Both the position numbers and the translations under genes were made by a program. A DNA stretch of 32,855 nt, from positions 1 to 32,855 of the IMG/VR virus record IMGVR_UViG_3300017763_000092. One strand, 5' to 3'. The notes under the pieces are model-generated. The model was not told the DNA's origin and ran no database searches. It saw nothing but the letters and a program-made list of their open reading frames with translations. The stretch is from a virus. The stretch's first letter is position 1. Every line of letters begins with the position of its first letter. This document shows positions 1-32,855 of the stretch, piece after piece.

Positions 1-1
1 A

Positions 2-406
2 GAACGTCCGCTAGGTGATGCAGAGATGGCAGCAGTGAATACACACGGCTTGTTTAATCTAAACGATTTCCTTCCTAAAAAGCCAGACGAAGTGGCTGTT
101 AAAGTTCTTACAGAAATGTTTGAAGCAAGTGTAGACGGTGAAGCATACGATGCAGAACGTTGGAGCAATTACTTCCGTCCTGCAGGTATGCAAGCACGTA
201 CTGGTGATCCACAAAATAGAACACCAGCAGCAGCACCAGCAGCAGCACCAGCAGCACCAGCAGCAACTGATACAGGATGGCAAGATCCTGCTCCAGCAGC
301 AGAAGCAGCACCACAACCTGCTCCAGCAGCAGAAGCAGCACCTGCAGAAGAAAACGCAGGCGGTGCGCAAGACATTCTTGCAATGATCAGAGCACGTCAA
401 GGTTAA
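2..406 (+). CDS. 32: Probable C-terminal part of gp32 ssDNA-binding protein (5' end outside window)
   Basis: The reading frame is open from the first bases of the window, so this is the 3' part of a longer gene; the ATG at 26 is probably internal. The visible part has a helical stretch (FLPKKPDEV then LTEMFEASVDGE) that I align loosely with the T4 gp32 segment just after its DNA-binding core. A low-complexity Ala/Pro linker follows, then a short acidic/helical tail ending DILAMIRARQG. T4 gp32 likewise ends in a flexible linker and an acidic protein-interaction tail. Position just before uvsX fits, since gp32, UvsX and UvsY act together in recombination-dependent replication. The DNA-binding core is not visible, so identity rests on context and a weak C-terminal match. 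The linker is encoded by CAG/GCA-type repeats unlike the AT-rich surroundings. Confidence 0.5.
   Translation, partial: ERPLGDAEMAAVNTHGLFNLNDFLPKKPDEVAVKVLTEMFEASVDGEAYDAERWSNYFRPAGMQARTGDPQNRTPAAAPAAAPAAPAATDTGWQDPAPAAEAAPQPAPAAEAAPAEENAGGAQDILAMIRARQG
287..342. repeat. Direct repeat in the Ala/Pro linker: two exact 26-bp copies, 30-bp period
   Basis: Bases 287-312 and 317-342 are identical (starting cctgctccag and ending agcagcacc), each encoding an A-P-A-A-E-A-A-type unit. Just upstream, 223-265 is a denser run of CAGCAC/CAGCAG units. Both keep the frame, so copy-number change would only lengthen or shorten the linker. Confidence 0.8.
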
Positions 407-411
407 TAATA

Positions 412-442
412 GAAAGGGCTTCGGCCCTTTCATTCGTTTTTT
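412..442 (+). terminator. Rho-independent terminator after gp32-like gene
   Basis: An 8-bp perfect stem (gaaagggc, 412-419, with gccctttc, 424-431) is closed by a UUCG tetraloop with the favoured C-G closing pair. It is followed by a T-rich run including six Ts at 437-442. It sits 6 bases after the stop codon and before uvsX, so it should separate gp32-level expression from uvsX. Confidence 0.9.
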
Positions 443-457
443 AGAATAGGAGATAAT

Positions 458-1546
458 ATGGCTACTAAAGCATTCGATCCTTCAAAGTTTCGAAACAGTT
501 TAACTAAATCAATTAAGGGTATGAGCGCAGGCTTTAACGATCCACAAGACTGGATTAGTACAGGTAACTTTGCACTTAATTATCTACTAAGTGGCGACTT
601 TCAAAAAGGTATTCCGCTTGGTAAAGTATCAGTATTTGCCGGAGAGTCCGGTGCTGGTAAATCATATATTGTAAGCGGCAACATTGTCAAGGCAGCACAA
701 GAACAAGGTATTTTTGTTGTTCTTATTGATAGCGAAAATGCACTTGACGAAAGTTGGTTACAAGCACTTGGCGTCGAAACAACTGACGACAAAATTCTTA
801 AACTTAATATGGCAATGATTGACGATGTTGCTAAAACTATTAGTACATTTATGGATGACTATCGTTCAATGAACGAAGAAGACCGTCCTAAGGTATTGTT
901 TGTAGTTGATTCGCTCGGTATGCTTATGTCACCAACTGAGGTTACTCAGTTTGAAGCAGGTGATATGAAAGGCGACTTTGGTCGTAAAGCAAAAGCACTG
1001 AAAGCCCTTGTAACTAACTGTGTTAATATGTTTGGCAGTTACAATGTAGGTATGTGCGTTACTAACCACACATATGCATCGCAGGATATGTTTGACCCAG
1101 ATGATAAGATCTCAGGTGGTTCAGGCTTTGTGTATGCTTCTTCGATGGTGGTTGCTATGAAGAAACTAAAACTTAAAGTAGATGCCGAAGGTAATAAAAC
1201 ATCACAAGTACACGGTATTAGAGCAGCGTGTAAAGTAATGAAAACACGTTACGCTAAACCCTTTGAAGGTGTACAAGTTGAGATTCCATACGAAACAGGT
1301 ATGAATCCATATTCAGGTATGTTTGATTTATTAGAAGGAAAAGGCTTACTTGAAAAACAAGGTAATCGTTACAAGTATATTGATAGTAACGGAGAAGAAA
1401 CACTAGAATATCGTAAGAAATGGACAGGTGAACTACTCGAGATGGTCATGGCCGATTTACCGGCAAAAGAAGAACAAATGGTAAATATCGCTAACGCAAC
1501 CGAAGAAGTTGTGGATCATAACGAGGAGCCGATCTTAGATGAATGA
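458..1546 (+). CDS. uvsX: UvsX, RecA-like recombinase
   Basis: This is the strand-exchange ATPase of T4-like phages, which forms filaments on ssDNA and drives recombination-dependent replication and repair. The 362-aa product is close to T4 UvsX (about 390 aa). Walker A is GESGAGKS at residues 62-69 and the Walker B strand is VLFVVDSLG at about 146-154, with the RecA-type segment LIDSENALD at about 89-97. The start ATG is preceded by a clear Shine-Dalgarno (aggag, about 448-452). The 3' end overlaps the next ORF by 8 bases, which suggests translational coupling with 1539-1769 and uvsY. A strong terminator lies upstream, so it likely has its own promoter or receives readthrough; I see no clear promoter in the short gap. 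Confidence 0.95.
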   Translation: MATKAFDPSKFRNSLTKSIKGMSAGFNDPQDWISTGNFALNYLLSGDFQKGIPLGKVSVFAGESGAGKSYIVSGNIVKAAQEQGIFVVLIDSENALDESWLQALGVETTDDKILKLNMAMIDDVAKTISTFMDDYRSMNEEDRPKVLFVVDSLGMLMSPTEVTQFEAGDMKGDFGRKAKALKALVTNCVNMFGSYNVGMCVTNHTYASQDMFDPDDKISGGSGFVYASSMVVAMKKLKLKVDAEGNKTSQVHGIRAACKVMKTRYAKPFEGVQVEIPYETGMNPYSGMFDLLEGKGLLEKQGNRYKYIDSNGEETLEYRKKWTGELLEMVMADLPAKEEQMVNIANATEEVVDHNEEPILDE

Positions 1547-1769
1547 AGAATTTGTGGCGGATTTGTGGATGCTTTTTAAAGAGTATTTTGATAAAAAGCA
1601 TATTGAAATGGCAGCTGAAAAATATGTCGACACATTAATAGATTATGGTTTAGCAGATGATCAATTACAAGAAATGTTAGGAACTGACAAACACTTAGAT
1701 TATGCTATTCAATATTATTTAGAAATGGATCATAGTGACATTGACGATGATGATGAATGGGATGAGTAA
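1539..1769 (+). CDS. Small acidic protein between uvsX and uvsY
   Basis: I do not recognise a family. The 76-aa product is mostly helical in appearance, with hydrophobic/aromatic residues in the first two thirds (LWMLFKEYF, YVDTLIDYGL) and a strongly acidic end (DIDDDDEWDE). It overlaps the uvsX stop by 8 bases, and its own stop shares one base with the uvsY ATG (TAATG). All three are therefore very likely one translationally coupled operon. A role tied to recombination, such as a small partner of UvsX or UvsY, is only an inference from position. Confidence 0.8.
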   Translation: MNEEFVADLWMLFKEYFDKKHIEMAAEKYVDTLIDYGLADDQLQEMLGTDKHLDYAIQYYLEMDHSDIDDDDEWDE

Positions 1770-2224
1770 TGGGTTGGTACAGTCGTGTAAGTCGAAATGT
1801 AAATGAAATACCTGCAGCGATTCAGCATTTTGAATCTGAACTTATAGAAGCTAAAAAAGAGTGTAAGTTTGTAGGTAATGTTGAAAAACAAGCATCGTTA
1901 ATGCCAGGTATTGTTGAACATAGATTTAATCAGTTGCAAGAAATTGAAGCCATACTAGAATATTTAAACATAGAGCTACGTAGATTACGTAGCTCGTTTT
2001 TCCGAAAGTATTTAGAAAACTATCAAAGAGCATTAAGTAGTCGTGATGTTGAAAAATATGTCGATGGCGAAGCTGATGTTGTTGACTATGAGAAAATTAT
2101 TAACGATTTTGCACTAATGCGAAACAAATGGTTAGGTGTACTTAAAGCACTTGATCAAAAACAGTGGCAAATTACTAACGTTGTAAAACTCAGAGTTGCA
2201 GGAATGGAAGACGCAACTTTGTAA
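1769..2224 (+). CDS. uvsY: UvsY-like recombination mediator
   Basis: The 151-aa product is close to T4 UvsY (137 aa), which loads UvsX onto gp32-covered ssDNA. It is highly charged and helical, with Arg/Lys-rich segments (LRRLRSSFFRKY, near residues 70-82) that could bind ssDNA. The C-terminal pattern (W-x-I-x-x-VVKLR near 132-142) resembles the C-terminal helix of UvsY-type proteins. Identification rests on size, charge pattern and the operon uvsX-orf-uvsY rather than a strict motif. The start ATG overlaps the previous stop. Confidence 0.75.
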   Translation: MGWYSRVSRNVNEIPAAIQHFESELIEAKKECKFVGNVEKQASLMPGIVEHRFNQLQEIEAILEYLNIELRRLRSSFFRKYLENYQRALSSRDVEKYVDGEADVVDYEKIINDFALMRNKWLGVLKALDQKQWQITNVVKLRVAGMEDATL

Positions 2225-2231
2225 ATAGAGT

Positions 2232-2960
2232 ATGACCCTAACAGTTATACTTCCAGCCGCAGGCAAAGGTACTAGATTAAACTTACCTTATCCTAAAGAA
2301 ATATTAAGACTAGATAAAAATCAAGCACTTATAGATTATAGTTTTGACTGGTTCAAAGACTATGATAGAAACAGTGTTGATTTTGTTGTAGTAATAAATG
2401 AATACAAAACCGAAATAGTAGAATATTTGTCAAAGTACAAACACAAATATAATATTGCTTTCGTATATCAAAATCCTAAAGAATTAGAATACACTGGTGC
2501 GATAAAAAGTGCATTTAGTTGGTTTGGAGAAGATAATGTTGTATTATTGCCTGATACTATTTTAAAATTAAAAGGCACTGAAGATTTATATACACAAGTC
2601 AAAGACAAATTAAATAACAATGAATTTGTATTCTTTTACAAAAAAGAAAAAGATCCATTGATGTTATCTACAAAAGGTGCATTACAAATGGAGAATAATA
2701 TTGTAAAATATTATGAAGACAAACCTCAAACTGACTTTACAAAATTTAATGCATATTGGTGTAGCTTTGCATTTAGAGCTAGTTCGTTTATGCCTGCAAT
2801 AGAATATATGGAAAAAAGCACACTAAAACAAAAGTTTAGTCCTAAACAAATGACAGCTACTCCGTTTTATAATTCAGAAGGTATCGAAGTTAATGACTAT
2901 ATAGACTTAGGTACGTGGAATGAAATACGTAGATTGTTAGCAGAATATCAGGAAGAATAA
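2232..2960 (+). CDS. Sugar-1-phosphate nucleotidyltransferase (NTP_transferase type)
   Basis: The N-terminus carries the hallmark signature LPAAGKGTRL followed by P-x-P-K-E (residues 7-23), the NTP-binding loop and lysine of sugar-phosphate nucleotidyltransferases such as GlmU/RmlA/GalU. These enzymes make NDP-sugars from NTP and sugar-1-phosphate. VLLPDTIL near residues 104-111 resembles the metal-binding acidic strand. At 242 aa it is close to a single catalytic domain with no left-handed beta-helix acyltransferase part. It opens the first glycan cassette, its stop overlaps the next ATG (TAATG), and no strong Shine-Dalgarno precedes its ATG. The particular sugar cannot be told from sequence. 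Confidence 0.85.
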   Translation: MTLTVILPAAGKGTRLNLPYPKEILRLDKNQALIDYSFDWFKDYDRNSVDFVVVINEYKTEIVEYLSKYKHKYNIAFVYQNPKELEYTGAIKSAFSWFGEDNVVLLPDTILKLKGTEDLYTQVKDKLNNNEFVFFYKKEKDPLMLSTKGALQMENNIVKYYEDKPQTDFTKFNAYWCSFAFRASSFMPAIEYMEKSTLKQKFSPKQMTATPFYNSEGIEVNDYIDLGTWNEIRRLLAEYQEE

Positions 2961-3886
2961 TGTATTTTTATGTTGGTGATAAAGAACACAATAGATATAG
3001 TTTTAGATCAAGAGGAACTTTATTACTTGAAAATATGGATAGTAATAATAATGGGCTTATTACAGATATAAATCAAATACAACATAATGACAATAGATTA
3101 TTTGTATTTGGTAAAAAATTTACAAATGAAATATTAGATGTATTGATAGAAAAAAATGCAAAATTTATTTGTGATATATCTGACTATAAATTTTATAAAC
3201 AAGATGTAATAAATTTATATACAAAGGCTGCAAAGTATTGTAAGTTTTTTGTTGCTACTTGTGAATATCTAGCAAAAGATGTAGAAAGATTATTTAAAAA
3301 CAAATGTTATGTTATAGCAGACTTAACAGAAAGAAAACAAAGCAAGCCAACAAAAAAAGTGTTTACAAAAACCGACATTGTAAAACTTGTATGTTATGGA
3401 GCAAGAAAAAATATTCATAAAGTAAACTTTGATATGATACTTGCTAATATGAAAACTATACATCCAAACGTACATATAGATGTTGTTACAAATAAAAATA
3501 TAGACGATCCAAGTTGGTGGACAGATTGGAGTTATGAAACACAAGAAGAAATGGTCAATAATAGCGATGCTATTTTGTTGCCAATTTTTTACAAAGACAA
3601 AATAGAAAAATTTGTAAAAGGTAAAGGAAACAACAGACCAATTGATGCACTACAGCAAGGAAAGTTTGTTATCACACAAAGTTACATACCAAGTTATGTT
3701 GACTTGCAAGATTACATTTGGACAGGTAATTTAACAGCAGGATTTCAATACTTTGTACATAATCCAGAAGAAGTTTATCAAAAAGTTTTAATGGGCCAAG
3801 ACCATATTACTAAGTACTATACACCAATTAAAGTAGTAGATAAATGGCTTGAGCTAGAAAGAATTATTAATGAAAAAAGTTCATAA
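2960..3886 (+). CDS. Putative glycosyltransferase, GT-B-like
   Basis: This 308-aa protein has an alternating Rossmann-like pattern in two halves. A second-half strand-helix arrangement (IVKLVCYGARKNIHK at about 139-153, then a segment with DAILLPIFYKDK) is typical of the GT4-like GT-B fold. NNRPIDALQQGKFVIT (about 223-238) resembles the nucleotide-sugar-binding region where GT-B enzymes place a conserved acidic residue and small-residue helix. I cannot assign donor or acceptor. It is embedded between the nucleotidyltransferase and the FkbM methyltransferase with overlapping ends, so it likely acts on the same glycan. Confidence 0.6.
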   Translation: MYFYVGDKEHNRYSFRSRGTLLLENMDSNNNGLITDINQIQHNDNRLFVFGKKFTNEILDVLIEKNAKFICDISDYKFYKQDVINLYTKAAKYCKFFVATCEYLAKDVERLFKNKCYVIADLTERKQSKPTKKVFTKTDIVKLVCYGARKNIHKVNFDMILANMKTIHPNVHIDVVTNKNIDDPSWWTDWSYETQEEMVNNSDAILLPIFYKDKIEKFVKGKGNNRPIDALQQGKFVITQSYIPSYVDLQDYIWTGNLTAGFQYFVHNPEEVYQKVLMGQDHITKYYTPIKVVDKWLELERIINEKSS

Positions 3887-4490
3887 TTATTATTTGCCAG
3901 ATACAGATATACACTTTGAAAAAATGATAAACAAGCGTATTAGTCAAGGCGGGCCTCCTGAATATCAAGATGATGTTAGAAACGCAGCATACAAATATGT
4001 TAAAGAATTTAATACAGCAATTGATGTTGGTGCAAATGTAGGATTATGGACTGTTCCTCTGTCAAAGAAATTTAACAAAGTAATTTCGTTTGAACCTATG
4101 GCACAAGTTTTTGAATGCTTAATAGAAAATACAACAGGTATTGAAAATGTTATTATCAATAATTTTGCACTAGGTAGTGAACAAAAAAACGTAGCTATGA
4201 CTTATGATCCAAACAATACAGGAAACAGTTTTATCAACGGTAAAGAAGGCGACATTAAAGTAAAAACACTTGATCAAAGTTTTATGCCTCCATTTGAACT
4301 AATAAAAATTGATTGCGAAAGACACGAATTAGAAGTTTTAAAGGGTGGTATAAACACTCTAAAAAAATACAAGCCCATTGTAATAGTCGAACAACATCCT
4401 GATACAAAATACTGTGCAGGAGAATTTTTGAAATCACACGGTGCTGTTGAATTAACAAACGTTAGGAAAGATTTTATTTTTGGATGGTAA
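3870..4490 (+). CDS. FkbM-family SAM-dependent methyltransferase
   Basis: The SAM-binding motif I is IDVGANVGLW at residues 51-60. It is followed by the acidic end of strand 2 (VISFEPMAQVFECL) and the FkbM signature 'IKIDCERHELEVLKGG' near residues 146-161, with VIVEQHPD after it. FkbM-type enzymes O-methylate sugars or small molecules; in glycan cassettes they commonly methylate polysaccharide residues. Length of 206 aa matches a single catalytic domain. It overlaps the previous gene by 17 bases and the next by 11, showing tight coupling. Confidence 0.88.
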   Translation: MKKVHNYYLPDTDIHFEKMINKRISQGGPPEYQDDVRNAAYKYVKEFNTAIDVGANVGLWTVPLSKKFNKVISFEPMAQVFECLIENTTGIENVIINNFALGSEQKNVAMTYDPNNTGNSFINGKEGDIKVKTLDQSFMPPFELIKIDCERHELEVLKGGINTLKKYKPIVIVEQHPDTKYCAGEFLKSHGAVELTNVRKDFIFGW

Positions 4491-5250
4491 AATTGTAATT
4501 GTAACTGGAGGATTTGATCCGTTACATAGTGGACACATTGAGTATTTTAAATCAGCACGTTCTTTGGGCGATAAATTAGTTGTAGGGCTTAATAGTGATA
4601 CGTGGCTTGAGAATAAAAAAGGTCGTGCATTTATGCCGTTTGAAGAACGTGCAAATATTGTCAAACATCTTGAAATGGTTGACGATGTTATGCTAGTCGA
4701 AGACGACGAAACTGGCGGCACAACAAAAGCAATTGGATATCTTTTACAAACAACAACTGGTAAACTTATTGTTGCAAACGGTGGGGATAGAGTTGAAGGC
4801 GAAATTCCAGAACAAGCAACATACGGCGATCATCCAGACGTAGAGTTTGTATTTGGTGTTGGCGGCGAAGATAAAAAGAATAGTAGTAGTTGGATACTCA
4901 AAGAATGGAGTCAGCCTACTACAGAACGTGCGTGGGGCGAATACAAAATATTAGACAAAGGCAATGGCTGGCAAGTTAAACAACTTGAGTTTTATCACGG
5001 CAAAGCATTAAGTGACCAAAGACACTTTAAACGTAGTGAACACTGGCACGTTGTAGATGGAGTAATTAATATGTTCCTAGAAGATAAGCAAGGTAATAAA
5101 ACAAGCACATTGTTAGTACCAGGAGATAGTATTGACATCCCAGTAGGCTATTGGCACAAAGCTGTAAATTTAGATAATAAATCTGCAAAAGTTATTGAAG
5201 TATGGATTGGCAATAATTTAACCGAAAATGATATAGAAAGAAGAGACTAA
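4480..5250 (+). CDS. Fusion: HIGH-type nucleotidyltransferase + mannose-6-P isomerase type II cupin
   Basis: Residues 1 to about 130 form a cytidylyl/adenylyltransferase domain: VTGGFDPLHSGHIEYF (HxGH at 16-19), then ARSLGDKLVVGLNSD and the FEERANIV helix. This is the pattern of the C-terminal domain of RfaE/HldE and of glycerol-3-P cytidylyltransferases. From about residue 145, WGEYKIL, QRHFKRSEHWHVVDG, GDSIDIPVGYWH and IEVWIGN...NDIERRD match the cupin of type II mannose-6-phosphate isomerases. One protein may thus activate a sugar phosphate and bind or isomerise a related sugar. The start is TTG at 4480 with aggaaag (4464-4470) at good spacing, overlapping the fkbM stop. The nearby ATG at 4484 is in another frame. 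Confidence 0.85.
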   Translation: MDGKIVIVTGGFDPLHSGHIEYFKSARSLGDKLVVGLNSDTWLENKKGRAFMPFEERANIVKHLEMVDDVMLVEDDETGGTTKAIGYLLQTTTGKLIVANGGDRVEGEIPEQATYGDHPDVEFVFGVGGEDKKNSSSWILKEWSQPTTERAWGEYKILDKGNGWQVKQLEFYHGKALSDQRHFKRSEHWHVVDGVINMFLEDKQGNKTSTLLVPGDSIDIPVGYWHKAVNLDNKSAKVIEVWIGNNLTENDIERRD

Positions 5251-6068
5251 TGACCGAACCCCTTAAAGTATTTGTAGGATGGGATAGCAGAGAAGATATT
5301 GCATTCCAAGTTTGTAAACAAAGTATTTTAGAACACGCCAGTGTACCTGTAAAAGTTATACCTTTGAAACAAGATGATTTAAGAAAAAAAGATCTCTACA
5401 ATAGACCTATTGATGCACTTGCAAGTACAGAATTCACATTTACAAGATTTTTAGTTCCTTACTTAATGGGATATCAAGGATGGGCATTGTTTATAGATTG
5501 TGATTTTGTGTTTTTAGATGATGTTAAAAAATTATTCGATCAGATTAATAACAAATATGCTGTAATGTGTGCGCAACACGACTATACGCCCAAAGAAGGC
5601 ACAAAAATGGATGGGCAAGTTCAAACAGTTTATCCACGTAAGAACTGGTCAAGTATGATGCTAATAAATTGTGGCTCTTATACAAACGGTGTATTAACCA
5701 AAGAACTTGTAAACGATCCTTTAAAAACTGGCGCATATTTTCATAGATTTAGTTGGGTGCCTGATGCCGAAGTAGGAGAATTAAGTCACGAGTGGAATTG
5801 GCTTGTAGGATGGTATAACGAACCAAAAGATGGAAGACCAAAAGCATTGCACTATACTGAAGGCGGGCCCTGGTTTAAACAATACGAAGACTGCGAGTAT
5901 GCCAAGGAATGGTACAAAGCAAAAGGTAAGTACTTTGAAAACGCCTATGTACACGCAAATGCCAAAGCCTCAAGCTTAGGCGAAAAAAGAAAACGTGATA
6001 GAGAAATAGACATAAGTGAAAGAATACATCCAACAAATTTAATAATGGATGATCAAAAAAAAAATTAA
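5250..6068 (+). CDS. Glycosyltransferase with DxD motif (GT8-like)
   Basis: The 272-aa product starts with KVFVGWDSREDIAFQV, the nucleotide-sugar entry strand seen in GT8-like/GT-A enzymes, and has a DCD metal-binding motif at residues 83-85 in WALFIDCDFVFLDD. Later elements (NCGSYTNG near 150; ALHYTEGGPWF near 205) match the acceptor/His-Gly region of this group. The protein likely moves a sugar from a nucleotide-sugar donor in the cytoplasm. Its ATG overlaps the previous stop. It ends in an A10 run (6055-6064) followed at once by TAA. The -1 frame after that run is open and joins the next gene in frame, so the true C-terminus may be longer or frameshifted. Confidence 0.8.
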   Translation: MTEPLKVFVGWDSREDIAFQVCKQSILEHASVPVKVIPLKQDDLRKKDLYNRPIDALASTEFTFTRFLVPYLMGYQGWALFIDCDFVFLDDVKKLFDQINNKYAVMCAQHDYTPKEGTKMDGQVQTVYPRKNWSSMMLINCGSYTNGVLTKELVNDPLKTGAYFHRFSWVPDAEVGELSHEWNWLVGWYNEPKDGRPKALHYTEGGPWFKQYEDCEYAKEWYKAKGKYFENAYVHANAKASSLGEKRKRDREIDISERIHPTNLIMDDQKKN

Positions 6069-6139
6069 TTGAAAAATTTTTTAACTATCTTAAAGATCCA
6101 GATGGTAATTTTTACGATACAAATTTTAAGGAGGATTTA

Positions 6140-6988
6140 ATGGCAATACGAGGTGATAGAGTAGCAGCAATCTTTCCTGATTCTGACGATGAAGATGGCA
6201 ATTTTAACCCACAAAAAAAAGGATACGAGTTTGATGAATACTTAGAAGCATTAGTACAGGGCATTCCTAAAGGTATGCTTAGTACTTGGGAACAAGAAAA
6301 AACATCAAATGTTCCTTTACTTATAAGAGGCTTAGGTAAAAAGAGTCAATTAGCTATAAAAAACTGCTGGGAAAAACAACAAACATTTTATGCAATTGAT
6401 AGTGGGTATTTAGGCAATGAAAGAACTAAAAGTAAAGTATGGCATCGTATAACTAAAAATGCTTTACAAAATTTAGGACCTATCAAAGATAGAGCAAATG
6501 ACAGGATGAATAAAATAGGTTACAAATACCTTAAATTTCATCCAGGAAGTAAAATATTAATTTGTCCGCCTAGTGAGAAAGTTATGAAATTTTGGGATCA
6601 ACCTACACCTGAAGAATGGACACAACAAACTATTAAAGAGTTGAAACGTTACACAGACAGACCGATTGAGGTAAGGTTAAAACCTAAACGTAACGAAAGA
6701 ATAGCAGATGGTAATATTGTACACGCTTTGCAAAATGACGTACACTGTGTAGTTACATATAATAGTATTGCAGCAACTGAAGCATTACTTAATGGTAAAC
6801 CTGCTATTGCTTTAGGACCCAATGCTGCAACTGTGTTATGTAATACAAGTTTATCCGAAGTTGAAAATTTAAATACTTTTGATAAATTGACAATTGAAGG
6901 ATATGCTGCACATCTAACATATTGTCAATTTACAAAACAAGAAATGCAAGACGGAACGGCGTGGCGAATTTTAAATGAAAGTAGTTAA
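6140..6988 (+). CDS. Putative glycosyltransferase, GT-B/capsule-type (paralogue A)
   Basis: The 282-aa product belongs to a set of three related proteins here (see 6975-7907 and 8775-9626). Shared layout: a strand GSKILIC, then W-x-Q-x-T-IKELKRYTDRPIEVR-x-KP, then CVVTYNSIAATEALLNGKPAIAL, then N-x-x-TFDK and a C-terminal aromatic helix. The 'V-V-x-x-S-x-x-x-x-E-A-L-L-x-G-x-P' pattern resembles the sugar-nucleotide site of capsule (KpsC/LipB-like) and other GT-B enzymes. Unlike the other two copies it has KPKRN where they have RPHP. A strong Shine-Dalgarno (aaggagga, 6128-6135) supports ATG 6140, although the frame is open upstream to 6053. Confidence 0.6.
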   Translation: MAIRGDRVAAIFPDSDDEDGNFNPQKKGYEFDEYLEALVQGIPKGMLSTWEQEKTSNVPLLIRGLGKKSQLAIKNCWEKQQTFYAIDSGYLGNERTKSKVWHRITKNALQNLGPIKDRANDRMNKIGYKYLKFHPGSKILICPPSEKVMKFWDQPTPEEWTQQTIKELKRYTDRPIEVRLKPKRNERIADGNIVHALQNDVHCVVTYNSIAATEALLNGKPAIALGPNAATVLCNTSLSEVENLNTFDKLTIEGYAAHLTYCQFTKQEMQDGTAWRILNESS

Positions 6989-7907
6989 TTATCTAACTAG
7001 TGTTCCTAGAGGTAATACCAATAAGCAAAAAGAAGAATTGCTTATGAAATTTCATAATGGTGTGCAACGTACTGGCGACGATTCTCATTTGCATAGAGAA
7101 TATTTTACCGTAGACTGCGATGCGGCACTTATACAAGGATGGGTATATAATGATACTACACCATCACATTTAAGTTTACGCAAAAAGGTTATAGAACATC
7201 AACAAAAAACAAACAGATACACAATAGTTGCTGATGCAAATTTGTTTTTGTATGCAAATAAGATTAATCCTCAAGGCTATTTGCGTTATAGTTTGAACGG
7301 TGTTTTTCCAGATACGGGAATTTATTGTGATAATAATATTGATGAAACAAGATGGAATCAAATATCTATCAATACAGGAATACGTTTAGAAGAAAACAAA
7401 AAAAACGGAAGTCATATTCTTATACTTTTGCAAAGACAAGGCGGCTGGAGTATGGGCGGAGAAAACGTAATTGATTGGACAAACAAAACTATTAGACAAA
7501 TTAGAAAAGCAGGATGTGATCGAATGATTAGAATCAGACCGCATCCGGGTTGTAAAAAATCTAAACAATTTTTAAACCCAAGAACTAATCCTTTTTATAA
7601 ATTAAACAAAGTTATGATATGCGATCCTGCCAACAGATTAGAAAATGACTTAAAAAATTGTTATGCAGTTGTTAATAAAAATAGTAGTGGTATAGTAGGG
7701 CCAATTATAAAAGGATATAATGCCTTTGTTACAGAGCCAAATAAAAGTCAATGTTCAGAAGTAAGCAATCATAATTTACAAGATATAGAAAACCCAAAAA
7801 CTTTTGATAGATTAAAATGGTTACAAAGAATTAGTATGTTTCATTGGAATTTTAGTGAACTCGAAACAGGACAATGCTGGAGTCATATAAAAAATTACGT
7901 CCAGTAA
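6975..7907 (+). CDS. Putative glycosyltransferase, GT-B/capsule-type (paralogue B)
   Basis: The second of three related proteins (310 aa). The conserved C-terminal half has GSHILILLQRQGGWSMGG, WTNKTIRQIRKAG, IRIRPHPGCKKS, CYAVVNKNSSGIVGPIIKG and ENPKTFDRLKWLQ. RPHP followed by a VV-x-x-x-S-S loop is the layout expected of a GT-B nucleotide-sugar site. The N-terminal half (residues 1-130) is a separate Rossmann-like lobe. It overlaps the end of paralogue A by 14 bases. Its 3' end overlaps, tail to tail, the reverse-strand gene at 7895-8737 by 13 bases. Donor and acceptor are unknown. Confidence 0.6.
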   Translation: MKVVNYLTSVPRGNTNKQKEELLMKFHNGVQRTGDDSHLHREYFTVDCDAALIQGWVYNDTTPSHLSLRKKVIEHQQKTNRYTIVADANLFLYANKINPQGYLRYSLNGVFPDTGIYCDNNIDETRWNQISINTGIRLEENKKNGSHILILLQRQGGWSMGGENVIDWTNKTIRQIRKAGCDRMIRIRPHPGCKKSKQFLNPRTNPFYKLNKVMICDPANRLENDLKNCYAVVNKNSSGIVGPIIKGYNAFVTEPNKSQCSEVSNHNLQDIENPKTFDRLKWLQRISMFHWNFSELETGQCWSHIKNYVQ

Positions 7908-8737
7908 CTTTCGGTTCTTTTTACCATTATATCTTTAGGTAAACTTTTACCAGTATTCTTCCTATCACCTTTCATATGATCTATCCATCTACCAAGTTCA
8001 GTGTTAATTAACGGATGTCCACCGCCGCCAGTTTTTGCTTCTTTCAAATACATATCGGCACTATAATCCAATACATTATTGTCAATTTTTGTTAGTTGGT
8101 TTAAAATGTGTCCAAAAACAAAACTATCGTGCCATTCTTCTAATTCAAAAATACCGTTTTCGGCTTCTTCATAAAATCTTTCAAACTCTTTTATAAATTG
8201 TATACACATTGGATGGTTTTTATTTAATCCATAAAACCCGCACTCCGGCCAAGTTTGCGAACCTTTACCTCTACCTACATATGTAATCCATTTATCGTCT
8301 GGCAACAATTTTTTAAATTGTTTGTAACTCCACTTATTATGTACAAATGTATCGGCGTCCATCCACACACACCAATCTGTGCTTTTTTCAAATGCATCAA
8401 AAACAGCATAAACTTTGTTTGCAAAACGAATTGCATTCCATTTAAACTCTTTATGCCAATCTCTTGGTCTACGTGCTTTAATATCAGCAGGCGGTATACC
8501 ATTTGCTTTTGGTATATCTTTCCAACGCTGTTTAAATTTATTTAATTTAGGAAGTTCTCTGGTTGCTTGTATTTCTATTATTTGCGATCTATTAGTTATA
8601 GCAGGAAAACAATTCTCTGCATAAACAAGTAAATTTATGTTTGGATCAACATTTTCAGCAAAACTATCTAGGAAACGTTGTCCGTATTTGTCTAGTCCTT
8701 GTTTATGAAATGTTGTTACCACAGTTATGTTTGCCAT
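7895..8737 (-). CDS. Reverse-strand glycosyltransferase with DxD motif
   Basis: The 280-aa product begins ITVVTTFHKQGLDKYGQRFLDSF, a GT-A-type first strand and helix, and has a DAD metal motif at residues 127-129 in WCVWMDADTFVH. ECGFYGLNKNHP and EEWHDSFVF follow, with a late GGGGHPLINTELGRWIDHMKGDRK. This is the arrangement of small GT-A glycosyltransferases of phage and marine bacterial surface clusters. On its own strand ATG is preceded by aaggaag about 5 bases upstream, supporting the start. It is the only reverse gene in this cassette, which argues for separate acquisition or inversion. It would need its own promoter, which I cannot place with confidence. Confidence 0.75.
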   Translation of the reverse strand: MANITVVTTFHKQGLDKYGQRFLDSFAENVDPNINLLVYAENCFPAITNRSQIIEIQATRELPKLNKFKQRWKDIPKANGIPPADIKARRPRDWHKEFKWNAIRFANKVYAVFDAFEKSTDWCVWMDADTFVHNKWSYKQFKKLLPDDKWITYVGRGKGSQTWPECGFYGLNKNHPMCIQFIKEFERFYEEAENGIFELEEWHDSFVFGHILNQLTKIDNNVLDYSADMYLKEAKTGGGGHPLINTELGRWIDHMKGDRKNTGKSLPKDIMVKRTESYWT

Positions 8738-8774
8738 ATTTCTTCCTTGTTAAATAGTACTGGAGTATTTAAGT

Positions 8775-9626
8775 ATGAAATTTAAATTATGGAATGAATA
8801 TGGAGCAATGAATTCAAAGCCAGTATTTGATGCTTTTAAAAATAGTTTGCTTAATGCAGGACATAGTTTGTCTGACAATGATTCAATAGGCAGTGCTGAT
8901 GTACACGTAATATGGAGTGTATTATTTGCCGGAAGAATGACTCCAAATAGGCATATATGGAACGTATGTAAAAAACAAAATAAGCCTGTTATTGTACTTG
9001 AAGTAGGTGGTATAAAACGTGGAACAACTTGGAAGGTAGGACTAAATGGAATTAATCGTGACGCTTATTTTGGTGGACTTCATAATAATAGTTCTCGCGC
9101 TGATTCTCTTGGGTTATTTCTAAAACCTTGGAAGACAAGCGGAACTCATATTTTAATTTGTGGACAACACGATAAAAGTTTACAATGGGAAAATATGCCA
9201 CGTATGAGTAATTGGTTGATGAGTATAATTGACGAAATAAAAAGTTATACAGATATGCCTATTGTGTTTCGGCCACATCCTAGATGCAGATTAGAACATA
9301 TAGAAAGGCAATACCAAAATGTTTATAGAGACGAACCTGTAAAACTTGATAACACATATGACGACTTTAACCTTAGTTTCAAAGATGTTTTTGCAGTGGT
9401 TAATTGGAGTAGTAATCCCGGTGTGCAAGCAGCAATTGCAGGCATACCTGTTTTTACAGGACCGAGTAGTTTGGCTTATGAAGTAGCAAATCAAGAATTG
9501 TCGCAGATAAAAAATCCAATCACACCCGAAAGACAACAATGGTTAAATGATTATGCTTGGACAGAATATACCATAGATGAAATAGAAAAGGGTATTCCTT
9601 TAAATAGATTGACTAATCATTTATAA
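8775..9626 (+). CDS. Putative glycosyltransferase, GT-B/capsule-type (paralogue C)
   Basis: The third related protein (283 aa). It has GTHILICGQHDKSLQW, MSIIDEIKSYTDMPIVFRPHPRC, FAVVNWSSNPGVQAAIAGIPVF and IKNPITPERQQWL, aligned in order with copies A and B. The N-terminal lobe is short. The conserved SS loop followed by A-x-A-x-x-G-x-P is typical of GT-B donor sites. The start at 8775 has a tggag Shine-Dalgarno (8761-8765). It is divergent from the reverse-strand gene that ends upstream at 8737, leaving a 37-base shared intergenic region that must hold both start signals. Confidence 0.6.
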   Translation: MKFKLWNEYGAMNSKPVFDAFKNSLLNAGHSLSDNDSIGSADVHVIWSVLFAGRMTPNRHIWNVCKKQNKPVIVLEVGGIKRGTTWKVGLNGINRDAYFGGLHNNSSRADSLGLFLKPWKTSGTHILICGQHDKSLQWENMPRMSNWLMSIIDEIKSYTDMPIVFRPHPRCRLEHIERQYQNVYRDEPVKLDNTYDDFNLSFKDVFAVVNWSSNPGVQAAIAGIPVFTGPSSLAYEVANQELSQIKNPITPERQQWLNDYAWTEYTIDEIEKGIPLNRLTNHL

Positions 9627-9637
9627 TCTGTTATAGT
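9609..9637 (+). promoter_or_regulatory. Sigma70-like promoter ending at the ATG of the 411-aa gene
   Basis: TTGACT (9609-9614) and TATAGT (9632-9637) are 17 bases apart, each 5 of 6 to consensus. The predicted transcription start falls at about 9644, the ATG itself. No Shine-Dalgarno precedes the ATG, so a leaderless transcript is predicted. The -35 lies within the end of the previous gene. Confidence 0.4.
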
Positions 9638-9643
9638 TAAATT

Positions 9644-10879
9644 ATGAATGAAATACAATACATCGAAGACTTGTTAGCGTGTGTCTTAGGCAAATGGGGA
9701 CACACTTTCGCATTGAGAGATTCTGACTTATCGTTATTGAATAGTTTTGATAGACAAATTGTTAAGGGTGTTGCTCTCACAGATAGACAATATAATTTAC
9801 TAAAATTAAAATTAGAAATATATACAAAACAATTTGAAAAAAATAACATACCTAATTGGAGTGCTGCATTACAAAGTATAAGCACTGAGTTTAGAGAAAT
9901 AGATAGATCAAAATATATATCACTTGTTGAATTTGATAATATTGTTAAAAATAGTAGATCACATTATTCATTAAAAGAAGGACTATATATAAAAATTAGA
10001 TTTCCTTTTAATAAAAAATATATAACAAAGTTAGAGTCAATTATACATAGTAACAATAATAAAACATACTTTCACGAAAAAAACTCTCACGAACATTATT
10101 TTAAATTTACTGCATTAAATTGTTACAAATTACATTCAGCATTTCCTGATTGGCAAATTGATCAAACTATTACAGATGTATCTAAAAAAGTACAGCAAAT
10201 TTATGATAATAAAGATGCATTTATTCCCCAATATAAAAATAATAAATTTTTAAATGTAGATACAAATGTTGCTACGCAATTACAATCGACTGAAAAATTA
10301 AAAATTGCAGATTTATCTATTGCGTATGGGTTTTACGTTTCTGATATACAAGACAATACATTATTAGATAAGATTGCATATCGCAAACAACCAACTGTAC
10401 TTGCTAACATTGAAACAAATAGTTTATACGATATAGTAAATTGTATAGATTATTTAGAAAGATATCCTTTGATAGTTTGTATAGATAAAGACGATGCATT
10501 TGATCAAGTTAAAGAAATGCATACAGCAATATCAAAATACGTTCCAAATAATTTACAAAGTGTTATGTTTAGAGTTGAAAGTAGTGATAAAAAAAATAAT
10601 CAACTGAATAATTTTGTTAAAGAAAATATTCTTAACAACTGGGTAGACAAAACAACAAAAGTAGTGTATATTAAAAAAGATAAACTACCTAAAGTTTTAC
10701 TTAAAACAGATTTTAAGCCACGAACAGCAGTTTGTAAATCTAGCTTACGTTCTAATAGATTAGTAACTAATTATGTAAATTTTAATTGCGATTTGATAGT
10801 TTACAATGATATAAGTTTAAGTAGTTTTACTGAAACATACTATACCAAAGGATTTAATAATTGGCAACTTGTAGATTAA
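9644..10879 (+). CDS. Unknown 411-aa protein paired with UvsW
   Basis: I cannot name a family. The N-terminal helical part has LTDRQYNLLKLKLEIYTKQF (residues 45-64). A beta-containing segment (YIKIRFPFNKKYITKLESII near 115-134) faintly recalls the HARP-like accessory domains seen on SF2 remodelling enzymes. The C-terminal half has regular hydrophobic strands (RYPLIVCIDKDDAF, TTKVVYIKKDKLP, CDLIVYND) but no Walker A or DEAD-type motif. Its 3' end overlaps the UvsW start by 19 bases, so the two are co-translated. A role as a non-catalytic partner of UvsW is only a guess. The codon use is very AT-rich compared with UvsW. Confidence 0.75.
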   Translation: MNEIQYIEDLLACVLGKWGHTFALRDSDLSLLNSFDRQIVKGVALTDRQYNLLKLKLEIYTKQFEKNNIPNWSAALQSISTEFREIDRSKYISLVEFDNIVKNSRSHYSLKEGLYIKIRFPFNKKYITKLESIIHSNNNKTYFHEKNSHEHYFKFTALNCYKLHSAFPDWQIDQTITDVSKKVQQIYDNKDAFIPQYKNNKFLNVDTNVATQLQSTEKLKIADLSIAYGFYVSDIQDNTLLDKIAYRKQPTVLANIETNSLYDIVNCIDYLERYPLIVCIDKDDAFDQVKEMHTAISKYVPNNLQSVMFRVESSDKKNNQLNNFVKENILNNWVDKTTKVVYIKKDKLPKVLLKTDFKPRTAVCKSSLRSNRLVTNYVNFNCDLIVYNDISLSSFTETYYTKGFNNWQLVD

Positions 10880-12324
10880 TAATTGAAGACGAAGTAAATA
10901 TTAAACTAGAAGGACTAGAAGTCGATGTTCGGCGGAAGTTGTCAAATGCTCTCAAGTTCGATGTGCCATATGCAAGATATATGCCGCAGTACAAACTAGG
11001 ACGTTGGGACGGCAAGGTTGCTTTCTTTGGCATAGGCGGTACTGGCTATGTTAATCATCTTGATGTTGTACAAGAAGTACTTGCTAAGAACAGAGTACAA
11101 ATTGTTGACATTGATGATAGACGTCATCCAATACAATTAAACTTCAAACCAGTCACAGAAACATACTGGAAAGACCAAGGCGTTGTATGGCCTGAAGGAC
11201 ATCCAGCAGAAGGCGAAGATATTATTCTACGTGACTATCAAGTAGAAGCAATTAACAATTTCTTAGAAAATCCACAGAGCTTGCAACAGATTGCTACTGG
11301 TGCAGGCAAAACAATTACCACAGCAACGCTGTCACACATAAGCGAGCCGTATGGCAGAAGTCTTGTGATTGTTCCTAACAAGTCGTTGGTAGAACAAACA
11401 GAAGAGGACTATATTAACTGCGGCTTGGATGTAGGGGTGTACTTCGGAGACAGGAAGAACCTAGGTAAGACTCACACTATTTGCACTTGGCAGAGTTTGA
11501 ATATACTCGACAAGAAGAACAAGGACGGATCAGCAGTGTTATCACTTGCAGAGTTCTTGGAAGGTGTAAGCACTATTATTGTTGACGAAGTACACCAAGC
11601 TAAAGCAGAAGTTCTCAAGAACTTGCTTACACGCAACCTACGTAATGCACCCATACGTTGGGGACTAACTGGTACAGTACCTAAAGAGAAGTTTGAGTTT
11701 GAAAGCATACACGCTTCATTGGGTCCAGTTATTGGAAACATTAGTGCTAAAGAATTGCAAGACAAAGGTGTACTATCGCAATGTCACGTAAATATTGTGC
11801 AACTTATTGATACAGTAGCACACAGAGGTTATCAGGAAGAATTAAAATATCTTGTAACAAATCAAGATAGAATAAATTATTTAGGCAAATTATTAAAAAC
11901 AGTAAAAGAATCAGGCAATACTTTAATACTTGTAGATAGGATTAGTGCAGGTGAAATGTTAGCAGAACTAATACCCGATAGCACATTTGTTAGCGGTAGT
12001 GTTAAAGTAAAAGACAGAAAAGAAACTTACGACGAAATTAAAGAAGGTACAAACAAAGTTATTATTGCAACATACGGCGTTGCAGCAGTTGGCTTAAACA
12101 TACCTAGAATTTTCAATCTTGTTCTTATAGAGCCAGGAAAGAGTTTTGTTCGAGTTATACAAAGCATAGGCAGAGGCGTTCGAAAGGCAAAAGACAAAGA
12201 CTTCGTACAAATATGGGATCTTACAAGCACTTGTAAGTTTGCGAAGCGGCACCTTACCCAACGTAAAAAGTTTTATAAGGAAGCACAATACCCATTCACA
12301 ATAGAAAAAGTGGATTGGAAATAA
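10861..12324 (+). CDS. uvsW: UvsW-type SF2 helicase
   Basis: UvsW is the ATP-dependent helicase of T4-like phages that unwinds branched DNA and R-loops and helps switch replication from origins to recombination. Seen here: an N-terminal accessory domain with LGRWDGKV (residues 46-53, as in T4 UvsW GNWDG), a RDYQ motif at 124-127, motif I ATGAGKT at 145-151, DEVH motif II at 242-245, LTGTVP motif III at about 269-274, and QSIGRG motif VI at 434-439. Length of 487 aa is near T4's 503. The most likely start is TTG at 10861, since no ATG exists before the conserved N-terminal region. It overlaps the previous gene. Confidence 0.93.
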   Translation: MATCRLIIEDEVNIKLEGLEVDVRRKLSNALKFDVPYARYMPQYKLGRWDGKVAFFGIGGTGYVNHLDVVQEVLAKNRVQIVDIDDRRHPIQLNFKPVTETYWKDQGVVWPEGHPAEGEDIILRDYQVEAINNFLENPQSLQQIATGAGKTITTATLSHISEPYGRSLVIVPNKSLVEQTEEDYINCGLDVGVYFGDRKNLGKTHTICTWQSLNILDKKNKDGSAVLSLAEFLEGVSTIIVDEVHQAKAEVLKNLLTRNLRNAPIRWGLTGTVPKEKFEFESIHASLGPVIGNISAKELQDKGVLSQCHVNIVQLIDTVAHRGYQEELKYLVTNQDRINYLGKLLKTVKESGNTLILVDRISAGEMLAELIPDSTFVSGSVKVKDRKETYDEIKEGTNKVIIATYGVAAVGLNIPRIFNLVLIEPGKSFVRVIQSIGRGVRKAKDKDFVQIWDLTSTCKFAKRHLTQRKKFYKEAQYPFTIEKVDWK

Positions 12325-12831
12325 ATGAATATTTTAACATTAGAAAACAAAAGTTTTAATTTAAATACAGTACCAGAAGAAGTAGACGATTCAGTAAGAT
12401 TTAGTGTGCTAGATAATAGTAATCCTCAAGATCCAGATTTCTTTTTTATCCCATTAATTTTTTTAGAAAGCTTTAGTTCACCGGCAGTTGTACTTGAAAT
12501 AAATAATAAGCAGATAACAATGCCATTGGATTGGTGTTTAGCAGTGGGTTGTAGTCAAGCAGGAAGTGACTTAGAAGTACTACCACTAACAAGTTTAAAT
12601 CAAAGAGGGTTTGAAGCATACCTTTTTAACCCGTTAACAAGTAGTAACCCAAAATTTGGAACAATAGAAATAGTAAATTTTTACAATGATGTAAAATGGT
12701 ATTTTCCAAAGCTTAAAACAGGTCAACTTTTAAGTGTTCCAATAGAAGAAGGCGATAATCCGTATTGTGCCTTTTTTGTAAAAGATATAAACCGCCAAAG
12801 TGAAGTTATTGACTTTGGAAAATTGTTATAG
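12325..12831 (+). CDS. Unknown 168-aa protein, probably conserved in T4-like marine phages
   Basis: No domain is recognised. The protein is mainly beta-strand in appearance, with PDFFFIPLIFLESF, DWCLAVGCSQAGSDLEVLPL and VKWYFPKLKTGQLLSVPI, and ends SEVIDFGKLL. From memory, similar proteins occur in T4-like cyanophages as conserved hypotheticals; I could not check this. Its ATG directly abuts the uvsW stop, with a weak tgga Shine-Dalgarno, so it is likely translated from the uvsW transcript. The hydrophobic segments are too short and too interrupted to call membrane spans. Confidence 0.75.
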   Translation: MNILTLENKSFNLNTVPEEVDDSVRFSVLDNSNPQDPDFFFIPLIFLESFSSPAVVLEINNKQITMPLDWCLAVGCSQAGSDLEVLPLTSLNQRGFEAYLFNPLTSSNPKFGTIEIVNFYNDVKWYFPKLKTGQLLSVPIEEGDNPYCAFFVKDINRQSEVIDFGKLL

Positions 12832-12840
12832 GAGATTAAT

Positions 12841-13185
12841 ATGAAAGCAGGAAAGATTTGGGGACAAACTGAACTTATCCACGCTAACGGTGTACTAGAG
12901 TTTCACCGGATTGAATTCAAAGGTGGCTACAAGTGTAGCGAACACGAACATCAATTTAAATGGAACGGATTTTTTGTCGAGTCGGGAAAAATGCTAGTTC
13001 GTGTATGGCAAAAAGATTACGACTTAGTAGATGAAACTATTCTTGGTCCAGGAGACTTTACACAAGTCAAGCCAGGAGTAATTCATCAGTTCGAAGGATT
13101 AGAAGACGGTATTGCTTTTGAACTGTATTGGGCTGAGTTTAATCACAATGATATTGTAAGAAGGTCTGTTGGTACAACTGTATGA
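12841..13185 (+). CDS. Small cupin protein
   Basis: The 114-aa product is a single cupin barrel. KGGYKCSEHEHQFKWNGFFVESGKMLVRVW (residues about 28-57) contains the G-x-x-x-x-x-H-x-H motif 1 pattern and GPGDFTQVKPGVIHQFEGLEDG (about 76-97) gives motif 2, with a late His in the P-x-x-x-H position. Metal-binding His/Glu residues are therefore present. Such small cupins in glycan clusters often act as sugar isomerases or epimerases, but the substrate cannot be read. A good Shine-Dalgarno (aggag, before 12841) supports the start. It opens the second sugar cassette and overlaps the next gene by 4 bases. Confidence 0.8.
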   Translation: MKAGKIWGQTELIHANGVLEFHRIEFKGGYKCSEHEHQFKWNGFFVESGKMLVRVWQKDYDLVDETILGPGDFTQVKPGVIHQFEGLEDGIAFELYWAEFNHNDIVRRSVGTTV

Positions 13186-13730
13186 GTTTATCAAAAGAAT
13201 ATCTAGATCAACTTTCGCATCTGCATAACACAACTAAATTCGGAAGTGGTGGAACAAACTTACCTAAAACAATTTTGCCTTATTTAGAAAAAATAAAAAG
13301 CTTATTGGATTTTGGAAGTGGAAAGGGATTCTTTTCTAATACTGTAAAAGAACATTATAAAGATATTAATTTATATACATACGATCCTGTAACATCTTGT
13401 ATAGATTTACCAACTACTGTTGATATGACATATAGTAGCGATGTCCTAGAACACATAGAGCCGGCATATCTTGAAGAAACACTAGATATGCTTTTTAATA
13501 TTACAACAAAATATCAATATCATTTAATTGCTTGTCATCCAGCAAAGAAAAAACTAAAAGACGGAAGAAATGCTCATTTAATTGTAGAAACACCTGACTG
13601 GTGGAAAAACAAACTTTCAAAATATAACTGGAAGATTGTGTTTGAAAAAGTTAAAGAAAAAGAAAAATTTATACAAGGACAGCAAATACATATGGTTAAG
13701 TATATTGTTTTGTTAGAAAAAAATGAGTAA
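13182..13730 (+). CDS. Class I SAM-dependent methyltransferase
   Basis: Motif I is LLDFGSGKGFF at about residues 41-51. The strand with an acidic end is LYTYDPV and the DVLEHIEP segment (near 87-94) is the motif seen in Methyltransf_11/23-type enzymes, followed by YHLIACHPAKK. The 182-aa protein is a single catalytic domain. In this position a small-molecule or sugar substrate is likely, but it could also methylate lipid or protein. Start ATG overlaps the cupin stop, and its own stop overlaps the next ATG. Confidence 0.82.
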   Translation: MSLSKEYLDQLSHLHNTTKFGSGGTNLPKTILPYLEKIKSLLDFGSGKGFFSNTVKEHYKDINLYTYDPVTSCIDLPTTVDMTYSSDVLEHIEPAYLEETLDMLFNITTKYQYHLIACHPAKKKLKDGRNAHLIVETPDWWKNKLSKYNWKIVFEKVKEKEKFIQGQQIHMVKYIVLLEKNE

Positions 13731-13986
13731 ACTTGTTACAGGGGAAGCATTGATTTACGAACGTGCAAACGGAGTAGTTTGGGCAAGGTATCGAGATCCT
13801 CCTCATAACACTAAACCAAGATGGATTATCGGAGGAGATCCGGGTGCAGTTGCCAGAGCGCAAGGTGAGTTGTTGGATTATGGTAGTTGGAAAGAACTAT
13901 GTGAACTAGCATTACAAAACAAAACTTTGATGAAACAACTTGATAAACTAGTAACAACTTACTATCTTATAAAGGAATCAAAATGA
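13723..13986 (+). CDS. Unknown 87-aa protein
   Basis: No family is recognised with confidence. The N-terminal half appears beta-rich with LVTGEALIYERANGVVWARY and PRWIIGGDPGAVARAQG, and the C-terminal half is helical (ELCELALQNKTLMKQLDKLVTTYYL). I have an unverified impression of similar small conserved proteins in marine T4-like phages. It overlaps the methyltransferase end by 8 bases and the kdsA start by 4, so it is expressed with the sugar genes. Nothing in the sequence links it to sugar chemistry. Confidence 0.7.
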   Translation: MSKLVTGEALIYERANGVVWARYRDPPHNTKPRWIIGGDPGAVARAQGELLDYGSWKELCELALQNKTLMKQLDKLVTTYYLIKESK

Positions 13987-14771
13987 GAATTATTGCAGGA
14001 CCGTGTCAGCACGAGACATTAGCACAAAGTTCAGAAATTGCACGTGAATGTAAACGAGTATGTGATAGGTATAACATTGAATATTACTTTAAGGCAAGTT
14101 TTGATAAGGCAAACCGTAGTAGTATGCAAGGCAAACGTGGTGCCGGCTTTGGACCTACTATGACAGATTTCAAAGCGATCAAAGAAAAATTCAATGTAAA
14201 AACATTAACTGATGTACATACTATAGAACAAATACACAAAATAGATATGTTAGGAGATGTTGTAGATGTATTACAGATACCTGCATTCTTGTGTAGACAG
14301 ACTGACTTAATCAAAGCGGCCTGTGCTACAGATAAAATTGTTAATATTAAAAAAGGACAGTTCCTTGCACCCTGGGACGTCAAAGGCATTTTATCTAAAA
14401 CAGAAGGTGCCAAAGAAGTTTGGATAACTGAAAGGGGAACAAGTTTTGGTTACAATAATCTTGTCGTTGACTTTACTGGTTTGCAGTATATGCTTGACAC
14501 TTATAACACTCCAATTGTGTACGATATTAGCCACTCGTGCCAAAAGCCCGGAGGACTTGGGGAATCTAGTGGTGGCAACAGGGATTATATTCCTGGTCTG
14601 GCTAGGGCAAGCAGTGCTCTTGGGATTACAAATTTTTTCATAGAAGTACATAAAGATCCTGATGCTGCACCAAGCGATGGTCCTAATATGTTGTACCTAA
14701 AAGATTTTGAAGACGTAGTTAAGCAGATATATCACTGCTACAGAGCAGGCAATAGCTGGCATTGGATGTGA
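13983..14771 (+). CDS. kdsA: 3-deoxy-D-manno-octulosonate-8-phosphate synthase
   Basis: The enzyme condenses PEP with arabinose-5-phosphate to Kdo-8-phosphate. Diagnostic motifs: IIAGPC at the start, YYFKASFDKANRSS (about 35-48), TDVHT, LQIPAFLCRQTDL (about 98-110), NIKKGQFLAPWD, ERGTSFGYNNLVVDF and HSCQKPGG. Metal-site residues of the metal-dependent class are present: Cys8 in GPC, His in DISHSCQ, Glu in FIEVHKDP and Asp in APSDGPN. Metal-independent enzymes of the E. coli type lack the Cys. Length of 262 aa is near the usual 275-285. A good aagga Shine-Dalgarno precedes ATG 13983. Its stop overlaps the next ATG. Confidence 0.95.
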   Translation: MRIIAGPCQHETLAQSSEIARECKRVCDRYNIEYYFKASFDKANRSSMQGKRGAGFGPTMTDFKAIKEKFNVKTLTDVHTIEQIHKIDMLGDVVDVLQIPAFLCRQTDLIKAACATDKIVNIKKGQFLAPWDVKGILSKTEGAKEVWITERGTSFGYNNLVVDFTGLQYMLDTYNTPIVYDISHSCQKPGGLGESSGGNRDYIPGLARASSALGITNFFIEVHKDPDAAPSDGPNMLYLKDFEDVVKQIYHCYRAGNSWHWM

Positions 14772-15337
14772 TGAAAAATGTTGCTGTATTAATTGATTTT
14801 TGGGTAGACAAAAATTCTAACTTAGATCTATTTACTAAACTTACACACAAAAAATGGATAAAAGAAATTGACACCAATAAAACAATCGATACAGTTATTG
14901 TTGCTTCATATGATGTTATAAAAAAAGAATGGAAAACACCAATAGCATTAGACACAAGAAAATTCGTAGGAAGTGATAATTGGAATAAAAAAATAAAAAA
15001 CATTGATTACGATAAAATGCATAATGGTAGAAGAGATCACTTAACAAATCCAGAAGTATGGAGGTTGACAAAAACAAAAAATGTGTATACAATACATTAT
15101 CCTTGGGAGTTTCAAAACATTGATGAAATACAATCAGTTTATATGTACGGAGCAGCCTGGGATATTTGTGTTCGAGACAGACCGCTAGGATTTAACTTTT
15201 GGTTACATAAGACAAAGGCAAAAGTAATGTTAACAAAAAATAGTTGTAAGTTTAGCAATCAAACTTACGTAGATTTTAACGCTATTCCTACTGTACAAAA
15301 GGTACAGGATAATTTGTACGAAATGATAAGGATGTAA
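14771..15337 (+). CDS. Isochorismatase-like (cysteine hydrolase fold) protein in the Kdo operon
   Basis: I chose ATG 14771, which overlaps the kdsA stop as TGATG, over the in-frame TTG at 14762. The 188-aa product shows a first strand AVLIDFWVD with an Asp at the position of the catalytic Asp of isochorismatase hydrolases. A late segment VYMYGAAWDICVRDRPLG places a Cys where that family has its nucleophile (G-x-x-x-x-x-C-V-R). A Lys for the third catalytic position is not certain. Sitting between kdsA and kdsB, it occupies the place where a Kdo-8-phosphate phosphatase might be expected, but it has no HAD DxD motif. Function is unknown. Confidence 0.6.
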   Translation: MKNVAVLIDFWVDKNSNLDLFTKLTHKKWIKEIDTNKTIDTVIVASYDVIKKEWKTPIALDTRKFVGSDNWNKKIKNIDYDKMHNGRRDHLTNPEVWRLTKTKNVYTIHYPWEFQNIDEIQSVYMYGAAWDICVRDRPLGFNFWLHKTKAKVMLTKNSCKFSNQTYVDFNAIPTVQKVQDNLYEMIRM

Positions 15338-15338
15338 A

Positions 15339-16007
15339 ATGACAACAGCAATATTAATCCCTGCAAGATATGCAAGCACAAGATTTCCTGGTAAAATGAT
15401 GGCACCACTAAATGGAGTTCCTTTAGTAGAGGTTGTTTACAATAAATGTGCAGCTACAGGACTAGATACATATGTTCTCACAGATGCACAAGAAGTGTAC
15501 AATCATATAGGCGCTGGTAAGTGCATTATGACACAACAAGCAGAAAATGGCACCGAACGTTGTATGCAAGCAATTGACGAAGTACTACAATACGATAGAT
15601 ATATAAATGTGCAAGGAGATATGCCAGATATTACAGCACAAATAATACTTGCAGTTGAAAATGAATTACATAGAAGCGATGTAGCAACGGCATATACACC
15701 TATGGATTTTAACTTGCGAAATGATCCAAACAGTGTTAAAATGATACACAGCAGGGGCAGAGCACATTGGTTTTTACGTGCTAGTTTAGAATATGGCGAT
15801 CATCATTTAGGTATATATGGTTATAATAGAGAAGCAAAGGCTATGTATAATGCAAGTACAAAATTTGTAGAAGAAGATATTGAAAAACTAGAGCAGTTAC
15901 GTTGGATACAAAATGGTGTACGTATAGGCGTAGTTGAAGTAGAATTTAATGGTATAGAAATAAACACACCAGCAGATTTAGAAAAGTGGGAAAAAAATAA
16001 TGGCTAA
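15339..16007 (+). CDS. kdsB: CMP-Kdo synthetase (3-deoxy-manno-octulosonate cytidylyltransferase)
   Basis: The enzyme activates Kdo with CTP to give CMP-Kdo, the donor for Kdo transferases. Signature motifs: IPARYASTRFPGKMM (residues 7-21), GTERC in the CTP-site segment, NVQGDMPDI (about 89-97) with the conserved Asp, FLRASLEYG, HHLGIYGYNRE and LEQLRWIQNGVRIGV near 185-200. Length of 222 aa is slightly below the usual 245-250. An aagg Shine-Dalgarno lies before ATG 15339. With kdsA just upstream it makes a Kdo activation pair; KdsD and KdsC equivalents are not seen, so the host would have to supply them. Confidence 0.92.
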   Translation: MTTAILIPARYASTRFPGKMMAPLNGVPLVEVVYNKCAATGLDTYVLTDAQEVYNHIGAGKCIMTQQAENGTERCMQAIDEVLQYDRYINVQGDMPDITAQIILAVENELHRSDVATAYTPMDFNLRNDPNSVKMIHSRGRAHWFLRASLEYGDHHLGIYGYNREAKAMYNASTKFVEEDIEKLEQLRWIQNGVRIGVVEVEFNGIEINTPADLEKWEKNNG

Positions 16008-16158
16008 AGAAATAATTGTTAAAGAAGATAAAAAATTAATCGAACAATGGTTAAAAAATAATAAAATTACAATTTGTGAAGCGGGTGCTATCACTGAAGA
16101 TATTGTATATACATTTGGTTCAAAGAAAAAGAAAGCGCCAGCAAAAAATGCCAAATAA
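16000..16158 (+). CDS. Small 52-aa basic protein
   Basis: This gene is short but well supported. ATG 16000 overlaps the kdsB stop (ends 16007) and its TAA ends at 16158, overlapping the next gene's ATG (16148). The product MAKEIIVKEDKKLIEQW... has a charged helix, a central NKITICEAGAITEDIVYTFGS part and a Lys-rich tail (SKKKKAPAKNAK). No family recognised. The compact overlaps on both sides and good codon use argue that it is real. The basic tail could bind nucleic acid. Confidence 0.65.
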   Translation: MAKEIIVKEDKKLIEQWLKNNKITICEAGAITEDIVYTFGSKKKKAPAKNAK

Positions 16159-16618
16159 AGAATTAGATCTTTTTAAAGAACTTATTCCTGCTATTGATAT
16201 GGGCATTAAAGAGTTGTATGATGCAGCAAGTGAAGATGGCAAGAAAGATATAAAACTTGACTTATGGAACTTGAACCGTTATATTAGTAGTGTAAAAGGC
16301 AATTACGAAAAGACCGCATTAGCATTGTTTAAAGTTAATGAATACTACAACAAAAATTGGAATGTGCTCGGCGGTACTAATCACGTGAAGTTACAATGGC
16401 AATTATTATGCGTTGCAGGTAAAACAGGAAAGAAACAGTTTCATCCTTGGATTGGACTCAAAAAGAAAAAAGACGACAGCAGCAAAGCAGTAAAATTATT
16501 ATCAAACATATATCCTGAAATGAAAATGGACGAGGTAGAAACCCTTGCTAGAATATCTACAAAAAAAGAAATTAAACAACTCGCCCTTGAATACGGTTAC
16601 GAAAAAGTTGACATCTAA
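16148..16618 (+). CDS. Unknown 156-aa protein upstream of zinc-finger and DnaE-like genes
   Basis: The frame is open from 16076, but ATG 16148 (MPNKELDLFKELIPAI) is preferred because it follows the typical small overlap with the previous gene and begins where the sequence becomes protein-like. The body is helical (IDMGIKELYDAASEDGKKDI; LWNLNRYISSVKGNYE) with FHPWIGLKKKK near 95-105 and an end LARISTKKEIKQLALEYGYEK. No catalytic motif is visible. From memory, related proteins occur in marine T4-like phages; I cannot confirm. A replication-related role is suggested only by its neighbours. Confidence 0.7.
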   Translation: MPNKELDLFKELIPAIDMGIKELYDAASEDGKKDIKLDLWNLNRYISSVKGNYEKTALALFKVNEYYNKNWNVLGGTNHVKLQWQLLCVAGKTGKKQFHPWIGLKKKKDDSSKAVKLLSNIYPEMKMDEVETLARISTKKEIKQLALEYGYEKVDI

Positions 16619-17288
16619 ATATACTTGTGAATATTGTAATAAGAGTTATGTTAAAGAAAGCACACTCTTAGCGCATATGTGTGAGCCCAAAAGACGCTGG
16701 CTACAAAAAGATGAAAAACGTGTTACCCTAGGATTTTATGCATTTCAAAGATTTTACACATTAAGTGCAGGACATAAAAAAGATAAAACATATGAAGAAT
16801 TTGTTAAGTCATCATTTTACAATGCTTTTGTTAAGTTTGGCAGTTTTGTTAATAACGTGCGTCCTTTGTATCCTGACAAATATATCGATTATGTTGTTAC
16901 TAGTAATGTAAAACTTGATCACTGGTGTCGTGATGAAATGTATGAAAAATATGCAATTGAACTTATTCGCAAAGAAGGAGTTGAAACCGCATTAGAACGC
17001 TCAATAAATACTATGGCTGAATGGAGTAAAGAAAAAAATAGTTCATATAATCACTACTTTTTATATGCAAGTACAAATAGAATAACCTGGGATATTAAAG
17101 ATGGTAAAATTTCTCCTTGGCTGGTACTAAACTGTAATAGTGGTAAAAAAGTTTTAAACGAACTTAATGACGAACAATTAGGAATGTTAAACAATGTACT
17201 AGATCCTCAGCACTGGGCATTAAGATTTAAACGACAGCCAAAAGATGTTGAACTTGTAAAACAAGTTGTGAAAGAAGCAAAACTATGA
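16608..17288 (+). CDS. Zinc-finger-containing protein, unknown function
   Basis: The likely start is TTG 16608, giving M-T-S-K-YTCEYCNKSY and overlapping the previous stop by 11 bases. In-frame TTGs at 16587 and 16545 are alternatives but lie in sequence that codes for the previous protein. An N-terminal finger has C7-x2-C10-x12-H23-x-C25 ligands, followed by a basic EPKRRW. The rest (226 aa in total) is helical and aromatic with LGFYAFQRFYTL, YIDYVVTSNVKLDHWCRDEMYEKY and a C-terminal WALRFKRQPKD. The finger suggests nucleic-acid or protein binding. The gene immediately precedes the mini-DnaE gene, 11 bases away. Confidence 0.7.
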   Translation: MTSKYTCEYCNKSYVKESTLLAHMCEPKRRWLQKDEKRVTLGFYAFQRFYTLSAGHKKDKTYEEFVKSSFYNAFVKFGSFVNNVRPLYPDKYIDYVVTSNVKLDHWCRDEMYEKYAIELIRKEGVETALERSINTMAEWSKEKNSSYNHYFLYASTNRITWDIKDGKISPWLVLNCNSGKKVLNELNDEQLGMLNNVLDPQHWALRFKRQPKDVELVKQVVKEAKL

Positions 17289-17299
17289 GGAGTAAATAA

Positions 17300-17860
17300 A
17301 TGCCAGATATTGATATAGATTTTGCAGACAGAGATGTGATACTATCACAGCTAAAACATCGTGTGGCAAAACTAGATACAGGCAAGAAGCACAACACTGG
17401 TGTTTACACTACAGAGATTCCGCATAATCCTATAGATGGCATAAGTACTATTGAACATAAGACTGCGGAAGAACGTGGCTACTTCAAACTAGACTTCCTT
17501 AATGTAAGCATCTACAAAGATATACGCAACGAGGAACATCTCACAGAATTAATGGAAAGGACACCACTATGGCAACTTCTGGAGCACAAAGACTTCGTAG
17601 ACAAAGTTTTTCATCTCTCAGGACACGACAAACTGTTGAAACAATTGAAGCCCACATCGGTAGAACAATTGGCTGCTACCCTTGCGATTATAAGGCCTGC
17701 CAAGCGGCATTTGGCAAATCAAAGTTGGGAAGAAATCTTAAAAGACGTTTGGATAAAACCAACCAACGGTGAATATTACTTTAAGAAGGCACACGCATTT
17801 GCTTATGCAATGAGTGTTATAGTACATATCAATTTATTGTGTGAATTAGCGTTTTCTTAA
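17300..17860 (+). CDS. Miniature DnaE-like (C-family DNA polymerase palm/finger) protein
   Basis: The 186-aa product keeps, in order, landmarks of bacterial DNA polymerase III alpha: PDIDIDF at residues 2-8 (two catalytic Asp), HNTGVYTTEI (31-40, cf. RHxGVH), GYFKLDFL at 60-67 (third catalytic Asp at 65), a VFHLSGHDKLLKQLKP-type segment then LAATLAIIRPAKRHL, and FKKAHAFAYAMS (161-172, cf. FNKSHAxAYA). The PHP domain, the first part of the palm and the C-terminal OB/clamp parts are missing, and the spacing between Asp 6 and Asp 65 is far shorter than in DnaE. A gaggag Shine-Dalgarno (17285-17290) supports the ATG. Activity is unknown. Confidence 0.82.
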   Translation: MPDIDIDFADRDVILSQLKHRVAKLDTGKKHNTGVYTTEIPHNPIDGISTIEHKTAEERGYFKLDFLNVSIYKDIRNEEHLTELMERTPLWQLLEHKDFVDKVFHLSGHDKLLKQLKPTSVEQLAATLAIIRPAKRHLANQSWEEILKDVWIKPTNGEYYFKKAHAFAYAMSVIVHINLLCELAFS

Positions 17861-18211
17861 AACTTGTACGCTTTTTCTTTTTATTCTTTTGTTTGATAAA
17901 TTATTTAAATTGACACAAGGGCCTACAGATATTTTTACATCTTTTGTATTCATAGTCATCATTGAATAATTAAAAGGTAACATTTCTGATTTTAAAAATA
18001 TATTAATTGGAATCATTCTGTTTGATTCCCACCACCAAACTTCACCAAGTTCTAAAAAATACTTTTTTTCTTGATCTGTTTTTAATTTATTAAAAACATA
18101 CATTGTTGTCACAAAGGTATCTTGATTTGAAACGATACCTACATATTCGTTACCACCGTAAGCAACAACACTTACATATGGAAATTTTTTTTCAATATCT
18201 TTCAATAACAT
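17846..18211 (-). CDS. Unknown 121-aa reverse-strand protein
   Basis: This product is encoded opposite to all neighbours and overlaps the end of the DnaE-like gene by 15 bases, tail to tail. It has YVSVVAYGGNEYVGIVSNQDTF at 12-33, FLELGEVWWWESNRMIPINIFL (about 52-73) and a basic C-terminal tail (RIKRKSVQVLRKR). The central WWWESNR motif and reading-frame integrity suggest a real gene; from memory similar proteins occur in T4-like marine phages. No function can be assigned. Its promoter would lie in the short divergent region that also serves the virion block. Confidence 0.72.
   Translation of the reverse strand: MLLKDIEKKFPYVSVVAYGGNEYVGIVSNQDTFVTTMYVFNKLKTDQEKKYFLELGEVWWWESNRMIPINIFLKSEMLPFNYSMMTMNTKDVKISVGPCVNLNNLSNKRIKRKSVQVLRKR
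17851..17880 (+). terminator. Weak terminator-like hairpin between convergent genes
   Basis: A 5-bp stem (gtttt 17851-17855, aaaac 17859-17863, 3-base loop) is followed a few bases on by a T-rich run (about 17872-17880). The stem is all A-T except one G-C pair, so termination would be weak. Position at the end of the DnaE-like gene, facing a convergent gene, is what supports it. Confidence 0.25.
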
Positions 18212-18228
18212 TTTTTCTCATTATATTT

Positions 18229-18236
18229 AATAAATA
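18229..18236 (+). promoter_or_regulatory. T4-late-promoter-like box before the virion block
   Basis: AATAAATA matches the T4 late consensus TATAAATA at 7 of 8 positions. With the usual offset, transcription would start near 18242, giving a short leader with an agga Shine-Dalgarno (about 18250) before ATG 18260. It opens the + strand structural block. AT-rich background makes chance matches likely. Confidence 0.4.
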
Positions 18237-18259
18237 TGTATATAGTTATAGGATCCTTT

Positions 18260-19069
18260 ATGCAACTAATACCAAGATATTTATACAAAAATCAAATTGA
18301 CGTTGTATCAAACGATGTAGGATTCATTGTGGAGTATAGACCAGTGTATAGTAGACAAGTAAAAGTATATAAGGGCGTTGACAATAAAGTACAATTTAGA
18401 ATGCTCAACGCTGATCAGAAGCCAATTGATATTAACGGTAAGGTAGTAAAATTTGAAGCATTTGATGAAGAGAAAGATCAAGTATTGCTTTATGATGCAA
18501 CCATATTAGATGACGGATCAACTAAAGCAACCAAAGGTTTGTTTTATGTAACGATAACCGAGAATGATTTATTGCCATTGCCGTCGCAATATTTAAGCTA
18601 CACAATCTACCTACTAGAAACGTGCGATACAAGAGAAGTCACATACACCAACAGAGGCTTTGATGCCTGTGGACACATATATGTAGATGATTGTACACAT
18701 CCTACAATACGCAGTAGCAACAAAGTTATTAACTGGTTGCCCACAAATGAAACGTGGATTGCTGGGTACGACGATGCAAACAGAATCACTGCACAACCTA
18801 AAATTAATAAAAACGAAGCTGTACATACTGTTGCTTTCTATACCGATGCTTACAATGATAAAGGATATATAGGAAACGTGGAAATACAAGGAACTTTAGA
18901 TAATCAAGTCACCGGATCAAATGATTGGTACACTATTGACACTATTGCATTTGATGGCACTGAAGTTCGACCTGTGCTAAATGTGTTTAAAGGCGTTTAT
19001 TCGTATTTGCGCTTTATAGCAGATACAGATCCTGAAGAAAAGTTGTTAAAGATTTTGGTGAGAAACTAA
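18260..19069 (+). CDS. Probable virion/tail-associated protein
   Basis: I prefer ATG 18260 (MQLIPRYLYKNQID) over the upstream ATG 18236, because an agga Shine-Dalgarno sits about 7 bases before it. The 269-aa product has a Pro/Tyr-rich start, then an Ig-like beta domain (VYKGVDNKVQFRMLNADQKP, ITENDLLPLPSQYLSYTIYLLE) reminiscent of baseplate/upper-baseplate proteins. The C-terminal domain (about residues 185-269) resembles the next gene product (HTVAFYTDAY, VEIQGTL, W-Y-T-I, FKGVYSYLRF). It leads the structural block, and a late-like promoter box lies upstream. Exact position in the virion is not known. Confidence 0.65.
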   Translation: MQLIPRYLYKNQIDVVSNDVGFIVEYRPVYSRQVKVYKGVDNKVQFRMLNADQKPIDINGKVVKFEAFDEEKDQVLLYDATILDDGSTKATKGLFYVTITENDLLPLPSQYLSYTIYLLETCDTREVTYTNRGFDACGHIYVDDCTHPTIRSSNKVINWLPTNETWIAGYDDANRITAQPKINKNEAVHTVAFYTDAYNDKGYIGNVEIQGTLDNQVTGSNDWYTIDTIAFDGTEVRPVLNVFKGVYSYLRFIADTDPEEKLLKILVRN

Positions 19070-19084
19070 TAAAAAACCAGTATG

Positions 19085-19092
19085 GATAAATA
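19085..19092 (+). promoter_or_regulatory. T4-late-promoter-like box abutting the ATG at 19098
   Basis: GATAAATA matches the T4 late consensus at 7 of 8 positions. The usual offset would place the transcription start at about 19098, which is the ATG itself, and no Shine-Dalgarno precedes that ATG. A leaderless late mRNA is therefore possible. Confidence 0.4.
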
Positions 19093-19097
19093 TAAGT

Positions 19098-19529
19098 ATG
19101 AGTAACAGTGAGACAATATTATCATTACAATCACACCCAGGAGACAGTAGTGAACAAACTATTAGGGGTGATAAGTTTAAAGGCGACGGATATTATAGCC
19201 GAGATGACGGTTTACACACTGTTCAAGTCAGACTGACAAACTTTGTAGGCATCATTGAAATAGAAGGAACACTCGGAGTTGATCCACAAGATCCGTTCTA
19301 TACTAATTGTAATGACGGAACAGATTGGACTCCCGTTTTAAGTGATAAACCTGTTTGTGTTTCTACCACAGGATTATGGCAAAGCGAAATAGTACCATTC
19401 AAACTACAATATGACGAGCCAGAAACAAGTATTAAAATTTATAACTTTGTAGGCAACTACACTTGGGTACGTGCATATATCACACGTTGGGTAGGCGGTA
19501 CAATTAATAGTATTAAGATGAATCATTAA
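19098..19529 (+). CDS. Probable virion protein sharing a domain with 18260-19069
   Basis: The 143-aa beta-rich product aligns with the C-terminal domain of the preceding protein: LHTVQVRLTNFVGIIEIEGTLG against HTVAFYTDAYNDKGYIGNVEIQGTL, then a D-W segment, and YNFVGNYTWVRAYI against VFKGVYSYLRFIA, both ending with a short basic/Asn stretch. It is thus a stand-alone copy of that domain with a Ser/Asp-rich N-terminal leader. The domain probably packs on the baseplate or tail surface or binds a ligand. No Shine-Dalgarno precedes the ATG; a late-like box lies 6 bases upstream. Confidence 0.65.
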   Translation: MSNSETILSLQSHPGDSSEQTIRGDKFKGDGYYSRDDGLHTVQVRLTNFVGIIEIEGTLGVDPQDPFYTNCNDGTDWTPVLSDKPVCVSTTGLWQSEIVPFKLQYDEPETSIKIYNFVGNYTWVRAYITRWVGGTINSIKMNH

Positions 19530-19538
19530 GGAATAACA

Positions 19539-21377
19539 ATGAGTTTTGAATTAGTAAATGTAGGATCAGGAAAACTCGCAACAGACGGCGAATGTATTCG
19601 TGATGCCTTTGTAAAAATTAACAGCAATTTTACTAATGTATTTACGCTTATTGGCATTACACAAAACGTTATTACTGTTGATATTGATAATACAATAACT
19701 ACAACACAAAATATTAATCTGCAAAACAGCAGTAATCAAACTGTAGTACAATTACAAGTTGATCTAAGCAACAACCTTACTGTAAATGTTGATCAAAGCA
19801 TAATTATGACAATTGCTAATCAACTCAATATGACAGCAGAAAATGAAATCAATATTGTTTCAACATCTGGTGACATTAACATTACAACCGTTAACAACGA
19901 TATTGTAATGACTGCTGATAATATTAATTTAAATAATCAACTTATAATTAACAACACAACTACTGAATTAAATATTCCTTCAATATCTTCGCCAACCAAT
20001 GATAATGCAATAACATTTAACAATAATGATATAGACATTGTGTTAGCAGGACCGACATACGGCGATATTAACATCAATGCAGTTACAGGCGATGTAGTAG
20101 TAACAGGTGCTACAAACATAAACAATATTTTTAGTATAGATTTGTCTAATAATATTAATATGGGACTTAACGATGCAATTGCTATTGACTCAAGTGGCAA
20201 TGTTACTATAAATGAATTTTTTATAATAAATGCAAACAATACTGTTAACTATAACGATTTGTTTACGTTAGATAACACTAACCAAGCAACATTAGGTGTT
20301 AACGAAGCTGTCACTGTAAGTGGCGCACAAGTTGTTACAATTAATGGAAATATAATACAACAAAACGGCAACATTAATTTTAACAACTTGGTAGAAATAG
20401 ATGTAACAAATACAGAGGTTACAATCGGCGGTTCTGCTGTAACTATTGATAATTCTTCAACAAATGTTTTAAATATTGATGCTAGTCAAAACTTTATTAC
20501 TAATTCAACAAGCATTAATATGAACAACGTGTTAACAATTGATAACAGTAACAATGTTACACTTAACAGCAATTCTACAAATATACAAAATACAATTAAC
20601 ATAGACAACGGCGATAGAGTTACTATTGAATCTACAACTTGGAATATTGAAAATAACAATATTCAAACAATGAATGTTGATATATCAAATAATGTAACAA
20701 TGACAACTGCAAATTATGATATTGACACAACAAATAATTTTACTGTAAACAACGCACTAACAATTGATAACAGCAATAATGTTACAATGACAACAAATAC
20801 ATTTGATATAGATACCACTAATGATTTTACTATAAACAATGCATTTACAATTGATAACAGTAACAATGTAACATATACAGCAAACACATATAATTTAAAC
20901 AATGTATTAACCATTGACGCAAGTAACAATGTATCATTTGTTTCAAACACGTATGACATTACAAACAACAGTGTAAAAGTAATGAATGTTGACAACAGCA
21001 ATAATATTGATATGATATCTAACTCATACGATATAACAAACAATAGTGTTAATGTTTTTTCTGTAAGTAATACAAATACTATGGTATTGAATAATGCAAT
21101 TACTATTGATGCAAGTAAAAATATTACGTATGATAATGGTACAACAATTAACTTTGGTGCAGGAGATGTAAATTTTGGATCAGGTAACTTAGATTTTGGT
21201 AGTAGTACATTAAGCAATCTTGGAGTAAATGATCTTGATACATTCAATATTACAGCGCCTGCAAATAATGCTTTAATGGCTTGGAATAATGCAGCAGGTG
21301 AATGGCAAGATATACAATTAGCACCACAAGTTTACACAAGCGGTAGTGACTTGGTACTTGATGGAGGAGCTCCATAA
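19539..21377 (+). CDS. Asn-rich repeat tail-fibre protein
   Basis: The 612-aa product begins MSFELVNVGSG then CIRDAFVKINSNFTNVFTLIG, the N-terminal motif (x-x-R-x-A-F-x-K-x-N-x-N-F) seen on marine T4-like fibre and baseplate-linked proteins. Residues of about 65 to 530 are made of degenerate units around LTIDNSNNVTM-T-x-x-x-x-D-I-x-T-x-N, rich in Asn, Thr, Ile and Asp, as expected for a beta-solenoid shaft. The C-terminal part has FGAGDVNFGSGNLDFGSS, then ALMAWNNAAGEWQDI and the ending LVLDGGAP. The codons for DGG contain GGAGGA, which doubles as the Shine-Dalgarno of the next gene. A good aagga Shine-Dalgarno precedes the ATG. Confidence 0.82.
   Translation: MSFELVNVGSGKLATDGECIRDAFVKINSNFTNVFTLIGITQNVITVDIDNTITTTQNINLQNSSNQTVVQLQVDLSNNLTVNVDQSIIMTIANQLNMTAENEINIVSTSGDINITTVNNDIVMTADNINLNNQLIINNTTTELNIPSISSPTNDNAITFNNNDIDIVLAGPTYGDININAVTGDVVVTGATNINNIFSIDLSNNINMGLNDAIAIDSSGNVTINEFFIINANNTVNYNDLFTLDNTNQATLGVNEAVTVSGAQVVTINGNIIQQNGNINFNNLVEIDVTNTEVTIGGSAVTIDNSSTNVLNIDASQNFITNSTSINMNNVLTIDNSNNVTLNSNSTNIQNTINIDNGDRVTIESTTWNIENNNIQTMNVDISNNVTMTTANYDIDTTNNFTVNNALTIDNSNNVTMTTNTFDIDTTNDFTINNAFTIDNSNNVTYTANTYNLNNVLTIDASNNVSFVSNTYDITNNSVKVMNVDNSNNIDMISNSYDITNNSVNVFSVSNTNTMVLNNAITIDASKNITYDNGTTINFGAGDVNFGSGNLDFGSSTLSNLGVNDLDTFNITAPANNALMAWNNAAGEWQDIQLAPQVYTSGSDLVLDGGAP
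19740..21120 (+). repeat. Degenerate tandem repeat region coding for fibre shaft
   Basis: Imperfect units encoding NNALTIDNSNNVTM-like sequences recur, most similar between about 20520 and 21110; for example, attgataacag(c/t)aa(c/t)aatgt is found near 20537, 20763 and 20851. Unit boundaries drift, so exact copy number needs a dot plot. Confidence 0.7.
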
Positions 21378-22654
21378 TGGCAGTAACATTACAAATAAGA
21401 AGAGGTACAGCGGCTCAGTGGACAGCAGCAAATACAGTTTTAGCAGCTGGTGAACAAGGCTACGAAACAGACACTGGGTTTATTAAAGTAGGTGACGGTA
21501 CAACTGCTTGGACTGCATTGGCTTATGCAATCAAAGGTAGTTTTGACGATATTAGTATCACAACAAATTCACCATCCGGAAACGGTTCGTTATCATTTGC
21601 AGCAGGTACTTCTACATTTACATTTACACCTGCAGATAGTAGTAACAAAATAGAGTTAACAGATATTAGTATAGGCTCAAATGCAAGTGCAAGTGGTACA
21701 GGAGGTGTTGCATACGACGATAGTACAGGTCAATTTGTCTATACACCACCTGATATTTCTGCAGAAGAAACATTAACAAGTTTGTCAATAAATGCTAATG
21801 TACTAACATATACAGACGAAGCTGGTACAGCTAATACTATAGATTTGAGTTTATATTTAGATGATACTAATCTGGCACGACTGACATCGGGTACATTGAA
21901 TGCAGGAACCGGTATAGCAACATTTAGCAGAGATGACGCAAGTACATTTACTGTAGACTTTAGTGCATTACTAGATGATACTGATACTAATGATTATGTA
22001 GACACAGTTGGGTTTTCAGGCGGTACACTTACACTAGGTCGTACAGGCTCATTAGCGGACTTAACTGTTAGTTTAGATGGACGTTATTTACAAACAGAAA
22101 CTGATCCAGTATTCACGGCTGCAACAGTTTCTAACATTGCAGACGGCACAGGATTTTTAAAGAACGACGGGTCAGGTACTTGGAGTTATGATAATAGCTC
22201 ATACATAACAACGATTGCGGGTACGGTTACTGGCACATTAACACCTGATACTAACGAGGCATACGATCTCGGTAGTGCAAGTGCTAGATTCAAAGATTTG
22301 TATCTAAGCGGCAATACAATATATTTAGGCACATCTACAATATCATCTGGATCAGGTGGCATTGTAGAACTACCAACTGGCAGTACAATTGGTGGAACAC
22401 CAGTTTCCACATTCAATGCTAGTTTTGCCGATTTAACAGGAAAACCAACAACAGTAGCCGGTTACGGCATTACAGATACTGTAGATAGTGTAAATATTAC
22501 TAGTGTACAAAATGGTCAAGCATTAATTTATGATAGCACAGCAAGTGAATGGGTCAACGGTACAAACGGTAATGATGTTTATATCATTGACGGAGGTAAT
22601 GCAACCGCGGTATATACAAATGGAGATTTAATCCTAGACGGAGGAAGCGCATAA
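21377..22654 (+). CDS. Tail-fibre protein with Mtd-like N-terminal domain (425 aa)
   Basis: The N-terminus VTLQIRRGTAAQWTAANTVLAAGEQGYETDTG (from residue 3) then IKVGDGTTAWTAL is the attachment-type domain found at the start of many phage tail fibres and of the major tropism determinant family. A Ser/Thr/Gly/Asp-rich beta region follows, with GTVTGTLTPDTNEAYDLGSASARFKDLYLSGNTIYLG near residues 275-315, typical of fibre domains before a chaperone or tip. The C-terminus has ALIYDSTASEW and LILDGGSA, shared with the previous and next fibres. Start overlaps the previous stop (TAATG), with GGAGGA upstream. It probably forms a trimeric host-contact fibre. Confidence 0.85.
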   Translation: MAVTLQIRRGTAAQWTAANTVLAAGEQGYETDTGFIKVGDGTTAWTALAYAIKGSFDDISITTNSPSGNGSLSFAAGTSTFTFTPADSSNKIELTDISIGSNASASGTGGVAYDDSTGQFVYTPPDISAEETLTSLSINANVLTYTDEAGTANTIDLSLYLDDTNLARLTSGTLNAGTGIATFSRDDASTFTVDFSALLDDTDTNDYVDTVGFSGGTLTLGRTGSLADLTVSLDGRYLQTETDPVFTAATVSNIADGTGFLKNDGSGTWSYDNSSYITTIAGTVTGTLTPDTNEAYDLGSASARFKDLYLSGNTIYLGTSTISSGSGGIVELPTGSTIGGTPVSTFNASFADLTGKPTTVAGYGITDTVDSVNITSVQNGQALIYDSTASEWVNGTNGNDVYIIDGGNATAVYTNGDLILDGGSA

Positions 22655-25383
22655 TGGCGACAAAATTACAAGTTAGAAGAGACACGGCAACAAACTGGAC
22701 GAGTGCAAATCCAACGCTCAGTGATGGTGAATTGGCGTATGAAACAGATACAGGGTATATGAAAATAGGAAATGGCAGTACTGCCTGGACCAGCCTGTCG
22801 TATTTTACACCCGATGCAGTAGATGGAGATGCTAATACTACATATACATTCGGAACAACAGCAAGTGGTAGTGATGCAAATATCACACTCACTGGCAGTG
22901 ATTCAACAAACGATTCAGTAACTCTTGTAGCAGGAACAAATGTCACCTTAACCGTCGCAGGTGACAATATTACTGCTGCTATTGATACTGATCTTGCAAA
23001 CTACAATAATAGCAACACTGGTTTTATGACAGGTAGTTCATCTAATGCACTTACTAATAAAACAGGTAACATTTCGCAATGGACAAATGATTCAGGCTAT
23101 CTAACTACTAGTGTATCAGGTGCTAGTGCCGGCCAACATTTACAATGGAACGGTTCGGCTTGGATAAACACTTGGGACTTTAATTCAAGTGCAACATCTT
23201 TCTTATCGGGATTCCGTACAAATCGCTATATTGAATATAGAAATGCTTTAATTACAATTGGTTCAATAAGTTCAGGAGATACAGTAGATTTTCCAACAAC
23301 TTCCGGAACCGATGCAGGAATTGAATGGCAAGTAAATAATCCGGGTACAGACTTTGTTGCTAACCTAACTCCAGGACCAACAAACATCAACACATCGTCG
23401 TATTTTAGAATTATAATCGATAATACATCTGGTGCCACTAAAGGTAGTATTTCTGGAATAAAAAGATTTGGATCAACACAAACAGTAAACTGGATAAACG
23501 GATCTTTGCCATCAGTAAGTGGAGAAGATATATATGATGTATATGAAATATATTGCTTTAGAGGTGATGGCGGATCAGATGAAACTTGGTATGCTCATCT
23601 TTTAACTGCTGGTAATAGTCTTTCAACATTACCAGACGTTGATACTAAAGCAAACAGTGGACCAATCAATGGTTATCTATTAGCATACGATAGTTCATCA
23701 CAAAAATGGGAAAATACAAATCAAATAGATCATAGTATTACTTTCCGTGCAGGTTTGGCTGCTACTGGCCCTGGAGTAACACTCAACAGTCATATGTATG
23801 ATACACCTTTGACAATTTCTGAAGGTGATGATGTTACATTTAATTTGGATGCTGGAGTGTATGGATCATCTGGTAGATGGACTTTAGAAAATGTAAACAA
23901 TAATTTTACAGCAGATATTACAAGCGTACCAACTGTTACTTCTGTATATAATAAATGGATTATTGTTGTAAACAATAATATATCACCTGGTGTAGGAATG
24001 ACAGCATTAAAACTAGACGGTGTTTCAAAAACTATTAACTGGGCCGGTGGAGCTGTACCTAAAACTCAAACTGGAAGATTTGATATCTATGAAATCGAAA
24101 GATGGAAAGAAGCAGGTGCATTAGGTGACGAATACATCTTTGTTAGACATTGGAATGATGACAAGTACGACGGTGATATCACTGGTAGTGTGTTTGGAGA
24201 TGACAGTACAGTGCTTGTAGATGGTGTAAACAATACTATACCAGCAGCAAATTTAAGTGGAGCATTACCTGCTCTTGATGCAGGTAACCTTACTAATATA
24301 CCTGCAGGAGATATTGTTACAGATACTACTCCGCAACTTGGAGGTGGTTTAGATCTCAACGGAAATGATATCACAGGTAATGGTAACATTGAATTAGACA
24401 CAAACAAAAACTTAACTTTTAAAACTGTTGTTAGTGGCAACGACGAAACCATTGGTAGTATAATTGCTTCAAACGGCACAAACGAATTTAATAAAGTTAC
24501 ATTTAAAACAGGGCCAGACGATTACGCCAACAACGGTGAGGTTAAGTGGGCAACACGAGTAAATGGTACACTAACAGAAATATTTGAAATAAACGGTAGT
24601 TCACTTGCAAAAAGTGGTATGGTAATTAACCCCAGCAGTAACGCAGGAATTGATTTTAACATAAAAGGTTCTAATGACGGATTGCTTGTGTTTGTTGATT
24701 CTGGAGAAGACAAAGTTGGTATTGGTAAAGTACCTGCTAACGGTATCTTAGATGTAGACGGTGATGTATATGCAACAAACTTCCAAGGTACTTTGGTTGG
24801 AAACATTGGCAACTTTAGTTTAGCGTCTAGTATTATTGATACAACTGACAGTAGTGGAATAACAGTAACACCTGCTGTTACAATGAGCAGCGACTTAACA
24901 GTTCAAAATAATCTTGTGGTTGACAATAATATACAAGCTACAAGTGCAGACATAAGCGGTAATGTAGCACTCAGCAGTAACTTAACAGTTACAGGTACTA
25001 CAACAACCAATGGTATTGCAGTGTTTGAAAAAGGCGTAATCGAAGGATTTAGTAATTTAACAGGTGCAACCGGAACTGTTGCTCACGATTGTGCTAATGG
25101 ACATATATTCAAACACGCAAGTATTGCAGCAGATTTTACTGCAAACTTTACTAACTTAGGTTTAACAAACGATCACGGAACAATGATCGCACTAATACTT
25201 ACACAAGGCGGCACAGCATATATTCCAACAGCAGTCCAAATAGGTGGAGCAGCACAAACTATATTGTGGCAAGGTGGTAGTGCGCCAACAGGAACAACAA
25301 GTGGAACTGACATAGTAAGTTTCAGTATTACACAATCAGGCGGTGCTTACGTAGTTTTAGGACAGCTTACATCTTATTCATAA
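22654..25383 (+). CDS. Large tail-fibre protein with Mtd-like N-terminus and three related beta modules (909 aa)
   Basis: The N-terminus TKLQVRRDTATNWTSANPTLSDGELAYETDTG and MKIGNGSTAWTSL repeats the domain of the previous fibre. Three modules along the chain share a pattern of FxAxxT, a central RIIID/WIIVVNN/MIALILTQ strand and W-x-G-x-x-P: about nucleotides 23226-23620, 23731-24163 and 25036-25380. Between them lie DKVGIGKVPANGILDVDGDVYATNF-type spacers (near 24711-24783). A YDSSSQKWE motif links it to the neighbouring fibres. Start overlaps the previous stop with a ggagga Shine-Dalgarno inside codons for DGG. It probably carries the main receptor-binding tips. Confidence 0.85.
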   Translation: MATKLQVRRDTATNWTSANPTLSDGELAYETDTGYMKIGNGSTAWTSLSYFTPDAVDGDANTTYTFGTTASGSDANITLTGSDSTNDSVTLVAGTNVTLTVAGDNITAAIDTDLANYNNSNTGFMTGSSSNALTNKTGNISQWTNDSGYLTTSVSGASAGQHLQWNGSAWINTWDFNSSATSFLSGFRTNRYIEYRNALITIGSISSGDTVDFPTTSGTDAGIEWQVNNPGTDFVANLTPGPTNINTSSYFRIIIDNTSGATKGSISGIKRFGSTQTVNWINGSLPSVSGEDIYDVYEIYCFRGDGGSDETWYAHLLTAGNSLSTLPDVDTKANSGPINGYLLAYDSSSQKWENTNQIDHSITFRAGLAATGPGVTLNSHMYDTPLTISEGDDVTFNLDAGVYGSSGRWTLENVNNNFTADITSVPTVTSVYNKWIIVVNNNISPGVGMTALKLDGVSKTINWAGGAVPKTQTGRFDIYEIERWKEAGALGDEYIFVRHWNDDKYDGDITGSVFGDDSTVLVDGVNNTIPAANLSGALPALDAGNLTNIPAGDIVTDTTPQLGGGLDLNGNDITGNGNIELDTNKNLTFKTVVSGNDETIGSIIASNGTNEFNKVTFKTGPDDYANNGEVKWATRVNGTLTEIFEINGSSLAKSGMVINPSSNAGIDFNIKGSNDGLLVFVDSGEDKVGIGKVPANGILDVDGDVYATNFQGTLVGNIGNFSLASSIIDTTDSSGITVTPAVTMSSDLTVQNNLVVDNNIQATSADISGNVALSSNLTVTGTTTTNGIAVFEKGVIEGFSNLTGATGTVAHDCANGHIFKHASIAADFTANFTNLGLTNDHGTMIALILTQGGTAYIPTAVQIGGAAQTILWQGGSAPTGTTSGTDIVSFSITQSGGAYVVLGQLTSYS

Positions 25384-25392
25384 GGAATTAAT

Positions 25393-27810
25393 ATGCCATT
25401 TTTAGCAGCCATAAGTGCAGGATTTACAAACGCTAGAGTAATATTACCAGGTACTGGTGGTGGCGGAGGTAGTAGTAGCCCAAGTGCTGACGGTTGGCAA
25501 GCTAATACAATAATTAGTGACTCCTCTAGTGGAGGTGGCCCATCATTTGGTATAAGAGGCGTTGCAGGATTATCAGATGGCGGCGTTTTTGTATCAGGTA
25601 ATGAAAATGCAGACGATATAGGCTTTGCAATGTTAACAGATACTGACGGTGATGTACAGTGGGTCAAACAACTTAATGCTAATGCATATTATGCTAGATT
25701 TTATAGTGCTTCAGCAAACGGAACCAGTCTTTTTGCAACAGGTAATGATTTTGGATGGGGAGCAAATGAAGCTGCGGCAGGTAGAACAAATGTAGCTGCT
25801 AGTATAGCTGCTAAGTTTGCTAAATCTGATGGTTCCGTTGATTGGATGAAAGTTATTAAGAAAACCAGTATAGGAAGTGTTAATGATGGGTTTGATAATT
25901 CAATATCAAATAGTGTAGCAGATAGTGACGGAAATCTTTGGTTAATAGGAAGATACAAAGGTACAAATACCGAAAGCAATTTACATATTGCGAAAATAAA
26001 TGGCAGCAACGGTGCTTTAATGTCTATGCACAAACGCACAAAGTCTCCAGATACCAAACAGGATAACATTTATGGTATGAAGTTAGATGCTAGTGGAAAT
26101 ATATATCTATTGTGGCAAGTATATGACCCTAACAGTTCTAACTCAGGAGTTGGGGTACAAAAATTAAATAGTTCATTTGCAATACAATGGACTAAAATGT
26201 ATTCAGACACTACATATAATAGTGATCGTGGTTATCAGTTTGATTTGGATTCTAGTGGAAATGTTTATGTATCTGGTTATACTGGACAAAGTCCTAGTTC
26301 AGGTACGATAGCAAAACTTAATACTGCTGACGGTACTATAGCTTGGTCTAAACAACTTAATACTGGAACAAACCCAGGAACAGGTGTAGATGACATTAAA
26401 GGAATGGTTGTTGATAATGACGACAACATATGGTTATGTGGTCCTTATGGTCCAGCCACACCATACAATTTTGTATTGACCAAATATAATTCTTCGGGTG
26501 TGATTCAAAATCAATGGGGCATAGCCGGAGGTAATGGTTACACATTATATAATTCAATTAACACAATGGATATAGATAGTAATGGTAATATATTACTTGG
26601 GTTTCAGATGTCTAAAACAGGATCTGCAAGAACATCAATATTTAAATTACCAGCTATACTTGAAGCAGGAACATTTACTGATTTAGTAATTACTGATAGA
26701 ACAGCAGTTGATTACGCATACAGTCCTTCTGCTATTACACACACTACCTATAGTATGTCAGATGTTAGTAGCGATTTTGAAACTGCTGATTACAACAGCG
26801 GCAGTTATGCATTGTTGCCAATTTTTACAAATACATTTACTAAAGACGTTGATCCAATTACCGGTGGTTCAAGTGGTGGTGGCTCAAGTATTGCTTGGGG
26901 CGGAGACCGTGGATTTGCTATGGGAGGTGAAACTTCAGGCCGTGTTGATGATATAGAATATTATGATATCACTACCCCTGGGAATGCTGCTGATTTTGGA
27001 AATTTAACCCAAGCAAGAAATAATGGTGCTGCTGCTAGTAACGGTACAAGAGCATTATATGCATCAGGCGGTATACCTGCAGGACCTACAAATGTTATAG
27101 ATTATATTACTTGTGCTACACTAGGAGATGCTACAGACTTTGGTGACGTAACTGGCGATAACGGAAGCGAATATGGTAGAACTGGACTAACCGGTGTTGG
27201 TGATGGAACATATGGTATATTTATGGGTGGTCAAATACAAAGTAGCTATGGTTCAAATGTAATTGACCGTGTTACTATTGATACACCAGGTAATGCTGTG
27301 GACTTTGGTGATTTAACATTATCTGTTGTTAGATATGCTACGTCAACAAATGATGCCACACGTGGTGTAAGTATTGCCGGTCAGCCTCAAAGTGGTTTCT
27401 TAAACAATATGGATTATATTACAATGGCAACTCCAGGCAATGCTACAGACTTCGGAGATCCATTACAACAAATACTATATGGTAGTAGAGGTAATGTCGG
27501 TAATGATACAATAGGTGTGTTTGGCGGTGGTTATCCTGATACTAACTATGTACATTCAAATGTTCTTCAAAAAATTACAGTGCAAACCACAGCCAATGCC
27601 ACTGACTTTGGTGATATGACAGCAGGGGCAATTAATATGGCTTCTACTACCAACGGCAGTAGAGGTATGTTTACAGGCTTACAACGTTCAGGTGGTTATG
27701 TTGTTGATATGGAATACATTACAATAGATACGCCCGGCAATGCAACAGATTTTGGAGACTTAACCATAGCCAAAGGAACTGCAAGTGGTGTATCAGGAAG
27801 TGCATCGTAG
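25393..27810 (+). CDS. Large adhesin with two beta-propeller-like regions (805 aa)
   Basis: Residues 1-35 form a hydrophobic start and a Gly/Ser linker (GGGGGSSSPS). Residues of about 50-470 contain repeated blades of the type 'D-x-x-G-N-(I/V/L)-(Y/W)-(V/L)-x-G' alternating with 'G-x-(I/V)-x-W-x-K-x-(L/Y)', a beta-propeller layout. After a second Gly/Ser linker (near 490-500), residues of about 510-805 contain six units ending in 'I-D-T-P-G-N-A-T-D-F-G-D-L-T' with G-T-R-G-x-F-x-G-G between them, a kelch-like arrangement common in marine phage adhesins. An aagga Shine-Dalgarno precedes the ATG. It likely contacts host surface glycan; no enzymatic motif is seen. Confidence 0.82.
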   Translation: MPFLAAISAGFTNARVILPGTGGGGGSSSPSADGWQANTIISDSSSGGGPSFGIRGVAGLSDGGVFVSGNENADDIGFAMLTDTDGDVQWVKQLNANAYYARFYSASANGTSLFATGNDFGWGANEAAAGRTNVAASIAAKFAKSDGSVDWMKVIKKTSIGSVNDGFDNSISNSVADSDGNLWLIGRYKGTNTESNLHIAKINGSNGALMSMHKRTKSPDTKQDNIYGMKLDASGNIYLLWQVYDPNSSNSGVGVQKLNSSFAIQWTKMYSDTTYNSDRGYQFDLDSSGNVYVSGYTGQSPSSGTIAKLNTADGTIAWSKQLNTGTNPGTGVDDIKGMVVDNDDNIWLCGPYGPATPYNFVLTKYNSSGVIQNQWGIAGGNGYTLYNSINTMDIDSNGNILLGFQMSKTGSARTSIFKLPAILEAGTFTDLVITDRTAVDYAYSPSAITHTTYSMSDVSSDFETADYNSGSYALLPIFTNTFTKDVDPITGGSSGGGSSIAWGGDRGFAMGGETSGRVDDIEYYDITTPGNAADFGNLTQARNNGAAASNGTRALYASGGIPAGPTNVIDYITCATLGDATDFGDVTGDNGSEYGRTGLTGVGDGTYGIFMGGQIQSSYGSNVIDRVTIDTPGNAVDFGDLTLSVVRYATSTNDATRGVSIAGQPQSGFLNNMDYITMATPGNATDFGDPLQQILYGSRGNVGNDTIGVFGGGYPDTNYVHSNVLQKITVQTTANATDFGDMTAGAINMASTTNGSRGMFTGLQRSGGYVVDMEYITIDTPGNATDFGDLTIAKGTASGVSGSAS
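26880..27810 (+). repeat. Six kelch-like repeats in the C-terminal half of the adhesin
   Basis: The unit ending T-P-G-N-A-x-D-F-G-(D/N)-L/M-T occurs six times, with its D-F-G near 26992, 27139, 27301, 27451, 27604 and 27751. Spacing is about 150 bases (48-54 codons). At DNA level the copies are diverged, so this is an old repeat rather than a recent expansion. Confidence 0.8.
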
Positions 27811-27822
27811 TTTATATTCGTC

Positions 27823-27830
27823 TATAAGTA
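27823..27830 (+). promoter_or_regulatory. T4-late-like box just before ATG 27835
   Basis: TATAAGTA matches the late consensus at 7 of 8 positions. The predicted start coincides with the ATG at 27835 within about a base, and there is no Shine-Dalgarno. It lies in the 24-base gap after the adhesin gene. Confidence 0.35.
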
Positions 27831-27834
27831 CAGT

Positions 27835-28683
27835 ATGACAGAAATTGCAAAACCTAAATCTAGCACAGAAATAAAACAGATTGATCCAGTTACATTTGGA
27901 ATCACACCTATATCTTCTAGTAAAATTAATCCACAAGCTGTTGCTATTGTAAATGAATTTTTGCCTGAATTAGAGCAAAAGACAAAATACTTTGATAGGA
28001 ACAATTCGCAGTCAACACTAACTATGATGAGTCTTACAATGCTCAATGGACAATCTCCAATGCGTGTAATGAGACAGGTCCTTGCTGAAACAGCAAAACG
28101 TAAAATGGCATTAGCAGAAGCTCAGGTTAGTCACGCTAAGGCATTAAAAAGAATTGAAAAGCTTCAACAAAAATTAGATGACAATCCAGACGACGGAGTT
28201 ACAAGTGCAAAATTACGTAGTGCATTTGTAAGTATCGAAATGATGGAAAGCAAGATAAATGGATCATTTAAAGATATTGCAACACTTGTAAATGCATATA
28301 ATAATCTAAAAGAAAATTACAATGTAGAAGACTGGACTGAACAAGAATTCGAAGACAGCGAAAAACAACATCACGTAAGACGTGGCTTTGAATTAATGTA
28401 TCGTAACTTAATGGATGGCGGTCGTGTGTCAACTAGCACCATAGAATATATGCAACAGTATGGTGTACATCCCCAAGTAGCAATGCTAGAAGTTCAAGGA
28501 TATATAAATCTTGTGAATGCAATGATATCTAAAAGTCAAATACCTAATTCAAGTCATTTAGAAGATTTTTTAGACGAGATGTCTAACAAGTATTTTAAAA
28601 ATGCAGACATTGCTTCTCAGCGTTTATATGGTAAAGAAGATATTACAAACACAGAAATAATGAGTCTTATAGAAAAAGATTGA
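27835..28683 (+). CDS. Unknown 282-aa helical protein upstream of primase
   Basis: No family recognised. The protein is strongly helical: residues 85-125 (RQVLAETAKRKMALAEAQVSHAKALKRIEKLQQKL...) are a clear coiled-coil candidate, followed by SAKLRSAFVSIEMMESKI and a C-terminal helical region (IEYMQQYGVHPQVAMLEVQGY, MISKSQIP, NKYFKNADIASQRLYG). It sits between the adhesin and the primase and may be the last of the structural block or a replication partner. No Shine-Dalgarno precedes the ATG; a late-like box does, which favours late expression. Confidence 0.7.
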   Translation: MTEIAKPKSSTEIKQIDPVTFGITPISSSKINPQAVAIVNEFLPELEQKTKYFDRNNSQSTLTMMSLTMLNGQSPMRVMRQVLAETAKRKMALAEAQVSHAKALKRIEKLQQKLDDNPDDGVTSAKLRSAFVSIEMMESKINGSFKDIATLVNAYNNLKENYNVEDWTEQEFEDSEKQHHVRRGFELMYRNLMDGGRVSTSTIEYMQQYGVHPQVAMLEVQGYINLVNAMISKSQIPNSSHLEDFLDEMSNKYFKNADIASQRLYGKEDITNTEIMSLIEKD

Positions 28684-28711
28684 CATTGTATCGGTACGAT
28701 GCTAGTATAAT
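28680..28711 (+). promoter_or_regulatory. Sigma70-like promoter at the start of the primase gene
   Basis: A perfect TTGACA (28680-28685) is followed after 17 bases by TAGTAT (28703-28708), preceded by a TGn extended -10. An overlapping TATAAT at 28706-28711 would have 20-base spacing. Predicted transcription start is about 28715-28718, at the ATG. No Shine-Dalgarno and no alternative in-frame start exist (TAG at 28703), so a leaderless mRNA is predicted. Confidence 0.45.
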
Positions 28712-28714
28712 AGT

Positions 28715-29701
28715 ATGAGCATTGTGTCTGACGTCCTTACCCTATATCTGCCTGGCAAGCGCAAAACTACACCTAGTGGGTGGACCAGTTTTAATGCGCC
28801 TTGTTGTGTACATAACAATGAAAACACAGACACAAGAGGACGTGGTGGTGTTATATACGAAGGCGATACTGTAAGCTATCATTGTTTCAATTGCGGGTAC
28901 AAAGCAAGTTGGCAACCAGGACGTAATTTAAGTTATAAATTTAAAAAACTTTTGCAATGGTTAAATGCACCAGATGCTGATATTACAAAACTAGCACTAG
29001 ATGTTATGCGTGAAAATGAAGGTGTAGAAGTACAACAACGTAAAGTAGAACTACCTACATTTGGCACTGTGCATTTGCCCGAAGACAGTGTACGCATTGC
29101 AGACATTACAGAGTTTAACAAGCATAGTATGGCTGTTTTAGAATATATGGCCGCACGTAATTTAAACTTGGATGATACAAATTATTACTGGTCTTCACAG
29201 TTAGGATATAGAGAAAGACTGATAATACCTTTTACATATGAGGGGCGTATAGTTGGATATACAGCCCGTACAGTAGGGGAAAGCAAGCCAAAGTATCTTA
29301 CTGATAGTCAACCTGGTTTTGTATATAATTTAGACGAACAAGGACATAATAAAGCGTTTTGTATATTGTGCGAAGGCCCGCTAGATGCAATACACATAGA
29401 AGGTACTGCACTAACAGGCAGCGACATTGGAGATGCTCAAGCTTTGCTATTGAATAGACTAGGAAAAGATATATATGTTGTTCCTGATAGAGATAAAGCC
29501 GGTAGTAAGTTAGTAGAACAAGCTATTGATCGAGGATGGCACGTTAGCTTGCCTGATTGGGAAGATGAGATAAATGATATTGGAGAAGCTGTAGAAAAGT
29601 ATGGAAGGCTATATACTTTATACAGTATAGCAAGTGCTGCCGAAAGCAGTCCGTTGAAAATTAGATTAAAGGCAAAAAAATGGTTTACATTAAAAAATTA
29701 A
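28715..29701 (+). CDS. 61: DNA primase, gp61-like
   Basis: The enzyme makes RNA primers for lagging-strand synthesis and works with the gp41 helicase. An N-terminal zinc-binding domain is visible with C30/C31 and H33, then C57 and C60 in YHCFNCGYKASW. The TOPRIM region has ILCEGPLDAIHIEG (about 217-230, catalytic Glu 220) and VVPDRDKAGSKL (about 255-266, Asp pair 258/260). Length of 328 aa is close to T4 gp61 (342). The ATG has no Shine-Dalgarno and lies at the predicted transcription start. It overlaps the 40-aa gene starting at 29680. Confidence 0.92.
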   Translation: MSIVSDVLTLYLPGKRKTTPSGWTSFNAPCCVHNNENTDTRGRGGVIYEGDTVSYHCFNCGYKASWQPGRNLSYKFKKLLQWLNAPDADITKLALDVMRENEGVEVQQRKVELPTFGTVHLPEDSVRIADITEFNKHSMAVLEYMAARNLNLDDTNYYWSSQLGYRERLIIPFTYEGRIVGYTARTVGESKPKYLTDSQPGFVYNLDEQGHNKAFCILCEGPLDAIHIEGTALTGSDIGDAQALLLNRLGKDIYVVPDRDKAGSKLVEQAIDRGWHVSLPDWEDEINDIGEAVEKYGRLYTLYSIASAAESSPLKIRLKAKKWFTLKN

Positions 29702-29802
29702 TACGTTTAATTATATGGCCGTACACAAGAATTAGAGATGAATTACGTTATCGTAAAAGATTAAAAGAACTCAAAAAAAGAGATCCATTTATTTACAAAT
29801 GA
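29680..29802 (+). CDS. Small 40-aa basic protein
   Basis: ATG 29680 overlaps the end of the primase gene and TGA ends at 29802, overlapping the next ATG at 29799. The product begins MVYIKKLIRLIIWPYTRIRDEL and continues with many Arg/Lys residues, ending RDPFIYK. It has a short hydrophobic helix (LIRLIIWPY) in a basic context, so it could bind membrane or nucleic acid. From memory similar tiny proteins occur next to primase in marine T4-like phages; unverified. Confidence 0.6.
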   Translation: MVYIKKLIRLIIWPYTRIRDELRYRKRLKELKKRDPFIYK

Positions 29803-29996
29803 AGAAAAAAATACTTGATTATATAATGCATACTGATCCTTGGGCTAAAATATTTTGGAAGCTTTGGTTTTGGTACGGAATACGCAAAGCAATGAAAGAA
29901 CGCAAAGCCAAAGAAGCAGAAAATGCTAAAAAGCCACGTATGACAAATGACGAGTATTGGGAGAAAGTACACAATGATAGAAATAATAATGTATAA
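29799..29996 (+). CDS. Small 65-aa basic protein
   Basis: The product starts MKKKILDYIMHTDPWAKIFWKLWFWYGIRKAM and then has an Arg/Lys/Glu-rich helix (KERKAKEAENAKK), ending NDEYWEKVHNDRNNNV. The aromatic N-terminal helix (AKIFWKLWFWYG) is amphipathic or membrane-associating rather than a clean transmembrane span. It overlaps the previous small gene by 4 bases and ends 3 bases before the carbamoyltransferase ATG, so all three are co-translated. No function assigned. Confidence 0.6.
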   Translation: MKKKILDYIMHTDPWAKIFWKLWFWYGIRKAMKERKAKEAENAKKPRMTNDEYWEKVHNDRNNNV

Positions 29997-29999
29997 AAT

Positions 30000-31520
30000 A
30001 TGATCACTTGGGGAATAAGTGCTAACAGTCACGATGCAGCACTAGCAGTATTTAAAGATAAAAAACTAGTATATGCAAGCCACAGTGAACGATACAGTGG
30101 TATTAAGAATGATCCACACCTTAATAAAGAGATAATTAACTATGCACGTCAATGGGGAGAGCCTGATGAAATTATTTGGTACGAGAGACCCTTTAGAAAA
30201 ACTCTTAGACAGATTCGAGCAGGACAAAGCTTCGGGTACTTTAGGAAAAACAATATTAGTCGCTATCTTCGACAGTATGGTATATCTGCTCCTATTAAGT
30301 ATACTGATCATCACCTTGCCCATGGTGCTGCCGGTTTTTATACTAGTCCTTTTGCAGAAGCCAGTGTTGTGGTTATCGACAGTATTGGAGAGTTTGATAC
30401 ACTCACTATCTGGAACGCAACCAAAGAAAAAGGGCTCAAACGTATCTATAGACAGACGTATCCACATTCCGTGGGACTATGGTACTCCGCGTTCACGCAA
30501 AGAATAGGATTAAAGCCACAAGAGGATGAATACATTCTTATGGGTATGGCAGCATATGGAGACCCTTTAAGATTCTTTAATGAAATATTAGAGGAGTTCT
30601 TCCACCCTATTGATAGTCACGACGGCTTACAAGGCTTGGTTAATATAGCTTGGGATAGACCCAGGGTCAAATTACGTCATAATTTGCATAGAGGATGTAT
30701 GTGGTGGCGGCCAGAACTTGATACCCCACAAGACCTAATGGACATAGCGGCTGCTGTGCAATCAATATATGCGTACATATTGAAATATATAAGCAACTGG
30801 GCTAGATGGAAATCTCCTTCGGGTAATCTTGTACTAATAGGAGGCTGTGCTTTGAATTGTGCGGCTAATAGTACTATACGCAGTGATTGGAATAATGTTT
30901 GGATAATGCCTAACCCGGGAGACGCCGGCAGTGCTATTGGTGCACCTTTAGCTCATTGGCGGCAGCATATCGAATGGCCGGGTCCGTATTTAGGACACAA
31001 CATAGAAGGAGAATATCCTGTTGAAGAAATATTACAAGAATTACTTACTACTGGTATTGTTGGCGTGGCCAACGGCCGTGCAGAGTTTGGACCTAGAGCT
31101 CTTGGCAACCGCTCCTTACTTGCAGATCCCAGAGGAGAAGATATTAAAGACCGAGTCAACAACATTAAACAGAGGCAACTTTTCAGACCCTTTGCACCCG
31201 CTATATTGGAGGAACATACCAAAGATTACTTTGACGGCTACACCGGACCATATATGCAATATACATCAACTTGCACAGATCCTGGACTACCTGCAATCAT
31301 CCACGGGGACGGCACCAGTAGGGTACAGACAGTTTCTAAAAATGAAAGCACAGGCTTTAGAAAATTGCTAGAACGTTGGTATGAAGAGACAGGGTGTCCG
31401 TTACTGTTAAATACTAGTCTAAACATAAAAGGTCAGCCGATTGTAAACGACGAGGCCGATGCTAAAGTGTTTGAAAAACATTATGGAGTAAAAGTTTGTA
31501 CGGTTGCTGCAAAAACGTAG
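30000..31520 (+). CDS. Carbamoyltransferase, NodU/CmcH family
   Basis: The family transfers a carbamoyl group from carbamoyl phosphate to a hydroxyl, with ATP. Seen: WGISANSHDAALAVFKD (residues 4-20, the ASKHA-type phosphate loop), KYTDHHLAHGAAGFYTSPF (about 100-118, metal-binding His cluster), VVVIDSIGEFDT, MGMAAYGDP, LIGGCALNCAANS near 276-288, and the C-terminal NGRAEFGPRALGNRSLLADPR, RPFAPAILEEH and LLNTSLNIKGQPIV. All landmarks are intact and 506 aa is within the usual range. In T4-like marine phages such genes are recurrent. The substrate may be a glycan, a nucleotide or a tRNA; unknown. It lies between primase and helicase. Confidence 0.9.
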   Translation: MITWGISANSHDAALAVFKDKKLVYASHSERYSGIKNDPHLNKEIINYARQWGEPDEIIWYERPFRKTLRQIRAGQSFGYFRKNNISRYLRQYGISAPIKYTDHHLAHGAAGFYTSPFAEASVVVIDSIGEFDTLTIWNATKEKGLKRIYRQTYPHSVGLWYSAFTQRIGLKPQEDEYILMGMAAYGDPLRFFNEILEEFFHPIDSHDGLQGLVNIAWDRPRVKLRHNLHRGCMWWRPELDTPQDLMDIAAAVQSIYAYILKYISNWARWKSPSGNLVLIGGCALNCAANSTIRSDWNNVWIMPNPGDAGSAIGAPLAHWRQHIEWPGPYLGHNIEGEYPVEEILQELLTTGIVGVANGRAEFGPRALGNRSLLADPRGEDIKDRVNNIKQRQLFRPFAPAILEEHTKDYFDGYTGPYMQYTSTCTDPGLPAIIHGDGTSRVQTVSKNESTGFRKLLERWYEETGCPLLLNTSLNIKGQPIVNDEADAKVFEKHYGVKVCTVAAKT

Positions 31521-31660
31521 ATATATCACGGCACGAAAAAATAATTAAAGTTGACAAGTTTGCATATCGTGTTATAATTAATTATTGTAAAAATTGCGGG
31601 CAAGTTAAAGCACAGTCACACATTAGAGAAGAAAAGAATGGCAACAAGACAAAACACTGA
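31496..31660 (+). CDS. Possible 54-aa zinc-ribbon-like protein overlapping the helicase start
   Basis: Frame open from TTG 31496 to TGA 31658-31660, with ggag (31485-31488) about 7 bases before the TTG. The product reads LYGCCKNVDISRHEKIIKVDK then YRVIINYCKNCGQVKAQSH, giving a C-C near the start and a C-x2-C-G knuckle, a layout that could bind zinc. Its end overlaps gp41 by 23 bases. Against it: a perfect sigma70-like promoter lies inside, the start is TTG, and the ORF is short. It could be a chance open frame. Confidence 0.3.
   Translation: MYGCCKNVDISRHEKIIKVDKFAYRVIINYCKNCGQVKAQSHIREEKNGNKTKH
31551..31578 (+). promoter_or_regulatory. Sigma70-type promoter for gp41 helicase
   Basis: TTGACA (31551-31556) and TATAAT (31573-31578) are both perfect consensus hexamers, 16 bases apart. 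Transcription would start near 31585, about 53 bases before the helicase ATG at 31638. A purine-rich agagaagaaaag precedes that ATG as a weak Shine-Dalgarno. The position between genes and the double consensus match make this the best promoter in the window, probably early and read by host RNA polymerase. Confidence 0.7.
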
Positions 31661-32855
31661 TTATGGTTATGATATACAAAAGGTATATCTTGAAATGTTT
31701 ATGACAGACGCACAAAGTTTTGTGCGCTGTCAGGGTGTGTTTAATCCTGATGCGTTTGATAGACGTTTGGTAGAACCTGCTAAATTTGTAAAGCAGTATG
31801 TTGACGAACATAATGCATTGCCTACTTTTGATATTGTAAATGCAGCAACAGATAGCAACTTAAAAGATCCAGGGCAATTAGCAGAGAATCATTATGACTG
31901 GTTGTTACAAGACTTTGAAACTTTTAGCAAACACAAAGCATTAGAGTCGGCAATTCTTAAGAGTGCAGATTTATTAGAAAACGGACAATATGGTGCGTGT
32001 GAAGACTTGGTTAAGCAAGCAGTACAGATTGGATTACAAAAAGATCTAGGCACAGATTACTTTGCAGATCCAAGAGCTAGACTAGAAGGTATCAAAGATC
32101 AAAATGGACAAGTTAGTACAGGCTGGCCGGCACTAGACAAGAAACTGTTTGGTGGATTCAACAGGGGCGAACTAAACATCTTTGCAGGTGGATCAGGATC
32201 TGGTAAAAGTTTGTTCTTAGCAAATATGGGTGTAAACTGGTGTTTGCAAGGATTGAATGTTATGTACTTGACTTTTGAACTTTCAGAAGCATTGGTTAGT
32301 ATGCGACTAGATAGTATGACCACAGATATTCCAAGTCGTGATGTGTTCAAAAGCATTGATGATGTTGAAATGAAGGTTAAGATTATCGGCAAGAAGTCGG
32401 GTGCATTTCAAGTCAAGTATATGCCCACAGGTAAAAACAGCAACGATATAAGAGCGTATCTAAAAGAGTACGAGATTAAAACAGGACGTAAAGTAGATGT
32501 ACTGTTGATTGACTACTTGGATTTGATGCATCCAAATGCTGTTAAGATTAGTGCAGAGAACTTGTTTGTTAAAGACAAGTATGTGTCAGAAGAACTGCGT
32601 AACTTGGCTATGGAACTTAACACTATCTTTGTTACAGCGTCACAGTTGAATAGATCAAGTGTGGAAGAAATTGAATTTGATCATTCGCATATTAGTGGTG
32701 GTATAAGTAAGATTAATACAGCAGATAACTTGATTGGTATCTTTACAAGTAGGGCTATGCGTGAGCGTGGCAGATATCAAATACAACTTATGAAGACTAG
32801 AAGCAGTAGTGGTGTTGGACAAAAGATTGATTTAGAGTTTGATGTAGACAGTTTG
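31638..32855 (+). CDS. 41: Replicative DNA helicase, gp41-like (3' end outside window)
   Basis: This is the hexameric DnaB-type helicase of T4-like phages, working with gp61 primase. The frame is open from ATG 31638 for 406 codons to the end of the window. An N-terminal helical domain (about residues 1-150) precedes the RecA-like core: STGWPALDKKLFGGF, Walker A GGSGSGKS at 184-191, MYLTFELSE near 209-217, and Walker B strand VDVLLIDYLDLM near 286-297. ITASQLNRSS-like FVTASQLNRS follows, then RGRYQIQLMKTRSSSGVGQ near the end, typical of DnaB motif H4. T4 gp41 has 475 aa, so roughly 60-70 residues are cut off. Confidence 0.95.
   Translation, partial: MATRQNTDYGYDIQKVYLEMFMTDAQSFVRCQGVFNPDAFDRRLVEPAKFVKQYVDEHNALPTFDIVNAATDSNLKDPGQLAENHYDWLLQDFETFSKHKALESAILKSADLLENGQYGACEDLVKQAVQIGLQKDLGTDYFADPRARLEGIKDQNGQVSTGWPALDKKLFGGFNRGELNIFAGGSGSGKSLFLANMGVNWCLQGLNVMYLTFELSEALVSMRLDSMTTDIPSRDVFKSIDDVEMKVKIIGKKSGAFQVKYMPTGKNSNDIRAYLKEYEIKTGRKVDVLLIDYLDLMHPNAVKISAENLFVKDKYVSEELRNLAMELNTIFVTASQLNRSSVEEIEFDHSHISGGISKINTADNLIGIFTSRAMRERGRYQIQLMKTRSSSGVGQKIDLEFDVDSL

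What the first reader, a model, noticed from the sequence alone, without database searches (positions are those of the whole stretch)
17300..17860. A 186-aa miniature DnaE palm/finger protein in a T4-like phage
The protein keeps the PDxDxDF pair, the third catalytic Asp in LDFL, the HxxGV segment, the VFxLxxxxxLLKxLKP...RP segment and the FxKAHAxAYA finger motif of bacterial DNA polymerase III alpha, in order. The PHP, thumb, clamp-binding and OB regions are absent and the inter-Asp spacing is collapsed. T4-like phages replicate with a B-family gp43, so a reduced C-family palm is unexpected. It could be a minimal nucleotidyltransferase (primer extension, terminal transfer, repair) or an inactive regulator.
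Basis: partly seen in the sequence, partly recalled or inferred. Interest (0 to 1): 0.8.

Follow-up and report, generated by a model that had tools for sequence, protein, structure and literature searches.

The report
C-terminal half of split phage polymerase
This small phage protein is one half of a stripped-down bacterial-type DNA polymerase whose other half is encoded by a separate, distant gene in related phages; such split mini-polymerases were described from jumbo-phage genomes in 2021, but nobody appears to have tested in the laboratory whether they make DNA.

Summary
The 186-aa ORF at 17300-17860 is real and is a DnaE (Pol III alpha) derivative. It matches PHROG_11778 (E=2e-60), 61 phage records and at least 550 IMG/VR stretches. 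Its AlphaFold2 model (pLDDT 90) aligns over its whole length with E. coli alpha residues 400-781. All three metal Asp residues, the DnaE-specific Asp, Lys553, Arg639-Pro640 and the steric-gate His760 are invariant in 75 aligned members.

It is not a self-contained palm. It starts exactly at the catalytic PDIDIDF strand and lacks the preceding GRGS nucleotide-binding half. That half (about 185 aa, PHROG_11127, ending ..EFLR) is a separate distant gene in relatives, aligns with E. coli 278-393, and occurs in 59 of the 60 listed phage records holding the C-half (the exception is a partial record). In every large genome checked that carries both halves, a family B polymerase is present as well.

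This is the "split minimal DNA Pol III alpha" reported by Iyer et al. 2021 (PMC7824862). The window adds a marine member; I add the exact junction, residue conservation and structural complementarity. Most likely function: a two-chain, PHP-less, thumb-less auxiliary DNA polymerase. Activity and assembly are inferred, not shown.

The parts
17300..17860 (+). C-terminal half of split minimal DNA polymerase III alpha (186 aa; PHROG_11778): catalytic palm strands plus reduced fingers
17287..17292 (+). GAGGAG ribosome-binding site, 7 nt before the ATG
   Evidence: sequence
17306..17320 (+). D3-I-D5-I-D7 codons, equivalent to E. coli alpha D401/D403 (metal ligands) and D405 (DnaE-specific)
   Evidence: invariant in 75 of 75 members; E. 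coli numbering; roles PMC3919608
17390..17401 (+). H31..G34 segment (E. coli KHAGGVV, H511..G514)
   Evidence: invariant; aligned by hhalign
17486..17494 (+). K63-L-D65, equivalent to K553 and third metal ligand D555
   Evidence: invariant; aligned by hhalign
17693..17698 (+). R132-P133 of the reduced fingers (E. coli R639-P640)
   Evidence: invariant; aligned by hhalign
17783..17797 (+). KKAHA finger motif; H165 corresponds to the E. coli steric-gate residue H760
   Evidence: H165 invariant in 75 of 75; PMC8485763
16545..17288 (+). upstream neighbour, about 240 aa (PHROG_11058, unknown) with a C2H2-like zinc-finger motif; similar-sized genes precede the C-half in relatives
   Evidence: gene order
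17846..18211 (-). convergent 121-aa neighbour (PHROG_11637), overlapping the C-half gene by 15 nt; a convergent gene of about 120 aa sits here in RaK2, Paride, Phosso, Atu_ph07, SCTP-2 and Vibrio 2.275.O
28715..29701 (+). DNA primase (gp61-like, PHROG_47); the C-half region lies in the replication neighbourhood upstream of primase and helicase
   Evidence: same order in relatives

Best explanation
The protein is the C-terminal subunit of a two-gene, minimal DnaE-type DNA polymerase. Its partner, a distant gene in related phages, supplies the first part of the palm with the GRGS nucleotide-binding motif (E. coli alpha 278-393). This protein supplies the catalytic DxD strand, the third metal Asp and a reduced fingers segment with the steric-gate His (E. 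coli 400-781, with the thumb and most of the fingers removed). The two chains most likely associate without covalent joining to rebuild one pol-beta-fold active site that adds dNTPs to a primer end. With no thumb, PHP, clamp-binding or OB region, it is expected to be poorly processive and to serve beside the phage's family B replicase in short gap filling, primer extension or repair. Shown here: homology, exact split junction, invariance of active-site residues, co-occurrence of the halves, complementary structural coverage. Inferred: physical assembly, catalysis, and the biological role.
For: The N-half ends ..DWREFLR*, and the C-half begins MPDIDIDF, where E. coli reads FERFLNPERVSMPDFDVDF. 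In genome G002 the Pfam model PF07733 is covered to position 95 by one gene and from position 96 by the other, about 122 kb apart. 59 of the 60 listed phage records with the C-half also hold the N-half; the exception is a 109-kb partial record. In IMG/VR, 3 of 4 C-half contigs over 230 kb carry the N-half, and all 10 N-half contigs of 190 kb or more carry the C-half. The one miss, G001, also lacks pol B and the GroES-like gene and looks like a fragment. C-half model: pLDDT 90.3, Z 9.0-9.1 to 2hnh 400-781 and 3e0d 461-838 over 181-183 residues, first unrelated row Z 3.6. N-half residues 80-185 match 2hnh 278-393, Z 10.8. D3, D5, D7, H31, K63, D65, R132, P133 and H165 are invariant in 75 members; GRGSS is invariant in 51 N-halves. 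Purifying selection, dN/dS 0.06-0.12. A pol B gene is present in every large genome with both halves that was checked.
Against: No biochemistry was found in the searched literature. The complex could not be modelled: the structure tool takes single chains, and only unchanged ones. The N-half itself is not visible here, because the window is a 32.9-kb fragment. Bacterial C-family enzymes always carry PHP and thumb domains, and PHP mutations lower E. coli Pol III stability and activity (PMC3666897), so a polymerase without either may be weak or need other subunits. The sequence profile alone is weak (best PDB E=0.005; Pfam finger below cut-off); the case rests on the combination with structure and partner. 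The N-half model is poor over residues 1-80.
Confidence: 0.72

Rival explanations
1. A stand-alone minimal nucleotidyltransferase: the 186-aa protein alone transfers nucleotides.
For: All three metal Asp residues and the steric-gate His lie in this chain, and it folds confidently on its own in the model.
Against: It lacks the GS motif and the first palm helices that bind the dNTP phosphates in the pol-beta fold; these are preserved, invariant, in a co-occurring separate gene.
Confidence: 0.08
2. The two halves assemble into a non-catalytic or regulatory DnaE-like module, for example a replisome scaffold or a decoy for host Pol III.
For: Thumb, PHP, clamp-binding and OB parts are gone, so productive synthesis is hard to take for granted; a family B replicase is present.
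Against: Every known catalytic and sugar-gating residue is invariant across divergent phages of many hosts; scaffolds normally lose these. The parts of alpha that contact clamp, tau and epsilon are the ones that were dropped.
Confidence: 0.12
3. The pair is part of a larger assembly with the phage's stand-alone epsilon-like (DnaQ/RNase_T) exonuclease, acting as a proofreading repair polymerase.
For: An RNase_T-family exonuclease lies within about 2-5 kb of one of the halves in G002, XacN1, RAS14, RaK2 and 121Q.
Against: No RNase_T match in six of the 13 genomes checked (G001, a likely fragment, among them); in Atu_ph07 it is far away. Replication genes cluster anyway, so linkage is weak evidence.
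Confidence: 0.2
4. A decaying remnant of a full-length DnaE, not a functional gene.
For: It is much shorter than any bacterial alpha; an earlier paper called the CBB homologue truncated (PMC5259590).
Against: Uniform length of 182-213 aa in 127 relatives, dN/dS about 0.06-0.12, invariant active site, conserved gene order.
Confidence: 0.02

Closest known systems
[quoted passage not shown] 2021, PMC7824862); PHROG_11127 + PHROG_11778
   Same: [quoted passage not shown] The window protein belongs to the C-terminal family (E=2e-60).
   Different: The window is from an uncultured lineage (at most about 53% identical to cultured members); only one half is visible in the fragment.
Bacterial DnaE / DNA polymerase III alpha (E. 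coli 2hnh, Taq 3e0d)
   Same: Catalytic Asp triad, D405-type Asp, Lys553, finger R-P and steric-gate His; fold match Z about 9.
   Different: Two chains instead of one; no PHP, thumb, clamp-binding, OB or tau-binding regions; fingers cut to about 115 residues.
PHP-less one-chain phage DnaE (PHROG_11165 and PHROG_405 types)
   Same: Same palm and finger core without PHP; also phage-encoded.
   Different: One uninterrupted chain (the PHROG_11165 profile has 782 positions). Two marine relatives (L031, L034) carry an end-truncated copy in addition to the C-half.
Cyanobacterial split DnaE (DnaE-n/DnaE-c with split intein; from general knowledge)
   Same: DnaE encoded in two distant genes.
   Different: There the split lies in the finger KSH motif and the halves are joined by trans-splicing; here the split is before PDIDIDF and the short halves have no room for an intein.

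Membership tests
Split minimal Pol III alpha of jumbo phages (PMC7824862) | C-terminal unit with Mg-binding and template-binding parts as a separate protein | tested here: met
   186-aa ORF, DxDxD and KxD invariant, fold match to alpha 400-781
Split minimal Pol III alpha of jumbo phages (PMC7824862) | N-terminal NTP-binding unit encoded elsewhere in the same genome | tested here: met
   Met in relatives (59 of 60 phage records; G002, G007, G008, G012 and others). Not visible in the 32.9-kb window itself.
Split minimal Pol III alpha of jumbo phages (PMC7824862) | Accompanied by a family B DNA polymerase | tested here: met
   Met in every large relative that carries both halves and was checked; not testable in the window fragment
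Split minimal Pol III alpha of jumbo phages (PMC7824862) | Two units assemble into one enzyme | not testable with these tools
   No complex prediction or experiment available
C-family DNA polymerase (bacterial DnaE) | Metal-binding Asp triad D401/D403/D555 | tested here: met
   D3, D5, D65 in 75 of 75 members
C-family DNA polymerase (bacterial DnaE) | DnaE-type Asp405 (Asn in PolC) | tested here: met
   D7 in 75 of 75; PMC3919608
C-family DNA polymerase (bacterial DnaE) | Steric-gate His760 in the finger helix | tested here: met
   H165 in 75 of 75; PMC8485763
C-family DNA polymerase (bacterial DnaE) | PHP, Palm, Thumb and Fingers in one polypeptide (PMC3666897) | tested here: not met
   No PHP or thumb; palm is split across two genes; fingers reduced. 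So it is filed as a derived split form, not as a canonical DnaE.
C-family DNA polymerase (bacterial DnaE) | DNA polymerase activity | not testable with these tools
   No experiment found

The most novel reading that the evidence does not exclude
The two phage halves form the smallest C-family DNA polymerase known: an about 370-residue, non-covalent, PHP-free, thumb-free, clamp-independent heterodimer, working beside a family B replicase and possibly with a trans-acting epsilon-like exonuclease. It would show which parts of DnaE are truly needed for catalysis, and might preserve an ancestral two-piece state.
Probability: 0.35. Interest if true: 0.75.

Novelty: new member of a known kind. Interest (0 to 1): 0.42.

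Why it matters
If the halves make an active enzyme, they define a minimal C-family catalytic core and give a simple two-plasmid test of what thumb, PHP and clamp contacts contribute. They would also explain why large T4-like phages keep a second, bacterial-type polymerase beside their family B replicase. Related phages include Paride, reported to replicate in dormant Pseudomonas (PMC10761892), where an extra repair or gap-filling polymerase might matter (speculation). The family is abundant in viral contigs, mostly unlabelled.

Tried and rejected
Looking for the N-half in the window: PF07733 finds nothing there. Looking for a natural fusion or side-by-side pair: none among 129 C-half and 111 N-half loci. 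A weak N-half-like hit in G010 (L245) turned out to be a separate PHP-less one-chain DnaE in a 420-aa frame cut by the contig end, not the N-half. The absence of the N-half in G001 (262 kb) was considered as a counter-example, but that contig also lacks pol B and the N-half's GroES-like neighbour, so it is uninformative. hhalign of the C-half profile against E. coli DnaE alone gave only 11% probability although the aligned motifs were right; the fold search settled it. Asp-Asp distances could not be measured because model coordinates are not exposed. Whether the split form is ancestral (as PMC7824862 proposes) or reduced was not tested; the shared core seemed too short for a trustworthy tree.

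Full report
Observation. The ORF at 17300-17860 (+) encodes 186 aa from ATG behind a GAGGAG site. PHROGs gives PHROG_11778, 'DNA polymerase', at 2e-60 over residues 3-184, and a second DnaE-type match at 3e-8. Pfam's DNA_pol3_finger is found at 0.0044, below its cut-off, in the window protein, and at E up to 0.1 in 66 of 75 relatives. tblastn finds 61 phage records, all covering at least 80% of the query, and IMG/VR at least 550 relatives. dN/dS is 0.06-0.12 against nine relatives. The gene is real and under purifying selection.

What it is. Three lines place it in DnaE. (1) Residues: D3, D5, D7, H31, G34, K63, D65, R132, P133 and H165 are invariant in 75 non-redundant members. They line up with E. 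coli alpha D401, D403, D405, H511, G514, K553, D555, R639, P640 and H760 (numbering; hhalign alignment for the middle part). D401, D403 and D555 bind the catalytic metals throughout the C family, and D405 marks DnaE as opposed to PolC (PMC3919608); H760 is the proposed steric gate (PMC8485763). (2) Fold: the AlphaFold2 model has mean pLDDT 90.3 and pTM 0.81. Foldseek puts C-family polymerases in ranks 1-13. VIA-align gives Z 9.0-9.1 over 181-183 of 186 residues to Taq 461-838 and E. coli 400-781, with the first unrelated chain at Z 3.6. Z about 9 is moderate in itself, but it stands far above the rest and covers the whole protein. (3) Profile search of solved structures lists DNA polymerase III alpha first, weakly (E=0.005).

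The missing half. In DnaE the catalytic strand follows directly on a GRGS segment: E. coli GRGS at 361, FERFLNP at 388, PDFDVDF at 400. The window protein starts at that strand. Searching large relatives with PF07733 found, in the 236,751-bp viral contig G002, one gene matching model positions 20-95 and the C-half matching 96-196, about 122 kb apart. The first gene encodes 185 aa ending ..VGRGSSVASYVLYLIGVHKINSIQYGLDWREFLR*, PHROG_11127, over the PF07733 cut-off. Its residues 80-185 match E. coli alpha 278-393, Z 10.8. So the two proteins cover 278-393 and 400-781 of the bacterial enzyme: a cut in the loop before the catalytic strand that loses about six residues. All 111 N-halves are 169-217 aa long and those with a recognisable EF(L/F/M) motif stop within four residues of its Phe; all 127 complete C-halves are 182-213 aa long and start 1-15 residues before DxDxD, taking the nearest upstream start. 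No intein fits in either.

Co-occurrence. Of the 60 listed phage records with the C-half, 59 have the N-half; the exception is a partial 109-kb record. Among long IMG/VR contigs, all ten N-half contigs of 190 kb or more have the C-half, and three of four C-half contigs over 230 kb have the N-half; the fourth, G001, also lacks pol B and the N-half's GroES-like neighbour, so it is probably incomplete. No locus has the halves adjacent or fused. A family B polymerase gene was found in every large genome with both halves that was checked.

Neighbourhoods. The C-half commonly sits downstream of UvsW (10861-12324 in the window) and upstream of a convergent small gene, a virion protein, primase and gp41 helicase. 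In the window the small gene is 17846-18211 (PHROG_11637) and the primase 28715-29701. The N-half is followed by a small gene, a GroES/gp31-like gene and, in several phages, clamp loader gp44. Both are replication neighbourhoods.

How it most likely works. Neither half alone holds a full pol-beta active site: the N-half has the nucleotide-binding GRGS loop, the C-half the metal ligands and the finger helix. Together they hold all of it. The simplest reading is a non-covalent two-chain polymerase that adds dNTPs (the sugar gate is kept), of low processivity because thumb, PHP, clamp-binding and OB regions are gone, used beside the family B replicase for short synthesis or repair. The homology, junction, co-occurrence and residue conservation are shown; assembly, activity and role are inferred. 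An RNase_T exonuclease near one of the halves in several lineages may be a third subunit, but this is weak.

Known or new. Iyer et al. [quoted passage not shown] The CBB paper noted a truncated 172-aa alpha (PMC5259590) and the Atu_ph07 paper a Pol III alpha, gp316 (PMC6102473). The window protein is a new member of this described family, from an uncultured phage whose close relatives are viral contigs of IMG/VR. It is not a canonical C-family polymerase, because PHP, thumb and single-chain organisation are tested and not met. No functional study was found in the searched open-access library; subscription papers and preprints were not searched.

Noticed in passing
L245:2-1261 (G010) and the matching 420-aa frame in G026 (L252); contigs of L034 and L031: Two relatives carry, besides the split C-half, a PHP-less one-chain DnaE (420+ aa, cut by the contig end); in G010 it lies just downstream of a helicase-like ORF and about 6 kb from the C-half. 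A second C-family polymerase in one phage.
   Followed up: partly
G002:C1:185787-186266; XacN1 118830-119339; RAS14 207400-207921; RaK2 109954-110460; 121Q 8164-8679: A stand-alone RNase_T (DnaQ/epsilon-like) exonuclease lies within about 2-5 kb of one of the two polymerase halves in several lineages.
   Followed up: partly
Paride 88906-92683; Atu_ph07 212336-213688; G007 197657-200284: The family B polymerase of these phages is itself spread over two open frames, so it may be split or interrupted too.
   Followed up: no
window 16545-17288: The gene just upstream of the C-half (PHROG_11058) carries a C2H2-like zinc-finger motif (CEYCNKSYVKESTLLAHMC); genes of similar size precede the C-half in relatives. 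It could be a partner.
   Followed up: no
window 15339-16007 and 30000-31517: A KdsB-like sugar cytidylyltransferase (by eye) and a Nol-like carbamoyltransferase (PHROG_1601), suggesting sugar or nucleotide modification genes.
   Followed up: no
window 19539-21377: A 612-aa ORF built of degenerate Asn-rich repeats (..NVLTIDNSNNVT..), next to tail-fibre genes; no PHROG match.
   Followed up: no
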